Shown one piece after another: positions 1-64,000 of a stretch of DNA of 64,000 nt (position 1 is the stretch's first letter; each line of letters starts with the position of its first letter). Position numbers and translations under genes: made by a program. Source of the DNA: Microcoleus sp. AS-A8. GTDB taxonomy: Bacteria > Cyanobacteriota > Cyanobacteriia > Cyanobacteriales > Coleofasciculaceae. Where the stretch lies: positions 248,001 through 312,000 of the forward strand of contig JAMPKV010000002.1 in assembly GCA_039962225.1 (NCBI GenBank), given 5' to 3'. The notes beneath the pieces were generated by a model. That model was not told where the DNA came from. It saw only the letters and a list, made by a program, of their open reading frames with translations, and ran no database searches.

Positions 1-1146
1 TAATACAGTCGCCGCACTTTGATCGCCCATTTGCAGGGCAGTTTTTGCCGCCGTTTGCAGCATCGTTGCCGCACCGGAGCGATCGCCCTCCTGCAATTTG
101 GCCTCTGCAATTTGAGTTTGCCGATACTTCGCCAAAGCCAGAATAGACTTTTGCACCTGAGGATTGAGAGCGGGTTGATAAACACCCTGAACATCTGCCT
201 CGATCGATACCACTTCCGAGAGTAGACCTTCTGCCCCGACGCCTGGGTCATCGTAACGCACTTGCAGTTTAGCGATCGCTTGACGCCCCTGTGGTAGTTG
301 ACCGAGATAAAGGTTCGCTAAAATCACCCGTTCCGCATCCGTCATCAAATCTCCCAAGCGCACCATAAACTTGTCGCCCTCTCGTTGCACGGGCAATTCA
401 ATCGTCTCTGGAGCGACCTGAGCAATGGGTTTAAGTTCCGCCAACCGCACCTTAGGCATTAAAGAGAAGAGAAGGTAGGCATTGGTAAGCTGCACCGATT
501 GAGCACGCTCAAACAGTCTGCCAAATTCATCAGCCGCTTGTTCTGGGCGTTCAATATAGGAGAGAGTGCCACCTCCAGCATCCGCAATGTTTTCCAAGAC
601 ATCTTGGTTCCAATTGGCTCCAAAGCCTAAGGTGTTCAACGTGATGGTGTAGCTGGTTGCCAGTTCCGCTAATTTGAGGCAGCGTTTGTTGTCGCCATGT
701 TCATTCTCCCCATCGGTGAGTAGAAAGACCTGAGACACAGTCTCTGCCTTGCCTTTGGCGACTTCTTCAATTCCCAGCTTGAGACCTTCATCAATCGCTG
801 TACCACCATCCGCCGACAGCCGTTTGATCTGTTTGATTACACCATCGATGTCATCGATCACTTGGTTCTTGACCAAGATTTTGGCTCTGTGATCAAAGGC
901 GACGATCGAAATGCGATCGCCTGGATTCAACCGCTCGATTAATTGAATCGCGGCCTTTTTCACAGTTTCCAGAGGGCGTCCGTTCATCGAACCACTGTGG
1001 TCGAGAACCAGGCACAAATTCAAGGGGACATTGCGAACTTGCCCAGATGCGATCGCACCGATCGCAATCGACAGCTGACGCTGACTACTCGGTTGATTGG
1101 CATCAACATGGGCATCATTCAGAGCAGAGTGCAAACCAACTTTCAT
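1..1146 (-). CDS. VWA-domain protein (C-terminus cut by window edge)
   Basis: The reading frame is open from an ATG at 1146 to the window edge, giving at least 382 residues with no stop, so the C-terminus is missing. Residues 49-53 read DHSGS, the DxSxS start of a von Willebrand A MIDAS metal site, followed by a DGGTAIDEGL segment (MIDAS Thr) and LLTDGEN (MIDAS Asp). The MIDAS site therefore looks complete and should bind a divalent cation for protein-protein contacts. The second half is an alpha/beta region ending in an alanine-rich helical stretch. There is no signal peptide, so it is probably cytosolic. It diverges from clpR. The partner is unknown; proteins of this layout are common in cyanobacteria and are usually annotated only as VWA proteins. 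Confidence 0.85.
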   Translation of the reverse strand, partial: MKVGLHSALNDAHVDANQPSSQRQLSIAIGAIASGQVRNVPLNLCLVLDHSGSMNGRPLETVKKAAIQLIERLNPGDRISIVAFDHRAKILVKNQVIDDIDGVIKQIKRLSADGGTAIDEGLKLGIEEVAKGKAETVSQVFLLTDGENEHGDNKRCLKLAELATSYTITLNTLGFGANWNQDVLENIADAGGGTLSYIERPEQAADEFGRLFERAQSVQLTNAYLLFSLMPKVRLAELKPIAQVAPETIELPVQREGDKFMVRLGDLMTDAERVILANLYLGQLPQGRQAIAKLQVRYDDPGVGAEGLLSEVVSIEADVQGVYQPALNPQVQKSILALAKYRQTQIAEAKLQEGDRSGAATMLQTAAKTALQMGDQSAATVL

Positions 1147-1362
1147 GTCATAAGTCTCCTGAGCAAGCAACACGTACTAATAGCAACTTCCTGCCAATAC
1201 GCTAGTACTACGCAATAGTGATGGTCAATAAGCACACTTCACAATGACGGAACCTCGTGAGTGCCACAACAACGTAGAAGTATCTCAAAGGACTGCCTCA
1301 GGCAGGCTCACTGGCACGTTACTATGTTTAAAGATAGCTTCATTATTGCAGCCCAAAACACC

Positions 1363-2019
1363 ATGAACTTACCCATTCAGGCTGTTCAGTCACCCTACTA
1401 CGGTAATACCAGTTACCGGACACCGCCGCCAGACTTACCTTCATTGTTGCTGAACGAGCGGATTGTTTATCTGGGTATGCCCTTGGTGCCAGCAGTAACC
1501 CAATTAATCATAGCTGAACTCCTGTTTTTGCAGTACCAAGACCCTGACAAGCCGATTAAAATCTACGTCAATTCCACCGGCACCTCTCGTTACGATGGCG
1601 AACCCATTGGCTTTGAAACAGAAGCCTTTGCCATTTGTGACACGATGAGCTACATCAAGCCACCCATCCATACCATTTGCCTGGGTTCAGCCATGGGCAT
1701 GGCGGCGATGCTGTTGTCAGCCGGGACAAAAGGCTGTCGAGCCAGTTTGCCGAATGCCTCAATCGTTCTGCACCAGCCCAAGAGTTACACTCGCGGTCAA
1801 GCCACGGATATTCAAATTCGGGCGAAGGAAGTGTTGGCGAATAAGGCCACGATGATCGATATCCTATCTCGCAACACCGGTCAGCCATCGGAAAAGATTG
1901 TCAAAGATATGGATCGACTGTTTTACATGACGCCCCAACAGGCGAAAGAGTATGGTCTGATTGACCGCGTGCTGGAAACCACTGAGGTTCCCCCTGCCAT
2001 AGCGGCTGGTGTTTCTTAA
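1363..2019 (+). CDS. clpR: ClpR, catalytically inactive Clp protease subunit
   Basis: This is a ClpP-fold subunit. The nucleophile motif that reads [14 protein letters not shown] in the next gene is [14 protein letters not shown] here, so the catalytic Ser is Gly; the His motif (IVLHQP) is kept. Such a substitution defines ClpR. In cyanobacteria ClpR forms a mixed heptamer with ClpP3, partners ClpC and is essential (family knowledge). Its conserved ClpR N-terminus ([14 protein letters not shown]) supports the ATG at 1363. An in-frame GTG at 1261 would add 34 residues, but those look like non-coding translation. clpP3 follows 80 bp downstream on the same strand, the same clpR-clpP3 order known in Synechocystis, so co-transcription is likely. 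Confidence 0.93.
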
Positions 2020-2099
2020 GACCCTTTTCTCCTTTCTCGCCGCGGCTTTCAAGGGCGTTTAACTTTTTAATTAATCTTTTCTCTAATTCGGAGCAAATT

Positions 2100-2696
2100 A
2101 TGCCTATTGGCATCCCCAAAGTCCCCTATCAGCTGCCTGGATCTCAGTACACAGAGTGGGTTGATATTTACAACCGTCTCTACCGGGAACGGATCATTTT
2201 TCTAGGGCAAGAGGTTGATGATGAAATTGCCAATCAGATCATTGCTGTGATGCTTTATCTGGACTCGGAAGACAACACCAAAGATATTTATCTCTATATC
2301 AACTCCCCTGGTGGCATGGTTACAGCCGGCATGGCCATTTATGACACCATGCAGCACATTAAGTCCGATGTCGTAACCATTTGTGTCGGACTGGCGGCGT
2401 CGATGGGTTCTTTCTTACTCGCGGCTGGGAAGAAGGGCAAACGCTTAGCGTTGCCCCACTCCCGGATTATGATCCACCAACCGTCTGGGGGTACGCGTGG
2501 ACAAGCCACCGATATTGAGATTGAAGCCAGAGAAATCATCCGCATCCGGCATCAATTGAACCAAATTTACGCAAACAATACGGGTCAAACCCTTCAGAAG
2601 ATTGAGAAAGACATGGATCGTGACTTTTTCCTGTCTGCTCAAGAGGCTAAGGAATATGGGCTGATTGACCGCGTGATTGAAGAGAGACCAAATTAG
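2100..2696 (+). CDS. clpP3: ATP-dependent Clp protease proteolytic subunit ClpP3
   Basis: A 198-residue ClpP with a complete serine-protease signature: the catalytic Ser lies in [14 protein letters not shown], the His in IMIHQPSGG, and the C-terminal Asp region reads [21 protein letters not shown]. It is normal length for the family. The ATG at 2100 has a GGAG ribosome site 7-10 bases upstream. It is the active partner of the upstream ClpR in the ClpP3/R core, which degrades unfolded or tagged proteins delivered by a Clp ATPase in the cytosol. The number 3 rests on its linkage to clpR; without that it could only be called ClpP. Confidence 0.95.
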
Positions 2697-3120
2697 GATG
2701 AGACGGAGCGATCAGGTAGTTTCCTGAGTCGTTGGTGAGGGAACGCTAGCTCACAATCCGATTGAATTAATCCTGTGCTTAATTAGGGTAGAGACGCCTC
2801 TTGGGGCGTCTTGCCTGTTAAATGACGATATTCGTAGGGGAAATCTGCTGCATTGGCTGTCCCTAAACGCCAGAACCTTGAGAAGAAAAATTAGCGTATT
2901 CCCGACAAAAATTGCTGTTTGGGTCAAGCCTTCTGCGTATAAGGATAGAACGGACATTTTATACTGTTGTCTTTGCCGTAGGAAGGTGTAGGCTTAGCTC
3001 TGGGTCAAGTCATGGGGCTGCCCAAGTCGCCAAAATGCCACTGTTGATAGCGGTGGAAGGCTCAAACGTGCTAAAGTTCCCTTTTTAAGGCGTCAAGTTC
3101 ATCATTGCTTTTCCTTATCG
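2697..3120. other. Intergenic gap clpP3-DnaJ, no gene seen
   Basis: No credible coding frame or RNA gene is visible in these 424 bases. The one structured element is a short hairpin at 2792-2811 (arms AGACGCC and GGCGTCT), annotated separately. The promoter of the J-domain gene must lie here, but I cannot place convincing -35 and -10 boxes. Confidence 0.5.
2792..2811. repeat. Short inverted repeat downstream of clpP3
   Basis: Perfect 7-bp arms (AGACGCC / GGCGTCT) enclose a 6-base loop about 95 bp after the clpP3 stop. It has no run of T after it, so a rho-independent terminator is possible but weak. GTAGAGACGCC-type hairpins recur between genes in cyanobacterial genomes, so a small interspersed repeat is the likelier reading. 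Confidence 0.5.
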
Positions 3121-3756
3121 ATGGATCTGGCGAATTGCTACCGCTTGTTGGGTTTAACGTATGGAGCTTCTCTGACTGAAGTTAAGGCGTCTTATCGACG
3201 TCTAGCGCGTCGGTATCATCCTGATGTCAACGCGGGAGATAAGCTCACTCAAGAAAAATTTATTAAGTTGACGGAAGCTTATAAGCTTCTGTTGAGTGTG
3301 ATTAAGGAGCCGGTAGGGAGTGCGGCGGTATCTAGCGTCTCCCAAACGGTGGCGACGAAAAGTGCGCCTCAGGAGGCTGGGGGAATGCCACGATCACCAT
3401 CAACCGTGAAGGTGACGCGTAAGCCCCCCGTGGTGCATTACACTCCACCCCTGTCGGACATGGACAAACAGCTAAAGTGGAATGCTTATGAGCAGCTTCA
3501 ACAACTGCTGAAATGCCGACGTTTTGCGCGGGCAACCGCACTGGTTGAAGGTTTAGCGCAACGCATTCCCCTCGATCCAGAAGTGCGCCAGTGGCAGGCG
3601 ATCGCTTACATTAGTTGGGGACGACATCTGACCCACGAAGGGCAACTGGACAAGGCTAGAATTTATCTCAAAAAAGCCCTCAAGACAGACCCCCATAACC
3701 GTTCCCTTTGGGCCGAAATCGAAAAAGATTTCCAACGGATTGAGCAGATGCTGTGA
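3121..3756 (+). CDS. J-domain (DnaJ-like) protein with TPR-like C-terminus
   Basis: Residues 4-62 form a J domain: NCYRLLGLTYGAS, the RRLARRYHPD helix with the essential HPD triad, then EKFIKLTEAYKLL. It should stimulate an Hsp70 (DnaK) ATPase. There is no Gly/Phe-rich region, zinc-finger domain or DnaJ C-terminal domain, so it is a type III J protein of 211 residues. A Ser/Pro-rich linker follows, then residues 118-205 look like two TPR helices (ATALVEGLAQRIPLDPEV; GQLDKARIYLKKALKTDPHN), probably the client-binding part. The gene stands alone; the convergent kinase gene ends 69 bp downstream. The client is unknown. Confidence 0.88.
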   Translation: MDLANCYRLLGLTYGASLTEVKASYRRLARRYHPDVNAGDKLTQEKFIKLTEAYKLLLSVIKEPVGSAAVSSVSQTVATKSAPQEAGGMPRSPSTVKVTRKPPVVHYTPPLSDMDKQLKWNAYEQLQQLLKCRRFARATALVEGLAQRIPLDPEVRQWQAIAYISWGRHLTHEGQLDKARIYLKKALKTDPHNRSLWAEIEKDFQRIEQML

Positions 3757-3824
3757 CGGACTTTCGTTGTGAAACGACTACAGGGCGATGAGGGGCGATT
3801 TTACCTTTCGCGTTCCCCCTCCTG

Positions 3825-6239
3825 TTAACGAGTTGTTTCTAATGAGATGAATACAGGTTTTCCCTGCTTATCGAGTTGGACTTGCACCAATTGGATTTGG
3901 GGTTCTTTGCGATCGCCATTTGCTTGGAAACTAATCGTGCCTGTAGCTCCCATCGCTTTAAAATTAGAGTTTGATAAGGTTTGCTGCAACAACAGACGAC
4001 TGGGATTTGAGGATTTTGCTACAGCCGTGAGCAAAACACGAGTGGCATCATAAGCCAAAGCCGTGCGCCAACTCACTTGTCCTCCCCATAACTTTTCAGC
4101 GACTTGGGGAAATTTGCGGTCAGGACTATTCATCTGATGCCAGGGGACGGCGACAACTAAGCAGTTTTTTACTTCTTTTCCGACGACATCCAGAATTTCA
4201 GGTGTATAAATAGTATCGCCTCCTACCATAAAATAGCGACATTGATTGGCAATAATCAGTTTTATCGTTTTATTTAAAATTAAACTTTGACTATTGGGAA
4301 ATAGAGCAATAACATTGGCTCCTTGTTTTCCCACTTCATCTATCGCCTTTCCCGAATTCAGGATGGGGGTCGATAAATCTAACTTGTTTACAACCTTGCC
4401 TCCATGCTTGCTCAAGCTTTCCTGAAATTGGTGTTGTAGAGACTTGCTATATTTACTACCGGGATTATAAAACACTACCGCCGTTTGTAGATTGACTTGT
4501 TGGTTCAAGTAACTAGCCAATGCCTGAGCTGTGACGCGATCGCTCGGCACCGTGCGAAAAAAGAAATTGGGGGAATGAGACTTTTCTTGGACTGATAAAT
4601 CTTCAGAAGTGCTAGTGGGAGAAATAAAAACTAACTGATTTTGTTGATAGATTTCCGACGCAGCTAGTGTTGAATCACTGGTGAAATGACCAACAACAGC
4701 GAGCACCTCTTTTTTGTTGACTAAATCCTTCGCAATTTGTTTAGCATGAGCAGATTTATTGTCATCATCTGCGATTAATACTTTAACCCCCACTCCTTTC
4801 CGTTCTTGGTTAAATTCATTTTGGGCTTGGGCAACGCCCCGTAAAATTTCTAACCCAGAATTCAAACCCTCTGAACTGGTATCCAAAGGAACAGCCACCG
4901 CAATCGTATAAAATTGAGATTTTTGGGCATTAATTCGGGCATTATTCAGATAAATTAAAGTCTCTGGGTCACTTTTTTCCTGGTTTTGTGCTTGTTGTAA
5001 CCACTCAACCGCCGTGCTATATTGCCCCTCTCGAAATGCGAGCACACCTTTTTGCTTTTCCTGGGTTGCAGAACCAGGGATTAATAGTTGTTCTCCAGAA
5101 CTTAACTTGTCGCCCAAAGTAGCTAGACACGGTTTAAAATTTCCCAATCCTTCACAGGGAAGTACCTGATAAACTAAAGTTCCTGCTAATCCCAACAGCA
5201 GAATGGCACCCCCCGCCCACGAAATTTTGACTGGAAATCTTCGGGGCTGATTTGTAATATCACTCGGAAGTTGAGTGACATCCGATGGATTAGAGTTGGG
5301 GAAAAAAGTGATTGTATAAGTACTATTATTAATTTCACTATGACTCTTGTTATCAATTAACTGAATACGCTGCCTAATTTCTTGAGTATTATGAGGCCGA
5401 TTGATTGGCGCAGGAGCCATTAAATCATCAATTAATTGAGCGAGAGCGTTTGAGATTGGAGACGCTAGGTTTCGCCACACCAATTCCTCTGTTTCAGCAT
5501 TTTTAGGTAAATCATAGGGATGCTTACCAGTGAGTAAATAGACAAAGGTGCGCCCTAGGGCAAAAAAATCAGACTGTGGAACAGTTTTTCCCTCAATTTG
5601 CTCTTGGGGAGTGTAGTAAGTAGAAATAATTCTGGTTTCCCCAACTCCGACAGTACCGAAGTCAATCAATACAAGTTGTCCATCGGGTTTTAGCATGATA
5701 TTCGAGGGTTTGATGTCTCGATGCCAAAGCCCCTGCCGATGGAGTTTATCCAAAATTTCTACAATTTGTTGTAGCCAGTTGAGGGCTTGTGCTTGAGAGA
5801 TAGGCTGATTTTCTTCTATCCATTCCTCTAAGTTCTGTCCCTCAATTTTCTCCATTACCAAGCATTGCAATTTCTGGAAACCCTTACCAATTGCACAGGG
5901 AAAGTATCCATCTGGCTTGACTTGGGGAATTCCAGGATGCTTCTGCCAAGCTGAACTTAACCAAATTAAAATCTGAGCTTCTTTTTCAAATAATTCAGCA
6001 AATTTGCTATTTTTATGTTTAATCGCTAAGGATTTTAAAACTTTTGAGGTTCCCCCTTCATTTAAATCCTTAACCTCAAAAATTTCGCTGTTGTAACCTT
6101 GCCCCGTGCGTAGTGCTCTAATGATTTGATAGCGGTTATTAAGGAGTAATTGAGTACCGCACGTTTGACAATACTCCCAGTCGTCCAAATTTTGCCGATT
6201 CGAGCAGTTTGGGTTAATGCAGTAGTTCATACGACTCAA
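3825..6239 (-). CDS. Ser/Thr protein kinase with N-terminal zinc ribbon and periplasmic ligand-binding sensor domain
   Basis: The 804-residue layout is clear. Cysteines 7, 12, 24 and 27 form a zinc-ribbon typical of cyanobacterial four-Cys kinases. Residues 36-290 are a PknB-like kinase with all key parts: K69 (VLK), E86, H173-R174-D175 with K177 and N180, and D193-F-G. Residues about 338-358 are one transmembrane helix. A short TPR-like stretch follows, and about 436-800 resembles a type I periplasmic-binding protein of the branched-chain amino acid (Leu/Ile/Val) receptor class. The kinase should be cytosolic and the binding domain outside the membrane, so it looks like a one-piece ligand sensor. 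Start could also be Met4 (6230), matching other family members. It lies 156 bp downstream of the STAND gene on the same strand. The ligand is unknown. Confidence 0.9.
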   Translation of the reverse strand: MSRMNYCINPNCSNRQNLDDWEYCQTCGTQLLLNNRYQIIRALRTGQGYNSEIFEVKDLNEGGTSKVLKSLAIKHKNSKFAELFEKEAQILIWLSSAWQKHPGIPQVKPDGYFPCAIGKGFQKLQCLVMEKIEGQNLEEWIEENQPISQAQALNWLQQIVEILDKLHRQGLWHRDIKPSNIMLKPDGQLVLIDFGTVGVGETRIISTYYTPQEQIEGKTVPQSDFFALGRTFVYLLTGKHPYDLPKNAETEELVWRNLASPISNALAQLIDDLMAPAPINRPHNTQEIRQRIQLIDNKSHSEINNSTYTITFFPNSNPSDVTQLPSDITNQPRRFPVKISWAGGAILLLGLAGTLVYQVLPCEGLGNFKPCLATLGDKLSSGEQLLIPGSATQEKQKGVLAFREGQYSTAVEWLQQAQNQEKSDPETLIYLNNARINAQKSQFYTIAVAVPLDTSSEGLNSGLEILRGVAQAQNEFNQERKGVGVKVLIADDDNKSAHAKQIAKDLVNKKEVLAVVGHFTSDSTLAASEIYQQNQLVFISPTSTSEDLSVQEKSHSPNFFFRTVPSDRVTAQALASYLNQQVNLQTAVVFYNPGSKYSKSLQHQFQESLSKHGGKVVNKLDLSTPILNSGKAIDEVGKQGANVIALFPNSQSLILNKTIKLIIANQCRYFMVGGDTIYTPEILDVVGKEVKNCLVVAVPWHQMNSPDRKFPQVAEKLWGGQVSWRTALAYDATRVLLTAVAKSSNPSRLLLQQTLSNSNFKAMGATGTISFQANGDRKEPQIQLVQVQLDKQGKPVFISLETTR

Positions 6240-6395
6240 GACGTATTAACGCGGAGGTATCAATCTCTGGTACGTGCCGGACTTTTTCGCGCTAGGCTAC
6301 CCCCTTGTTATAAATAACGCTTCTGGTGAGCGTAATCGTTTCTCTTAATATTTTCATCCCCTGCCCCCAAGAAGTGACTTAATATTTTTCATCAT

Positions 6396-8042
6396 TCATT
6401 CTTTATGTGGCTCTAGTTCCGCCAGTAATTTAAGGAGGTTATCTTTGGCATATCCCACCTCTAGGATAGGCTTACCTTCTAGTATAGATAAAAGATGCTC
6501 CATATGTTCTCTAAGACGTTGTTGACTTCTAAAGGCTGATATTAGCTGTTCTTTCACCGATATTAAGATAGGTTTAAATATAAACTCTTGAATATTGTCC
6601 CCTTGGGGGTTAACCAGGGCATGACTTCTAAGCAGTTCAATCTCTCCCTCACAAAGTTGCTCACAAACTTGCTCAACAAAATGGTTATTGACATACTTCA
6701 TGACGACAGGAGGAAGGCTGAAAAAAACTTCACTCTGTTCTGTACTTGGCTCAATGAGTGTAGGCGCTGCCTTGTCGATGAGACATCGCCATCCCAAAGA
6801 TTGCAGCACTTCCATTAAGTCAGATTTTTTGACAGGAAATAAAATATCAGTCTGTAATTGGGATAATAAGACAGGATGACGGTGAATCGCCATCCAGTAA
6901 ATAATTTGCTTTTCTAAATCTGATGAACGCTTAAAGGGCTGTTCTAATATGTCAGCAAAACCAGTAATGACTAAGGTGTTTTGTCGCAAAAATTCAGAAA
7001 CATTATTATTGAATAAGTCTTGAATAGTGGTTGAAACAATATTTAAGGCTAAGGGATTGCCTCCATAAAGTTTAATCAAGCTATCCCACCCTTCCTCTCC
7101 AGCTAAATCTTTAGCTTTTAAGATTTCCCGTGCTTCTAACTCCGGCAAACCTTTTAGCTGTAAAGAACGAATAGGCGAGGATTTACCTTCAAGAGTAGTG
7201 ATTTCTCTGGGTTTCTCTCGACTGATTACTATAATTGCGCTTTGATGTTGCGATTCTCCTACCCGCTTGAGGAATTCCCCATACCCCTCATAACCGGCCA
7301 AATAAGTTCCAGTTCGGTGTCGAAGCGTTTCAGGATGAGACTCGCCATCCCATAACACGGCTTCAAAATTATCAAGTACCAGTAAACAACGGTGCTTTCG
7401 TAAACAGTCAATCAGTAGGGATAATCTAGCACTGAAACCATCGGGTATCTGTCCTTCGCCCTGCTTGGGTAAGGGGGGATTGCGATCGCCAAAAAATTGG
7501 ATTAACTGTGCCAAAATATCTTCAACAGGTGGGGCATAACGCAGACTTCGCCAGATAAAATACGGAAATTGCCCTTGAATCAACTCCACCCATTTGACAG
7601 CTAAAGCTGTTTTGCCAATTCCTCCCATCCCCAAGAGAGTCACTAGGCGACATCTGTCGTTTACAATCCACTGTGTTAGCGTCGCCAGTTCTTCGCTGCG
7701 CCCATAAAAAACACTCGCTGCCGGTGCTTCTCCCCAGTCTTGAACTGAACCGCTATCCGCCTTAGCCTCGGCTTCTCGATCAATCAGTTCTTCCCATTTA
7801 AGCCCAAGCACCTGGGTATAAGCCTTGAAAGCCTCCGCCTTGATGGGGTTTTTTCCTGCTAAAAATCGCTTCCAAGTTCCTTCGGAAATCCCCTCAGCAA
7901 AATAGCCACTTTCTTGCCAATGACTTCCCAAAATGATACTGGCTTCCTCAAGCCATTTCAGGCTATCCACACTCCAGCCTTTTTCTTTTCGGGCTTGCTT
8001 GATTTTGGCTAATCCAGGTGCAGACGCTTTGAGGGTTTCCAT
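6396..8042 (-). CDS. HTH-STAND (NB-ARC-like) P-loop ATPase
   Basis: Residues 1-90 form a helical N-terminal region of the kind that precedes NB-ARC domains in cyanobacteria (possible helix-turn-helix, with EGISEGTWKRFLAGK). Then comes a STAND ATPase: VFYGRSEEL entry motif, Walker A GMGGIGKT (138-145), Walker B CLLVLDNFE (D224), and a GLPELEAREIL / YGGNPLALNIV winged-helix part with the GNPLAL motif. Many relatives carry WD40 or TPR repeats at the C-terminus as ligand sensors; this one stops after about 150 helical residues at 548. No frame continuing such repeats is visible in the 156 bp before the kinase gene. It probably acts as a nucleotide-controlled signalling switch. Target and trigger are unknown. 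Confidence 0.82.
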   Translation of the reverse strand: METLKASAPGLAKIKQARKEKGWSVDSLKWLEEASIILGSHWQESGYFAEGISEGTWKRFLAGKNPIKAEAFKAYTQVLGLKWEELIDREAEAKADSGSVQDWGEAPAASVFYGRSEELATLTQWIVNDRCRLVTLLGMGGIGKTALAVKWVELIQGQFPYFIWRSLRYAPPVEDILAQLIQFFGDRNPPLPKQGEGQIPDGFSARLSLLIDCLRKHRCLLVLDNFEAVLWDGESHPETLRHRTGTYLAGYEGYGEFLKRVGESQHQSAIIVISREKPREITTLEGKSSPIRSLQLKGLPELEAREILKAKDLAGEEGWDSLIKLYGGNPLALNIVSTTIQDLFNNNVSEFLRQNTLVITGFADILEQPFKRSSDLEKQIIYWMAIHRHPVLLSQLQTDILFPVKKSDLMEVLQSLGWRCLIDKAAPTLIEPSTEQSEVFFSLPPVVMKYVNNHFVEQVCEQLCEGEIELLRSHALVNPQGDNIQEFIFKPILISVKEQLISAFRSQQRLREHMEHLLSILEGKPILEVGYAKDNLLKLLAELEPHKE

Positions 8043-8174
8043 TTATGCATAACTAAGAATACTTGTCAAGATCAATTTTAAATGAGCAACCTACTGATCG
8101 GACGCTGATCTACTTATTCCTTTGCCGATTGAGGATGGTAGAGACATGGGCAATAAAAAGGAATGATGTAGGCG

Positions 8175-9332
8175 ATGACAGCTAGAAGATTTCAACTCAA
8201 ACGATGGCCCAAAGCTAGCCCATTTGTTCTGGCATTTGTGTTATTTCCCGGTGTGGGACTAGCTCTTGAGGTGAAGGATGTACCCAATCCCCGACAGATT
8301 AATGGTACTTGGGTGACGGACATGGCAGGGATGCTGGATGAGCCGACAGAAGCTCAACTCAATTCCCTGATTTCTCAATTAGAGCGTAAAAATGGCACAG
8401 AACTCGCTGTGGTGACTGTCCCAGAAACAACCCCATCGGCCTCACCTAGAAAGTTTACAACAAAGCTATTTAATTACTGGAAAATTGGCAAAAAAGGGAG
8501 AGACAATGGGGCGCTGTTGTTGATTTCCAAAAGCGATCGCCGCGTGGCAATCGAAACCGGTTACGGCATGGAAGCAATTTTGCCGGATGCCAAAGTCGCC
8601 AATATTATCAATACCCAAATCACACCGCGATTTAAACAAGGCGACTTTGATGGTGGCACCCTAGCGGGGACAAAAGCGCTGGTTGTCGCTATGGAAAAGC
8701 CTCAAGCCACAATCAGTACCTCACAGACATTCTTGCCGACTCAATCCTCCACTGTCTCACAGGAGGTGACTCAGGACGATGATTTTCCTTGGGTGCCGCT
8801 AGTTGGGGGAGGAGTGTTACTTGGGGGTGGGTTGGTGTTAGCTATAGCGAAGCGCAGATCGCAGCAGCGCTTCGCAGCAACCCATGATGCGAAGCGTCGT
8901 CAGCGTCGGGGGGTTGTAAAACCATCCGGGTATACCTCTCAAGTTAGTAGTAGCCATTGTTATTCTCAACCGCATAACCATGTCCACAGTGGTAGTACAC
9001 ATGTGGATGTGGATGTCGATTTTGATGTTGATATTGATGTTGATGTCGATAGCGATGATGGTGACAATAGCGATCGCACTGACTGGAGTAACCAGTTAGA
9101 TAGCTGTGAGAGTAGTAACGATGACAGCGATAGTAGCTGGAATTCCGATAGCCATGATAGTAGCTGGAGTTCAGACAGCAGTGACAGTTGCAGTAGCTGG
9201 AATTCCGATAGCCATGATAGTAGCTGGAGTTCAGACAGCAGTAGCAGTGGTAGTAGCTATGACAGCAGTAGTAGTAGTAGTGACTATGGTGGTGGGAGCA
9301 GTGGTGGCGGCGGTGCCGATGGCAGTTGGTAA
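8175..9332 (+). CDS. TPM-domain (TLP18.3/Psb32/YgcG-like) membrane protein with Asp/Ser-rich tail
   Basis: A hydrophobic signal segment (residues 16-32, ending GLALEV) precedes a TPM domain (about 40-180: GTWVTDMAGML, GTELAVVTV, GRDNGALLLISKSDRRVAIETGYGMEAILPD). This domain occurs in the thylakoid-lumen TLP18.3/Psb32 phosphatase linked to photosystem II repair and in YgcG proteins. Residues about 210-225 are a transmembrane helix, so the TPM domain should face the lumen or periplasm. The tail is low complexity: alternating Val-Asp, then Ser/Asp/Trp repeats, ending Gly-rich. Part of the tail comes from a 60-bp tandem duplication (9132-9240). A palindromic HIP1-related insert lies in the basic stretch after the membrane helix. 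It is followed by an SPFH gene. Confidence 0.85.
   Translation: MTARRFQLKRWPKASPFVLAFVLFPGVGLALEVKDVPNPRQINGTWVTDMAGMLDEPTEAQLNSLISQLERKNGTELAVVTVPETTPSASPRKFTTKLFNYWKIGKKGRDNGALLLISKSDRRVAIETGYGMEAILPDAKVANIINTQITPRFKQGDFDGGTLAGTKALVVAMEKPQATISTSQTFLPTQSSTVSQEVTQDDDFPWVPLVGGGVLLGGGLVLAIAKRRSQQRFAATHDAKRRQRRGVVKPSGYTSQVSSSHCYSQPHNHVHSGSTHVDVDVDFDVDIDVDVDSDDGDNSDRTDWSNQLDSCESSNDDSDSSWNSDSHDSSWSSDSSDSCSSWNSDSHDSSWSSDSSSSGSSYDSSSSSSDYGGGSSGGGGADGSW
8847..8875. repeat. Palindromic HIP1-associated small repeat inside the TPM gene
   Basis: Perfect 9-bp arms GCGAAGCGC and GCGCTTCGC flank an 11-base centre that contains GATCGC. The same GCGAAGCGC word builds the insertion at 36464-36490. In the protein it encodes part of the basic, low-complexity segment after the membrane helix. 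Confidence 0.6.
9132..9240 (+). repeat. 60-bp tandem repeat in the TPM gene tail
   Basis: Bases 9132-9180 and 9192-9240 are identical over 49 positions with a 60-bp period, encoding two copies of a Ser/Asp/Trp/His unit (SWNSDSHDSSWSSDSS). The identity at DNA level points to a recent duplication or slippage event. Copy number is likely to vary between strains. Confidence 0.9.
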
Positions 9333-9434
9333 TCCTTCCTACTGAGGATAGAACATCAAGGGATTGAGGTGAGTAGTTTGGTCAAACCCTTGCTGGGCAA
9401 TCGCGTAAAACTTACCCTACAAATTTTACAGACT

Positions 9435-10274
9435 ATGACCCTTGTTAATCCCTCGACCAAAAGTATCTACATTGCACTCGGTGGCATTACTTTAACCCTA
9501 TTTGTAGGCATAACTCTACTCAAATCTTCTTTTGTAACTGTGAATCCAGGCGAACGCGGTGTGGTCATAAGACTTGGTAAAATCCAAGATGGTATTTTAG
9601 ATGAGGGTACACATCCAGTTTTACCCTTTATCACCTCTGTCAAAAAGCTCAACGTTCGCCTTCAAAAAACTGATATCGAAGCTTCTGCGGGCACTAAAGA
9701 TTTACAAAGCGTTAACACAAATCTGGCTCTCAACTGGTATATTGAGCCATCCAAGGTCAATAAAGTTTATCAAGAGATTGGCGATGAGCAGGAGGTTGTC
9801 GCGAGAATTATCACACCGGCTCTGAATGAAGTTCTTAAGGCAGCAACTCCCAAAAGAACAGCGGAGGAAATTCTCATTAAACGAGCCGACTTAAAACAAG
9901 AGATTGACCAAGAAATTAAAAAACGGCTTGCGGTTTATGGCATTCATGTGAGTGAGGTTGCCTTAGTCAATGTCGCTTTTTCGCCAGAGTTTGCCAAGGC
10001 GATCGAGGCGAAGCAAATTGCCGAACAACAAGCGAAACAAGCGGAATATGATGCACTCAAAGCGTCTAAGGAGGCACAAGCCGAAATTAACCGCGCTAAG
10101 GGACAAGCCGAGGCACAGCGATTAATGCGGCAAACTTTAACGCCAGAACTGCTCCAAAAACAAGCGATCGAAAAATGGAACGGGCAATTTCCTCAGGTGA
10201 TGAGTGGGAATGGAACAATGCCGTTTATTAATGTTAGTCCCCAAAACTTATCGTCACAGCAAGGGAGTCAATAG
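9435..10274 (+). CDS. SPFH/prohibitin-family membrane protein
   Basis: The ATG at 9435 gives 279 residues; an in-frame GTG at 9369 would add 22. Residues about 11-29 are the single N-terminal membrane anchor. Then follows the prohibitin/SPFH domain (VNPGERGVVIRLGKIQDGILDEGTHPVLPFI; LNWYIEPSKVNKVYQEIG) and an Ala/Glu/Lys/Gln-rich coiled coil (AEQQAKQAEYDALKASKEAQAEINRAKGQAEAQ). Prohibitins form ring or cage assemblies that hold membrane proteases such as FtsH and organise membrane domains. The gene follows the TPM gene closely in the same direction, and both families have been tied to quality control of thylakoid proteins, so a functional link is plausible but inferred. Confidence 0.92.
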   Translation: MTLVNPSTKSIYIALGGITLTLFVGITLLKSSFVTVNPGERGVVIRLGKIQDGILDEGTHPVLPFITSVKKLNVRLQKTDIEASAGTKDLQSVNTNLALNWYIEPSKVNKVYQEIGDEQEVVARIITPALNEVLKAATPKRTAEEILIKRADLKQEIDQEIKKRLAVYGIHVSEVALVNVAFSPEFAKAIEAKQIAEQQAKQAEYDALKASKEAQAEINRAKGQAEAQRLMRQTLTPELLQKQAIEKWNGQFPQVMSGNGTMPFINVSPQNLSSQQGSQ

Positions 10275-10283
10275 CACTAGTGC

Positions 10284-10347
10284 AAGAAGGCAGAAGGCAG
10301 GGGGGAGAAGGCAGAAGGCAGAAGGCAGAAGGCAGAAGGTCAAAAGG
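10284..10347 (+). repeat. GAAGGCA heptamer tandem repeat array
   Basis: Repeated heptamers GAAGGCA, with small variants (GGGGGGA, GAAGGTC), run for about 64 bases just after the SPFH stop. A second array of the same heptamer lies at 41874-41919. Such short tandemly repeated repetitive (STRR) sequences are a known feature of cyanobacterial intergenic DNA. Confidence 0.9.
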
Positions 10348-10527
10348 CTTGTACATTTTACTTTTGGCTCTGTTGTTAACGGGTCACTTATTTCCGCCTG
10401 GCTGCACTAGGTCGTTGTGGTGATTTCCACGGCAATAGAACGCCTAGATTCAAAAGTAATGACACGCTGAGCGCTCAAACTTAAATAAATCTCAAATAAT
10501 GGCGATACTCCATTTTTAGCCACACCC

Positions 10528-11850
10528 ATGAGTCACTCTAAACACAAAGATCGCCCCTTTTGGCAGCGTATCCCGCTCTACCTACAAATTTTCATTGCCC
10601 TCATTTTTGCCATCGGGTTAGGGGTTTTGCTCGGTGCCGGTCAACCTGAGCCAAACAATATCTCCCTAATCAAACACCTGGCAATCCCCTGTGATTTGGT
10701 ACTCAAAGCGTTACGTGCCCTCGCCACACCCCTAATTCTCCTAGCGGTACTCCACTCGTTCCTCACCGCTCAAATCCCTGGTAGAGCCGGTCGTCGCTTG
10801 ACAGTTCTACTTCTCACCAACACCCTGGCAGCTATTCTCATCGGTCTTTTGGTCGCCAACATCCTGCAACCGGGCAAATGGGGTCGTATCGATACTTCGG
10901 TGGAAAGCACCTCTGAAGTCGTCAAAACCCTTGACCCTTGGGCACTACTTCAGGATATTGTGCCTGAAGCTATCCTCAAGCCTCTGGTTGATAACAATGT
11001 CCTGCAACTCATCTTCATTGCCCTCGCGTTTGGCATTGTCCTGCGTGCCTTGAAATCCGAGCAAACCGCCCAGGGAAAGAGGGATTACCTGCCAATTGAG
11101 CAAGTCATCACCCTGTTATTTGAGGCAGTGATTCGCGTACTGCATTGGGTTATTGCCCTCGTACCCCTCGCCGTTTTCGGCATTGTCGCCAGAACTGTTG
11201 CCCTTCAGGGTTTTGCTCCATTTAAAACCCTAGGTGCGTTCATTTTGGCAGTCCTGATTGCCCTGTTGTTGCAAGCTGGCTATTACCTAATCAGGGTTTA
11301 CTTTGGTTCCTGGGTGAATCCGAAACAGTTCCTGCTGGGAGGGTCGGATGCTCTGTTTACCGCCTTGTCAACGGCTTCTTCAACGGCAACCATGCCGATT
11401 ACCTTTGAGGCTTTAATCGAAAAAATCGGCTTGCGGGAATCCTCAGCTTCGTTGGGGGCGTTAGTTGGCAGTAACTTCAATAATGATGGCACGGCTCTGT
11501 ATGAGGCAATGTCGGCTTTGTTTATTGCTCAAGTACTGAATCTAGAGTTGAGTCTCCCCCAGCAGTTGATTGTCGTAATTACGTCTATCTTTGCCTCGGT
11601 GGGTGCAGCAGGGATTCCAGAGGCGGGATTGGTAACGATGACGCTGGTATTTACAGCAGTTGGCTTGCCCACCCGGTACATCGCTTTACTGATAACTGTA
11701 GACTGGTTCCTCGATCGCTGCCGTACTGCCATTAACGTGATGGGGGATATGACGGTTAGCGCCTTACTCGATGGCAAGAAGCGCAAACTTGAGCCTGAAT
11801 TGAGTGTTGTCCAACAGGGGGATGATTTGCCCGCAAACATCAGCGAGTGA
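10528..11850 (+). CDS. Dicarboxylate/amino acid:cation symporter (DAACS, GltP/GltT-like)
   Basis: A 440-residue polytopic membrane protein. Diagnostic motifs are present: the serine-rich re-entrant loop ALSTASSTATMPITFEAL (SSTATMP) and the NNDGTALYEA signature in transmembrane segment 7, then the second re-entrant loop with SVGAAGIPEAGLVTMTLV and the substrate/cation-binding DRCRTAINVMGD helix. It should import glutamate, aspartate or C4-dicarboxylates with Na+ or H+ across the plasma membrane. Substrate cannot be settled from sequence: the DRCRT Arg favours acidic substrates. Neighbours are unrelated in mechanism. Confidence 0.93.
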   Translation: MSHSKHKDRPFWQRIPLYLQIFIALIFAIGLGVLLGAGQPEPNNISLIKHLAIPCDLVLKALRALATPLILLAVLHSFLTAQIPGRAGRRLTVLLLTNTLAAILIGLLVANILQPGKWGRIDTSVESTSEVVKTLDPWALLQDIVPEAILKPLVDNNVLQLIFIALAFGIVLRALKSEQTAQGKRDYLPIEQVITLLFEAVIRVLHWVIALVPLAVFGIVARTVALQGFAPFKTLGAFILAVLIALLLQAGYYLIRVYFGSWVNPKQFLLGGSDALFTALSTASSTATMPITFEALIEKIGLRESSASLGALVGSNFNNDGTALYEAMSALFIAQVLNLELSLPQQLIVVITSIFASVGAAGIPEAGLVTMTLVFTAVGLPTRYIALLITVDWFLDRCRTAINVMGDMTVSALLDGKKRKLEPELSVVQQGDDLPANISE

Positions 11851-11957
11851 AAATAGACTTCTTTACATAAAAGGCAAACAAGAGGGTGATAAGTACTATA
11901 GCCATCTAGCTTCAATGGACTTTTACAACAAGTCTATTGTTTCAAAGAGGAAAATTT

Positions 11958-13394
11958 ATGAACGTGCAGCAAGCGGAACTTTACCAGCGTATTCAAGCAT
12001 TTTCCCTAGATAACCCTGATTCTGACCTTTCCTTCAGCAAGCGACTGGCTAGAGATAATGGTTGGAGTGCCAAGTACACCCAGCGTGTCATCGACGAATA
12101 TAAGAAGTTTGCGTTTTTAGCTGTGGTTGCAGGACATCCAGTAACGCCGTCTGATCAGGTCGATCAAGCTTGGCATTTGCACCTGATCTACACCCACTCT
12201 TATTGGGGCGACTTTTGCCCGAATGTCTTGCAAACACCACTCCATCATGGCCCTACTCGCGGGGGTCGTAAGGAACATCACAAATTCAATGATTGGTATA
12301 CTAAAACGCTGGAAAGTTACGAACGTTTCTTTAGGCAAGCGCCACCCGCAGATATCTGGCCCTCTCCCCAGCTTCGTTTCGATCGCGACCTTCATTTCAG
12401 GCGGGTGAATACTCAGCAAAACTGGGTCTTGCCTAAACCCCAAATAGAATTATCTCAACTTTATCGAGAGCGATCGCATATCGCAGTCGTGTTGTTCGTA
12501 TTGACCCTAACTGTGACGGGTTGTATGCCGTTAGGATTGGCGGCGATCGGCAATCCGCTTGATTTCAACGGTTTTCAATTTCTCTCGTTTTACCTGTTGG
12601 TAGCAAGTGCTGCTATTGTTTTGGCCTACATCCTGCGCTGGCATCTACGGCAACCTGCTCATAATTTGCCTGATGTATCTAGCTCGTTAGATGCCTATGA
12701 GATAGCCTATTTGTCTGGTGGTAACAATCGCGCTGTAGATGCGGCTATTGTTAGTCTCGTGCAACGAGGGCATTTGCAACCACTCACGAACATTTTGGAA
12801 TTGGGTGATGCATTGCCAAGCAACAGCCATCCCTTAGAATCTGCGATCGCGCAAGAGGTGAAGTACAGGGGCAAACCCTCCGAAATTCGGGAAAGTGTTA
12901 TATCTGCTACTAGCTTAATCGGAGAGCGGCTGCAAAACCTGGGTCTATTAGTGAACGCCAACCAAGCCAAGGTTGTTCAGTTCATACCTGCACTGCCGAT
13001 CTTCGCTGTATTGCTACTAGGGATTGCCAAGATTGGGGTGGGAATCTCTCGACACAAGCCTGTTGGTTTCCTGGTTATTTTGTGCATCATCACAGCAATA
13101 GTAGGACTCTTTATGCTAAGGGAACCCCACCGTAGTCGTTATGGCGATCGCACGTTGATTAGACTGCAAGTCAAACATCAGAATCTCCAAAAACCAAGCG
13201 AGTCTGAATTAGATCAAATCGAGTTAGCATTTGCCTTATTTGGTAGCGTCGTTTTAGCAAACAGTTCATTGGCTAGCTTAAAGCCCTTGTTAATACCACC
13301 TCCGAGTCCAGATAGCAGTAGCGGCGGTGATAGTGGCGGTGATAGTGGCTGCGGTGGTGGAGGTTGCGGTGGCTGTGGCGGCTGTGGTGGCTAA
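11958..13394 (+). CDS. TIGR04222-type membrane protein with N-terminal glycine-rich-domain-like region and Cys/Gly-rich tail
   Basis: The ATG at 11958 follows a good AGAGG site; an upstream in-frame TTG is less likely. The N-terminal 130 residues resemble the GRDP-like domain (FAFLAVVAGHPVTPSDQVDQAWHLHLIYTHSYWGDFC). Two hydrophobic helices lie near residues 170-220. A helical domain follows (DAYEIAYLSGGNNRAVDAAIVSLVQRGHL), typical of TIGR04222, then two more membrane helices (near 335-380). The end is Ser/Gly then Cys/Gly repeats (CGGGGCGGCGGCGG), as in other members. The biochemical function is unknown. The repeated Cys suggest metal binding, disulfides or processing, which is inference. It sits between the symporter and the NfeD-flotillin genes on the same strand. 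Confidence 0.8.
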   Translation: MNVQQAELYQRIQAFSLDNPDSDLSFSKRLARDNGWSAKYTQRVIDEYKKFAFLAVVAGHPVTPSDQVDQAWHLHLIYTHSYWGDFCPNVLQTPLHHGPTRGGRKEHHKFNDWYTKTLESYERFFRQAPPADIWPSPQLRFDRDLHFRRVNTQQNWVLPKPQIELSQLYRERSHIAVVLFVLTLTVTGCMPLGLAAIGNPLDFNGFQFLSFYLLVASAAIVLAYILRWHLRQPAHNLPDVSSSLDAYEIAYLSGGNNRAVDAAIVSLVQRGHLQPLTNILELGDALPSNSHPLESAIAQEVKYRGKPSEIRESVISATSLIGERLQNLGLLVNANQAKVVQFIPALPIFAVLLLGIAKIGVGISRHKPVGFLVILCIITAIVGLFMLREPHRSRYGDRTLIRLQVKHQNLQKPSESELDQIELAFALFGSVVLANSSLASLKPLLIPPPSPDSSSGGDSGGDSGCGGGGCGGCGGCGG

Positions 13395-13654
13395 TTCATC
13401 AGCCATCCTCTCTCAATAGCCATAGAGCCAATTGCTGGAATTGATGAGATTCCTGCATAAGTGACAAGCCTTAGGAGATAAGTACAACTGCGGGACAAGC
13501 GTTCCTGCCTGCCATCACCAAAATTGACCTTTGCCAGTCATTAAAAGACGGTTAGGAATTTAGACGGACGCTGATGTAGTAAAAAGACATATCTCACACA
13601 GAACCTCGATGAATCAGGCAAGTAATGCTTACATGAGTTTGTCTCAAGCCATTG

Positions 13655-14002
13655 ATGGGGGTGGTGGTGAATAATTCAATTGTGATTATCGCTGGCATTT
13701 CAATCGTCGTTGGTATTGTTGTCGGTGTTGTAGTGGTGTGGTTGATTTATATTCAACGGCGACGCCAAGTTGTAGATAGCCTAGTGCGTACTAACTATGT
13801 AGTGGGGCGCTCCGGTACGGTTGAAATTCCTTTTGATTCCCACACTCAAGGAAAAGTTCGCCTTAATGTGAAAGGGTCTTTAGTTGATTTTATGGCCTTC
13901 ACGGACGAACCTAAAGAATTTAATCAAGGCGATCGCGTATTCGTTGTCGCGATGAAGGGCAATAAGGTGTGGGTAGTATCTGAAGATTTTACTCGCCCAT
14001 AA
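13655..14002 (+). CDS. NfeD-like OB-fold membrane protein
   Basis: About 115 residues: one N-terminal Val/Ile-rich transmembrane helix (residues 7-32) followed by a small beta-rich domain (VGRSGTVEIPFDSHTQGKVRLNVKGSLVDFMA, NQGDRVFVVAMKGNKVWVVSE) that matches the OB fold at the C-terminus of NfeD proteins. NfeD partners are characteristically encoded beside SPFH/flotillin genes, and this one lies 27 bp before a flotillin gene. It probably scaffolds or regulates that assembly at the membrane. The ATG at 13655 is chosen over the TTG one codon before; GTG codons at 13661-13667 are possible too. Confidence 0.75.
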   Translation: MGVVVNNSIVIIAGISIVVGIVVGVVVVWLIYIQRRRQVVDSLVRTNYVVGRSGTVEIPFDSHTQGKVRLNVKGSLVDFMAFTDEPKEFNQGDRVFVVAMKGNKVWVVSEDFTRP

Positions 14003-14029
14003 ACCAACAATATCTAATAGAAATCAGTT

Positions 14030-15433
14030 ATGAATGCTCAACCAAAATTTAGCTCATTTTTCGAGCAAGATGTTGCCGTTGTACAAGTCGGACAAGTTCC
14101 ATCAAACAGCCCCGTCAGTAATCAAAAAAATGGCTTTGAAGGACTACTATGGGGCAGTCTCCCCATTGCGCTTTCCATCTTTGGCGTTATTGTATTTGTT
14201 TGGTTTATTAAATCCTTTTTGTGCATCTGTAAACCCAATGAAGTATTAATTCTTTCAGGACGCAAACGACGTACCAAAGATGGGCAAGAAATTGGCTACC
14301 GCGTACTAACTGGGGGACGAGCCATTCGCATCCCCATTGTCGAAACCATCAAACGCATGGACGTAACGACAATGCCAGTACGGGTAGAGGTGAAGAATGC
14401 CTATGCCAAGGGAGGAACGCCACTGAATATCCAGGCGATCGCCAATGTGAAAATCTCCACCGATCCGGCAGTAGTGGGGAATGCGATCGAACGATTTCTC
14501 GATCGCGATCGCTCAGAACTTACCCGTGTTTCACGAGAAACTTTAGAAGGTTATCTTCGGGGTGTTGTCGCAACTCTAACCCCGGAAGAACTCAACGAAG
14601 ATCGTCTGAGTTTCGCCGAACGAATTGCCTCCGATGTTAGCCGCGATCTAACTAAGTTGGGGTTACAATTGGATATCTTAAAAATTCAAAGTGTTTCCGA
14701 TGACGTAGACTATCTAAAATCCTTGGGACGCAGGCAAATTGCTCTAATTATCCGAGATGCTGAGATTGCAGAATCCAATGCAATTGCCGAAGCCGAACAG
14801 ATAGAAGCTGAATGCGAAGAACATGCCGAAGTTGCCAAAACTCAAAATCGGATTATTGTTCAAGAAAAAGAGAACGAACTCCGTAAAATTAAGGCAAAAC
14901 TAGAACAAAAATCTCGCTCAGAAGAAGAAATCACCACAGCAGCCGCTAAAGAAAAGAAAGCCAAAGCAGAACAAGTACTACAAGCATTTAGAGCCGAGTT
15001 AGAACGCTTACGTTTAGAGGTGGATGAAGTTTTGCCAGCAGAAGCCCAACGACAAGCAAAAGAACTCCGCGCCAGAGGAGATGCCGCCTTCTTGGAAGAA
15101 AATGCCAAAGCCGCCGCCTTAGTCAACGAGATCCTCTCCCAAGTTTGGCAAGAAACAGGAACGGAGGCTTCCGAGTTGTTCTTGATTCAGCAAATCGAAA
15201 TGGTACTCCAGGAAGCCGTACAAATTCCCAAGCGAATTCAACTTGATAAAGTGAATGTTATTGACAACGGCGATGGTAAATCTTTAGCCAGTTTAGTCAA
15301 CGTTTATCCAGAAATTGTTTCTCAGTTCCTCAAGAATGTTGATAAAACTCTTGGCATTGATGTACTAGGCACCCTCAACAATCAAAGCCATCTCCAGAAA
15401 TCCCTTTTACCGGGGATTAACAGAGATATTTAG
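14030..15433 (+). CDS. Flotillin-like SPFH protein (first copy)
   Basis: A 467-residue flotillin: N-terminal membrane helix near residues 42-66, SPFH/band 7 domain (CKPNEVLILSGRKRR, GGRAIRIPIVETIKRMDVTTMPVRVEV, ... VSRETLEGYLRGVVATLTPEELNEDR, LTKLGLQLDILKIQSVSDD), then a long charged coiled coil rich in Ala/Glu and a C-terminal helical domain. Bacterial flotillins oligomerise into membrane microdomains and affect fluidity and protein partners. It is the middle gene of an apparent NfeD-flotillin-flotillin operon. Compared with the next gene it has an extra 40-residue N-terminal extension with no recognised motif. Confidence 0.93.
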   Translation: MNAQPKFSSFFEQDVAVVQVGQVPSNSPVSNQKNGFEGLLWGSLPIALSIFGVIVFVWFIKSFLCICKPNEVLILSGRKRRTKDGQEIGYRVLTGGRAIRIPIVETIKRMDVTTMPVRVEVKNAYAKGGTPLNIQAIANVKISTDPAVVGNAIERFLDRDRSELTRVSRETLEGYLRGVVATLTPEELNEDRLSFAERIASDVSRDLTKLGLQLDILKIQSVSDDVDYLKSLGRRQIALIIRDAEIAESNAIAEAEQIEAECEEHAEVAKTQNRIIVQEKENELRKIKAKLEQKSRSEEEITTAAAKEKKAKAEQVLQAFRAELERLRLEVDEVLPAEAQRQAKELRARGDAAFLEENAKAAALVNEILSQVWQETGTEASELFLIQQIEMVLQEAVQIPKRIQLDKVNVIDNGDGKSLASLVNVYPEIVSQFLKNVDKTLGIDVLGTLNNQSHLQKSLLPGINRDI

Positions 15434-15523
15434 ACTTTTGTTTCCACTCATCTATGGGACTAATAACCTCCCTTTGCGTAAACCTCTGCGTCTCTCTGGA
15501 TTAAAAAATTTAAGGATAAACTC

Positions 15524-16786
15524 ATGGAATTCATCGCTTTACTACTAGGGATTTTTGGTGCTGGTGCTGGTGCGAGTTTCGTCGTCATTCGCAACTTTTA
15601 CTACATTTGCCAGCCCAGTGAAGTGCTAATTTTTGCCGGAAATCGTACCCAAATCGCCGATGGCAAGGAAGTCGGATACCGCTTAGTCAAAGGGGGTAGC
15701 AGTATTCAAGTCCCCTTGTTAGAGCGTGCCTTCCGCATGGATTTGACCAACATGATTATCGAACTACGGGTATCCAATGCCTACTCGAAAGGCGGGATTC
15801 CCCTAACCGTAGAAGGGGTGGCAAACATCAAAATTGCTGGTGAAGAACCCACGATTCATAATGCGATCGAGCGTCTGCTAGGCAAAAGTCGTAAGGACAT
15901 CGAACAGTTGGCAAAGGAAACCCTAGAGGGAAATCTACGAGGAGTCTTAGCCAGCCTGACACCTGAACAGGTGAACGAAGACAAAATAGCTTTTGCCAAA
16001 ATCTTGCTAGAAGAAGCTGAAGATGACTTAGAAAAGCTGGGCTTAGTATTGGATAATCTCCAAATCAAGAATATTTCCGACGAGGTTCGCTATCTGGATT
16101 CGATTGGACGCAAGCAGCAGGCAGAATTGTTGCGGGATGCACGAATCGCGGAAGCGAAAGCTAGGGCAGAGTCAATTATCCAGGCATCGGAAAACGATCG
16201 CATTACCGCACTTAGACGCATTGAGCGGGATTTACAAGTGGCGAAAGCGGAGGCGGAACGAAGAGTTAGAGATGCGCTCACCAAGCGGACGGCGGTAGTA
16301 GCTGAGGTAGAGTCTGTCGTGGGAGCAGAAGTGGCGCGGGTTCAAGCTGAAGTGGCAGTGCAGACGGAGCGCATCAAGCAGGTAGAAAATCAGTTACAGG
16401 CGGATGTAGTGGCACCCGCAGAGGCAGAATGTAAAACAGCGATCGCAAAAGCCAGAGGGGATGCGGCGCGTATCGTGGAAGATGGTAAGGCGCAAGCCGC
16501 CGGAACCAAGCACTTGGCGGAATCTTGGAAGACAGCAGGTGCATCTGCTCGCGAAATCTTCCTCTTGCAGAAGCTCGAACCCCTACTCAAAACAATGGCG
16601 GCTGGAGTGCCGGAGGTGGAGGTACAAAACTTAACCGTAATTGATGCTCAAAATGGCAGCAATGTGACGAAGATGGCATCTTTCTTAGAGCAGCTACGTC
16701 AAACTACAGGTGTGGATATTGCTAAAGTTGCTGGTCATCTGGCAGGGGGTGAACCGACTAGCAATGGGAGCCAGCATCAAGGTTAA
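15524..16786 (+). CDS. Flotillin-like SPFH protein (second copy)
   Basis: A 420-residue paralogue of the preceding gene, in the same order: membrane helix (2-24), SPFH domain (CQPSEVLIFAGNRTQIADGKEVGYRLVKGGSSIQVPLLERAFRMD split over residues 29-75, ETLEGNLRGVLASLTPEQVNEDK), coiled coil, C-terminal helices. The two proteins probably form hetero-oligomers, as paired flotillins do in other systems. It ends at a stop overlapping by 4 bases the stop end of the convergent P450 gene. The 90 bp before it lack a clear terminator, so co-transcription with the first copy is likely. Confidence 0.93.
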   Translation: MEFIALLLGIFGAGAGASFVVIRNFYYICQPSEVLIFAGNRTQIADGKEVGYRLVKGGSSIQVPLLERAFRMDLTNMIIELRVSNAYSKGGIPLTVEGVANIKIAGEEPTIHNAIERLLGKSRKDIEQLAKETLEGNLRGVLASLTPEQVNEDKIAFAKILLEEAEDDLEKLGLVLDNLQIKNISDEVRYLDSIGRKQQAELLRDARIAEAKARAESIIQASENDRITALRRIERDLQVAKAEAERRVRDALTKRTAVVAEVESVVGAEVARVQAEVAVQTERIKQVENQLQADVVAPAEAECKTAIAKARGDAARIVEDGKAQAAGTKHLAESWKTAGASAREIFLLQKLEPLLKTMAAGVPEVEVQNLTVIDAQNGSNVTKMASFLEQLRQTTGVDIAKVAGHLAGGEPTSNGSQHQG

Positions 16787-18195
16787 TTACCCCGCAGTTT
16801 GATGTCAATTTGATAATTATCCTTAATCTTCTTGAGGGGAAACTGCACAAACTTAGCCTCACCCGTCAGTGTCCAGTCAAAGCGACGTAGTACATGAGAG
16901 GCGAACACCTTAGTCATCAACATCGCCATCTGTGCCCCTAGACACGCATGGACGCCGCCGCCAAACGGAATAAACTCATACATCTTGCCTTCACCGCGTT
17001 CTGGCAGGAAGCGCTCCGGAGCAAATACCTCTGGTTCGTGAAAGTGTTCGGGCCTGATGTGGGCAAGGCGCGGCTCTGCAATGAGGACACAACCCTTTTC
17101 ATACAGTACGCCATCGAGTACCACAGATTTGGTGAGTCGGCGGTTAGCGGTAGAACTGGGAGGTAAGGTGCGTAGTGTCTCCTTGATTGCCACCTCCAGA
17201 AATTCCATCTGCTTCAAATGAGCAGAGGAGAATGTGCTGAAGTTGCTCTGTCCATCTACCACCCGTGTCTGCTCCTCCCGCAGCTTCTGTACTATCTGTG
17301 GGTGGCTTCCGAGTTGGTACATGAGCGAACACACCAGTCCGGAGATATTGTAATGTGATGCCCACAACTCCAAAAGGCATTGGTTTTCAATCAGGGCATC
17401 ACTAAATACTCCATCCGGATTTTCCTGCTGGCTGGCTAACATCATCGCGAGGAAGTCCGCTGTGGAGTCGATCGCCTTACCCTCTGTCCGCCGCTTTTTC
17501 ACAACTGCACCCATAAAATCGATCAGTGCAGCGCGTGCCTTCAATCCTCGACCGTAAGCTGTGAAGGAAGACTTCCACTTGGATAAGCCATAGAAGCCAT
17601 CAAAGAAGGTTTTATACAACGCCTTCAGTTCGGCTTTGGAGGATACAGGCAATCCCTCAAACGTTTCTGGCTTTGCGTCATCCAAGCGAACTCCCAGCAG
17701 TAAGGGAACGAGTACGTCAAAGCAGATTGGTTCTACGGCTGGGTATATCGCCATCTTACTAGGGGTAGGCCAGTTGTGAATGCCCTGCGCGATCGCATCA
17801 TTAATATAAGGCAGATATCCATCCAGCGCTTGACCCGTCAGTCCAGGACGCAGCGCACTTTTACGCTGGCGATGTAAATCAGGGCGCTGAAACAGACTGT
17901 ACTCGCCGAACATATCCATCGTGGTGCTTGGCAAGGCAATCTCTGTATATTTCAAGTCGCCATTAAACGCCATTTGAATCGCCCTAGCGTCGCCCAAAAA
18001 GATGGTGGTGCCACCAAAAACGCCTGTGTTGAAGATGGGGCCATACTGTTCCAGATTTTGGCGGCAGAAGCGATCGGGATTCGCTATGTAACTAAACGTG
18101 TCATACCAATTGGGCTTTCGGGGTGGAGTCGTAGTCCCTGGAGGCAGCGCTTGTCCGTCCTCCAGTACAAGTACCTCACTAATCTGTTGCACCAT
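16783..18195 (-). CDS. Cytochrome P450 lacking the I-helix acid-alcohol pair
   Basis: A 470-residue P450: heme loop FIPFGGGVHACLGAQ with the thiolate ligand C418, ExxR at E339-R342, PERF at 393-396, and no membrane anchor, so it is probably soluble. The I helix is unusual. Where relatives have (A/G)Gx(D/E)T(T/S), here residues 279-285 read ASHYNIS, so the acid is Tyr and the alcohol is Asn. The pair normally delivers protons for O2 activation. Its loss is known in P450s that act on peroxides (CYP74-type synthases, CYP152 peroxygenases) or by substrate assistance. The gene is divergent from moaD (103 bp between starts). Substrate unknown. It is clearly a full-length P450, so loss by decay is unlikely. 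Confidence 0.9.
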   Translation of the reverse strand: MVQQISEVLVLEDGQALPPGTTTPPRKPNWYDTFSYIANPDRFCRQNLEQYGPIFNTGVFGGTTIFLGDARAIQMAFNGDLKYTEIALPSTTMDMFGEYSLFQRPDLHRQRKSALRPGLTGQALDGYLPYINDAIAQGIHNWPTPSKMAIYPAVEPICFDVLVPLLLGVRLDDAKPETFEGLPVSSKAELKALYKTFFDGFYGLSKWKSSFTAYGRGLKARAALIDFMGAVVKKRRTEGKAIDSTADFLAMMLASQQENPDGVFSDALIENQCLLELWASHYNISGLVCSLMYQLGSHPQIVQKLREEQTRVVDGQSNFSTFSSAHLKQMEFLEVAIKETLRTLPPSSTANRRLTKSVVLDGVLYEKGCVLIAEPRLAHIRPEHFHEPEVFAPERFLPERGEGKMYEFIPFGGGVHACLGAQMAMLMTKVFASHVLRRFDWTLTGEAKFVQFPLKKIKDNYQIDIKLRGN

Positions 18196-18298
18196 GACAA
18201 TTTAGCTGTGTCCGTTTGTTGTGGATTTCAACTCAAATCGAGACGTACCCTAAGTGTATCCCGCTAATGTGGGGCAATCCCTCCCTTATCAAGGTTAT

Positions 18299-18559
18299 AT
18301 GTCTGAATCTTCTGTTAGTGTCACTGTCAAACTATTCGCCGCCTACCAAGAAGCCTACGGTGTTCCAGAGCTAGTGCTGAAATTTCCTCCACAAACATCT
18401 GTATCTGCTGTACTAGACACCCTGATCACCGAACACCCAGAACTCTCTCAGTGGCGCAACCTCACCCGCTTTGGTGTCAATCTCCAGTTCGTTGAGTCAG
18501 ACACTATTCTCCAAGATGGCGATGAAGTAGTACTAATTCCACCCGTTAGCGGTGGCTGA
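18299..18559 (+). CDS. moaD: MoaD/ThiS-family sulfur-carrier protein
   Basis: An 86-residue beta-grasp protein from the ATG at 18299 (an upstream in-frame ATG at 18254 would add 15 poorly conserved residues). It begins VSVTVKLFAAYQEAYGVPEL and ends DGDEVVLIPPVSGG; the terminal Gly-Gly is the site that is adenylated and converted to thiocarboxylate. In family members it supplies sulfur for molybdopterin (MoaD) or similar pathways. No other molybdopterin gene is near, so the moaD symbol is by similarity only; a private sulfur carrier for a neighbour is possible. It is the first gene of a run that includes the ABM protein, thrC and a second carrier. Confidence 0.8.
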   Translation: MSESSVSVTVKLFAAYQEAYGVPELVLKFPPQTSVSAVLDTLITEHPELSQWRNLTRFGVNLQFVESDTILQDGDEVVLIPPVSGG

Positions 18560-18601
18560 ACAGCTTCTGGTCGTAGCGACTGATTAGGAAATTGCCATTT
18601 T

Positions 18602-18652
18602 ATTCAATTAATTGAATATTATACTACATATTAGTAAATTAATTGAATATTA
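18602..18652 (+). promoter_or_regulatory. AT-rich palindrome and 31-bp-spaced direct repeat, candidate operator
   Basis: A perfect 16-bp palindrome (ATTCAATT/AATTGAAT) lies at 18602-18617. The 16-mer AATTAATTGAATATTA occurs at 18606-18621 and again at 18637-18652, 31 bp apart, close to three helical turns. The second copy ends 27 bp before the ATG of the ABM-like gene, and the region lies after the moaD stop. The phasing suggests two bound dimers of a regulator on one DNA face. The regulator is unknown. Confidence 0.5.
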
Positions 18653-18678
18653 AACTATATTTCCAGGAGAAGTCTTCC

Positions 18679-19158
18679 ATGACGTTTATTTCAGTGACAC
18701 GTCTACGTGTGCGATCGCCTCTATTCCTGCCACTGTTCTTATGGAATGTTTGGCTGACGGCAAGGCAGAGTACCAACACTCCTGGATTTGTGGGAGGGCA
18801 GCTTTTGAGAGACGCGAACCAAACGTTTTGGACAATAACCGCTTGGGAGGAACAGGCGGCAATGAAGATGTATCGCAATTCAGGCGCACACCGCAGCGTG
18901 ATGCCGCGTATTCAGGATTGGTGTGATGAAGCGTCTGTGGTTCACTGGCTACAAGAAAACCGTACCCTCCCGAATTGGGACGAGGTTCACCGCCGCATGG
19001 TGGCAGAAGGTTTTCCGACTAGATTAGCTCACGCCTCTCCAGCTCATCTTCAGCGAGATATCCCCAAACCCTCGTCATCTAAAGGATTAGTGTTACGTCC
19101 CAAAACAACACCAATAGAGACGAGGAACTCGCATCAGGGGAAACTCTACGAAAAATAA
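18679..19158 (+). CDS. Antibiotic-biosynthesis-monooxygenase-like (dimeric alpha/beta barrel) protein
   Basis: The ATG at 18679 has a strong AGGAGAAG site 7-14 bases upstream, giving 159 residues. The first 100 residues fit the ABM/dimeric ferredoxin-like barrel: FISVTRLRVRS strand, then NTPGFVGGQLLRDANQTFWTITAWEEQAAMKMYRNSGAHRSVMPRIQDWCDEASVVHW split across residues 31-90, with the typical 'FxxIxxWxxxxAMxxFxxxxxH' pattern. Members degrade heme or oxidise small aromatics, or only bind ligands. The last 50 residues are Pro/Lys-rich and likely disordered. It follows moaD by 119 bp. Substrate unknown; some close relatives are filed as DUF3291. Confidence 0.65.
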   Translation: MTFISVTRLRVRSPLFLPLFLWNVWLTARQSTNTPGFVGGQLLRDANQTFWTITAWEEQAAMKMYRNSGAHRSVMPRIQDWCDEASVVHWLQENRTLPNWDEVHRRMVAEGFPTRLAHASPAHLQRDIPKPSSSKGLVLRPKTTPIETRNSHQGKLYEK

Positions 19159-19179
19159 ACCCGACAAAAAAAGTCGGGT
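19159..19179 (+). terminator. Hairpin before thrC (terminator or attenuator)
   Basis: Perfect 7-bp arms ACCCGAC / GTCGGGT with an A7 loop begin immediately at the end of the ABM gene (stop at 19156-19158) and end 78 bp before the thrC ATG. Only a short T run (TGTTTG) follows, so termination may be partial. It could separate expression of the two genes. Confidence 0.5.
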
Positions 19180-19257
19180 ATGTTTGACGCGGTTTGTAAC
19201 CCGTGTTACTATCAGACGATTGTTGACGGCTCTAACGGACTACAGAGGATTGCAGCC

Positions 19258-20562
19258 ATGACCCAGGCGACCCAGCACCAGACACAACAGACATCTGCCA
19301 CATTTAAAGCCCTCAAATGTAAAGAATGTGGGACAGAGTACGAACCCCAAGCCATACACGTTTGTGAAGAGTGTTTTGGTCCCCTGGAAGTAAGCTATGA
19401 CTACGACGCCCTCCGCCGTCATGTAACCCGCGAAACGATTCAGGCTGGCCCGAATTCAATTTGGCGCTATCGTCCTTTCCTACCCGTCATGACCGATAAC
19501 CCCATTGATGTGGGTACAGGTATGACGCCCTTAGTGAAATCGAACCGCTTGGCACGACGCCTGGGTCTGAAAAACCTCTATATCAAGAATGATGCCGTTA
19601 ACATGCCCACCCTCAGCTTCAAAGATAGGGTGGTGTCCGTTGCTCTGACTAGAGCGAAAGAACTTGGTTTCTCGACGGTATCCTGTGCTAGCACGGGTAA
19701 CTTAGCTAATTCTACAGCTGCGATCGCAGCTCACGCCGGTCTGGATTGTTGCGTCTTCATCCCCGCCGATTTAGAAGCGGGTAAAGTTCTCGGTACCCTA
19801 ATCTACAGCCCCACCGTTATGGCTGTGGAAGGCAACTATGACCAAGTCAACCGCCTCTGTTGTGAAGTTGCCAATACACATGGTTGGGGATTTGTCAATA
19901 TCAACCTGCGTCCTTACTACTCCGAAGGCTCTAAAACCCTGGGCTATGAAGTGGCTGAACAATTAGGCTGGAAGCTACCGGATCACATCGTTGCCCCTCT
20001 AGCTTCGGGTTCCCTATTCACCAAAATCTACAAGGGCTTCCAAGAATTCATTCAAGTGGGTTTGGTTGACGATAAAAAAGTCCGCTTCAGTGGCGCACAG
20101 GCAGACGGCTGTTCCCCCATCGCTCAAGCGTTCCGGGAAGGACGGGACTTTGTCACCCCGGTTAAGCCCAACACCATTGCTAAGTCGATTGCCATTGGCA
20201 ACCCGGCGGATGGCGTGTACGCGGTGGACATTGCCCAAAAAACCGGTGGCAATATTGAATCCGTCAGCGATGCAGAAATTGTGGAAGGGATGAAGCTGTT
20301 GGCGGAAACTGAAGGCATCTTCACCGAAACCGCAGGTGGCACGACAATCGCTGTGTTGAAGAAATTGGTAGAAGCTGGGAAAATTGATCCCGATGAAACG
20401 ACAGTGGTTTACATCACGGGCAACGGTTTGAAAACTCAAGAAGCCATTCAAGGCTACATTGGGGAACCCTTGACGATTGAGCCGAAGTTGGATAGTTTTG
20501 AGCGGGCATTAGAGCGTTCGCATACCCTCGACCGCCTAGAATGGCAACAAGTTCTGATTTAA
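19258..20562 (+). CDS. thrC: Threonine synthase
   Basis: A PLP enzyme that converts O-phosphohomoserine to threonine. From the ATG at 19258 it has 434 residues; the frame is open upstream to 19180 but that part is not family-like. An N-terminal zinc-ribbon (C21, C24, C36, C39; CKECG...CEECFGPLEVSYDYD) is typical of cyanobacterial/archaeal-type ThrC. The PLP Lys is K122 in LSFKDRVV, and the phosphate-binding CASTGNLANSTAA and the later GNGLK motifs are present. The next gene is a CysO-like sulfur carrier, and moaD lies two genes upstream. That context is odd for plain threonine synthesis and is discussed in the findings. Confidence 0.93.
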   Translation: MTQATQHQTQQTSATFKALKCKECGTEYEPQAIHVCEECFGPLEVSYDYDALRRHVTRETIQAGPNSIWRYRPFLPVMTDNPIDVGTGMTPLVKSNRLARRLGLKNLYIKNDAVNMPTLSFKDRVVSVALTRAKELGFSTVSCASTGNLANSTAAIAAHAGLDCCVFIPADLEAGKVLGTLIYSPTVMAVEGNYDQVNRLCCEVANTHGWGFVNINLRPYYSEGSKTLGYEVAEQLGWKLPDHIVAPLASGSLFTKIYKGFQEFIQVGLVDDKKVRFSGAQADGCSPIAQAFREGRDFVTPVKPNTIAKSIAIGNPADGVYAVDIAQKTGGNIESVSDAEIVEGMKLLAETEGIFTETAGGTTIAVLKKLVEAGKIDPDETTVVYITGNGLKTQEAIQGYIGEPLTIEPKLDSFERALERSHTLDRLEWQQVLI

Positions 20563-20687
20563 GTTTTAACTGGGGTAGGGGCGGTGCCTCTTGACTAAAA
20601 CTTAGGGTGCCTCAGGCGAGAGTTGTCACCCAAAATTCTGACAGCTCTCATGATTAACCACAACTACCAACAAACAATAACGAGTCT

Positions 20688-20963
20688 ATGGCTATAACAG
20701 TTCTGATTCCTACTGCTCTGCAAAAATTTACCAACAACCAGTCTTCTCTCGACTGCACTGGCAACAGTGTGGCTGAGTTGATTGAGTCCATGGAAAGTAA
20801 TTGTCCTGGGATTAAATCCCGCCTGTGTGATGAGAACGGTAAGCCGCGTCGCTTTTTGAACTTCTATGTGAACAGCGAAGACATCCGATTCTTAGAAGGT
20901 ACCGATACACCTCTCAAAGATGGCGATGAAGTGAGCATTGTGCCGGCTGTGGCAGGTGGTTGA
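20688..20963 (+). CDS. CysO-like MoaD/ThiS-family sulfur carrier
   Basis: A 91-residue beta-grasp protein: [15 protein letters not shown] start, then [18 protein letters not shown], and the ending [14 protein letters not shown]. The central and C-terminal parts strongly resemble mycobacterial CysO, whose Gly-Gly thiocarboxylate delivers sulfide to a PLP enzyme (CysM) for cysteine synthesis. Here the neighbouring PLP enzyme is thrC, 125 bp upstream on the same strand. Carrier chemistry is well supported by the Gly-Gly end; the acceptor enzyme is inference. No MEC+ (JAMM) protease or MoeB-type activator lies in the window. Confidence 0.85.
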
Positions 20964-21343
20964 ACTCAACAAAAGGTTCACTAACGGTTCATATATCCGT
21001 TCAGCTAGACTCCAATCAATCGGTAGGATTCTTTTCGGAATTGGGAGTTATGACTCCCTTCCGTCCCAAAGATAAGCGATACCTTTCTTCGGGTAGTTTT
21101 AATTGAGAAGGGGCACGGCAATGTCGTGCCCCTTTATTGATTTTGTAAGGGGAAAGAGTTAAGAAGGAAAATTAGACAACTTACACTTACATCAAGGAAG
21201 GAATTAGTTTAATCTAATCTCAGTGAACACAGAGTTCATACTTCAGCTTTTAGTTGAACATCCTGTGTCAATATTAAAGAGAAATATATAAAGACCCAAA
21301 ACGAAGCGATCGCCCAGATCTAGAGATAAGGAACACTTGAGCT
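20964..21343. other. Intergenic region after the CysO-like gene with two hairpins
   Basis: No coding frame is convincing in these 380 bases. Two hairpins stand out: GGGAGT/ACTCCC at 21043-21058 (4-base loop TATG), and the longer GGGGCACG hairpin at 21108-21134. The end nearest the DUF2996 gene is AT-rich and probably holds its promoter. A small structured RNA between 21000 and 21140 is possible but unproven. Confidence 0.45.
21108..21135 (+). terminator. Probable terminator of the moaD-thrC-cysO-like run
   Basis: Perfect 10-bp arms AAGGGGCACG / CGTGCCCCTT enclose loop GCAATGT, followed by TTATTGATTTTG. It is GC-rich and followed by T-rich sequence. The same GGGGCACGxCAATGTCGTGCCC design recurs at 24518-24540, so it may be a repeat family recruited as terminators. 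Confidence 0.65.
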
Positions 21344-22099
21344 ATGGCAGAAGAAAAAAGTCCTCAGCCAGAGGCAGAGGTAGCAGAAGTTACATCTCCT
21401 TCTCCCAATCCGAACGCTGGAGAATCGGGAACTCCAGCCGAATCGATCGAACATGCTCCAAGTTCGGATGAACCCCAGGCAACGGATTTTCCCTCCGCTA
21501 ACGCCCCCGATCCTACAGCCGCAAATCCAGATGTCAACCCCAACGCGACTGGGGATAAACCGACGGCTGTAGGTGAAAACAGCCAAACCACCAGTCAAAC
21601 CTCTGTTGAAGAGTCGGCTAAGACTGCTGAAGACGAAACTGGTAAAAAGCCGGCGGCGAAAAAGCCAGCAGCGGCAGGAGACAAGCCAGCAGCAGGCGCA
21701 AAAGCCAAGAAAGAGAAGCCGCCAGCACCTGAAGATAAGCCCTTCAATGAATTTATCGAGCAAGAATATTTACCAGCCTTGAAGAGTGCCTTGGCTGAAC
21801 AAGGCGTTAAAGATTTAGAGGTGACATTTGTCAAGGACAAAATCCAGATGTCTGGCTTAAGTCAAAATGGTGGCTGCTGGCAGGTAAGGGGAAACTGGCA
21901 AAGCGGACAACGTCAATTCAGTGTTTATTTCCCGGATGAGGATATCAACAAACAGAAAGCGTTCTCCTGTGCCACAAATGGCGCTAAGGCCAGTATTTTA
22001 GAGTCTTTCATGATTGATGAACGTAAAGTGACGCTAGACTTGCTGGTGTTTTACACGATCCAACGACTGAACGCTCAGAAGTGGCTAGCGTGGAATTAG
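21344..22099 (+). CDS. DUF2996 protein with long disordered N-terminus
   Basis: Residues 1-130 are Pro/Ala/Glu/Lys-rich and likely disordered, including a PAAKKPAAAGDKPAAGAKAKKEK basic segment. Residues 133-251 form the folded part: PFNEFIEQEYLPALKSALAEQGVKDLEV, KDKIQMSGLSQNGGCWQVRGNW, QRQFSVYFPDEDINKQKAF and the ending RLNAQKWLAWN, which match DUF2996. This family is found in cyanobacteria and plastid-bearing plants, so a photosynthesis-related role is plausible. It has no signal peptide. acsF follows 225 bp downstream on the same strand, which fits a link to pigment or photosystem assembly. Function is not known. Confidence 0.8.
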   Translation: MAEEKSPQPEAEVAEVTSPSPNPNAGESGTPAESIEHAPSSDEPQATDFPSANAPDPTAANPDVNPNATGDKPTAVGENSQTTSQTSVEESAKTAEDETGKKPAAKKPAAAGDKPAAGAKAKKEKPPAPEDKPFNEFIEQEYLPALKSALAEQGVKDLEVTFVKDKIQMSGLSQNGGCWQVRGNWQSGQRQFSVYFPDEDINKQKAFSCATNGAKASILESFMIDERKVTLDLLVFYTIQRLNAQKWLAWN

Positions 22100-22324
22100 G
22101 GGTTTCTACAGTAAGGCGTATGCCTAGTGGTCTGGACAGAAAAAATCCGAAAATGTCACAAAAGTTGAAAAAGTGTTGTAACTCTTAACCTAATCGGCGT
22201 TTTTCACTAACCCAGACCTTGGTAGACTCTAAAAGCAGCTCAGTATAGGCGTGCATCAAAACACGTACATATCGCCACCCCACTCAATACAGAATCATAA
22301 GCAAACAAAACAACAGCTTTTGAA

Positions 22325-23401
22325 ATGGTAGATTCTCTTAAAAAACCAGGCTTTGAAGAAATACGACCAGGGGTGAAAGTCCCGGCGAAGGAAACCCTAC
22401 TGACGCCCCGGTTCTACACAACCGACTTTGAAGAAATGGCGCGGATGGATCTCTCGCCCAATGAGGACGAGCTTTTAGCCATCCTCGAAGAGTTCCGCAC
22501 GGATTACAATCGTCACCATTTTGTTCGGGATGCCGAGTTTGAGCAGTCCTGGGATCACATTGATGGGGAAACCCGCCAATTGTTCGTTGAGTTTTTAGAA
22601 CGCTCCTGTACGGCAGAGTTTTCCGGTTTCTTACTCTACAAAGAACTGGGACGCCGTTTAAAAGACAAAAATCCCCTTTTGGCTGAGTGCTTTACCCTGA
22701 TGTCTCGCGATGAGGCACGTCATGCAGGGTTCCTTAACAAGGCGATGTCAGATTTCAACCTGTCGCTGGATTTGGGATTCCTCACTAAGAATCACAAGTA
22801 CACCTTCTTTAAGCCCAAGTTTATTTTCTACGCCACTTACCTCTCGGAGAAGATTGGTTACTGGCGCTACATCACTATTTACCGTCACCTGGAGAAGCAC
22901 CCCGAAGATCGGATTTATCCCATTTTCCGATTCTTTGAAAACTGGTGTCAGGATGAGAACCGTCATGGTGATTTCTTTGATGCCATTATGAAGGCTCAGC
23001 CTCAGTTTCTCAATGATTGGAAGGCGAAGCTGTGGAGTCGGTTCTTCTTGTTGTCGGTGTTTGCGACGATGTATCTCAACGACATCCAAAGGGCTGACTT
23101 CTACGCCAGTTTAGGCTTAGATGCCCGTGAGTATGATAAGTATGTGATTGAGAAGACGAACGAAACAGCAGCACGGGTGTTTCCGGTGATTCTGGATGTG
23201 GATAAGGCGGAGTTTTACGATCGCCTGGAAATTTGCATCAAGAATAATGAGAAACTAGGTGCGATCGCATCTTCCAACACGCCTAAATTCTTACAATTCT
23301 TCCAAAAACTGCCTCTCTACGTCTCAAATGGTTGGCAGTTCCTGCGGTTATACCTAATGAAGCCCATTGAGACGGCTTCTCTACAAGGGGTTGCCCGCTA
23401 A
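22325..23401 (+). CDS. acsF: Mg-protoporphyrin IX monomethyl ester (oxidative) cyclase AcsF
   Basis: A 358-residue diiron oxygenase that forms the isocyclic ring E of chlorophyll from Mg-protoporphyrin IX monomethyl ester using O2. Two diiron ligand motifs are intact: RDEARH (E130, H133) and QDENRH (E211, H214), with a further Glu pair (E92, E98 region) upstream. Length and motifs are normal for AcsF/CycI (ChlA). It works at the thylakoid membrane with Ycf54. Only one copy is in the window; cyanobacteria often keep a second, low-oxygen copy elsewhere. A strong terminator follows immediately. Confidence 0.97.
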
Positions 23402-23431
23402 TAAAGTTTGCTCCGCTAACTTGTGATTTCG

Positions 23432-23464
23432 GCGGTTCTGCATGTGGTAGAACCGCTTTTTTTT
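23432..23464 (+). terminator. Rho-independent terminator of acsF
   Basis: Arms GCGGTTCT (23432-23439) and AGAACCGC (23449-23456) form a perfect 8-bp stem with a 9-base loop, followed directly by eight T residues. It starts 31 bases after the acsF stop. Confidence 0.9.
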
Positions 23465-23495
23465 ATGAACATACGTTGATGCGAAAGGAGACGGG

Positions 23496-24476
23496 ATGAG
23501 ATTGAGATGGATATGGTGCTTGTTAGGTATGGGTTTGTTTTTGACAGATGCACCGGTTTGGGCAGAAACAACCTCCTCAATTGTTGTTGATTCCCCTGCG
23601 TCTCCTCTTACCCTCCCCACCCCCCTTGCTAAGGGGGAAGTGCCAGAAGGAAGTTTTGTTTTTGACTCCTCTGTTTCCCTCCTTACCCCCCCTACCCCCC
23701 TTACTAAGGGGGGAGTGCAAGAAGAAACTTTTATGTATAGGGAAAGCCAATTTCCACCTCTTATTTCCCCCTTACCCAGCCGGAGCTTTAGTGAGAATGA
23801 GGAGGCTAGGGGGGCAGTCCAAAAACTGAGTCAAACACAGACAACCCCTCAGCCAGAAACAACGCCTCAACCAAGCGCACAGGAATTGGATTTAAAACCA
23901 GAAATTAGGGAAAATAGCCCCGTTTTACAACGCTGGTTGCGTCAGGTGCCAAATGTTTTGCAAGAGATTCGCCATGAACCCAGTTTTCGCACTCGCGTGC
24001 GGTTAGGTTACTCCCAATTTCCCTCGACTGGACAGGCGGCGGGGTTTAACGTGGGTGTGGAAGATGTGTTTATTGGTCGCACTGGCTTAACAATGAGTGG
24101 AGATTATCAACGTTCATTTAATGGGAAACGTGAATCCTTCGGCACCGATTTACGTTACTATGTATTCCCGTTGGGGAGTTATGTGAATGTCGCGCCACAG
24201 GTAGGTTATCGGAATCTGACAACGGGTAACTTCTCAACCGAGGGCGTCAATGTTGGGGCGCGGTTAATGTTAGCGTTATCTCGCACAGGGGCGGCAGATG
24301 TGTCATTAACTCAGAGTTTTGTCTCACCAGGGAGTCGGGATGAAGTGGGCATGACAACACTTTCTTTTGGTTATGCTGTGACCCAAAATTTGCGCTTGTC
24401 TACCGATATTCAGAAGCAAAATTCACGGGAAGACAAAGATAGTCGGGTAGGGATTGTTTTGGAGTGGATGCCGTAA
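23496..24476 (+). CDS. Exported protein of unknown function, probable outer-membrane beta barrel
   Basis: A signal peptide (residues 1-23, MRLRWIWCLLGMGLFLTDAPVWA) starts from an ATG with an AAAGGAG site. Residues 25-130 are Pro/Thr/Ser-rich and carry two copies of a PTPLxKG unit encoded by perfect C5-6/G5-6 hairpins (23621-23637; 23695-23713), which look like intergenic-type repeats absorbed into the frame. Residues 150-326 have alternating polar/hydrophobic strands with Gly/aromatic turns (RTRVRLGYSQFPSTGQAAGFNVGVEDVFIGRTGLTMSGDYQ split over strands) and end in EWMP, suggesting a barrel. The family is not one I can name. It is preceded by the acsF terminator, so it is transcribed separately. 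Confidence 0.7.
   Translation: MRLRWIWCLLGMGLFLTDAPVWAETTSSIVVDSPASPLTLPTPLAKGEVPEGSFVFDSSVSLLTPPTPLTKGGVQEETFMYRESQFPPLISPLPSRSFSENEEARGAVQKLSQTQTTPQPETTPQPSAQELDLKPEIRENSPVLQRWLRQVPNVLQEIRHEPSFRTRVRLGYSQFPSTGQAAGFNVGVEDVFIGRTGLTMSGDYQRSFNGKRESFGTDLRYYVFPLGSYVNVAPQVGYRNLTTGNFSTEGVNVGARLMLALSRTGAADVSLTQSFVSPGSRDEVGMTTLSFGYAVTQNLRLSTDIQKQNSREDKDSRVGIVLEWMP
23605..23722 (+). repeat. Two copies of a C-rich/G-rich hairpin repeat within a CDS
   Basis: Copy 1 has the stem CCCCCTT-GCT-AAGGGGG (23621-23637) and copy 2 CCCCCCTT-ACT-AAGGGGGG (23695-23713). They are about 75 bp apart and both are read in frame as PTPLxKG. Hairpins of this CCCCCCTT...AAGGGGGG design are common between genes in cyanobacteria. 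Confidence 0.8.
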
Positions 24477-24516
24477 CAATTCCTAATGCTACCGTCTTTG
24501 TTTATATCATTATCGT

Positions 24517-24541
24517 AGGGGCACGACAATGTCGTGCCCTT
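24517..24541. terminator. Bidirectional terminator/hairpin repeat between convergent genes
   Basis: Arms GGGCACGAC / GTCGTGCCC with loop AAT lie between the stop of the barrel-like gene (24476) and the convergent GNAT stop (24544), with TTTCTC after it on the plus strand. It is nearly the same sequence as the hairpin at 21108-21134. Confidence 0.65.
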
Positions 24542-24543
24542 TC

Positions 24544-24993
24544 TCAATGAGACCATAGTGGCTTGAAGTGTTTGCAAAGGGGAGATGCATCTCGCACCAT
24601 ATTCTCACCACCCAGATAAACAAACCCATGCTTTTCGTACCACGCTCTCAACTTATCGACTCCTAAGGGACTAGAGGCATCAAGTTCTAAGTGGATGGGT
24701 TTATCATTAAATCTGTCGCAGATGGTTTGCAGCATGAGCGAACCATATCCCTTTCCTCGATCATCTGGCATCACAGTAATAAAGTGGAGAAAGTAAGATT
24801 CTGGCGTTGTCGAAATTGAGGCAATACCAATCAGAATGTCTCCTTGGGACAACTCATACCGAACTTCTCCGGGAATACCGCTAGTTCGTTCAAAAGCTTT
24901 AATCGATACTTTCATGGTGGAACTATTCATGAACCTAATCCATTCAAAGTAGAATTTCGATGGCTTCGATAGATAATCAGTAATGAGAGACAA
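24544..24993 (-). CDS. GNAT-family N-acetyltransferase
   Basis: A 149-residue GNAT protein. The acetyl-CoA pyrophosphate loop is clear (VMPDDRGKGYGSLMLQTICDRF, RxxGxG), preceded by strand ESYFLHFITV and followed by IHLELDASSPLGVDKLRAWYEKHGFVYLGG, the usual C-terminal strand-helix pair. It would transfer acetyl from acetyl-CoA to an amine; the acceptor cannot be told. The first 20-26 residues are not clearly conserved, and Met22 (24930) or Met27 (24915) are alternative starts. It is a single gene, convergent with the barrel-like gene. Confidence 0.85.
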   Translation of the reverse strand: MSLITDYLSKPSKFYFEWIRFMNSSTMKVSIKAFERTSGIPGEVRYELSQGDILIGIASISTTPESYFLHFITVMPDDRGKGYGSLMLQTICDRFNDKPIHLELDASSPLGVDKLRAWYEKHGFVYLGGENMVRDASPLCKHFKPLWSH

Positions 24994-25345
24994 AAGAAGA
25001 CGTTAGCCGCATCGAGTGGTGTATTTCCTCTGTGCCTCTATATCAAGTTTCCACTAGGTCGCCCATGAGGTGCAAGAGTAAGGTAGGTGAAAGACGTTCC
25101 TCTAGTTACCCTTCGTACCGACACGCCTCAAATCGCAACGGTGATCGCACACCGGAAAGATAGATGGATTTGATTTACACAAACCACTCAATTATGAGGC
25201 TTCTGTGAAGCTGAGAAGCCTCAGGAACTATTCAATCCGGATCTGCGCCTGTAAGATTGTATCAGTGACTAAGGCGAAAGCCAAAACCTGATTTGGAAAA
25301 AGCTACTTCGCGCACGAAGTGGTGTGAGTTCTGCGAGAGGAATTT
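24994..25345. other. Intergenic gap, divergent promoters presumed
   Basis: The 352 bases between the divergent GNAT gene and the three-gene exported operon hold no credible frame or RNA gene. Promoters for both directions must lie here. I see no clear operator. Confidence 0.45.
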
Positions 25346-26683
25346 ATGCGCTTTCCTACCGTTGCTTTCTGTACTTTAACTGTTCTCTTAGCTGGTGGAC
25401 TAACAGCCCAAGCAAGTGACAGTATAACATCCGAAGAGTCTGCCCAGAAATCCGTAGTTTCTGAGGCAACCAGTGAAACTTCTAGTGTTACTTCCAAGGA
25501 AACGGAAGTCACTGCCAAACTCGATCAAGGGCAAGCCGTCCCTATTACTATACAGTCAGAGGCGATCGACTCTAAAAGAGAAGTTTCTTTGGAGCCTTCT
25601 GCACCTGCTCAGACTACCAAAGCAGCAGTTGTGGGGCAAGTAGAAACCTTAGCCCAAAAACCACAGGCTCAAGCCCTTAAAGCGGATACCAACGTCACCA
25701 AGTTATCGACTCCCAATGTCTACCCGTCTGGAGTTGATAGCACCCTAAACGACCAGTCTTCCCTCATATCCCAGAGGGAGAACGGGACAGTTATCTCCAA
25801 TGCTGAGGTACTTCGTCCAGATGCAAAGGTTGCCCAGCCATCCACCACGAACACCCGCCAGTTGGTTGCCGATGCTAAACCCGAAGCGGGGGCTAATTGC
25901 ATCGCGATGGCTAATTCTAGCGGCACTCAGATTGCCCAAGGAGCAGCCCGTCGCTGTCCTCGTCCCACCGCTGTTCCTAAACTGACGGTGCCAGAACTGC
26001 CGGAAGAATATGGCGCGTCGCCAGCCCTGAGTATCTATATCCCTGTGGGATATGGTGCTGATAAAAACACCGTATTTCTCGGCGGTACGTATCAACCCAC
26101 CGTGCGAGACACAACAGAAGATGATGAAGGTTCTGTTGGTACTGGCGGTATTGGCGTTGGCTTAGGCGATGCGGATAAAGCCGTTGGTGTCGAGCTATCC
26201 TATACCTTTGAAACCACCAATGACTCCTTCGGTGAAGGTGGCTTTAATGCCAAACTGCACCGTCGGTTAGGGCAAGACCTATCGGCGGCGATCGGTGGAA
26301 ATGGCTTGGTAAATATCGGTCGCAACGACTTTGAACAGTCGAAATATGGGGTAATTACCAAGGTTTTCCGCACCCAAGATTCCTTGAATAAACCCTTCAG
26401 CCGCGTTGCGTTCACCGTGGGTGTGGGAGATGGACAGTTCCGCTCCAACGGTGCGGTAAAAGCCGGTGACAATAACGTTAACGTGTTCGGGAATATGGCC
26501 GTCCGGGTTGCCCGACCAGTTAGTTTTATTGCTGAGTGGACAGGGACAGACCTAGGATTAGGTGTTTCCATCGCCCCCTTCAGGAACATTCCCTTTGTCA
26601 TTACCCCAGCCGTGCGCGACCTTGTGGGTGCGGGTGACGCACCACGATTTGTCTTAGGCGCTGGAACCGCATTTCGGTTTTAA
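25346..26683 (+). CDS. Exported protein of unknown function with C-terminal barrel-like domain
   Basis: A signal peptide (1-23, MRFPTVAFCTLTVLLAGGLTAQA) begins at an ATG preceded by GAGAGGAA. Residues 25-215 are Ser/Thr/Ala/Gln-rich and probably disordered. Residues 225-445 have repeated amphipathic strands (ALSIYIPVGYGADKNTVFLGG, AVGVELSYTFETT, GGFNAKLHRRLG, VAFTVGVGDG, MAVRVARPVSFIAEWTG) and end FVLGAGTAFRF. A terminal Phe is the usual signature of outer-membrane barrels. It is the first of three exported genes separated by 18 and 53 bp, ending at a strong terminator. I cannot name a family. Confidence 0.7.
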   Translation: MRFPTVAFCTLTVLLAGGLTAQASDSITSEESAQKSVVSEATSETSSVTSKETEVTAKLDQGQAVPITIQSEAIDSKREVSLEPSAPAQTTKAAVVGQVETLAQKPQAQALKADTNVTKLSTPNVYPSGVDSTLNDQSSLISQRENGTVISNAEVLRPDAKVAQPSTTNTRQLVADAKPEAGANCIAMANSSGTQIAQGAARRCPRPTAVPKLTVPELPEEYGASPALSIYIPVGYGADKNTVFLGGTYQPTVRDTTEDDEGSVGTGGIGVGLGDADKAVGVELSYTFETTNDSFGEGGFNAKLHRRLGQDLSAAIGGNGLVNIGRNDFEQSKYGVITKVFRTQDSLNKPFSRVAFTVGVGDGQFRSNGAVKAGDNNVNVFGNMAVRVARPVSFIAEWTGTDLGLGVSIAPFRNIPFVITPAVRDLVGAGDAPRFVLGAGTAFRF

Positions 26684-26701
26684 GGAAGAGGAGTACATCA
26701 C

Positions 26702-27139
26702 ATGAACGCCATGAAATCGCTCGCTTGGGTTGTCAGTCTATCCGTTGTCGCGGGAGGGCTAATGGCTCCTTCTGCACAAGCCCAAAAAGTTCCTAGTAGC
26801 TTTGGTAGCTTTTCCGACATATCGGGAACCAACATTTGGAACAACATACCACCCATGCTGGGTACAGATGGTCAGTTCGATCCAAATTTACTGGAGAACA
26901 TTTCACGGGTGAATCGGGAATCGGAAGCCGCCTTTGAGGCTTGCAATGTCGCCCTCACACAAATCGAGCAAAGCGCCCCGACGACTCGCCGCTTTTCCCG
27001 ACGCCCTTCTGGTGAAACTGCCGAAGTTCCCGTTGCTTGTCGGCAGCTAGAACAATTACGAGCCGAAGCGGAAAGCTTGAGAGCCACAGTCGAACAAGCT
27101 CAACGCACCGTCTCCCGATCAGACTTCGCCAGTTGGTAA
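26702..27139 (+). CDS. Small exported protein of unknown function
   Basis: The ATG at 26702 follows AAGAGGAG, 18 bp after the previous stop. A signal peptide of about 27 residues (ends APSAQA) is followed by about 117 residues of mature protein: a short loop region (SSFGSFSDISGTNIW), then a mostly helical part with Arg/Ser-rich linker (TTRRFSRRPSGE) and a C-terminal coiled-coil-like helix (CRQLEQLRAEAESLRATVEQAQRT). Two Cys (in FEACNVAL and VACRQLEQ) could form a disulfide in the periplasm. No known domain was recognised. Co-transcribed with its neighbours. Confidence 0.7.
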   Translation: MNAMKSLAWVVSLSVVAGGLMAPSAQAQKVPSSFGSFSDISGTNIWNNIPPMLGTDGQFDPNLLENISRVNRESEAAFEACNVALTQIEQSAPTTRRFSRRPSGETAEVPVACRQLEQLRAEAESLRATVEQAQRTVSRSDFASW

Positions 27140-27192
27140 TTTCTTGATCGATTAAACAACAATTCTGTAAGTTGAGGAGAAGTAACAAGACA

Positions 27193-27840
27193 ATGAGACA
27201 GATCAAGCGTAAGCGCACGGCTGGGCTTGGGTTATTAATTGGAGCCATGGCATCAGGAGTGTTTGGTTCCTTTGCAGCACCCGTCCAAGCTCAGGACTCC
27301 TTTGGGAATCAGGTGATCCAGTTCCCTGTCGATACCACCGTTGAATTTGAATTCAAAGAGTCCCACGGAGCCTATCAATCAAGCCTAGGTATCCTCGATC
27401 TCGAAACCGGTCAACCGGTTCAAGTCCTGTTTAGTGAGAGCAAACCCTACGATCAGTTTGGCACAGGACAGTCTCAGACGCGCTCTCCGGGTCAAAACAA
27501 CATTGGCACGTCTCTAGATTTTGTGGGGACAGTTCAGGGCGGAACCGTACAAAATCAGTTGACTGAGTTCACGTTTCAAGCCAATAAACGTTATGCTTTC
27601 TACCTAGAATCTGTGAGTCCCACAGGTCAAACCAGACGTACAGTGTTGTCTTCTAGTAGCCTAGCCGCCGTATTTGATGGCAGCTTAAGCTCTGGCGATC
27701 GCGGCGGAGCTGTCGGTAGCCGTATTGCCTGGGATGATGATGGATTACCCCAAGCCCCCGGCAAAGATGATGACTTTGATGACTTTGTGATTGAAGCGGG
27801 CGGTTATCTAATCGAGGTGGGATGTCCACCCGTTAGCTAA
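27193..27840 (+). CDS. Exported protein of unknown function, possibly calcium-binding surface protein
   Basis: The ATG at 27193 has a GAGGAG site at 27174-27179; the frame starts 21 bases earlier but that codon is weaker. A 33-residue signal peptide (ends APVQAQ) precedes a beta-rich protein with many Gly, Asn and Asp. Near the end, SRIAWDDDGLPQAPGKDDDFDDFVIEAGGYLIEVGC resembles the Asp-rich closing segment of DUF4114-type domains (cut here over residues 172-208). It is the last gene of the three-gene exported operon and is followed directly by a strong terminator. Function unknown. Confidence 0.68.
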   Translation: MRQIKRKRTAGLGLLIGAMASGVFGSFAAPVQAQDSFGNQVIQFPVDTTVEFEFKESHGAYQSSLGILDLETGQPVQVLFSESKPYDQFGTGQSQTRSPGQNNIGTSLDFVGTVQGGTVQNQLTEFTFQANKRYAFYLESVSPTGQTRRTVLSSSSLAAVFDGSLSSGDRGGAVGSRIAWDDDGLPQAPGKDDDFDDFVIEAGGYLIEVGCPPVS

Positions 27841-27874
27841 GACTTGAACGAAGTCGCGAAAACTAACCCTTAAC

Positions 27875-27907
27875 AGACGGTTTGTGGCTGGCACAAACCG
27901 TCTTTTT
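27875..27907 (+). terminator. Strong rho-independent terminator of the exported-protein operon
   Basis: Perfect 12-bp arms AGACGGTTTGTG and CACAAACCGTCT with a 5-base loop, then TTTTT. It starts 35 bases after the last stop of the operon. Confidence 0.95.
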
Positions 27908-27946
27908 CTATGGAAAATTAATCATACTTGTTTTTCTCCCCCTCGG

Positions 27947-29908
27947 TTAAAGGTTCTGGGCAGATTGAGAATCTTCAGCCAGACAGTGATACAGTCGAGT
28001 CGTGTAGCCATTGACGGAACTCTGGTATTGGGTGATATCCTCTGCAAAACAGTTGGGGGGTTCTGGGACGAGTGGAGCTTTGAAATTTACGAGCCATAAA
28101 TCTAAAGGACGCGGGAGTTGGGCGAGCGCTTTTCCCAACGTTGTAGAGGCACGACAGGCTATCTCTTCTCCCGGTTCTGTGTCTTGGGCGTTGGCGCTTT
28201 CCTCGACCATCACACATTGTTCTTGTGCTTGATGTGCCAAAAGAAACTGTGGCTTAAGGCGTGACTTTTGGACATCCGTAGCACGTTTGAACTCCCAAGC
28301 CAGCCCCATCATTTCACCCGTTTGGACGAGGGTATTGTGGGTTGTAGCCATAAGTATTGGTGCTGAAGATGCTTTTTGAATCACAGGCACCAAAAGGTCA
28401 GGACGGTAGTATTTTTGATAACCTAAATTGCTGATGACGGTGATGCCGCTGAAAAAACCCATCAACCAGATCAGTGCAACTGCGACTTTACCCGTGCTTC
28501 TCCAAGGGACTGGAGAGTGGGGGGATGAGGAGAATTTCTCTGACTCTGTGAGCGTGAAACTTTTCCACTCCTGTTTTGTTGCTAGTTCCTGATCTTTCCA
28601 TTCCCCTTCTAGGAGGTGTGAGGTGGGATTGTCCTTTTTAAATGCAGAGGATTTCCCTCTTTTAGGCGTATTCCAAGTGATGGCGAGTGCGGCTCCCAAC
28701 AGGACGATGACGCCAGGGAAGTAAACAAAGTTATATCGTGCCCCTCGTGTCAGATCCGTACCTAGGCCATAGGTAATCCCGAAAAATAGCGCGATCGCAC
28801 CTAAAACAAAGCCCGCTAAAATCCCAGTTGTCCAGCGAGTCTGCGGCAGTTCTAATTGAGCTTTAAATCCCCGATAAACAATAGGCACAGCCCAGACGAA
28901 AAATATCAGCATCACCAGTCCAGAGGTAATGACCACTAGGAGTCTTGGCGACTCTACAGGCAGTAACGCTAGCATCGTAATCCAAGCCGCCAGCGACTGA
29001 AAGATGGGGTTGAGCAAGGCTAACAGGCTGCGCTCGTCGCTCATAATCCATTGAGTCATCTGAGAGTCGTAACTCATCCGCCATACGGGTACCCAAACTA
29101 AACAGCCCACCCCTGTACCAGCCGCGACAGCGTAAATTCGCAACCAAAGGCAATTGGGAATGGGAAATCCTTTTCCTACTCTTGGAGCCAAGGGACTGCC
29201 CAGAAACCAAAATCCGACGAGAGCGATCGCTTCGGCACAGAGCGTGAGGCAAAAAAAGTAGTGGGTGGCCATGCCTAAGGCATTAACCACCACCCAGCAG
29301 AAAGCTACCCCTATGGGTAGAGGCGTCCGACGTTGGAGATGTTGTACGGCAATCACCAGGCAACATAACGAGGCAATCACCCAGAGAATCCCTAAACCAT
29401 AATGACGAGCTTCTTGGGTGAGAAAGACGCCATAGGGTGAAACCGCCATCATGGCGGCTGCTAGTTGAGCCACCAAGCATGAGCGAAAGGCTAACCAGCC
29501 CAAGCCATAAACCGCTGGAATGGATACCACACCCAAAAGGGCAGGAAGCGATCGCGCCGCCCACAGGGAAACATACCCGCCTGAGTTGGGGAACAACTGC
29601 ATCCACCAGTGAGCCAGCACAAAATAGAGGGGAGGATGGTGGTCTTCTGTAACTAAGCGATGAATTACCTGCGACGCCCCCACCGATGGGTTGGGTTGTA
29701 GGGGCTGCAAGAGAGTCGCCAGAGGCATGGCCTGGTCGAGGGGTACCGGTTGAAAACTATTGCCCAAGCTAAACACGAGAGTGGCAAACTCATCAGTCCA
29801 AGGTGGCTTTCCCGTGAGCGCAAGAAAGCGTAAGCCTGCACCAATGACCATCCACACCAACAACAGCAGTGGGTGGAACCAGCGCGACGAAAGGAAAGTT
29901 TTCAACAA
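27947..29908 (-). CDS. GT39-like polyprenol-sugar-dependent membrane glycosyltransferase
   Basis: A 653-residue polytopic membrane protein. Its first membrane helix is followed by a loop with PPWTDEF (D39-E40), the acidic motif of GT-C enzymes, and DHHPPLYFVLAHWW (residues 89-102), another family hallmark. Many further helices follow, then a soluble C-terminal region from about 500. GT-C members take the sugar from a lipid-phosphate donor on the outer side of the membrane. The upstream gene (8 bp away) makes such a donor, so the two probably work in sequence on an envelope glycan or glycoprotein. The acceptor is unknown. Confidence 0.8.
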   Translation of the reverse strand: MLKTFLSSRWFHPLLLLVWMVIGAGLRFLALTGKPPWTDEFATLVFSLGNSFQPVPLDQAMPLATLLQPLQPNPSVGASQVIHRLVTEDHHPPLYFVLAHWWMQLFPNSGGYVSLWAARSLPALLGVVSIPAVYGLGWLAFRSCLVAQLAAAMMAVSPYGVFLTQEARHYGLGILWVIASLCCLVIAVQHLQRRTPLPIGVAFCWVVVNALGMATHYFFCLTLCAEAIALVGFWFLGSPLAPRVGKGFPIPNCLWLRIYAVAAGTGVGCLVWVPVWRMSYDSQMTQWIMSDERSLLALLNPIFQSLAAWITMLALLPVESPRLLVVITSGLVMLIFFVWAVPIVYRGFKAQLELPQTRWTTGILAGFVLGAIALFFGITYGLGTDLTRGARYNFVYFPGVIVLLGAALAITWNTPKRGKSSAFKKDNPTSHLLEGEWKDQELATKQEWKSFTLTESEKFSSSPHSPVPWRSTGKVAVALIWLMGFFSGITVISNLGYQKYYRPDLLVPVIQKASSAPILMATTHNTLVQTGEMMGLAWEFKRATDVQKSRLKPQFLLAHQAQEQCVMVEESANAQDTEPGEEIACRASTTLGKALAQLPRPLDLWLVNFKAPLVPEPPNCFAEDITQYQSSVNGYTTRLYHCLAEDSQSAQNL

Positions 29909-29916
29909 AAGTTACC

Positions 29917-31206
29917 TCAATTGACATCGGTGACACGCCAACTGAGCTTCAGATTGAGCCAAAAGTTCCAAAGCGTAACAGCGGCGATCGCAATTAGATT
30001 GGCTACATATCGATTGATCCCAAAAACATTAAACAGGAAATTTAACAGCAAAACATTAATAATCAATCCGGAAAGGCAAATCACATTAAACTTCAATAGC
30101 CGTTCCAATCGTTGACGAAATCCGGGCTGACGACGGGAAATATCAGCAAACGTCCAAAAATCATTCCACAAAAAATTGTTGATAATTGCAAATTCTGAGG
30201 CGATGATTTTACTACGGGTCAGTGGCAAACCTAGGGTAGTGGGGTCACTGAGCAGGTAAAGGATTGCCATATCCACAAACACTCCACTCAAACCAACGAT
30301 ACCGAACCGGAAAAATCGGGCGATAGGTCCTAGAGAAAGTCGCAAGCGGAGTAGGTGGCGCAGATAATCTACATATTGTTTTGCTGTTACTTTACTCTCA
30401 CCCGCTTGACGTTCTTGGAAGACATAGCCCACTTCCCCAATCCAGGGCACCTTTCCTCTGGCAATCACCTCAATGAGAATTTTGTAGCCCAGTGGACTTA
30501 GGGTGCGATCGGCAATACAACTGCGGCGTACCATAAAGTAGCCACTCATGGGATCAGAGACACGACCGATCACCTCCGGGAGAATAATTAACCCCAAAGT
30601 TTGCGCCCCACGAGATAAAAACCGCCGGATCGGGCTCCAATCGCTGACACCTCCACCGTCCACATTGCGACTGGCAACCGCTAAATCGCCTCCCCGCGCA
30701 ATTTCTCCCCATAGCTTCAATAACAACTCCGGAGGATGCTGGAGGTCGGCATCAATCACGCCCAAAACCTCTCCTCGTGCCGCCTGCCAACCGCGAATGA
30801 CGGCGGTAGACAGCCCTCGCTCCTCAATCCGGCGCATGACTCGGAGTTGTGGATACTCTGGCATCAGCGCTGTCGCGATTTCCCAGGTGAGATCAGGGCT
30901 ATTGTCATCCACGACAATGAGTTCGTAAGCTCCTGGAATGACGTTATCTAACAACTGGCTAAGGCGCTGAACGAGAAGCTGAATATTGTTACTCTCGTTG
31001 TAGGTTGGAATCACCATCGACAAAAGAATCGGGCTATTCCCTAGCCCGATAGGAATGATCGGCCTAGTGTCTATGCCATAACTCCGCTTCACCCTCAGGG
31101 GTGACTCCAGAGAATCATCGCCTTCTGATGGGGTAAATGCAGAAGCGGGAATTTGCAACGAGCCTGAGGGAACGGGTAGCAGGGAGTGAAGTTGGTTGGT
31201 ACTCAT
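29917..31206 (-). CDS. GT2 polyprenyl-phosphate sugar transferase fused to GtrA-like membrane domain
   Basis: Residues 62-285 are a GT-A (family 2) transferase close to dolichol-phosphate mannosyltransferase: SMVIPTYNESNNI, ELIVVDDNSPD (98-105), GVIDADLQHPPE with the DxD at D152/D154, then DPMSGYFMVRR. Residues about 300-425 contain four membrane helices of the GtrA/DPMS type (FFRFGIVGLSGVFVDM, NNFLWNDFWTF), which flip or hold the lipid-linked sugar. The first 60 residues are Pro/Ser-rich and unassigned. It is translated 8 bp before the GT39-like gene and should supply its polyprenyl-phosphate sugar donor. Confidence 0.88.
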   Translation of the reverse strand: MSTNQLHSLLPVPSGSLQIPASAFTPSEGDDSLESPLRVKRSYGIDTRPIIPIGLGNSPILLSMVIPTYNESNNIQLLVQRLSQLLDNVIPGAYELIVVDDNSPDLTWEIATALMPEYPQLRVMRRIEERGLSTAVIRGWQAARGEVLGVIDADLQHPPELLLKLWGEIARGGDLAVASRNVDGGGVSDWSPIRRFLSRGAQTLGLIILPEVIGRVSDPMSGYFMVRRSCIADRTLSPLGYKILIEVIARGKVPWIGEVGYVFQERQAGESKVTAKQYVDYLRHLLRLRLSLGPIARFFRFGIVGLSGVFVDMAILYLLSDPTTLGLPLTRSKIIASEFAIINNFLWNDFWTFADISRRQPGFRQRLERLLKFNVICLSGLIINVLLLNFLFNVFGINRYVANLIAIAAVTLWNFWLNLKLSWRVTDVN

Positions 31207-32233
31207 TCAGCACATCTCAAGGGTTACGCACAGGGATTTGAGGTCTTCTGGAAATCACAAGTAAAGCACGATTGCCGATGGTACTGCCCCCGGCGGGGCG
31301 ATCGCAGCAATCGAGAAAGTCTTTCTTTGTTCAGAGTAAAGGCTGAGCGGGGTTTATGGTGCCATGAACCTAAGATTTTTTTCTAACCCATGGAGTCCCA
31401 TGTTCTGACGCTCAACAAAACCGAGTCTATTTTGGGTAAGGTTACTTTTGCCATTGATGCATCCATTCATCAGCCGGATCAGGGGATCAAAACACAACAT
31501 TGAACCTGTCTAAAATCTCTTTTCTGTTTGAATTAACCCTTCAGTCAAAGGTTTTATGTTACAGGCTGCGATGGCTATTCCCTTCTCTCTTTTGTCGTAA
31601 ACCCTAGTAGTAAGCCGTCAAATGAGACCGTCTCCTGTGACAGAATTTCTACTACCTCTTGAGCAAAATACCCTCTGCTGACACTCAAGACCCAAAACCC
31701 TTGACCGCGAGTTTCCTAGACACACCCAATGTTTTACTGAAGTGACTCTCTTAGTTGAGCATGGCAGAAATCACTGACCCACAAAAATCTCTCCCATCCT
31801 CACTTTCATCGCCGCTCCCATCCTCGTCTGATTTCCAGCCCCACTCCCCCTCTTGATAGTGGGGGTCAAAAACTTCTGCCACAATACACTAACTGTTTCG
31901 GCTCTTATGATTAACATTAGGAGTCATTGACATCCTCTAATACCCAATCCGTTTCGATCACCCCCTTATTTCCCAAAGGAGTGGGGGAGAGATTGTTTAG
32001 ACGCTGAAAAAAGGGGTCTACAAGTCGGATTTGGTATACGAGCCAATCGGAGATTATGGACGCCGTACTATCGCCCCTCAACGTCCCCGATTAAGATAGG
32101 TTATGCTCTCTTTGAGAGTGGCTGAGCAACTGATGTAATTCCAAGCCCTAATACCCCAGCAGGCTAACCAAAGCAAAATCGTGACTAACAAAACTCTGAT
32201 TTTTGAAGATGTTGAGAGTGTAGGAGTGTTGTT
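31207..32233. other. Large intergenic region (1 kb), no gene seen
   Basis: No frame here has a ribosome site or family-like sequence. One inverted repeat, CCCCACT / AGTGGGG at 31839-31845 and 31858-31864, lies next to a C-rich run related to the CCCCACTC array near 42013. The end before the TVP38 gene has TAGGAG at 32221-32226, which is that gene's ribosome site. Divergent promoters must be inside. It could be decayed coding DNA, but I see no recognisable fragment. Confidence 0.4.
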
Positions 32234-32935
32234 TTGAACGTCAAAAGCGGTATTTTCCTGCTCATCGTCTTCTGCATTGTGGTAACAGGATTAGCAGTAT
32301 ATTTTCTGGGGGGTATTGACCCCCAACAACTTCAGGTATGGCTTAATCAGGCAGGGATTTGGGCACCCATTATCTATATTGCTCTCTATATAGTGGCAAC
32401 CCTATTGATATTGCCTTCAACGCCACTCAATCTCACAGGCGGGGCAATTTTTGGTCTTTGGCTAGGTACACTTTGGACCACTATTGCGGCAATCATTGCG
32501 GCGGTGGTGTCGTTTGCCTTTACCCGCACGGTGGGACGAGAAACAATTGTTCGATCTCGAAGGTTAGCCGGACCCTGGCAAGCGATGGATGCTGAAATGC
32601 GTCAGGGTGGTTTGTTTTATATGTTTGCGATCCGGCTACTGCCGATGATTCCCTATGGTTTGGTGAATTTTGCGGCGGGTTTGACCTCGATTCGTTTCCG
32701 AGACTACTTTCTCGGCACAGTGATGGGCACAGTTCCAGGCGTCTTACCTTTCGTGATGATAGGAAGTTCCGGCTTACAAGCAAGGAGAACTGGCGATTAT
32801 TTGCCGTTAATGGGAGCATTGGCGTTAACAGGGCTTCTGGTGGGCGGAGCTAATTGGTATCGACGTCGCCGCCAGTCGCCTCAACAGGCTCTCCGAGAAA
32901 TGGAGGAACAAACAGAGCAAGAAGATATTCAGTAA
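32234..32935 (+). CDS. TVP38/TMEM64 (DedA-superfamily, VTT domain) membrane protein
   Basis: A 233-residue polytopic protein starting at a TTG with TAGGAG eight bases upstream. The VTT signature is present: an N-terminal helix, then ILPSTPLNLTGGAIFGLWLGTLWTTIAA, FTRTVGRETIVRS, GLFYMFAIRLLPMIPYGLVNFAAGLTSIRFRDYFLGT, and a C-terminal helix. Members scramble or transport phospholipids or lipid carriers across membranes. The tail is Arg/Glu-rich and cytosolic. It stands alone. The substrate is not known. Confidence 0.88.
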   Translation: MNVKSGIFLLIVFCIVVTGLAVYFLGGIDPQQLQVWLNQAGIWAPIIYIALYIVATLLILPSTPLNLTGGAIFGLWLGTLWTTIAAIIAAVVSFAFTRTVGRETIVRSRRLAGPWQAMDAEMRQGGLFYMFAIRLLPMIPYGLVNFAAGLTSIRFRDYFLGTVMGTVPGVLPFVMIGSSGLQARRTGDYLPLMGALALTGLLVGGANWYRRRRQSPQQALREMEEQTEQEDIQ

Positions 32936-33204
32936 GATAACTCTGAAATGAAGGGAATATATCTTAAAAAATAGACCGTTATAAATAAGTCAATTTTTGG
33001 CGAATTTACCTTTCAGACTCTAATATTCTCCTAGGGTAAGGATAGCCTAATCTACCAATCAGTATTTACGTAAGTACTCTATTGAAGAGCTTCTAGCACT
33101 TTGTACTTTTCAGTAGCTAGAAGCTTGTACTATTCCTTTATTCAAGCTGGTGAAAAGCTTCCTTGCATCCATAAGGAATTCATCTTTGTATCCCCGGGAG
33201 CTAC

Positions 33205-33555
33205 CTAATCAAGGCTGAATTGCTGGTCTTGAATGCCTAAGTGGTTGAGTAACTCACTGAGTTCACGGTTGCTGAGCTGGTATAAATGTTCGCGGGTCAA
33301 TTTATAGGTAGTGCCGCGAATCAGACATTGAATCGCCATTGGTTCAACTCCTTGGCGCAGGATCATTCCTTCGCTAGCTTCATAAACTTTGAAGGTCAAA
33401 AAGCTATTCGGGCCGTACTGAAGAGAGATGGTTGTGCTGGAAAGGCTCCCTAATTGTTGGTAAAAATTTCCTGACATCTCAAAAGCATACTGAGATTTGG
33501 GCTGGTTTAAGGGGGCGACTGTTCTTTGCATCATTCTGTTTTCTGTAGCACTCAT
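33205..33555 (-). CDS. Small conserved-looking hypothetical protein
   Basis: A 116-residue soluble protein starting with an ATG at 33555 and reading through clean, non-repetitive sequence (YAFEMSGNFYQQLGSL, GPNSFLTFKVYEASEG, IQCLIRGTTYKLTREHLYQLSNRELSELLNHLG, cut by position). The last part looks like two helices after a small beta section. I recognise no domain. An unusual cluster of CGTA words lies 49-93 bp upstream of its start (33604-33648). It sits between the TVP38 gene and cofH with 270 bp and 645 bp gaps, so it is probably transcribed alone. Confidence 0.6.
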   Translation of the reverse strand: MSATENRMMQRTVAPLNQPKSQYAFEMSGNFYQQLGSLSSTTISLQYGPNSFLTFKVYEASEGMILRQGVEPMAIQCLIRGTTYKLTREHLYQLSNRELSELLNHLGIQDQQFSLD

Positions 33556-34200
33556 TACATCTAGTATGGTTTCTTTCGGGTTGAAACTGCCTACGCCAAG
33601 CTGCGTAAGTTTTCTGCGTAAATATGCGTATTTCCGTAAATATACGTAGTTTTTTTACCCTGACTAGGATAAATTCAACTATTTAAATCACTCTTATTCA
33701 TCGATGATATCACTGCTGTTTTGTGACTTTCGTCGGAGAATATTCATAAGTGTTGAATTGTGTGGAAAAAGTCTTACCGTACAAAAAGACTCTCAAACTC
33801 TAAAAACTATATATAGTAAGATTTTTGCTATTATTATTTCTCCAAAATATAAAGATATCCGCATTTTGTAGGTAAATTCTCAACTTAGGTGAATCTACGG
33901 AATTCATACTTTCGAGTTAAGGGTTAAAAAATAAACTCTTTTGCATTTAACTTGTAGGGCTGAGGTGGGAAATATGCCCATACCCCAAGATTCTCAGCAA
34001 ATTGTTCATGCCAAAAATGCCTGTATGTTAGCTTGTGAGGTTTTCTGTCGGAGTCAGAATGACTATTCTTTGTAAAAATTAAAATGAGTGATACCATTTG
34101 GGTTGAGAGCTGTCATATTTCAAGTTCTGAAACTACCTACTGACGAAGCTTTGAAAATCCCAAATCTCAAATGATATGACCTGGTTTTTTCGGATGCGCC
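33556..34200. other. AT-rich intergenic region between the hypothetical gene and cofH
   Basis: No gene is seen in these 645 bases. The part next to the hypothetical gene holds five CGTA words within 45 bases (annotated separately). The part next to cofH is AT-rich and should hold its promoter. The cofH GTG at 34201 has no strong ribosome site. Confidence 0.45.
33604..33648 (-). promoter_or_regulatory. Cluster of five CGTA words, candidate regulator site
   Basis: CGTA begins at 33604, 33617, 33627, 33635 and 33645 (steps of 13, 10, 8 and 10 bp, close to one helical turn). The related units CGTAAATATGCGTA and CGTAAATATACGTA lie at 33617-33630 and 33635-33648, and TACGTA at 33643-33648 is a palindrome. 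The position, 49-93 bp upstream of the 33555 start, suits an operator or upstream activator site. The regulator is not known. Confidence 0.4.
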
Positions 34201-35367
34201 GTGATTACTAAAACCGTTGATCCTATTCTGAACCGTGCCTTAGCGGGTGAAGACTTATCCCCAGAAGATGGGGTTTTGCTCCTCAAACAAACCGAATCGC
34301 AAGCGATCGCAGCCATTCGCCAGACAGCCGATCAGCTACGTCAACGGCAAGTGGGCGATACTGTCACTTATGTGATCAATCGCAATATCAACTTCACCAA
34401 TATTTGTGAACAGCACTGTAGCTTCTGTGCCTTCCGTCGTGATGCCAATGAAGACGGTGCGTATTGGCTCAACTGGGGGCAAATCCAGGAAAAGACAAGG
34501 GACGCTGTGCAGCGAGGGGCTACGGAAATATGTATGCAGGGAGGATTGAACCCAGAGGCAAAAATCAATGGTGCCTTTTTGCCTTATTACCAGCAGTTGG
34601 TTAAAGCTATTAAGGAGGTAGCTCCTCACCTGCACTTACACGCCTTTTCACCCCAAGAAGTACAGTTTATTGCCGATCATGATGGACACAGCTACGCCGA
34701 AGTGATTGCGGCGCTACAAGAAGCGGGTGTGGGTTCCATGCCAGGAACGGCAGCGGAAATTTTAGATGATCGGGTGCGGCGGATTTTGTGCCCACAGAAG
34801 ACGAACACAGCCACCTGGTTAGAGATTGTGGGAACGGCGCATCGCTTAGGAATGCCAACCACGAGTACGATGCTTTCAGGACACATTGAAACGCCTGAAC
34901 AGCAGATGGAGCATTTAGAGAAATTGCGATCGCTCCAACAAATCGCTCGCGATCGGGGCTATCTCAGTAATATTACCGAATTTATCCTTCTGCCTTTCGT
35001 GGGCCAAGAAGCCCCCAAACCCCTACGCCGCCGCGTTGGACGAGATCAACCCGTTTTAGAAGATGCCCTCTTGCTCACAGCCGTTGCTCGGATTTTCTTG
35101 GGTAACTGGATTGGCAATCATCAACCCAGTTGGGTGAAATTGGGTTTGGATGGGGCGACAGAAGCCCTCAAATGGGGCTGTAATGATATTGGTGGAACCT
35201 TGATGGAAGAGCATATCACCTCAATGGCAGGGGCTAAGGGGGGCACTTGTATGGAGGTGGAAACGTTGCAGCAGGCAATTAGTTCTTTAGGGCGTCCTTA
35301 CCAGCAGCGAGATACACTCTATCGATATCTGGCGATGCATCAAGTTGCAGTTGAAGGGGTAGGTTAA
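34201..35367 (+). CDS. cofH: 7,8-didemethyl-8-hydroxy-5-deazariboflavin synthase subunit CofH
   Basis: A 388-residue radical SAM enzyme. The [4Fe-4S] motif C69-E-Q-H-C73-S-F-C76 (CxxxCxxC) sits in [17 protein letters not shown], then [16 protein letters not shown] and HAFSPQEV, which distinguish the CofH/MqnC branch. With CofG it builds the 8-HDF deazaflavin ring from tyrosine and a riboflavin precursor; in cyanobacteria 8-HDF is a photolyase antenna pigment and F420 precursor. The GTG at 34201 is the likely start. cofG is not in the window. A decayed IS-like end begins 3 bases after the stop codon. Confidence 0.93.
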
Positions 35368-35683
35368 TTTTTGACACTCTCCCGACTCCGCTTGCGCTAA
35401 AGTCAGGAGATTCTCAGTTCATTGAGTGCGCTTACCAAACATAGTTTCCGCTGCCTGCCAGAGGCGCTTCTCTCCCTGAGCGTTCGACCCATTTCAGAGT
35501 CCTGTTTCCTGGTGCCCCCAGGTACAGTTCAAACCTGAAAAAAATTGGTTCTCTGGTACTTGGTGCTTAAAGGTTTTATCCGCACAAGCTTTTCTGCACG
35601 GAACCCAATACCCTTCAGTTGTCAAGGTGCGTTGTCTCTCGACTACTGGGTTTTTAGACAGGTTATTTACCTTTCCCTGTATA

Positions 35684-35709
35684 CTCTAATATATACTCCA
35701 AAATTAGAG
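35684..35709 (+). promoter_or_regulatory. Inverted repeat directly before the RHH gene, candidate operator
   Basis: Arms CTCTAAT (35684-35690) and ATTAGAG (35703-35709) with a 12-bp spacer end 2 bases before the ATG of the RHH gene. RHH proteins often repress their own promoters by binding such repeats. This site overlaps the ribosome-binding position, so it could also fold in mRNA. Confidence 0.5.
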
Positions 35710-35711
35710 TT

Positions 35712-35858
35712 ATGGCAAGGGAAAGGAAAATTCAATTTAATGTGAACGAACAAGAATACGAATGGTTAAGAGTTTATGCTCAAAACAGAGATATTTCAAT
35801 GGCAGAGGTGCTACGGGAATACATCAAAACTTTGAAAGAAAAAGCTGTAGGCGACTAA
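35712..35858 (+). CDS. Small ribbon-helix-helix (CopG-like) DNA-binding protein
   Basis: Only 48 residues from an ATG at 35712. The sequence reads as an RHH fold: a basic N-terminal strand (RERKIQFNVNEQEYEWL) followed by helix-turn-helix (VYAQNRDISMAEVLREYIKTLKEK). Such proteins serve as antitoxins, plasmid repressors or accessory regulators in mobile elements. No toxin gene is adjacent. An inverted repeat lies immediately upstream, suggesting self-repression. Given the IS605-type right end 300 bp upstream on the other strand, it is more likely an element-borne regulator than half of a toxin-antitoxin pair. Confidence 0.65.
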   Translation: MARERKIQFNVNEQEYEWLRVYAQNRDISMAEVLREYIKTLKEKAVGD

Positions 35859-36113
35859 AGTCGGGTTGTTGCTTTCATCCACTGACTAAAGTACGGTGGC
35901 TTTCAGCTTCTAGATGTCATGTAAGACTGAATCTTCTGGAACGGTGAGATGGTCGGATTGAGATTGCCAGGTCTTTTTAAGCGTGGTATGTAAGGCGTTT
36001 CTATAATTTTATTGATCTGGCAGAGAACAGGCTAGATAACTGATTCGCGTCCTGCATAAGCTCTGAAATATGAGAGATATAGATGACGAAGTATCCCAGC
36101 GCCTTTATCTCCG

Positions 36114-39100
36114 ATGCATCTCCAGAAAATTGGTCTCACCTTCCTTTTCGTACTCACCGCCACTGTCTCGATACCTATCACTCCTAGTTTTCCAGTACCA
36201 TTTTCGACAAAGCGAGTCTTGGCGCAGACAACAGACGCCCGAAAAGCAGAAGCAGACCGACTGTTACAGCAAGGCACTGAGCAGGTGTTAAAAACCAATC
36301 AGTTCCAGGCAGCATTACAGTCTTGCCAACAGGTACTACCTGTCTACCGAGAAATCAAAGACCATTTAGGTGAGGCAAAGGCTTTAGCGTGCTTGGGTGG
36401 TGCTTACATTGGACTCAAAGACATCTCACGCGCTACCCCGTTTCTACAACAAAGTTTAGCGATAGCGAAGCGCTGCTGCGAAGCGCAGATCGCACAGGAA
36501 ATAAAAAACCCCCAACTGGAGGCGGTAGTTCAGAAACTCTTATCCTTGGCTCCCCGGATAGTAGAAGCAGAGCGACTGGCTGAACTCGGTACACAGCAGC
36601 TAAACACGAATCAATTTGAGGCAGCATTACAGTCTTTCCAACAGGCACTGCCTATCTACCGAGAAATCAAAAGCCGTCTGGGTGAGGCAAAGGCTTTGGT
36701 GGGTTTGGGTGCGGCTTACATGGGACTAAAGGACATCTCACGTGCTACCTCATTTTTGCAACAGGCTTTAGCGATCGCACAGGAAACCAAAAACCGCCAA
36801 TTAGAGGAGGCAGTTCAGAAACTTCTATCCGTGGCTCCTCAGGCAGTAGAAGCAGAGCGACTGACTGATCTGGGTACCCAGCAGCTAAACAGCAATCAGT
36901 TCGAGGCGGCATTGCAGTCTTTCCAAAAGGCACTGCTTATCTGCCGAGAAATTAAAAGCCGTCTGGGTGAAGGAAAGGCTCTGGTGGGCTTGGCTACTGC
37001 TTACCTTGGACTCAAAGACATTTCACGCGCTACCCCGCTCTTACAACAAAGTTTAGCGATCGCACAGGAAACCAAGAACCCTCAATTGGAGGAGGCAGCT
37101 CAGAAACTTTTATCCTTGGCTCAACTTCAAAATACTCCCCGGAAAGCAGAAGCTTACCGACTGCTAGGACAAGGTACACAACAGTTAAACACGAATCAAT
37201 TTGAGGCAGCATTACAATCTTGGCAACAGGCGCTAACTATCTATCGAGAAACCAGCGATCGCCAAGGAGAGATGAATGTTCTGGGCAATCTGGGAAGTAC
37301 TTACCATGCCAGAGGAGATTATCTCAAAGCGATTGATTACTATCAGCAGACTTTGGCAATCTCACAAGGTATCAAAGACCCAAGCGGGGAGGCAACATCC
37401 CTGAACAATCTGGGGCTGTCTTACCTTCGGCTGGGAGACTACGGCAAAGCAATTGATTACCTCCAGCAGAGTTTAGTAATCGCACGCGAACTCAAGAACC
37501 GCCAACAAGAGAGAAATGCCCTAAGCAATTTAGGACTGGCTTACATTAACCTGGAAGACTACGGTAAAGGAATTGATTACTACCAGCAGAGTTTAATCAT
37601 CACACGCTCCCTCAAAGACCGCCAACCAGAGAGGAATGCCCTCAACGATCTGGGAGTCGCTTACAGATCCATGGGAGACTACACCAAAGCAATTGATTAC
37701 CTCCAGCAGAGTTTGGCGCTCATGCGGGAAATCAAAGACCGAAAAGGGGAGGGGAGTGCCCTAAGCAATCTGGGAAATACTTACCTTAACCTAGGAGACT
37801 ACGCCAAAGCGATTGACTACTACCAGCAGAGTTTAGCGATCGCACGCTCCCTGAAAGACCGCCAAGGAGAGATGAGTGTCCTGAACAATCAGGGACTGGC
37901 TTACCGTAACCTGGGAGACAATATCAAAGCAATTTTTCACTACCAGGCGACTTTGGAGATAGCGCGGGAAATCAAAGACCGAAAAGGGGAGGGGGCTGCC
38001 CTGCTCAATCTGGGAGACACTTCCCTTCAACTGGGAAACCATGCCAACGCGATTAATTACTTCCAGCAGAGCTTGGCGATCGCAAAGGGTCTCAAAGACA
38101 GAGGAGGGGAGGGAAATACCCTGATCAACCTGGGAAGGGCTTACCTTGTCCTGGGAGACTACGCCAAAGCGATTGATTACTACCAGCAGAGTTTAGTAAT
38201 CGCACGCGAAATCAAAGCCCGCCTAGAGGAGGGGAGTGCCCTGGGCGAATTGGGACTGGCTTACAGTAGCCTGGGAAACTATGCTAAAGCGATTGATTAC
38301 CACCAGCAGAGTTTGGCAATTTTGCGTGAAATTGGCAGCAAGGGTGGGGAATGGAGGACTCTAAACTATCTAGGATATAGTCTCCTTAAATCTGGCAATC
38401 TCAGGGAAGCCGAAAACATCCTCCTTACTGGAATCAAGGTAGGGGAAACTCTACGGGAGAGATTGGGCAAGAATGATGCCTTCAAGGTGTCAATCTTTGA
38501 GGGACAAGCTTACACCTACAGCTTGCTGCAACAAGCCCTCATCGCTCAGAACAAAACCAACGAAGCTTTGGAAATAGCCGAGCGGGGTAGAGCGAGAGCC
38601 TTTGTGGAGTTATTGGCAAATCGCTATACCCCATCAACTACTGAATCTACTATCGCTGCACCATCTCTCCCACAAATTCAACAAATTGCTAAGGAGCAAA
38701 ACGCTACCCTTGTTGAATATTCGATTATTAGTGATGAATTCAAAGTTGGAGGTAAAGTACAAACCAAGGAATCAGAACTCTATATTTGGGTAATCAAACC
38801 CACAGGTGAAGTTACATTCCGTAAAACTGACCTCAAACCTCTATGGCAGCAACAAAATACAACTATTAGAGGTCTTGTTTTCGACAGTCGTGAATCTATC
38901 GGTGTTAGAGGACGGGGTTTGGGAGCTGTTGCCAGAGTTGATGAAGAAAGCCAAACCAATCGCTTACAGCAACTTCATCAACTCCTGATTGACCCCATTG
39001 CCGACCTCCTGCCCACTGATCCAAATGCTCGTGTCGTCTTCATTCCACAAAATACGCTGTTTCTCGTTCCCTTCCCAGCTTTGCTAGATGCCTCTAGTAA

Positions 39101-39824
39101 ATACCTAATTGAAAAACACACCATTCTTACCGCTCCTGCCATTCAAGTGCTAGAGTTTACCCGTCAGCGACGGCAATACGTTCCAGGCGAAGCTAAGGAT
39201 GTGTTAGTGGTAGGTAATCCGACTATGCCTCGTGTTTCACCTGCGATTGGCAAACCGCCTGAACAACTGCCTAGCTTACCAGGGTCTCAACAGGAAGCGA
39301 CTGAAATTGCAACTCTATTCAATACCCAAGCGATTATAGGAAACGGAGCAACGAAAGCCGCAGTTGTACAAAAGATGTCCCAGGCACGGGTGATTCATCT
39401 GGCAACTCACGGATTATTGGATTACTTAAAAATATTTCTGGGCTTACCCGGTGCGGGTGCTGTCGCCCTCGCGCCTTCGGGACAAGATAACGGTCTACTG
39501 ACAACTGAAGAAATCCTCAATCTGAAACTGAATGCGGAATTAGTCGTTTTGAGTGCTTGCGATACTGGTAACGGCAAAATTACTGGCGATGGCATCATCG
39601 GATTGTCTCGCTCATTGATTACAGCCGGTGTACCTAGTGTGATTGTTTCCCTCTGGTCAGTACCGGATGCGCCCACTGCCTTCTTGATGACCGAGTTTTA
39701 TAAGAATCTTCAGCAGAACCCCGATAAAGCCCAAGCACTGCGAAGCGCTATGCTGACAACCCTGAAAAAACACCCCAACCCCAAAGACTGGGCTGCATTC
39801 ACACTCATTGGTGAAGCTGAGTGA
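36114..39824 (+). CDS. Exported TPR-repeat protein with C-terminal CHAT (caspase-like) protease domain
   Basis: A 1236-residue protein. A signal-like segment occupies residues 1-41 (hydrophobic core then FSTKRVLAQ). Residues about 43-375 are three copies of a 95-residue helical module plus a half copy (GTQQLNTNQFEAALQSFQQAL...). Residues about 400-745 hold nine or ten 40-residue TPR units (120 bp period at DNA level). The end is a CHAT domain with the Cys-His dyad intact: H1099 in VIHLATHG and C1149 in VLSACDTG. CHAT domains are caspase-family proteases, also used by defence and programmed-death systems. A 27-bp in-frame insert (36464-36490) adds KRCCEAQIA to the first module. Partners and substrate unknown. 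Confidence 0.92.
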   Translation: MHLQKIGLTFLFVLTATVSIPITPSFPVPFSTKRVLAQTTDARKAEADRLLQQGTEQVLKTNQFQAALQSCQQVLPVYREIKDHLGEAKALACLGGAYIGLKDISRATPFLQQSLAIAKRCCEAQIAQEIKNPQLEAVVQKLLSLAPRIVEAERLAELGTQQLNTNQFEAALQSFQQALPIYREIKSRLGEAKALVGLGAAYMGLKDISRATSFLQQALAIAQETKNRQLEEAVQKLLSVAPQAVEAERLTDLGTQQLNSNQFEAALQSFQKALLICREIKSRLGEGKALVGLATAYLGLKDISRATPLLQQSLAIAQETKNPQLEEAAQKLLSLAQLQNTPRKAEAYRLLGQGTQQLNTNQFEAALQSWQQALTIYRETSDRQGEMNVLGNLGSTYHARGDYLKAIDYYQQTLAISQGIKDPSGEATSLNNLGLSYLRLGDYGKAIDYLQQSLVIARELKNRQQERNALSNLGLAYINLEDYGKGIDYYQQSLIITRSLKDRQPERNALNDLGVAYRSMGDYTKAIDYLQQSLALMREIKDRKGEGSALSNLGNTYLNLGDYAKAIDYYQQSLAIARSLKDRQGEMSVLNNQGLAYRNLGDNIKAIFHYQATLEIAREIKDRKGEGAALLNLGDTSLQLGNHANAINYFQQSLAIAKGLKDRGGEGNTLINLGRAYLVLGDYAKAIDYYQQSLVIAREIKARLEEGSALGELGLAYSSLGNYAKAIDYHQQSLAILREIGSKGGEWRTLNYLGYSLLKSGNLREAENILLTGIKVGETLRERLGKNDAFKVSIFEGQAYTYSLLQQALIAQNKTNEALEIAERGRARAFVELLANRYTPSTTESTIAAPSLPQIQQIAKEQNATLVEYSIISDEFKVGGKVQTKESELYIWVIKPTGEVTFRKTDLKPLWQQQNTTIRGLVFDSRESIGVRGRGLGAVARVDEESQTNRLQQLHQLLIDPIADLLPTDPNARVVFIPQNTLFLVPFPALLDASSKYLIEKHTILTAPAIQVLEFTRQRRQYVPGEAKDVLVVGNPTMPRVSPAIGKPPEQLPSLPGSQQEATEIATLFNTQAIIGNGATKAAVVQKMSQARVIHLATHGLLDYLKIFLGLPGAGAVALAPSGQDNGLLTTEEILNLKLNAELVVLSACDTGNGKITGDGIIGLSRSLITAGVPSVIVSLWSVPDAPTAFLMTEFYKNLQQNPDKAQALRSAMLTTLKKHPNPKDWAAFTLIGEAE
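36243..37240 (+). repeat. Three tandem 95-residue modules plus a half copy in the TPR-CHAT gene
   Basis: The units start near 36250, 36567, 36852 and 37149. The second and third are 285 bp long; the first is longer because of the 27-bp insert at 36464-36490. Identity is high at DNA level, so this is a recent internal expansion. Confidence 0.85.
36464..36490 (+). repeat. 27-bp insertion splitting a HIP1 site, in frame
   Basis: Homologous modules at 36770 and 37050 read TTTAGCGATCGCACAGG. Here GCGAT and CGC are separated by 27 bases made of two GCGAAGCGC words, ending with a duplicated GAT. The result is a clean insertion with a 3-bp direct repeat, preserving the frame and adding nine residues. 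Confidence 0.85.
37320..38340 (+). repeat. 120-bp tandem TPR repeats in the CHAT gene
   Basis: Nine to ten 40-residue TPR copies, each containing GDYAKAIDYYQQSL and NLGLAYxxLGDY-type motifs, repeat with an exact 120-bp period. High DNA identity suggests recent amplification. Confidence 0.85.
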
Positions 39825-39928
39825 GCATCTTTCACCAGAAACTGAACTAGAGGTTCAAGAATTCAGCAATCATTGAGAGCGATCCACTGGTAAATTGGCA
39901 ATGGCACTGCCTACTAAAGCTCTCATTC

Positions 39929-41821
39929 ATGCTGAAGAAACATAAACCGTTGCTGCTGCTAGGATTGGGTGCGGCAGTCTTACTCATCGGCGGTGGTGTA
40001 ACCGCTTACTTGCTGCTCGTGCAGCGAAAACCTGTTCTGGGAGATGCCCCACTCGGTTCCCAGTTGGTTCCACAAGATGCCCTGCTCACGGCGTCAATTT
40101 CTACGGATGCAGCGCCATGGCAGCAGTTGCAGCTATATGGCACACCTGAAACGAAAGCGGCTCTGAATCAAAAGCTCACCCAACTGCACGATAATCTTGT
40201 CACAGCCAATGGCTATAACTATGAGCGAGATATCCAACCTGGGTTGAGTAAAACGGTAATGATTGCTTATCTGGAGTCTAGGGCACCGATGCCGGGAGCC
40301 TCTCCAGGGCAAGCGCCTCTGTTCGGCAGGTCATTGCTTCCTGACCTGATTGTATTGCCGATGCAAAGCCCCACTCAGGCACAGCAACTATTTGAAAAAA
40401 CCAAGTCTCAGAAAGCCACGCAGTTTTTTGAACGAACCTACAAAGGCATTCCCATTCGAGAAACTCACAAAAGCAATACCCAGAATTATTCAATTGCTTT
40501 GGTGGGGCGTTTCTTGGTTGTTACAAATAATCCTAAAATCACGGAGCGGGCGATTGATACCTATAAAGGAGGTTCCTCGCTAGCCGCGACGCCAGGGTAT
40601 TTGGAGGCATTGCCAAAAGTTAATAGCACTACACCCTTCGCCCAGTTGTATTTGAATATGCCTGTGTTCTCAGCGGTACTCGCAGCGAATTCAGGGCGTA
40701 ACCTCTCTCCGGAAAAAATGGCGGATGCTCAACAAATGCAGGGAGTGGCGACGACGGTAACTCTAGAATCCCAAGGGATGCGTTTTCAGGGGATTTCTTG
40801 GCTAAAACCCAATAGCACTCAAAAGTACAACGTTGAGAATACAACCCCACGTTTACCCAGACGCCTGCCAGCCGATACGCTGTTCATGCTGGCTGGAAGT
40901 AATTTAAAACAATTATGGGAAGGTTTCGCCCAAGGGACGGAGTCGAATCCACTCTTGCCGATTACACCCGAAAATCTCAATACAGCTTTAAAGGCATTTT
41001 TAGGTTTAGATTTTGAGAACGAGCTACTCCCTTGGATGGGAGATGAGTTTTCCCTGGCTCTAATTCCGGCCTCTCCACAAAGTTTGACGCTTCCCGAAAA
41101 TCAAGCCTCTCCGCCACTGGGAGCCGGTGTGGTATTGATGTTGGAGGCACGCGATCGCGCCCGTGCTGAAGCCACCCTCAATCGACTCGACCAAGTGATG
41201 GCAACTCGCTATGGATTTCAGGTGGAACCCACGAAGCTGGGGAATCAACCTGTGGTTAGTTGGCTCTCACCCTACGGGGGAGTGAGTGCCACTCACGGCT
41301 GGTTAGAGGGCAGCATAGTCTTCTTAACCCTAGGGGCACCAATTGCCAGTTCTATCCTTCCTGAACCCCAAGTACCCCTGATTCAGACTCCGCTATTTCA
41401 GCAAGCTGTACCAACTCAGCCCAATCCCAATAATGGTCAGTTTTTTCTGGATGTGGATCGCACCATCAACAGCAGTAATCTGAACCTGCAAAAAGTCCTA
41501 CCTCCGGAGCGAAAACTGCTGGCGAAGGCCATTCGTGCGATCGGGTTCACGGGGGCGATTCATGACAAACGGAGTACCCGCTTTGACCTATTTGTGCAGC
41601 TAAAAACGGCTGTAATCCCCAGCCCCACTCCTATTCCTGAGAATCCTTCTCAAATTCCAGGCACTCCAGCCGCCCCTCAGACCCGTCCCAGCCGCCCGTC
41701 TGTGCCACAGATATCCCCGTCCCCTTCAATCAGTCCTTCTGTGTCGCCAACAGCTCAGACGCCTGCAATCAGCCCTTCTGTGTCGCCAACTCCTGAAACA
41801 TCTCCCAGCCAATCGCCTTGA
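39929..41821 (+). CDS. DUF3352 protein with signal anchor and Pro/Ser tail
   Basis: A 630-residue protein. Residues 8-30 are an N-terminal membrane anchor (LLLLGLGAAVLLIGGGVTAYLLL). Residues about 45-540 fit DUF3352: LVPQDALLTASISTDAAPWQQLQLYGTPETK (split), NYERDIQPGLSKTVMIAYL, ENELLPWMGDEFSLALIP, and GPGVVL-type strands near 390. The last 80 residues are a Pro/Ser/Thr spacer ending in SQSP. Such proteins in cyanobacteria are membrane-attached and of unknown function. It follows the TPR-CHAT gene by 104 bp on the same strand. Confidence 0.85.
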   Translation: MLKKHKPLLLLGLGAAVLLIGGGVTAYLLLVQRKPVLGDAPLGSQLVPQDALLTASISTDAAPWQQLQLYGTPETKAALNQKLTQLHDNLVTANGYNYERDIQPGLSKTVMIAYLESRAPMPGASPGQAPLFGRSLLPDLIVLPMQSPTQAQQLFEKTKSQKATQFFERTYKGIPIRETHKSNTQNYSIALVGRFLVVTNNPKITERAIDTYKGGSSLAATPGYLEALPKVNSTTPFAQLYLNMPVFSAVLAANSGRNLSPEKMADAQQMQGVATTVTLESQGMRFQGISWLKPNSTQKYNVENTTPRLPRRLPADTLFMLAGSNLKQLWEGFAQGTESNPLLPITPENLNTALKAFLGLDFENELLPWMGDEFSLALIPASPQSLTLPENQASPPLGAGVVLMLEARDRARAEATLNRLDQVMATRYGFQVEPTKLGNQPVVSWLSPYGGVSATHGWLEGSIVFLTLGAPIASSILPEPQVPLIQTPLFQQAVPTQPNPNNGQFFLDVDRTINSSNLNLQKVLPPERKLLAKAIRAIGFTGAIHDKRSTRFDLFVQLKTAVIPSPTPIPENPSQIPGTPAAPQTRPSRPSVPQISPSPSISPSVSPTAQTPAISPSVSPTPETSPSQSP

Positions 41822-41873
41822 AACCTTGCCCTAACCATCCTCACCCTTAGCTTCGGGGAGTATCCCAATTTAC

Positions 41874-41919
41874 AGCAGAAGGCAGAAGGCAGAAGGCAGG
41901 AGGTAGAAGGTAGAAGGCT
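41874..41919 (+). repeat. Second GAAGGCA heptamer array
   Basis: Five to six heptamers (GAAGGCA, drifting to GAGGTA and GAAGGTA) repeat in tandem. They match the array at 10284-10347, so the same repeat has spread to two intergenic sites. Confidence 0.85.
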
Positions 41920-42012
41920 TTTATGTTTATTACTGGTAGGTGATCGAAAGAGCCGTTAAAGAAAGTCCTAACCTTTATGGCAACAGCTCCCCCATCCTCA
42001 CTAAAGCTCCGG

Positions 42013-42068
42013 CCCCACTCCCCCACTCCCCCACTCCCCCACTCCCCCACTCCCCCACTCCCCCACTC
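42013..42068 (+). repeat. CCCCCACT octamer array
   Basis: About seven copies of an 8-bp CCCCCACT unit in tandem, with very strong strand bias (C on plus). Slippage-prone; copy number probably varies. Confidence 0.9.
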
Positions 42069-42155
42069 TTATTTCTTGAGGGTCAAAGGAACCGATAGGA
42101 TAGTATTGACGCGGCAATCATTGAATTTTCATAAACTGAGTAGAGAGAACACTTT

Positions 42156-43238
42156 ATGGATCTGGTTGAACTCCAGAACAAATTGGATAATACGTCCTTC
42201 CTCGTCCTGTTCGTGACGATGTTGATGTATTGGATAGGCGCGGCTTTTGGGGCAATTCCCTATCTATCAGTGTTATCAACAACCGGTATGGCGATCGCTA
42301 ACCTCTGTATCGCCGCTTTACTTGGTGCCAGATGGCTAGAGGCCGGTTACTTTCCTTTGAGCAATCTCTATGAATCTCTGTTTTTCCTGACTTGGGGGAT
42401 TACCGCGATTCATCTGATTGCCGAAAACATGAGTCGCAGCCGATTGGTAGGCGTTGTTACAGCACCGGTGGCTATGGGTATCACGGCATTTGCCGCCCTG
42501 ACACTGCCATCAGAAATGCAGCACTCAGAGCCACTCGTCCCGGCTCTAAAATCCAATTGGTTGATGATGCACGTCAGTGTGATGATGCTAAGTTATGCCG
42601 CACTGATGGTGGGTTCCCTGTTGGCGATCGCCTTTTTGGTCGTGACTCGCGGTCAAAACGTCGAGCTTCGAGGCAGTTCTGTCGGAACGGGTGGCTATCG
42701 TACCAAGACTGATCAAGCGGCTCGTCCCTCTTACCGACTGCAACGTAACAGTGAACAACCGCAGCCCCAAACCCCAGTCATCACCAGTAATTCTCCGACC
42801 TTAGACAGTTGGCAAGCCGACAAGAGTGCCGTGAATACAGCGGTTCTCGATGTAGCCACCCCATCAGCCTCAGCGGTTGCAGAAATATCGACGGTTGCAA
42901 CTCTCTCTCCTGTACGCCTCAGCCTTGCTGATACTCTCGACAATATCAGCTATCGCGTCATTGGATTGGGATTTCCCTTACTCACGATCGGGATTATTGC
43001 TGGGGCGGTTTGGGCGAATGAGGCTTGGGGGTCTTATTGGAGTTGGGACCCCAAGGAAACGTGGGCATTAATTACCTGGTTAGTGTTTGCGGCCTATCTC
43101 CATGCTCGGATTACGCGTGGATGGCAAGGACGGCGACCAGCCATTTTAGCGGCAACAGGATTTATAGTAGTCTGGATTTGCTATCTTGGTGTGAATCTGC
43201 TGGGCAAAGGATTACATTCCTATGGCTGGTTTTTCTAA
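42156..43238 (+). CDS. ccsB: c-type cytochrome biogenesis protein CcsB (CcsA/Ycf5-type, system II)
   Basis: A 360-residue polytopic membrane protein. The tryptophan-rich heme-handling motif [18 protein letters not shown] (WWD domain) is intact near residue 290-308, with conserved His residues in flanking helices ([29 protein letters not shown]). In system II it carries heme to the lumen and, with Ccs1, ligates it to apocytochromes such as cytochrome f and c6. The plastid homologue is called CcsA (ycf5), while genome databases often call this family CcsB. An Ala/Ser/Gln-rich loop at residues 176-260 is longer than in plastids. Confidence 0.93.
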
Positions 43239-43355
43239 GCGTTCAGCGTTCTTTTGGGCCGCTCCTAAGCAGATTGCGCCTAAAGATGCCAGCGGTTAAC
43301 CCTTGCCTGACTACTATTTGAGAAAAAACTACAAAGTTAATCGGGGAAAAACGGC

Positions 43356-44657
43356 GTGGATAAGCGGTTTGAGCCACTGGCTACGGGTGAAGTTTTGTCA
43401 GTCGATGAATCTGTTCAAATTCTGATCGGACATCGCACCTTCCGAGTGGGTGAATTGTCCGAAGCTATCAAGACACAGCTAGAATACGGAATCCAAGGAT
43501 GGACTCAGGAAAAAGATGGTTGGTTTAGTGAAGATGGGATCTCCTGCGAAGTCTTGCGATTTACCGCGAATGGCTGGCAAAAAGGTAAGGTAAGAATAAA
43601 CCTGGAATTTTGCCCTCTCGACTCACACGAGGAGGATAAGCAGGCAATCGCCAGCTTGGCTCAGGATTTGCCTGTAAAAGAGTCACCCGCTAGCGTTTCA
43701 GATGCCCTAGACTTCGACGAATCACCCATCGGCGTGGCGGATGAGTTCGATTTAGAAACCTCAGCAGCTAGCGCGGCAGCGCTGGATCTGCAAGACTCTT
43801 TCGCTGAAGAGCTGGATGAGTTGGCTCTGGAAACACCAGTAGCCAGTGATGAAGAACTGGAGCAAGAAGAGCCGACCACCATCTATGTCCAGATAGAGCA
43901 AGAAGTCTCAACAACCGTCTCTTATGGCGAATTCGATATGGCTGACCAAATGCAGTCAAGCCTAGATGATGAATTCGACATAACGGATCAGATATCTCCC
44001 AGCCTAGACGATGAATTCGACATAACGGATCAGATATCTCCCAGTCTGGACGATGAATTCGACATAACGGATCAGATATCTCCCAGTCTGGATGATGAAT
44101 TCGGCATGACGGAGCAGATGTCTCCCAGCCTGGACGATGAATTCGACATGACGGCTCAGATGTCTTCCAGCCTGGATGATGAATTCGGCATGACGGAGCA
44201 GATATCTTCCAGTCTGGATGATGAATTCGACATGACGGCTCAGATGTCTTCCAGCCTGGATGATGAATTCGGCATGACGGAGCCGATGTCTTCCAGTCTG
44301 GACGATGAATTCGGTATGGCTGATCCGATGCAATCCAGCCTAGATGACGAATTTGATCAAATTTCCGAAAGTATTGAACAAGAGTTAGAACTTGTAGAAT
44401 CACCGCAAGCGAGTTCTGATGAGTTCCTAGATTTCGGCGAAATTTCTACAGACAGCGATGATGATTTAGATTTCGGCGAAATGTCTCTAGACAGCGACGA
44501 GAGCTTGGATTTCGGTGAAGCCTCTGCCAGTGGTGGAGGTGAGTTCCAGTTTGAAGAGATTTCCTTCAACACTGATTTAGAAGACGAGGGGACTGACTCG
44601 CTACTTGATGATGTTTGGCAAGACATAAACCAGCCGAGTTGGCAAAACAATCAGTAA
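43356..44657 (+). CDS. KGK-domain protein with acidic 14-residue repeats
   Basis: The first 90 residues form a KGK domain (LSVDESVQILIGHRTFRVGELSEAI, DGWFSEDGISCEVLRF, GWQKGKVRINLEFCP). The GTG at 43356 is the start. The rest is very acidic: nine to ten 14-residue units of SLDDEFDITDQISP type (42-bp DNA repeat, 43960-44350), then DFGE repeats. KGK proteins are cyanobacteria-specific with unknown function. The repeats resemble the acidic linker of pilJ nearby (many Asp/Glu with Phe), which may be convergence. Located between ccsB and tilS, with no obvious operon partner. Confidence 0.8.
   Translation: MDKRFEPLATGEVLSVDESVQILIGHRTFRVGELSEAIKTQLEYGIQGWTQEKDGWFSEDGISCEVLRFTANGWQKGKVRINLEFCPLDSHEEDKQAIASLAQDLPVKESPASVSDALDFDESPIGVADEFDLETSAASAAALDLQDSFAEELDELALETPVASDEELEQEEPTTIYVQIEQEVSTTVSYGEFDMADQMQSSLDDEFDITDQISPSLDDEFDITDQISPSLDDEFDITDQISPSLDDEFGMTEQMSPSLDDEFDMTAQMSSSLDDEFGMTEQISSSLDDEFDMTAQMSSSLDDEFGMTEPMSSSLDDEFGMADPMQSSLDDEFDQISESIEQELELVESPQASSDEFLDFGEISTDSDDDLDFGEMSLDSDESLDFGEASASGGGEFQFEEISFNTDLEDEGTDSLLDDVWQDINQPSWQNNQ
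43960..44350 (+). repeat. 42-bp tandem repeat (14-residue SLDDEF unit)
   Basis: About nine full copies, each 42 bp, starting from AGCCTAGAYGATGAATTC. Two alternating variants exist: DITDQISP and GMTEQMSP/DMTAQMSS. DNA identity is high and the frame is kept throughout. Confidence 0.92.
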
Positions 44658-44754
44658 AAGCATGACGTATGACAAGAAGTGTGAAGTGTAAAGGATAAAG
44701 TATGAAAAATTTCTTCACTTCATCCTTCAAACTTCATCCTTGAGCCTGTTAAAA

Positions 44755-45804
44755 ATGTCTAACCGTCCAAATTGGACGCGGCTTCATGCAAGCGTCCATC
44801 AAACCCTGCGGCAAAGACACTTATTGGCGCAGCAGCGGCGGATATTGATTGCGGTATCCGGGGGACAAGATTCTCTGTGCTTAGCTAAATTGTTGTTGGA
44901 TTTACAACCCAAGTGGGGATGGCAGATTGCGATCGCTCACTGCGATCATCGTTGGCCTCAGGATGAGGGACTGGCGACTCATGTTCAACAATTGGCTCAC
45001 AACTGGTCGCTCCCTTTTTATCTCAAAACCGCTGCTGATCTCGGTACCAGCGAGGCGGCTGCACGACGATGGCGATATCAAGTCTTGAGCGAAATGGCTC
45101 AAGCACAGGGCTATCAGGATGTTGTTACAGGTCACACAAAGAGCGATCGCGCGGAAACCGTCCTCTACAATCTGATTCGAGGTGCTGGTGCCGATGGTTT
45201 ACAAGCCCTCACCTGGCAACGTCCATTGGCCCAAAGACTACAGCTTGTGCGTCCCCTGCTTGAAGTCACCCGTGCCGAGACGTTTCAATTCTGCCAACAG
45301 CAGCAGCTACCCATTTGGGAAGATGCCTACAATCAAGACCTCAAATATGCTCGTAACCGCATCCGACAGGAGCTAATACCCTACTTAAAAAGCCATTTCA
45401 ATCCCCAGGTGGAGACGGCTTTATCCCAAACCGCTGAACTGCTTCGGGCAGATGTGGCGTATCTCGAAGACGCGGCTCAAGAACTACGACAGCAGGCAAT
45501 GGTACCTGTTAATGGTGAGGAACAAGACGCTCTGTTAGAGTCTTGCCACAGGGCTACCCCACGGCTCAATCGCCTGGTCTTACAGCCAGCTTCTCTCGCC
45601 CTGCAACGTCGCGTGATCAGGCAATTTCTGGCCACGGTTCAACAGACCGCTCCCAGCTTTGAGCAAATCGCAGAAATGACGGCCTTAATTACGGCTCCTA
45701 ACCGCTCTCAAACCTCGTCCTTTCCCGCAGGAGTGACCGCGGTTGTCGAGGGCAACTGGATTGTGCTTCGGGACAATGACCGGGTTGAGGGGCGTGAAGA
45801 TTGA
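44755..45804 (+). CDS. tilS: tRNA(Ile)-lysidine synthetase
   Basis: A 349-residue N-type ATP pyrophosphatase that converts the CAU anticodon wobble cytidine of tRNA-Ile to lysidine with ATP and lysine, so that AUA is read as Ile. The P-loop SGGQDS is at residues 35-40 (start at ATG 44755; a TTG 15 bases earlier is less likely). The family motifs HCDHRWP, EAAARRWRYQ, GHTKSDRAETVLYNLIRGAGADGLQAL and YARNRIRQELIP are all present. Essential enzyme, normal length for cyanobacteria. Convergent with hmpF, 36 bp apart. Confidence 0.95.
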   Translation: MSNRPNWTRLHASVHQTLRQRHLLAQQRRILIAVSGGQDSLCLAKLLLDLQPKWGWQIAIAHCDHRWPQDEGLATHVQQLAHNWSLPFYLKTAADLGTSEAAARRWRYQVLSEMAQAQGYQDVVTGHTKSDRAETVLYNLIRGAGADGLQALTWQRPLAQRLQLVRPLLEVTRAETFQFCQQQQLPIWEDAYNQDLKYARNRIRQELIPYLKSHFNPQVETALSQTAELLRADVAYLEDAAQELRQQAMVPVNGEEQDALLESCHRATPRLNRLVLQPASLALQRRVIRQFLATVQQTAPSFEQIAEMTALITAPNRSQTSSFPAGVTAVVEGNWIVLRDNDRVEGRED

Positions 45805-45840
45805 ACGTTATGATCTCGAATCGCGTCACCTTCAATCCCC

Positions 45841-47604
45841 TCAAGAAGCGGCAAATTCGGGCGATTGCATTAAGCTACCGATTGTCTGCTGCAACTGTGC
45901 AATTCTCTGTAGCTGATAGTCACCGGTTTCCTGAATTTGATTCAGAGCCTCTGCAATAGCCTCTAATTTTTGCCGGATTTGACCGATCGCCTCTTGCTTT
46001 GGCTGTAGTAGGGCTTGATAACTCTCCACCTGACCTCGGAGTTGAGCGACGGCTGCGATCGCCGACTGCCAATTTTGCTCCAAGCTTTGCAGTTCCGAGA
46101 GCTTTGCCTCCTGTTCCCCAGCCTGATGACGAATCATTTCCTCAGCTTGATTGATGCTGCGGCGCATCTGCTCAATCTGATTTTCTAATTTTTGCAGGTC
46201 TTCTTCCTGTTGTTGCCGTTGTGCTTCAAGCTGGATCAAAATCGGCCCCAGGTCAATTTTCTGGTTGTCTGAGGCATTACTCTCAGAAATGCCTTGCCGA
46301 CGCCGCAATACCCGCTGATGCTGATTGAGAATTTCTTCCCGCTCTCGCAAATTTCGCCGTTGACCCACAAGAGTTTCATCTAACATCTGATAACGGTCTT
46401 GCTCTTCGGCGAGTTCCGTTTCCATACTAATGCGGTCATACTCACTCGCCGACTTAATCTTTTCGTGTAATTCTTCAACCGCTTCCCGTTGGAATGTCAG
46501 CTCTTCTTCCTGGTCATTGACAAAGCGCACCAGCTTTTCCAAGTCTTGCTGCAAACCCTGTACAGTTCCCTGTAGCTCTCCCAGGGGCATCTTTTCCAGC
46601 GCTTCGAGGTCAACCCGCTGACTAATCTTGACACCTGCTGATGTTGCTGCCAGACGAGCCACTTGCTGGTGTAACTCCCCTTGGGTTCGTAACTGGAGAC
46701 TCAGCATGTGGGCTGACTCCTGTTTGATGTCTAGAGCATTCTGCTGTACTTTTAACTCTGCTTTTGCCTCCTCCAAGGACTTCTGCGCTTGCTGCAAGTC
46801 CTGCTTGCGTTTTTGGAATTCCTCTGCTTGGCGGTCAACGTCTGCTTGGCGAGCAGACGCTTCCGTTTGTCGTTGCTCTAACTGCTGCCAGTCCTTCTCT
46901 AGTTCTGCCTGCTGAGCGTTAAGCACTTCAAACGAGAGATTTAGCTGTTCCCGCACAGTGTCTGTGGGTGCAACGGCTTGTGATAGTTGATCTAGCAATT
47001 CTTGGATCACACGGGCTTGGCTCGGATCTAAGCCTGGTGAGTGCTGAGCGATTTGCTCCTCCAAGCGTCGCTGTTCACCCCGTAGGTGTTCCCACGCTCC
47101 TTCCAACTCTTGGCGGCTGCGCTCAAACTCCTCTCCCAGCCTTGCCGCTTCTTCCTTAGCACTTTCAACCTCTTGGCGTTGCTGCTCGACGCGCTCAAAG
47201 TCTTCCTCCATGGATTGCATCTGCTCAATCCGCGCTTCCATCTCCATCTCGCGGCGATTGAGCTCTTGACTTTGATAAGTCAAAGACTGCTTCCACTGTT
47301 CAATTTCTTCTTCTTGGCTTTTCGCCTTCTCCAGCAGGCGAGAGAAGTTTTGCAAATCTCTCGCTAGGCGTGAGCCTGCTAGCTCAATTTCTCCTTGGAT
47401 TTGTCGATTTCCGCCCAGGTTAATGAGTACCAAGGCTCCTTCATTCAGATTTTTGGCTTCTTCGGCAGGAATAACTTCGTCACCAGGCACAGCACTCCAA
47501 CTCTGGTCAGTTCGCTGACAAGCCAGCAGTTTGAGTGCGGTCTTCCCGCCGCCGCCCAGTATCCCGCCACCTTTCTGCTTTTGTACTTCTGCTAGATACA
47601 GCAC
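45841..47604 (-). CDS. hmpF: Pilus motility taxis protein HmpF
   Basis: A 587-residue protein from a GTG at 47604 with AGAGGA 7 bases upstream; the frame extends to a TTG at 47637, but family members start at xLYLAEVQKQ. Residues 1-90 are a small N-terminal domain (VLYLAEVQKQKGG, LKLLACQRTDQSWSAVPGDEVI, GALVLINLGGNRQI) and 90-590 a long coiled coil (Gln/Glu-rich heptads). HmpF is a cyanobacterial regulator that couples chemotaxis-like signalling to type IV pilus activity and hormogonium motility. It is divergent from the pilG operon across a 979-bp gap, consistent with shared function. Confidence 0.88.
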   Translation of the reverse strand: MLYLAEVQKQKGGGILGGGGKTALKLLACQRTDQSWSAVPGDEVIPAEEAKNLNEGALVLINLGGNRQIQGEIELAGSRLARDLQNFSRLLEKAKSQEEEIEQWKQSLTYQSQELNRREMEMEARIEQMQSMEEDFERVEQQRQEVESAKEEAARLGEEFERSRQELEGAWEHLRGEQRRLEEQIAQHSPGLDPSQARVIQELLDQLSQAVAPTDTVREQLNLSFEVLNAQQAELEKDWQQLEQRQTEASARQADVDRQAEEFQKRKQDLQQAQKSLEEAKAELKVQQNALDIKQESAHMLSLQLRTQGELHQQVARLAATSAGVKISQRVDLEALEKMPLGELQGTVQGLQQDLEKLVRFVNDQEEELTFQREAVEELHEKIKSASEYDRISMETELAEEQDRYQMLDETLVGQRRNLREREEILNQHQRVLRRRQGISESNASDNQKIDLGPILIQLEAQRQQQEEDLQKLENQIEQMRRSINQAEEMIRHQAGEQEAKLSELQSLEQNWQSAIAAVAQLRGQVESYQALLQPKQEAIGQIRQKLEAIAEALNQIQETGDYQLQRIAQLQQTIGSLMQSPEFAAS

Positions 47605-48583
47605 ACTGATGGTCCTCTTTACGTCTCTTGTGCCCAATTTGTGACTAAACTAAATCTTAAGCTTGACGCCATTCAGCCTCATTAAACTCAGTTATGAGAA
47701 GACCACATTGCTAAAACAAGAAAGAATCTTCACGGTTAACTGAGCAACTCTCTCTTCACAATTTTGCATTTATTCCAATTAATTATAAGATGGTATGAAT
47801 AACTATTATTTAGCTAAAAACAGCTTTTCCTTCTGCCACCCCCTAAGTATAAATGCTATTGCTAGGGCATCTTAACACAGATCTCCCTAATCCTTTGGCG
47901 GAACCCATTCTAAGCTAATGCCCGTAAGGGGAGCCATAACGTTCATCGTAACCTGTTGTCAATCAGTTTAGAAAAACACTTTAAACCCTATACGGCACAG
48001 AAGTCATCCTCCTTTCTGCCAGTTAAAAAAAAACCAGTCGTCGGTAAGATGAACACGAACGGTAGTCAAAAGTGGGCATTCTCCGCAACGTCAAATCTGC
48101 AATTATACTAAATACATAGAAAGTTCGGAGTTTTAAGTCTAAAACAAGAGTGCTGGGTAATCTAACTTGGCTAGGTAGTCAAGTTAGATTTAAAGTTTAG
48201 CATTGCTGTGGAAAGAAGTAGCGGTAGAAAATGAGATTTACTGCTCCCCCGTTGCTCCTCGTTCATTCGAGAAAGCAGCTAACGAGTTCTTTTATTTGAT
48301 ACAGTCTCCTTCTGGGTGTTTGAGCGAGGCAGCATGAAAATCCAATCAGAAATAGTCATTACGAAGCAGCGCTGTGGCCAACAGATACTATCTACACAGA
48401 GAGTTCTCTCTTAGAGACAGGGGTTGAGAAATAGCCGTACCCTTGAACTGAAGCGTGGCGGCTCACCCTACCCAATTTCTCAAAGTTTCATGGAGCAGCA
48501 CCACTATATAGGCATCCTGGACAAAAGGACGGGTAGTAAAATTCTCATTCATCCAAAGGTTTTTAGGAGTACGCTTTCGTTAA
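47605..48583. other. Long intergenic region between hmpF and pilG
   Basis: No coding frame is convincing in the 979 bases. The divergent promoters of hmpF and the pil operon must be here. A perfect 10-bp hairpin (48161-48190) is annotated separately. AT-rich stretches at 47760-47830 and 48100-48130 could be promoters. A non-coding RNA is possible. Confidence 0.5.
48161..48190. ncRNA. Perfect hairpin in the hmpF-pilG gap (candidate structured RNA or terminator)
   Basis: Arms ATCTAACTTG and CAAGTTAGAT form an uninterrupted 10-bp stem around a 10-base loop. It is far (about 390 bp) upstream of pilG. T-rich sequence (TTTAAAGTTT) follows. It may end a small transcript within the gap. Confidence 0.35.
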
Positions 48584-49891
48584 ATGCAGGGAACGTTGAA
48601 TGAAATTGATATCCGCAGCATCCTGCAACTGATCGAGCTCGGTCAGCGAACAGGCGAACTGTTGGTTGAAGCGTACAGCTTCCCCATTAATAACACGGGT
48701 GGCGATCTCAGTAGCAAACCCTTCGCCTTTGGGCGTCCTTACCAGGAAACCAAGCCCAAAAGAAGGGCAGGGCCGTTTTGGTTCGTCTTCTTCCTGAACG
48801 GTAAGATTGCCTATGCTTCCGATAGCGAGAGAAGTTTAGCGCGTCTGCGCGACTATTTGCGTCGATATAAAGCCAACACAGCTTTAGATCATCTAGAACT
48901 CCCGTCCATCGACTCGATCAACGCACCCGAATATGGCTATCTGTGGGCCTTGCTGGAAAAGCATATCCTGACACCAGCGCAAGGGCGGAGCATTATCCAA
49001 AGCATGATCCGCGAAACCCTATTTGACCTTTTGAGCCTACACAATGGCTATTTTGTCTTTGAAGTGAGTCCAGCGTTAGCTCCCCAACTCACCACCCTGG
49101 AGATTGCCCCTCTAGTCACCAAGATTATGAAGCAGGTGCAGGAGTGGAAGCAATTTCATCCCCATATTCAGTCTCCGAATCAGTGTCCGGTGATTACAGA
49201 CCCCATGCAGTTACGTGCAACGTTACCAGAAAGCGCATTTAGAACACTGAGGCAGTGGGCGGATGGCAAAACATCCCTGCGCCAACTTTCCCGCTATCTC
49301 AATCGCGACATTCTCACCGTTGCCAAGGCGATTTATCCTTATGTACGAAAGGGTTGGGTGCAACTGGTGAGTGCCACCGCTCACGAGGCAACCACTCCTA
49401 GCTGGGGAGGGGAAGCTAAAGGTTTCCCCCAAGTTCCTCGAATTGTGTGTATTGATGATGACATGGCGATTGGCAAGACGGTTGAGTATATCCTACAAGC
49501 GAAGGGGTATGAAGTCACAGCGATTCGAGACCCTGTACAGGCGCTGACCCTTGTGTTTCAAAGTAAACCGGATCTCATCCTGTGTGATTTGGCCATGCCA
49601 GAACTGGATGGATACGAAATTTGCGGAATGCTGCGACAATCCACAGCTTTTCGGCAAACCCCCATCATTATGCTAACGGGCAAAGATGGGTTTATTGACC
49701 GCGTTAGAGCGCGAATGGTAGGGTCAACAGATTACTTGACTAAGCCGTTTGGCGCAAGTGAACTGTTAATGCTATTGGAGAAATATATTGGTTGGGTTGA
49801 TATAAAAAAAAATCAGGATGAAAATTCAAGTCGCGTTGGATTAGACCAAGACATAGAACAGACAGATATCACCAAGCCAGCATCGGCATGA
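48584..49891 (+). CDS. pilG: PatA/PilG-type response regulator (PATAN + REC)
   Basis: A 435-residue protein. Residues 1-180 are a PATAN/DUF4388 domain (MQGTLNEIDIRSILQLIELGQRTGELLVE), then a helical linker and a CheY-like receiver (about 285-405): phospho-acceptor D335 in LILCDLAMPELDGY, with the DDD acidic pocket (IVCIDDDMAI) and K in LTKPF intact. PatA-type proteins are the first gene in cyanobacterial pil/pix/hmp chemotaxis loci, where they tie the phosphorelay to type IV pilus polarity. It is followed by pilH, pilI and pilJ in order, as in Synechocystis slr1041-slr1044. Confidence 0.88.
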   Translation: MQGTLNEIDIRSILQLIELGQRTGELLVEAYSFPINNTGGDLSSKPFAFGRPYQETKPKRRAGPFWFVFFLNGKIAYASDSERSLARLRDYLRRYKANTALDHLELPSIDSINAPEYGYLWALLEKHILTPAQGRSIIQSMIRETLFDLLSLHNGYFVFEVSPALAPQLTTLEIAPLVTKIMKQVQEWKQFHPHIQSPNQCPVITDPMQLRATLPESAFRTLRQWADGKTSLRQLSRYLNRDILTVAKAIYPYVRKGWVQLVSATAHEATTPSWGGEAKGFPQVPRIVCIDDDMAIGKTVEYILQAKGYEVTAIRDPVQALTLVFQSKPDLILCDLAMPELDGYEICGMLRQSTAFRQTPIIMLTGKDGFIDRVRARMVGSTDYLTKPFGASELLMLLEKYIGWVDIKKNQDENSSRVGLDQDIEQTDITKPASA

Positions 49892-50135
49892 AGACGAGGC
49901 AAGTGATGCTTTTAGGGCTGGGCTAACCTGTAGGAAGCCAATCCGAACAGAGCCCCATTGCCACCCATCTTCATCCATAGCTGCCACAATCAAAAGAACA
50001 AGCCTAAATTTTAAAGATCTTACTCAGTGATTAAAGGATGATGAGGGATACTTTAATCATTATCAGGTTTCAGCCTGAAGTCCAGGGGTTCATGCCCATT
50101 CACTCCGGTTACCGCCTTTCGTCAAGTAGGGAGCT

Positions 50136-50501
50136 ATGAGTACAGTTCTGGTTGTAGAAGACAGCCTTGCCCAACGACAGATGATCTCAGACCTCCTCAA
50201 AGGAAGTGGTTTGACGGTCACTGTCGCCAGTGATGGTGTAGAAGCATTGGAACAAATTCAGCGCTCTAACCCTGATGTGGTGGTATTGGATATTGTCATG
50301 CCTCGGATGAACGGTTACGAAGTTTGCCGCCGGCTCAAAGCCGACCCCAAAACTCAGAATGTGCCCGTTGTCATGTGTTCTTCAAAAGGCGAAGAATTTG
50401 ACCGCTATTGGGGCATGAAACAGGGTGCAGACGCTTACATTGCCAAGCCCTTTCAACCCACTGAGTTGATTGGAACGGTTAAACAGCTGCTTAGAGGATA
50501 A
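50136..50501 (+). CDS. pilH: PilH-type CheY response regulator
   Basis: A 121-residue stand-alone receiver with D52 as the phosphorylation site (VVVLDIVMPRMNGYE), acidic pair ED at residues 8-9 (VVEDS), a Ser (CSSKGEE) in the Thr/Ser position and K in AKPF. It relays phosphate from a CheA-type kinase (not in this window) to type IV pilus motors. It follows pilG by 244 bp and precedes pilI by 20 bp. Confidence 0.9.
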   Translation: MSTVLVVEDSLAQRQMISDLLKGSGLTVTVASDGVEALEQIQRSNPDVVVLDIVMPRMNGYEVCRRLKADPKTQNVPVVMCSSKGEEFDRYWGMKQGADAYIAKPFQPTELIGTVKQLLRG

Positions 50502-50521
50502 GTTTATAGGTATTAGAGAGA

Positions 50522-51052
50522 ATGGTTGGTAATCCAGACTTTTTAACGGGCAGTGGTCAAGATCAAGCCCCAGAATTTCAGGAACTCGAAAGCCCCGAAG
50601 GTGAATTACACCTGCGGTTTTTCGTGCCTTCGGGTAATGAATTTGCCCTACCTGCCACTGGCATCAAAGAAGTGATTTCTCAGTCGCCAGATCGGATTAC
50701 AGCTATTCCTAATGCTTCCCCCTTACTATTGGGCACAATCAACATTCGGGGGCGAGTGATTTGGGTTTCCGATCTCGGTCAATTTCTGGGGGATGGGATG
50801 GTTTTGAATACAGATCGACCGGAAATTCCCGTCATTGCTGTCGAAGACCAGGACACCATGCTAGGGTTGGCAATTGACAGGATTGGAGAAATGGACTGGC
50901 GAGATCTTGAACAGTTGCAAATGCCGACAAATGTTCCAGACAGTATGGCACCTTTCTTACGGGGCGAGTGGGTGTTACATAAAGAATCGAATCAATATTT
51001 GCGACTTCTAGATCAGGTTGCAATTCTACGATCAGCACGGTGGGCAGCATGA
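50522..51052 (+). CDS. pilI: CheW-like adaptor PilI
   Basis: A 176-residue CheW-domain protein (LHLRFFVPSGNEFALPATGIKEVI, TAIPNASPLLLGTINIRGRVIWVSDLGQFLG, IAVEDQDTMLGLAIDRIGEM), matching the adaptor that joins receptor and CheA. It lies between pilH (20 bp before) and pilJ (about 93 bp after). It has an extra 25-residue N-terminus compared with minimal CheW. Confidence 0.9.
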   Translation: MVGNPDFLTGSGQDQAPEFQELESPEGELHLRFFVPSGNEFALPATGIKEVISQSPDRITAIPNASPLLLGTINIRGRVIWVSDLGQFLGDGMVLNTDRPEIPVIAVEDQDTMLGLAIDRIGEMDWRDLEQLQMPTNVPDSMAPFLRGEWVLHKESNQYLRLLDQVAILRSARWAA

Positions 51053-51145
51053 AATTGAGTTAAGTAAAAGGAAAAAGTTCCATCAAGGAAAAAGGCTTGG
51101 CCTTTGACTTTTTCCTTTTTCCTATTGAGCAGCGGGAGGAGGCAA

Positions 51146-54115
51146 ATGGCATCAGGTACGGATTTCGCGCAGGAATATGGACAAGCCGAAAAGGCTTATA
51201 TGCAGGGCAATTACCAAGAGGCCGCCACCATATGTGACCGATTGGTAGAGGATTTCCCAGAGAATCCCAGTGTGCGTCTTCTGCTCGGTCATATTTACTG
51301 CTATGGGCTACAGCAGTACGATGTGGCACGGCAACAGTATGAGACGGTGCTGACCCTGACTTCTGAACCCGATTTTCTTGAATATGCTAATAACGGTCTG
51401 GAATATGCCAATCAATTGATGAATGGGGCAGACGCCGGAGGGGATACAGCATCATCAGACGATTTCGAGGTAAGTTATGGCGATCTCGGCGAAACAGACG
51501 AGTTGGGTAACCCATCCAACTTTGAAAACTGGTCTCATTTGGCCGCCGAAGACGATGAGTCTAGCGGTTTCGACCTGGGAAGCCTAGATTTTGATGAGGT
51601 CGGCAGTGAGACGTTTACCTCAAGGTCAGAGTCACCCTTTGGCAATCCGTTTGGAGGGTCAGGGATTGATGAGCAACAGACTCCTGAAAGCGGTCATGGC
51701 AGTGACACTCCCTTTGCTTTTTCATCTGATTTTGGGGAAGAAAGTGACGACCTGGAAACCTTCGGAACAAGCACCAGTGGCTTTGAATTGGATGACAGCG
51801 TTTTTGGCAGCGCGGCTTTAGATGATACACCCGAAGAGTTTTTCCCAGATCCGGGTGCTGATGAAACCGGTATGACGTTTGTCATTCCTGGGAGTGGAGA
51901 ATTTGAGGACACAGGGACGGAGGAAGATTTCTCTCCTGAGTTCGCTCCATCCTCTCAATTTGATCTGGACTTTCCTGAGGAGGAGAGGGGAACCTACAGG
52001 GACGAAGAAATCGGTGAGCCATTTAACTCAGGCTACCCGGTTTTTGAGGACGAAACGCTGTTGATGGGGTCGGAGGATCTAGATAATACCTTCGCCATCG
52101 ATAGAGACGAATTGGGATACTTGAATGAGCGGCGCTCGAATGCGGCGGAATCCTTACAAGAAGGCAACTCGATTCAGGATGAGCCGGCGTTTGACTCAAC
52201 TTATGACCAGAATGGTTTCAACTCTTCAGACCACTTTGACTTTGACACCTTCGACGAAGCCTTTGGGAATCAAACCTTCGTGATGGACGAAGGCACTGAA
52301 GCCGAGGAAGAAACCATTACAGGAATGGAGTCCCGTCCAAGTGCTAGAGAGGGTTTCCTGGATGAGTTCGACGTATTTGACGACGATTTAGGGTCAATCC
52401 CTGATTTCTCTCTCGGCGTTCAAGACGACATGTCGCCTGAAGGGGCTGATGACGCGGATTTTGATATTTTGAGCAACAGTGGAGCTGTACTGGGGGCTAC
52501 GGGTGGACTGGGTTTAAGTGAGGGGGGTGATATCGAGACGTCTCGTTCGGGCTATCGTTCGTCCGGTGGCGAAGAGGAGATGTTTAGTATCAATAACCCC
52601 GCTGAACAAATTCCCATCTTTAACCAAACAAAAGAAGCTGACAACGAACCCATTGTCAATGTAGAGCAGGGTTGGTTGGCCTTTTTTGAAAATGCTTCAC
52701 TCAACCGTAAGCAGTTGTGGACAGCCGTGATCACAGGTGCTGTCTCAGCCGTAGCGGTGGCTATTGTGAGTAACATTGCGGCGAGTACGGCTCCCGGCCC
52801 CAATCAAGAGGCGGTTATTTCACGGCTCAAGAGTACTGGCTGGGCGATGAGCTTGGTCGCCGGTGCCGCCAGTTTGGGTACGACCTTGCTTCTGGGTCGA
52901 GTGACGGAAAAGCAGATTAAACGGGCGACGAGTGACCTGCAATCTCAGTTTGAGGCGGTTTCTCAGGGAAATTTAAATGTGACCGCCACCGTTTATTCCG
53001 AGGATGAATTTGGTCAGCTCGCGACGAGTTTTAATCAGATGTCGCGGGTCATCCTGACTAGTATGAGCGAAGCACAGCGCAAGGCAGAAGAGCAAGAACA
53101 GGCGAAAGAAGACCTACAACGTCAAGTAATTCGGTTGCTGGATGACGTGGAAGGCGCGGCGCGAGGTGACCTAACCGTACAAGCGGAAGTGACGGCTGAT
53201 GTTTTAGGCGCAGTCGCCGACTCCTTTAACTTGACCATTCAAAACCTGCGGGAAATTGTGCAACAGGTGTCGCAGGCAGCGAAGCAGGTCAATAGGGGTT
53301 CTGCGGATGCTGAAACCTTTGCCCGCAGTCTGTCTTCGGATGCTTTGCGGCAAGCGGAAGAACTGGCGGTTACGCTTAACTCTGTGCAGGTGATGACCGA
53401 TTCCATTCAGCGGGTGGCTGAGGCGGCCAGAGAAGCGGAGGACGTCGCCCGCACCGCCTCAGAAACGGCGGTGAGAGGGGGCGAAGCCGTAGAACGCACA
53501 GTAGCCGGGATTTTACAAATTCGTGAGACAGTAGCAGAAAGCACGAGGAAAGTCAAGAGGCTTGCCGAATCGTCTCAGGAGATTTCCAAAATTGTGGCGT
53601 TGATTTCTCAGATTGCCTCCCGCACCAATTTGCTGGCACTCAACGCCAGTATTGAGGCGGCCAGAGCTGGGGAAGCGGGTCGCGGTTTTGCGATTGTTGC
53701 TGATGAAGTGCGACAACTCGCGGATCGCTCGGCCAAGGCGTTGAAGGAAATCGAACAAATCGTGCTGCAAATTCAGAGCGAAACCGGCTCCGTCATGACA
53801 GCAATGGAGGAAGGCACCCAGCAGGTGATTGACGGCACCAAACGGGCGGAACAAGCGAAGCGATCGCTTGAAGACATCGTTCAAGTCTCCAATCGCATCG
53901 ACGCCTTAGTGCGTTCCATCGCCGCCGATACCGTAGAGCAGACAGAAACATCCCGTGCGGTTGCCCAAGTGATGCAATCGGTGGAGTTGACGGCTCAAGA
54001 AACCTCCCAAGAAGCCCAACGGGTATCTGGTGCCCTGCAAAATCTGGTGGGTGTGGCGCGAGACCTCCTAACCTCAGTGGAGCGCTTCCGGGTAGAATCC
54101 AATGGTGGCAAATAA
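51146..54115 (+). CDS. pilJ: Methyl-accepting chemotaxis protein PilJ with cytosolic TPR and acidic linker
   Basis: The ATG at 51146 has GGAGGAGG just upstream; an in-frame TTG at 51104 is unlikely. The 989-residue protein is unusual. Residues 1-90 are TPR-like ([20 protein letters not shown]). Residues 95-510 are a long Asp/Glu/Ser/Phe-rich linker. Two membrane helices (about 523-545 and 565-587) are joined by only about 20 residues, so there is no periplasmic ligand domain. HAMP (588-640), a second HAMP-like stretch, and the MCP hairpin ([31 protein letters not shown], cut by length) follow. Input probably comes from the cytosolic N-terminus or the membrane. Signals would reach an unlinked CheA (PilL). 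Confidence 0.88.
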
Positions 54116-54189
54116 GGTTAGAGGGTTAAATGTTAGGAAGTTGAATGTTGCATGTTCTAATCTGTTAACCTGCAACCCTTGATGGACTA

Positions 54190-54990
54190 ATGACAATGAG
54201 TGAAATTAGTAGTTCCAGCTTAGGGTTGTGGACGCGGCGCTTACTGGAAGCGATTTTCTTGGGTGGTCAAGTGATGCTTCATCTCCTAGCCGGGAAGATC
54301 CATCGGCGGAATACCCTGGATCAAATGGCCTTAGTGGGGCCCGCTTCCCTAACCATCGCCATGATTACAGCCGGTTTTATCGGTGCTGTGTTTACCATTC
54401 AAGTGACGCGAGAATTCATCAATTTTGGTGCCACGAGTGCCGTCGGAGGGGTTTTGGCACTGGCGTTGAGTCGGGAACTTGCTCCTGTGCTAACTGCCGT
54501 AATTTTGGCCGGACGAGTGGGTTCAGCCTTTGCCGCTGAAATTGGCACCATGCGAGTGACAGAGCAGATTGATGCGCTTTATATGCTCAAAACTGACCCG
54601 ATTGATTACCTGGTGATTCCTCGTGTCATTGCCTGCTGCCTGATGCTGCCAATTTTGACGATTCTCGCGATTATTCTGGGCATGGCAGGTGGAGTCCTGA
54701 TTGCAGAGAGTCTCTATGGGATTTCCCAGGATGTATTTCTCGATTCCGCGCGTGATTTTCTGACAGTCTGGGATTTGGTCAGTGCTGCGCTCAAAGCTGT
54801 GGTTTTTGGGGCATTGATTGCCATCATTGGTTGTAGTTGGGGGTTAACCACAACCGGTGGTGCCAAAGGCGTCGGTCAATCAACCACCACAGCCGTCGTC
54901 ACTGCCCTATTGGCGATCTTTATTACCAACTTTTTCTTATCCTGGATCATGTTTCAAGGGACGGGTAGCGCGGTGATTGGTGGAGATTAA
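54190..54990 (+). CDS. mlaE: MlaE-family lipid ABC transporter permease
   Basis: A 266-residue MlaE permease (DUF140): MALVGPASLTIAMITAGFIGAVFTIQVTREF (two positions), LSRELAPVLTAVILAGRVGSAFAAEIGTMRVTEQIDAL (split), and the last helices with FLSWIMFQGTGSAV. It works with an MlaF ATPase and an MCE-type substrate protein to move phospholipids between membranes; neither is in the window. The order pilJ then this gene matches Synechocystis slr1044-slr1045, and the plastid relative is TGD1. Starts at ATG 54190 or 54196. Confidence 0.9.
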   Translation: MTMSEISSSSLGLWTRRLLEAIFLGGQVMLHLLAGKIHRRNTLDQMALVGPASLTIAMITAGFIGAVFTIQVTREFINFGATSAVGGVLALALSRELAPVLTAVILAGRVGSAFAAEIGTMRVTEQIDALYMLKTDPIDYLVIPRVIACCLMLPILTILAIILGMAGGVLIAESLYGISQDVFLDSARDFLTVWDLVSAALKAVVFGALIAIIGCSWGLTTTGGAKGVGQSTTTAVVTALLAIFITNFFLSWIMFQGTGSAVIGGD

Positions 54991-55153
54991 CCCCGTGACA
55001 GAGCCGCTCCGCCTGGAGCGCCTTACGGCAAAAATGTAACTGGGTATAACATGAAATTGCGACTCACCAATACTTGTAGCCATCGGCAGGAGGTAGAGAC
55101 GCTTTAGAATAAAAAGATATTAAAGACGTTTATGATAACGGGATTTAAGCCAA

Positions 55154-55543
55154 GTGACTTCTGCTACCTCTTCTCCTCTCTCCACCCAAACCGTTGAACT
55201 CTCCCCCAGCTACACACTGCCTTTGGTCTTAATCGTTGCCGCCGTGCCCATGCTGCTCATCCAAATCTGGGTGAGTTTAGTCATTGCTGTTTTTGGGCTT
55301 TTCCTCTTGTTTCAGGCCGCAACCATCCATCTGCAATTTACCGAAACAGCTCTGGATATTTATCGCTCAGAGACAATGATTCGGCGTTTTCCCTATCAGG
55401 AATGGCAAAATTGGCGGATTTTTTGGCCGTCGGTGCCCATTTTGTTTTACTTCAAAGAAGTCAAAAGTATCCACTTTCTGCCCATTCTGTTTGACCCAAA
55501 AATGTTAAGAACTTGCCTGGAGCAACGCTGTCCAAGAATTTGA
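55154..55543 (+). CDS. DUF3119-family membrane protein
   Basis: A 129-residue protein from a GTG at 55154. Two hydrophobic helices (residues 20-50) precede a soluble part with FTETALDIYRSETMIRRFPYQEWQNWRIFWPSVPILFYFKEVKSIHFLPILFDPKMLRTCL (split). This pattern is the DUF3119 family of cyanobacteria and plants. The role is unknown, but its place between mlaE and DUF3086, followed by plsY, suggests lipid handling. A 163-bp gap with no strong hairpin separates it from mlaE. Confidence 0.8.
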   Translation: MTSATSSPLSTQTVELSPSYTLPLVLIVAAVPMLLIQIWVSLVIAVFGLFLLFQAATIHLQFTETALDIYRSETMIRRFPYQEWQNWRIFWPSVPILFYFKEVKSIHFLPILFDPKMLRTCLEQRCPRI

Positions 55544-55577
55544 GTCAGTTGCTAGTTGTTAAGTATTTAGTTATTAA

Positions 55578-56831
55578 ATGAATTCAGACGAAACACAAAC
55601 GCCCGAACAAGAGCCTGTCAAAAAGGTAGCTGTTGAAGCCTTCGAGGAGCAACAGCCAGAATTAGAAGCTGAAGCCTTAGACGAACTAGAGCCGCTAACT
55701 CCTACAGATGAATTATCGGCAAAGCTAGCTGATGATCAGCCTCGGCTCGATCTGTTGATCTCCTCGGACCCAGGGCTGTCCGACAGAGCATGGAAATTGA
55801 CCAGTCTAGAGGAACAAAGTCAAAAATCCGAATCAGCGCAGCCTTTAGAGCAAGAGGCGGTGACTAATTTAACTCAAACTGTGGCTGACCTTCAGCGTCA
55901 AGAGCAAGAGTTGAGACAGAAAATTGCTCTTTTACAAGAAACTCAAGTCCAACTTCTTTCTGAGCAGTTGGCAAAAACCCAAGCGGCTGTAGAACAGATC
56001 GTACAAGAGGGTGTGCAGGAGCTAGAGCAACGTAAACAGGCGCTGCAAATTTCCATTGAGCAGCTTGAACGTCGCCGAGAGCGCATCCGGACTGAAATGC
56101 GAACCACATTTGCTGGTGTTTCTCAAGAGTTAGCGATTCGGGTGCAAGGCTTTAAAGATTATTTGGTGGGGAGTTTACAAGACTTAGCGAGTGCCGCAGA
56201 GCAATTGGAACTCACCCCTCCTTCAGAACCGCCTAAACCAGTTAGGGAAGAGTCCCGGCAACCGGACAAGGCTCCAATGCCTAAATTTGCCGAACAGGGT
56301 TTTCAAGAGCAAACCAAACAGATTCGTAACATCCTTGACCAATACCGATCGCTGCCCGATTACTATGGCCCTTCCTGGCAACTGCGTCGCACCTTTGAAC
56401 CGATTCACGCTGAACGTGTCTCTAATTGGTTTTTTACCCAAGGGGGTCGGGGGGCAATCAAAACCATGGGCAGTCGCTTACAAAATATTTTGATTGCCTC
56501 CGCCATCATTTCTGTCTTGCATACGCTATACGGCAATCGGCAGCGTACTCTCATCCTGGCCAACACTCCCGAACGACTGGGAGAATGGCGGCGAGGATTG
56601 CAGGACTGTCTGGGCATCTCCAGAAGCGATTTTGGCCCGGAACAGGGTGTTACTTTGTTTGAGGAAGCCCCCGTCTTGGTGCAAAAAGCAGATCGGTTGC
56701 TAGCTCAAAAGCAGCTACCCCTGATTATCGTTGATGAGACAGAAGACCAAATTAATCTCTCCATGCTGCAATTTCCTCTGTGGTTGGCTTTTGCTCCCGA
56801 TCCTCAACAGATGCCCCTCTACCAGTATTGA
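55578..56831 (+). CDS. DUF3086 protein with coiled-coil N-terminus
   Basis: A 417-residue soluble protein. Residues 1-90 are Glu/Pro-rich, 95-195 a coiled coil (LQRQEQELRQKIALLQETQ), and 240-415 the DUF3086 domain (RNILDQYRSLPDYYGPSWQLRRTFEPIHAERVSNWFFTQGGRGAIKTMGSRLQNILIASA split, then ANTPERLGEWRRGLQDCLGI and QFPLWLAFAPDPQQMPLYQY). It is cyanobacteria-specific with no known function. It lies 34 bp after DUF3119 and 51 bp before plsY. Confidence 0.85.
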   Translation: MNSDETQTPEQEPVKKVAVEAFEEQQPELEAEALDELEPLTPTDELSAKLADDQPRLDLLISSDPGLSDRAWKLTSLEEQSQKSESAQPLEQEAVTNLTQTVADLQRQEQELRQKIALLQETQVQLLSEQLAKTQAAVEQIVQEGVQELEQRKQALQISIEQLERRRERIRTEMRTTFAGVSQELAIRVQGFKDYLVGSLQDLASAAEQLELTPPSEPPKPVREESRQPDKAPMPKFAEQGFQEQTKQIRNILDQYRSLPDYYGPSWQLRRTFEPIHAERVSNWFFTQGGRGAIKTMGSRLQNILIASAIISVLHTLYGNRQRTLILANTPERLGEWRRGLQDCLGISRSDFGPEQGVTLFEEAPVLVQKADRLLAQKQLPLIIVDETEDQINLSMLQFPLWLAFAPDPQQMPLYQY

Positions 56832-56882
56832 TGAGTAGAGAAAGTCTTGTAGTCACAAGAAAAGCTTAATTAGGGAGGTCAT

Positions 56883-57542
56883 ATGGCGATTGAGTTGAGT
56901 GTAAGTGGGTTACTGTTCATCGCGGCTTATTTGCTAGGCTCGATCCCCACGGGTTATCTGGCAGGACGCCTACTTAAGGGCGTTGATATTCGGGAACAAG
57001 GTTCCGGCTCTACGGGGGCGACGAATGTGCTTAGAACACTGGGGAAAGGCCCTGCACTGCTGGTTTTACTCATTGATGCTCTCAAAGGAGTCGCTGCGAT
57101 CGCTCTGGTTCATGGTTACTACGCCTTGGTACAGACGCCCGTCTTGCCTGCAACCTGGAGACCTTGGTTAGTGGCCGCCTCCGCCTTCGCGGCCTTATTG
57201 GGTCACAGTAAATCAATTTGGATTAACTTCACGGGGGGCAAATCGGTCGCTACAGGTTTAGGGGTCTTACTCGCCATGTCTTGGTCTGTAGGATTAGGAG
57301 CTTTAGGGGTCTTTGCTATGGTGTTGGCACTGTTCCGCATGGTTTCCCTCGGTTCAATTACAGCCGCGATCGCAGTTCCAATCCTGATGATTCTCTTCTG
57401 TGCCCCACTTTCCTACCAACTGTTTGCGAGTGCGGCTGCCTTGTACGTCGTCGTCAGGCATCGTAGCAATATTCAGCGTATTCTTGCCGGTACCGAACCT
57501 CAAATTGGGCAACCCCTGCCGACAGAGGTGCAAAGCAATTAA
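56883..57542 (+). CDS. plsY: Glycerol-3-phosphate acyltransferase PlsY
   Basis: A 219-residue integral membrane enzyme that acylates glycerol-3-phosphate at sn-1 with acyl-phosphate made by PlsX, the first step of phospholipid synthesis. Three family motifs are present: YLLGSIPTGYLAGRL, EQGSGSTGATNVLRTLG and GHSKSIWINFTGGKSVATGLG (the latter two with catalytic Ser/Gly loops). It starts at an ATG with AGGGAGG upstream. Part of the mlaE-DUF3119-DUF3086-plsY cluster. Confidence 0.95.
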   Translation: MAIELSVSGLLFIAAYLLGSIPTGYLAGRLLKGVDIREQGSGSTGATNVLRTLGKGPALLVLLIDALKGVAAIALVHGYYALVQTPVLPATWRPWLVAASAFAALLGHSKSIWINFTGGKSVATGLGVLLAMSWSVGLGALGVFAMVLALFRMVSLGSITAAIAVPILMILFCAPLSYQLFASAAALYVVVRHRSNIQRILAGTEPQIGQPLPTEVQSN

Positions 57543-57612
57543 CCTCTTCGTGGAAGCCCTACGTCAAACTACCGTTTGGTGATCGGAGAAGTCATAGCCA
57601 TACATAGACATA

Positions 57613-59202
57613 ATGTCAGACACAGAGACGTTGTTACAGAATGTATTCGATACTATCTCCACTGGCATTTTTGTGGTAAAGGTCGAGACGCTTGACAGCA
57701 GCGCAGCAGAAAGCATAACCTTCCGGTTTGTCACAGCCAACCCAGCTTATGTCAAGATGCTGTCGTTACCCCCGAATGCCTTAGTCGGGTTATCCCCTCA
57801 TGATTGTTTTCCTCCAGACATCGCTGACCGCTTTTATGCGAACTACAGCCGCTGTTTAGAGCAACGCCAACCCATTAGTTATCAAGAATCCTTGGAGGTG
57901 GATAGTGAGCGTTGCAGGTTAATCACCACGCTGTCACCGATGTTTGAAGCCGATGGGCGAATTTCGCAAATCATCGGTTCGTCCCAGGTTCTTATTACTG
58001 AGTGCCAACAAACTGAAGAAGCTTTATTTCAAGAAAAAGAATTACTATCTACCCTGATTAAAAATGCCCCGATTGGGATTATTTCAACGGATGAATCAGG
58101 AGAAATTTTATTAGTTAATCCAGCCTTTGAGAAAATTTGTGGTTATGCGGTGGAAGAACTCGTCGGTCAAAGACCTCCTTACCCTTACTGGGATTTAGCC
58201 AACCTCGATCAGATTTATCAAGAATTTGATCAGGCCATGTCCGGCAAGAAGGAATATATTGAACTCTGGTTTGCCCGAAAAAATGGCGAGAGGTTTTTGG
58301 CTCGGCTACAGCCGATTACCATCTTCGATGAACAGGGAAATATACTCCGTCATCTAGCCACAATGGAGGATATTACGAAGTATAAGCAAGCAGAAGAGGA
58401 ACTGTACAAAGCTCTGGAAACGGAAAGAGAACTCAACGAACTTAAATCTCGTTTCGTGGCGATGGTTTCCCATGAGTACCGCACTCCACTCACGACTATC
58501 TTATCGTCAGCCGAGTTACTCGAACGTTATATTGATCAATTTACACAAGAGAAAAGACGTCAGCACTACACTCGCATTCAATCTGCTGTCCATCTTCTGA
58601 CCCAGCTTGTGAATGATGTACTCACGATTAGCAAAATCGAAGCGGGAAAACAGGCGTTTAACCCTTCTCCCTTAGATTTAGTAAAATTCTGCCGCGAACT
58701 GGTGGAAGAGTTTCAACTGACGATAGGGAGCCTGCACACTCTGCTCTTTACGAGTCACGGTAACGCTCCGTCTGAAGCACAAGGTTCCATGATGGCTAAG
58801 GCTGACATGGACGAAAAATTGCTGCGATATATTATCAGTAATTTGCTCTCGAATGCGATCAAATATTCCCCGGAGGGCACGACAGTCCGGTTTGACCTGT
58901 CTGTTGACCCACACCAAGCCATATTGAGCATCCAAGACGCAGGGATCGGGATTCCTTTAGAAGACCAACCGCACCTGTTTGAGTCGTTTTACCGGGGCAC
59001 CAATGTCGGCGCTCTATCCGGAACAGGATTGGGGCTAGCCATTGTTAAAAGTTCTGTGGACTTACAGGGGGGAAAAATCGCCGTGAGCAGTGATGTCGGG
59101 GTGGGTACTACCGTTACCGTGACGTTGCCATTGAACTATCCGCGAACAGGCGAGAGCGATTACCGAAGGGACACTGCCGAGGGCGTTAACTCCAAGGGCT
59201 AG
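57613..59202 (+). CDS. PAS-PAS sensor histidine kinase (soluble)
   Basis: A 529-residue kinase with no membrane helix. PAS 1 (about 8-130) and PAS 2 (about 145-265: PIGIISTDESGEILLVNPAFEKICGYAVEELVG split, with GERFLARLQPITIFDEQG) precede a HisKA domain with H287 (MVSHEYRTPLTTILSS) and an HATPase domain with NLLSNAIKYSP (N box), DAGIGIP (G1) and GTGLGLAIV (G2). All kinase motifs are intact. No response regulator is adjacent. The tail after residue 500 is short and charged. Its signal is unknown; the two PAS domains show no heme or flavin signature I can identify. Confidence 0.9.
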   Translation: MSDTETLLQNVFDTISTGIFVVKVETLDSSAAESITFRFVTANPAYVKMLSLPPNALVGLSPHDCFPPDIADRFYANYSRCLEQRQPISYQESLEVDSERCRLITTLSPMFEADGRISQIIGSSQVLITECQQTEEALFQEKELLSTLIKNAPIGIISTDESGEILLVNPAFEKICGYAVEELVGQRPPYPYWDLANLDQIYQEFDQAMSGKKEYIELWFARKNGERFLARLQPITIFDEQGNILRHLATMEDITKYKQAEEELYKALETERELNELKSRFVAMVSHEYRTPLTTILSSAELLERYIDQFTQEKRRQHYTRIQSAVHLLTQLVNDVLTISKIEAGKQAFNPSPLDLVKFCRELVEEFQLTIGSLHTLLFTSHGNAPSEAQGSMMAKADMDEKLLRYIISNLLSNAIKYSPEGTTVRFDLSVDPHQAILSIQDAGIGIPLEDQPHLFESFYRGTNVGALSGTGLGLAIVKSSVDLQGGKIAVSSDVGVGTTVTVTLPLNYPRTGESDYRRDTAEGVNSKG

Positions 59203-59288
59203 CACGAAGCGATCGCGATTTTTCTATCATTGAAACTTAAACTGCTACTGCGAAACTTAAGGTTACAAGGGCGTAGTAGCTCTCAAAC

Positions 59289-60110
59289 CTACTGACCCAG
59301 TTGTCGAGAACGTTCTTTCGCGGCTAGAACGGCTTGAATCAAGGCAGAACGGAAACCCGCACGTTCCAACTCAGCAATCCCCGCAATAGTAGTCCCACCA
59401 GGACTAGTCACTTGGTCTTTGAGTTGAGCAGGGTGCAATTGAGATTGTTGCAACAAATTAGCTGTTCCTAAGACGGTGGAGAGAGCCAACTTAGACGCGA
59501 TCGCTCTAGGTAACCCAGCCGCAACCCCTCCATCGGCGAGGGCTTCCACCATCACGGCCACATAAGCCGGTCCCGATCCCGATAAGGCGGTTACGGCATC
59601 CATCAACGATTCCGGTACCTCCACTACGTCGCCCACCGATTCAAAGATAGCGATCGCTTGTTCCATCTGGCTCTTACTAACCGCTTTTCCCGGTGAGAGC
59701 GCCGTGATTCCTGCCCCTACTGTTGCAGGGGTATTGGGCATCGCCCGAATAACTGGCTGATGCCCAAATGCTGCTTCTAGCTTACTTAAAGACACACCCG
59801 CTAAAATCGAAATCACTATCGGCAGGGGCTTTCCCTCCGGACGCTGAGAATCCCCCCCTGCCAGCTCTATCGCTACCGTCTCAAAAACCTGGGGTTTAAC
59901 TGCCAACAACAATACATCCGAGACCGCCCCTGCGACTCGGTTATTCGATGTCACATTGACACCGTACTTTTTCGCCAACAACTCCTGTTGATGGACTTGT
60001 GGCTCACTGACTAGGACATCCTCAGGGCGATAAAACTGTTGAGCAATCAGGCGGGATAAGAGAGCTTCTCCCATTACCCCACCACCGACTATGCCAAGTT
60101 TGATTGCCAC
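59289..60110 (-). CDS. proC: Pyrroline-5-carboxylate reductase
   Basis: A 273-residue NAD(P)H-dependent enzyme that makes proline from pyrroline-5-carboxylate. The N-terminal Rossmann motif GIVGGGVMGEAL, the RAMPNTPATVGAGIT segment and the C-terminal signature (KDQVTSPGGTTIAGIAELERAGFR) are all present. It is the last gene of a minus-strand run pipX-pipY-sepF-proC, 81 bp after sepF. Confidence 0.95.
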   Translation of the reverse strand: MAIKLGIVGGGVMGEALLSRLIAQQFYRPEDVLVSEPQVHQQELLAKKYGVNVTSNNRVAGAVSDVLLLAVKPQVFETVAIELAGGDSQRPEGKPLPIVISILAGVSLSKLEAAFGHQPVIRAMPNTPATVGAGITALSPGKAVSKSQMEQAIAIFESVGDVVEVPESLMDAVTALSGSGPAYVAVMVEALADGGVAAGLPRAIASKLALSTVLGTANLLQQSQLHPAQLKDQVTSPGGTTIAGIAELERAGFRSALIQAVLAAKERSRQLGQ

Positions 60111-60191
60111 CCCAGCCCCTCTCTTAACAGAATTTTAGATTTTGGATTTTGGATTCTAGAGCGAGTCTAAAATCCCACAATTCCGTAATTG

Positions 60192-60785
60192 TTATTGAGC
60201 CATGCGCTCCTGTTCAGACGCCCAAGCAGGCGCAGGAGCCGCTGGACGGTTAGGACGCATCTGCGGCGAAGTCACTTCGTGAACCACACCAGATTGCGTA
60301 CTGACCTGAACACAACTCGGTGTAAATAAGAATATACTTTCGCCAATTCGCTCTTGATGACCATCAATGGCGTAAGTGCCACCGGCAACGAAATCTACGG
60401 CGCGTTGCGCTTGATCGGGGTCCATAATGGTCAGATTTAAAACCACCGACTTACGCTCTCGCAGGGCTTGAATCACCTGGGGCATTTCTTCAAACGAACG
60501 CGGCTCGATCACCGCAACTTCCGAAATCCCATTGACAGCTCCAGGCATCCCAATCACGTTATTCATTGAAGTTGATCCCATTCCTGCTTCTGATACTACA
60601 CTGGTGCGCTCCCGGACGCGACGACGCGCTGTACGGTCTTCTTCCGGGGGAGGCGCGGGTTGAACTGGCTGTTCTTGCTGATAGAGATTTTGGTAGGCAT
60701 CCCCATCATCTTCATACTCGTACTCGTATTCCACTGGCTCGTTGAGACCCACAAAATCTCGGAGCTTGGTAAAGATGTTGTTCAT
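60192..60785 (-). CDS. sepF: Cell division protein SepF
   Basis: A 197-residue protein that anchors FtsZ to the membrane in cyanobacteria (Cdv2 in Synechococcus). The N-terminal amphipathic membrane-binding helix is [14 protein letters not shown], an acidic linker ([12 protein letters not shown]) follows, and residues 90-175 form the SepF domain ([30 protein letters not shown] split, [35 protein letters not shown] split). The Pro/Ala-rich end is normal. Its start has a GAGAGTGAACA site. Confidence 0.93.
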
Positions 60786-61117
60786 TGTTCACTCTCCATC
60801 ACAACTTTAAGTTTGACGCTAAAAATCTGACTAGCGGTTATTTGGGAGGCAGCCGTCTCTAATAGATTAGATACTTGTTTAGAGCGAAAAGAACAGAAGA
60901 TAGCTTTTATATAGTCTGCCCCCTGATAATTCTCACACCTGACAAGCCTCTCAAAATAAACCAAAAGTATACATCAGCCTCCTAAAAGCAGGTAGTCGTA
61001 CAAAACCCCACAAGACATACCAATCAATTTTAAGGGTGACAATATGCATCAGAGTTGTGTTGGCAATATATTAGCTCATAGCTTGACCCATAGATCGAGG
61101 GGGGCATATATGTCAGG
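60786..61117. other. Gap between sepF and pipY, no gene seen
   Basis: These 332 bases hold no convincing gene. A minus-strand frame at 60782-60964 overlaps the sepF start and looks like non-coding translation. The sepF promoter is probably here, so sepF-proC may also be expressed apart from pipX-pipY. Confidence 0.45.
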
Positions 61118-61789
61118 TTAAGCCATGCGTTCACCAAAGATAATTCGTCCCAACCGCACTTGGGTAGCACCCGCTTGCACGGCCAGAAGGTAATCATCTG
61201 ACATTCCCATCGATAGCTCCTGCATGTGAAGATTCGACCAGTTTTGCTGGCCAATCTTGAGAGCCAGTTCACGGGTACGATCAAAGACCTGTAGACTTTC
61301 CTCTGGAGATAATCCCAGTGGCAGAATCGTCATTAACCCGCGAATTTGTAACGCCGTGCACTGATCGAGTTCAGGTAAATCTGCTAACAGCTCAGGTATG
61401 CTCCAACCGAATTTGTCTGGATCAGGCACAACTTTGACTTGGAGGCAAACATTTGGCTTTAATGACAGTTCAGTCGCTAATCGATTCAGTCGCTGGGCTA
61501 ACTTGAGATTGTCACAAGAATGAATCCACTGAAATTGCTCTAAGGCTTTTTTTGCTTTGTTGCTTTGTAGATGACCGATAAGATGCCAGTTGAGGTCTGG
61601 CAAATCTTTCAATTGAGCTATTTTGGCTTCCGCTTCTTGAAGGCGGCTTTCAGCAAAATCCCGCACACCAGCTAAGTAAGCCTCGCGCATGGCGTCCACT
61701 GGAACTTGTTTCGTGACAGCAATTAGCCGGACACCTGCCGGCAGTTGATCGCGCACAGTGGCAATACGTTCTGCAATGGAACCAGTCAT
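61118..61789 (-). CDS. pipY: YggS/PipY-family PLP-homeostasis protein
   Basis: A 223-residue member of the PLPBP family. The PLP lysine is K27 in RLIAVTKQVP, with later family motifs ESRLQEAEAKI, WHLIGHLQSNKAK, SMGMSDDYLLAVQAGATQVRLGRIIFGER (cut by length). It binds PLP and buffers the vitamin B6 pool. In cyanobacteria pipY follows pipX and both affect nitrogen/carbon regulation. Here it is 134 bp after pipX on the same strand. Confidence 0.93.
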   Translation of the reverse strand: MTGSIAERIATVRDQLPAGVRLIAVTKQVPVDAMREAYLAGVRDFAESRLQEAEAKIAQLKDLPDLNWHLIGHLQSNKAKKALEQFQWIHSCDNLKLAQRLNRLATELSLKPNVCLQVKVVPDPDKFGWSIPELLADLPELDQCTALQIRGLMTILPLGLSPEESLQVFDRTRELALKIGQQNWSNLHMQELSMGMSDDYLLAVQAGATQVRLGRIIFGERMA

Positions 61790-61923
61790 TCGCTTTGAGA
61801 GTTGAGATGCGGATAACTCAATTATCCTCCTAGAACATGCCAGAGGCTGGGGGATGTCGGATTGTCGTTTGTAGAATTATGGTTCCATCCCTGAATTTCA
61901 AGCTAAAGCCAAAGGATAGTGGG

Positions 61924-62193
61924 TCACAGAAAGGTTTGTTTATGGATAAGCTGAAGCTTCTCAATATCGGCTGAGGAGCCGATGCGACGAAGTTGGCGGA
62001 GGCGATTTTCCACTAACAGGCGAGCATCGGAACGGCTAATGGGTTCAAAGGTCAGCCCTTCGGAAGATGTGGTTACCAAAAAGAATAAGCGTTGGGCATA
62101 GAGAGTGGTGAATAATTCCTGGTTCTCTTCAACCATGCAAACTCGATAAAGCAGGCCAAACGTTGGGTGATTCAGGTAAGTTTCGGTGCTCAT
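61924..62193 (-). CDS. pipX: PipX, PII- and NtcA-binding coactivator
   Basis: An 89-residue protein from the ATG at 62193 (an ATG two codons earlier also fits). The conserved beginning ETYLNHPTFGLLYRVC, the TLYAQRLFFLV strand and the ending RLRQLRRIGSSADIEKLQLIHKQTFL match PipX throughout. PipX binds the PII protein when nitrogen is plentiful and otherwise NtcA as coactivator. Gene order pipX-pipY is the classical cyanobacterial one. A tnpB element is inserted about 230 bp upstream of its start. Confidence 0.95.
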   Translation of the reverse strand: MSTETYLNHPTFGLLYRVCMVEENQELFTTLYAQRLFFLVTTSSEGLTFEPISRSDARLLVENRLRQLRRIGSSADIEKLQLIHKQTFL

Positions 62194-62267
62194 TAACATC
62201 CAAACTAAAAATACCCATCCCTAGTTGGGGGATTGGGAAGAGTCACATAGAGAACAGGCGTACTGAC

Positions 62268-62407
62268 TCCGATGAAAGCTATGCCGATGATAGCTTGATT
62301 CGGGGTGGACGGAGAGGCAAGATTTGCCTTGTTAAGAAGATTAGGGTAATTGAGAAGTGCAGAGTCCGATGAAACCTATGCTGATAATCGCTTGATTCGG
62401 GATTGAC
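62268..62407. repeat. Imperfect 43-bp direct repeat pair upstream of pipX
   Basis: Copies at 62268-62310 and 62365-62407 share TCCGATGAAA, CTATG, GATT-CGGG and TTGATTCGGG, with 6 differences over 43 bases, 97 bp apart. A small hairpin AGGCAA-GAT-TTGCCT (62315-62329) lies between them. They could be binding sites for the pipX promoter or a remnant duplicated when the element inserted. Confidence 0.6.
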
Positions 62408-62424
62408 CGAAAATAATGGGATAC

Positions 62425-63752
62425 AAGCCCCGCCCTTCTAGGGCGGCTTTTATTTCTCTAGACACCTGTGATAAAACGCGCTTACGATAGTTCAAGAGTA
62501 TTATAGTAAGGAGGTGAGGAAGTGTTTAATCTAGTCTACGAGTTTAAACTTAAGCCTAAAGCAGCACAGGTAGCCATCCTTGAAGACTGGCTAGAGCAGT
62601 GCCGACGTGTTTACAACTATGCACTTGCCGAGCGTAAGGATTGGTTCAAGTCTCGCAGCTGTCCTATAAATGCTTGCTCCCTCCAGTCCGAATACATCAT
62701 TCCCGCAGACACCAAAAGACCCACCTACGCCAGCCAGTGCAAAGGGCTAACCGAAGCTAGAGCTAAGATACCTGCACTAAACGCCGTTCAAGTTCACGTT
62801 CTACAGCAAACGCTGAAGCGTCTTGAGCAGGCGTTTGTCAGTATGTGGGAGCAAGGGCATGGCTTTCCTCGGTTCAGGAAGGCGGGAACGATGCGATCGT
62901 TTGTGTTTCCACAGATGGGCGTTAATCCTATCAAAGGAGGCGCTATCAAGCTACCGAAGATTGGTTGGGTTAAGTTCCGGCAATCCAGGGAAATCCCCGA
63001 TGGTGCAACCTTAAAGCAAGTCCGGATAGTGCGACGGGCTAGCGGATGGTATACCATGCTCACCTTGCAATGGGACGTAAACGTTCCTGATGTAATGCCG
63101 CATGGCGAGGCGATTGGGATTGATGTCGGTATTAGTCATTTTGCTGCGGTTTCTAACGGTAAGTTGTTCCCTAATCCACGACCTTTTAAGAAGCTCGAAC
63201 GCAAGCTTAAATTGCTGCAACGCCAGTGTTCTAGAAAGGTTAAGGGTTCAATCAACCGTCGATTAGCACAAGTCAAAGTCAGTAAACTGCACGAACGAAT
63301 TGCCAACACTCGGAAAAACTACTACTGGTTATTAGCTCACAATCTCTGCGATTGGGCAGGGATGATATTTGTGGAAGACTTAAACCTCAAAGGTCTAGCG
63401 CGTGGCTTTTTAGGGAAGCACTGTTTAGATGCGGGATGGGGTCAGTTCTTCCAAGTATTAGAGCAGTGTTGCCGTAAACGCGGGGTGTTTTTCCTGAAGG
63501 TGGATAGCAAGAAGACGAGTCAGATATGCCCAAATTGCCTTGTAGAGACAGGAAAGAAAGAGCTATCTGAGCGAGTTCATTCGTGCGAATATTGCGGCTA
63601 TACAACACATAGAGATGTTGCAGCCGCTCAAGTAGTTCTCGTTAGGGGACTTGCAGCCGTGGGACACACGGTCAAGATGCTTTGTGAGGGTAAATTCATT
63701 GGAATCCCCGTGACGAAAGAATCCCCGTCCTTCTAGGACGGGCGAGTGTCAA
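62425..63752 (+). mobile_element. IS200/IS605-type element with tnpB only
   Basis: Left-end hairpin at 62425-62450 (CCGCCCT-TCT-AGGGCGG with flanking AAG/CTT pairs) and right-end hairpin at 63724-63742 (CCCGTCCT-TCT-AGGACGGG) share the same TCT loop. The right end continues CGAGTGTCAA; TCAA at 63749-63752 resembles the known IS608-type right cleavage site. It has no tnpA, so it must be moved by a transposase elsewhere. The exact left border is uncertain by tens of bases. Confidence 0.7.
62522..63736 (+). CDS. tnpB: RNA-guided endonuclease TnpB
   Basis: A 404-residue TnpB. The RuvC catalytic residues are intact: D201 (IGIDVGIS), E285 (IFVEDLNLKGL) and D365 (THRDVAAAQ). The zinc finger has C336, C339, C355 and C358. 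TnpB cuts DNA guided by an RNA made from the element's right end, and promotes retention of the element. The GTG at 62522 follows AAGGAGGTGAGGAA. The TAG stop (63734-63736) lies inside the right-end hairpin, as is usual for elements whose guide RNA overlaps the gene end. No tnpA is present. Confidence 0.93.
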   Translation: MFNLVYEFKLKPKAAQVAILEDWLEQCRRVYNYALAERKDWFKSRSCPINACSLQSEYIIPADTKRPTYASQCKGLTEARAKIPALNAVQVHVLQQTLKRLEQAFVSMWEQGHGFPRFRKAGTMRSFVFPQMGVNPIKGGAIKLPKIGWVKFRQSREIPDGATLKQVRIVRRASGWYTMLTLQWDVNVPDVMPHGEAIGIDVGISHFAAVSNGKLFPNPRPFKKLERKLKLLQRQCSRKVKGSINRRLAQVKVSKLHERIANTRKNYYWLLAHNLCDWAGMIFVEDLNLKGLARGFLGKHCLDAGWGQFFQVLEQCCRKRGVFFLKVDSKKTSQICPNCLVETGKKELSERVHSCEYCGYTTHRDVAAAQVVLVRGLAAVGHTVKMLCEGKFIGIPVTKESPSF

Positions 63753-63775
63753 ACAGAGCCAGTCATAGGGTCGAT
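63600..63775 (+). ncRNA. Predicted omega-RNA (reRNA) of TnpB
   Basis: By analogy with characterised TnpB elements, the guide RNA scaffold is the 3' end of tnpB plus the right-end hairpin (63724-63742), and the guide starts at the element border, here predicted after TCAA at 63752 (ACAGAGCCAGTCATAGG onward). The 5' border is a guess. Confidence 0.45.
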
Positions 63776-64000
63776 ATGGCTTGAATGCTGGACTGAGCCG
63801 TCTCTCAGGTCGCCTCCTAGTGGGCAGGGCGGGTGCATCCCGTTTTTGTAAAAATACGGTCTGTGGGGGAGCATTTAGATATAACTCTCCTCACCCTTCT
63901 TTAAATTTACCCATTCGGGGGGTTCCGGACAGGGGTGAGAACTTGCTTGAACTCTCTTCGGAGGGCTTCCCGACGACTCAGTTAAAAGTTTAAAATCTTG

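Follow-up and report, generated by a model that had tools for sequence, protein, structure and literature searches.

The locus considered here, part of a 64,000-nucleotide stretch of the Microcoleus sp. AS-A8 genome (hereafter, the window), raises the question of what is made by an enzyme that is scored as a threonine synthase and encoded immediately upstream of a ubiquitin-like sulfur carrier. A first-pass annotation had described a succession of moaD-like, ABM-like, thrC and CysO-like genes, and family searches bore out that order, with all four genes on the forward strand (Table 1). The CysO-like character of the last gene was likewise upheld: its product belongs to the ThiS family, and its nearest solved structures are 4n6e_B (81 bits) and 3dwg_C (78 bits), both of which we take to be CysO proteins. 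It had further been suggested that the carrier might feed the ThrC-type enzyme and thereby yield homocysteine. This idea is not new, and corresponds to the known MetM-MetO system, a homocysteine route that was reported not long ago from Streptomyces albulus (Hasebe et al. 2024, AEM 90:e01247-24, as cited in the available text of Kim et al. 2025). The suggestion agrees with that published route and with most of the comparative tests described below, and the window very probably harbors, to judge from sequence comparison, a cyanobacterial metM-metO unit that makes homocysteine, the precursor of methionine.

Table 1. Features of the metM-metO locus, in window coordinates
Feature	Position	Strand	Basis
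moaD-like carrier gene	18299-18559	+	ThiS family; NCBIfam moaD best, 60 bits (cut-off 66, not reached)
ABM/DUF3291-like gene	18679-19158	+	PF03992, 27 bits (cut-off 23)
25-bp dyad AAACCCGAC-N7-GTCGGGTAT, proposed operator	19157-19181	+	core regex in 57/61 metM leaders
-35-like box TTGACG, metM promoter (predicted)	19184-19189	+	consensus match
Extended -10-like box TGT-TACTAT, metM promoter (predicted)	19204-19212	+	consensus match; 17 bp from -35-like box
metM (thrC call)	19258-20562	+	TIGR00260, 343 bits (cut-off 167)
metO, CysO-like ubiquitin-fold sulfur carrier	20688-20963	+	PF02597, 68 bits; ThiS family

Both carriers in the window end in Gly-Gly (VPAVAGG in MetO; the coordinates used for alignment A1 leave the last Gly off most rows), and the two had been described as bracketing thrC. 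The downstream half of that arrangement held, and its pairing is beyond chance: of the 61 genomes of the class with both metM and metO, 58 have the two side by side (median gap 108 bp; 125 bp in the window, where metO is flanked by metM and a DUF2996 gene). The upstream half is weak: a MoaD gene precedes metM by no more than 1.5 kb in just 8 of 30 loci, the window counted, and an ABM gene lies near metM in the window only, a tblastn search of the other 29 metM loci having found none. On the basis of those counts both genes were ruled out as members, and the functional unit is metM plus the CysO-like metO only, with MoaD and ABM incidental to it. Three ThiS-family genes were found in this genome, and the upstream carrier among them probably acts as MoaD in the synthesis of molybdenum cofactor. 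The metM reading frame opens at 19180; a promoter-like conserved element spans 19184-19212, and the ATG at 19258 is therefore the likelier start.

Of the 67 genomes of the class, 61 were found to encode MetM (79-100% identity), and the same 61 encode MetO. Five of the six genomes that lack them belong to one small-genome family (f22), so that the profile of absence represents few independent events. A search of genome contigs returned at least 120 stretches, 80 of them listed as loci. Among the matches listed, 70 non-cyanobacterial MetM loci have 400 bp or more of sequence beyond the gene; a MetO-type gene follows within 2 kb in 44 of these (46 of 72 when two Cyanobium loci are included), the other 26 have no adjacent MetO, and the pair recurs in at least 10 phyla besides cyanobacteria. 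The first-pass annotation had named a synteny confined to this clade as grounds for giving up its proposal; because the synteny reaches far beyond cyanobacteria, the proposal survives that comparison.

The enzyme and the canonical threonine synthase share their general family assignment, the PLP-lysine motif SFKDR and a presumed substrate, O-phosphohomoserine. Comparison of their residues nonetheless places the window enzyme in a different family from the canonical threonine synthase of this genome, which is encoded by a second gene on contig C11. A tree was constructed, without S. albulus MetM itself, from 11 of 31 cyanobacterial MetM loci, 50 of the 80 listed other loci and 19 of 20 other ThrC loci, and in it the window enzyme falls inside a MetM clade of 61 rows (SH-aLRT 99); the sharp separation of MetM from ThrC is partly a matter of selection, because rows were picked by the motif FKDRVV, derived from cyanobacterial MetM. 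All 61 MetM rows, the window included, carry V125, V126, L149, A150, R218 and Y221, where all 14 canonical ThrC rows (each from this phylum, with five other ThrC rows excluded) carry G, M, T, S, N and R, and 26 positions are differently conserved between the two sets. The window enzyme is 33-36% identical to those canonical rows and 54-55% identical to four Thermomonosporaceae MetM proteins. In every one of the 61 MetM genomes the window ThrC has two or more matches, and at least 28 of these genomes, as counted by eye, display a separate match of 36-40% identity.

Published evidence on the activity of such an enzyme comes from Microcystis, in work that was also the only source on MetM or MetO, beyond Hasebe et al. 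2024, to surface in a literature search. The available text of that study (Kim et al., PMC12172450) reports that Microcystis ThrC is 51.6% identical to MetM and its neighbor 47% identical to MetO, that threonine raises expression of thrC 10.5-fold and of the carrier neighbor 6.8-fold, that added methionine brings thrC back to the control level, and that methionine is not increased in threonine-treated cells. The same text describes formation of threonine from O-phosphohomoserine (Vmax 0.0176 umol/mg/min), no more than an unidentified peak with Na2S in an assay described without the carrier, and a second threonine synthase, ThrC2; the search turned up no study that measured whether a cyanobacterial pair forms homocysteine. 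Kim et al. further note that other methionine-pathway genes go down and that alanine rescues as methionine does, two observations that, so far as that text goes, stand against reading the effect of threonine as methionine starvation.

The enzyme might instead be a genuine threonine synthase, possibly a bifunctional one that, as Kim et al. propose, has threonine deaminase activity as well, and the carrier might be co-regulated with it and no more. This is distinctly unlikely. The window enzyme does score well above the curated family cut-off (Table 1), and Kim et al. report threonine synthase and deaminase activity for the Microcystis homologue; yet the six canonical residues are missing and the 26 positions are conserved differently, a canonical ThrC is encoded elsewhere in this genome (as, according to that report, in Microcystis), homologues carry SAM riboswitches, and MetM is missing from the f22 genomes, where another methionine route is encoded. 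The reported rate, moreover, is slow, and methionine lowers the threonine-induced expression.

Other homocysteine routes were also examined in these genomes. Neither MetA nor a strong MetX was found in the Microcoleus genome, which has one cystathionine-gamma-synthase-like PF01053 protein that falls below every NCBIfam cut-off shown. Across the class, 48 of the 61 MetM genomes have neither MetA nor a strong full MetX (two of the 48 have MetX fragments), and in 41 a full PF01053 enzyme (more than 380 bits) is missing as well, so that the origin of homocysteine in many cyanobacteria is left unexplained by textbook genes. An acylhomoserine route (strong MetX or MetA) accompanies MetM in the other 13, and the five f22 genomes without MetM and MetO each have MetA and two full PF01053 (sulfhydrylase-family) enzymes. 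The NCBIfam cut-off for MetX (500 bits) was reached by no match, controls included; 12 matches of 435-455 bits were counted as full, and five near-full or partial matches of 102-117 bits (in G048, G036, G115, G011 and G127) were not. If those five are real MetX, 48 becomes 44 and 41 becomes 37.

Homocysteine might instead be formed from aspartate semialdehyde by DUF39 and NIL/ferredoxin proteins, with MetM-MetO serving as a back-up or in some other role. DUF39 is present in 61 of the 67 class genomes, including that of Microcoleus and including G046, where no MetM, MetO, strong MetX, MetA or full PF01053 enzyme was found; an NIL/ferredoxin protein is encoded in the Microcoleus genome, and NIL genes occur in all 11 non-f22 class genomes among the 22 genomes searched. 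The available text of PMC5764234 cites genetic proof of this route in Desulfovibrio and methanogens. Against it, all 24 of the cyanobacterial DUF39 proteins inspected (of 61 positive genomes, Microcoleus included) have Glu at an aligned position that is Cys in 7 of 7 Chloroflexota proteins, although a second conserved Cys (TDCYP) is retained in all 24. That position presumably corresponds to Cys54, the essential Cys of the COG1900a type (L-ASST), and a C54A form of the Methanosarcina DUF39-type protein is described as non-functional in the available text of PMC12068725. A principal role for DUF39 in place of MetM-MetO thus appears unlikely.

The carrier, for its part, could be a CysO that serves cysteine synthase or some other sulfur transfer, its place beside metM reflecting operon economy. 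Its nearest solved homologues are, as assumed above, of the CysO type, and some Actinomycetota appear to have a CysO as the sole carrier on hand for MetM. However, no cysteine synthase adjoins the carrier in the window, the carrier occurs in the same genomes as MetM, and five Actinomycetota controls with an adjacent MetO (G258-G262) have a second strong carrier gene elsewhere, a pattern not seen in three others (G263, G264 and G148); we consider this explanation very improbable.

Regulatory sequences provided a further indication of the role of metM. Of the 80 loci listed, 37, all outside cyanobacteria, were searched, and a SAM riboswitch was observed 5' of metM in 30 of them (13/19 and 17/18) and was missing in seven; its occurrence ahead of metM in these relatives marks a methionine gene. 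At the window locus no SAM riboswitch was found at the gathering threshold, and at E values up to 1 the sole match was IS128 (20.8 bits, with the threshold at 80). The window leader was accordingly judged to lack a riboswitch, its conserved motif lying upstream of the -35-like box. That motif is a palindrome, located immediately next to the metM promoter in 57 of 61 cyanobacteria; in 50 of those 57 leaders a TTGAC-type box and a -10-like box with 17-18 bp spacing lie downstream of it. Its A/T spacer has one orientation in some genomes and the opposite one in others; this, together with the position of the motif, fits an operator in DNA better than an RNA element. The exact palindrome occurs once in the window, with one two-mismatch match elsewhere, at chance level. 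A strict regex run over other loci found sites upstream of metM only, and a matrix scan of 1.2 of 2.6 Mb of genome G083 found no other copy above 12 bits. No conserved regulator gene was seen by eye beside metM among frames common to at least four of 30 loci within 1.5 kb. The palindrome looks like a candidate operator of a regulator through which methionine would exert its control. The S. albulus system shares with the window a threonine-synthase-like enzyme and a carrier gene, and differs in having a SAM riboswitch (not a strictly defining feature), where the window has a palindrome upstream of the promoter.

The sulfur transfer proposed for MetM-MetO has an analogue in the chemistry of the actinobacterial CysO-CysM-Mec+ system, which employs a carrier of the same type. 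There, however, the partner is CysM-like rather than ThrC-like and the carrier gene lies beside cysM and a JAB gene, neither of which is found beside metO, and the substrate here would be O-phosphohomoserine. In the HcyS-type route of Wolinella, a protein thiocarboxylate is again the sulfur source for homocysteine, and a MetY-type enzyme acts on O-acetylhomoserine, in contrast to the Microcoleus genome with its lack of a strong MetX or any MetA. A 'protein thiocarboxylate pathway' for methionine is mentioned in the available text of PMC5764234.

By analogy with such systems, we infer that a MoeB/MoeZ-type E1 with a rhodanese domain would activate the C-terminal Gly-Gly of MetO to a thiocarboxylate, that MetM would bind O-phosphohomoserine on PLP and eliminate phosphate, and that the thiocarboxylate would add to the resulting unsaturated intermediate; hydrolysis would then free homocysteine for methylation to methionine, and threonine would be supplied by the second, canonical ThrC. 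An E1 was found in all 16 genomes searched (of 67). In Microcoleus, the E1-rhodanese gene and a JAB gene, whose product may also participate, are adjacent on a contig other than that of metM-metO, an adjacency remarked for cyanobacteria in the available text of Iyer et al. 2006 (PMC1779556).

A more far-reaching proposal, which we judge somewhat likelier to be wrong than right, is that MetM-MetO is the sole working homocysteine route in most cyanobacteria, that DUF39 has lost that role there, that a methionine-responsive regulator with metM as its only target acts on the palindrome, and that the 'threonine toxicity' of Microcystis is methionine starvation. Threonine would, on that proposal, shut the aspartate pathway, O-phosphohomoserine would be depleted, and metM-metO would be derepressed.

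The metM-metO homocysteine route is apparently used by many cyanobacteria, and threonine synthase is probably the wrong name for a gene that is scored as such throughout the class. MetM may sometimes draw its sulfur from the CysO of cysteine synthesis. If the assignment is true, carrier-borne sulfur for methionine would be widespread, extending, among the matches listed, to at least 11 named phyla, cyanobacteria included.

The carrier closing this gene group had been described in the first-pass annotation as CysO-like, and its nearest solved structures, which we take to be CysO proteins, agree with that description. It had further been proposed that this carrier feeds the preceding enzyme of the threonine synthase (ThrC) family, yielding homocysteine; this is the same idea as the route of Hasebe et al., in which MetM reportedly turns O-phosphohomoserine into homocysteine using thiocarboxylated MetO. 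Because that route was already described, the proposal is not new, and the contribution of the present analysis is how well it fits cyanobacteria. The window unit is very probably MetM–MetO, and a Microcystis homologue of its MetM was described by Kim et al. 2025, who cite Hasebe et al. (PMC12172450). No assay combining a cyanobacterial MetM, thiocarboxylated MetO and O-phosphohomoserine was found in the open-licence literature.

Features of the probable metM–metO region in the window
Feature	Position	Strand	Remarks
MoaD-like carrier gene	18299–18559	+	C-terminal Gly-Gly
ABM-like gene	18679–19158	+	
25-bp palindrome with A/T spacer, and promoter-like sequence TTGACG-N17-TACTAT	19157–19212		palindrome abuts -35-like box upstream
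metM (threonine-synthase-family gene)	19258–20562	+	nearest solved structures are five threonine synthases
metO (CysO-like carrier gene)	20688–20963	+	C-terminal Gly-Gly; nearest solved structures 4n6e_B, 3dwg_C
DUF2996 gene	21344–22099		downstream of metO
acsF	22325–23401		downstream of DUF2996 gene

Two ThrC-family genes exceeded the cut-off in the host genome (7.75 Mb), namely metM and a canonical one on contig C11, whose products are 39% identical over the aligned part. Of the genome's three ThiS-family genes, one lies on contig C8 and the other two are metO and the MoaD-like gene; as no other MoaD-like gene is present, the upstream carrier probably serves as MoaD in molybdenum cofactor synthesis. 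On contig C5, a JAB protease gene adjoins an E1 gene with ThiF and rhodanese domains (MoeB best by NCBIfam, MoeZ second), an arrangement noted in cyanobacteria by Iyer et al. 2006 (PMC1779556). Since mycobacterial MoeZR is reported to sulfurate MoaD and CysO alike (PMC3227635), it is plausible by analogy that one E1 would serve both MoaD and MetO.

Among 146 genomes of the phylum (67 in the host's class, 79 outside it), the MetM type was found in 61 of the 67 (79–100% identity, E 6e-233 or better), while the best match outside the class reached E 4e-86, with identity of at most 41% among the matches listed. MetO occurred in exactly the same 61 genomes. The conserved synteny that the first-pass annotation proposed to look for is present: in 58 of the 61, metO lies downstream of metM, on its strand and no more than 498 bp away. 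In the exceptions the two genes are 18 kb apart (G070), 0.95 Mb apart (G079) or on different contigs (G087), and in G079 a DUF2996-like frame, judged by eye, also follows metO (locus L089). Both genes are missing from G046 and from five genomes of one family (f22; 1.7–2.6 Mb), probably marine picocyanobacteria; independent losses would give this coincidence odds near 1e-8, but the losses are not independent, because one family accounts for five of the six genomes.

A scan of genome contigs for the MetM motif FKDRVV-x-VA, written as a GC-rich DNA pattern, returned at least 120 stretches, and in all 80 listed the match lay inside the best MetM-type reading frame. A MetO-type carrier followed within 2 kb in 46 of the 72 listed loci whose sequence continues downstream for 400 bp or more, and in 44 of 70 once two Cyanobium loci were removed, so that the synteny extends past cyanobacteria. 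Among the matches listed, MetO-adjacent MetM occurs in Actinomycetota, Chloroflexota, Dormiibacterota, Verrucomicrobiota, Acidobacteriota, Gemmatimonadota, Planctomycetota, Rokuibacteriota, Nitrospinota, Elusimicrobiota and Cyanobacteriota. An 80-row tree, built by a quick method from motif-selected rows and with long-branch warnings, united the 61 MetM rows in one group (SH-aLRT 99), inside which cyanobacterial MetM, Cyanobium included, was a subgroup (SH-aLRT 100). The window MetM is 47–76% identical to 31 MetO-adjacent rows (Cyanobium included) and 33–36% identical to 14 canonical ThrC rows. With five more distant ThrC rows left out, 26 positions are each at least 90% conserved for different letters in the two groups (one being a gap in ThrC); after SFKDR, MetM has V125 V126 where canonical ThrC has G M.

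Several carriers depart from the simple form. A Verrucomicrobiales locus (L123:2120-2770) has a tandem pair of MetO-type genes behind metM, and 14 of 48 MetO-type frames continue past Gly-Gly, by 164 residues in L136 and by 1–6 in L139, L140, L142, L144, L164, L096, L104, L137, L150, L152, L154 and L174; such carriers would need trimming. A carrier search of 27 of the genomes without adjacent MetO at the fetched MetM locus (one locus, L170, being truncated) and eight controls gave a MetO/CysO-type match in all 35. Carriers were fetched for 22 of the 27 (L287–L308), and in 21, all except L287, JAB-like and cysM-like frames, identified by motif, flank the carrier on both sides; these MetM enzymes may borrow CysO.

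SAM riboswitches on its relatives mark metM as a methionine gene. Rfam models detected one 5' of metM in 30 of 37 loci tested, drawn from the 80 listed: 13 of 19 MetO-adjacent loci (12 S-box, one SAM-alpha) and 17 of 18 without adjacent MetO. Positive loci include Actinomycetota, Chloroflexota (L108), Verrucomicrobiota, Planctomycetota, Elusimicrobiota and Gemmatimonadota, and the seven negative ones include Nitrospinota, Rokuibacteriota, Acidobacteriota and three Chloroflexota. No SAM riboswitch was found at the window metM locus. Of 61 cyanobacterial metM leaders, 57 have a dyad, CCGAY-N7-RTCGG, just upstream of promoter-like sequence, and the promoter expression used fits 50 of these 57; the remaining four of the 61 have a near-match (three) or a diverged dyad (G036). 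Within the window a dyad matrix marked the metM site alone (the next best match scoring 11.5 bits), and no second site above 12 bits was found in 1.2 Mb of G083. The dyad is read here as a candidate operator. In Microcystis, Kim et al. report a 10.5-fold rise of thrC and a 6.8-fold rise of the neighbouring carrier with threonine, and a return of thrC to control level with methionine (PMC12172450), as would be expected of a methionine-controlled unit if threonine starves the methionine branch. Counter to that reading, the same paper reports that threonine lowers other methionine-pathway genes and that alanine rescues too.

Enzymes of the acylhomoserine routes are distributed differently. Each of the five f22 genomes encodes MetA together with two full PF01053 enzymes (the sulfhydrylase/cystathionine-gamma-synthase family); among the rest of the 67, G036 alone has MetA, alongside MetM and MetO. 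MetX-like proteins (435–455 bits, five weaker family matches of 102–117 bits being left out) occur in 12 genomes, every one with MetM and MetO, and as fragments in two more, so that 13 of the 61 hold both kinds of route. Neither MetA nor strong full MetX was found in 48 of the 61 (the two with fragments among them), and 41 of these 48 also lack a full PF01053 enzyme. The host falls outside the 41 because of one full, cystathionine-gamma-synthase-like protein (L086:844-1965, contig C8), strong MetX and MetA being absent; the protein may act as a cystathionine gamma-lyase or as a synthase that uses O-phosphohomoserine.

The main rival holds that DUF39, with NIL/ferredoxin proteins, makes homocysteine in cyanobacteria, as Desulfovibrio is reported to require (PMC5764234). 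DUF39 (HcyBio) is present in 61 of 67 class genomes, all but G112 and the f22 five; NIL-domain genes turned up in each of the 11 non-f22 class genomes tested and in none of five f22 genomes, and the host has a NIL protein with two ferredoxin (4Fe-4S) motifs (L228:791-1225, contig C9). G046, with DUF39 and no other route found, favours this rival or auxotrophy. Against it, each of the 24 cyanobacterial DUF39 proteins checked carries Glu at a position that is Cys in seven of seven Chloroflexota proteins and that appears to correspond to Cys54, reported as essential in the Methanosarcina enzyme (PMC12068725). The host DUF39/COG1900 protein, of a family named for homocysteine biosynthesis (L219:4726-5910, contig C22), is one of these 24, with Glu at the presumed essential Cys; its gene and the NIL gene, whose neighbouring frame is thioredoxin-like by eye, are on different contigs. 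In Chloroflexi locus L230 (280-2246), metM and metO are separated by a NIL-domain frame (53.7 bits), which suggests that NIL proteins are linked to the MetM route.

That MetM–MetO is the sole homocysteine route in most cyanobacteria, and has a dedicated regulator, is a tentative proposition with slightly less than even chances; a fair case can be made that many cyanobacteria use it as their main route to homocysteine.
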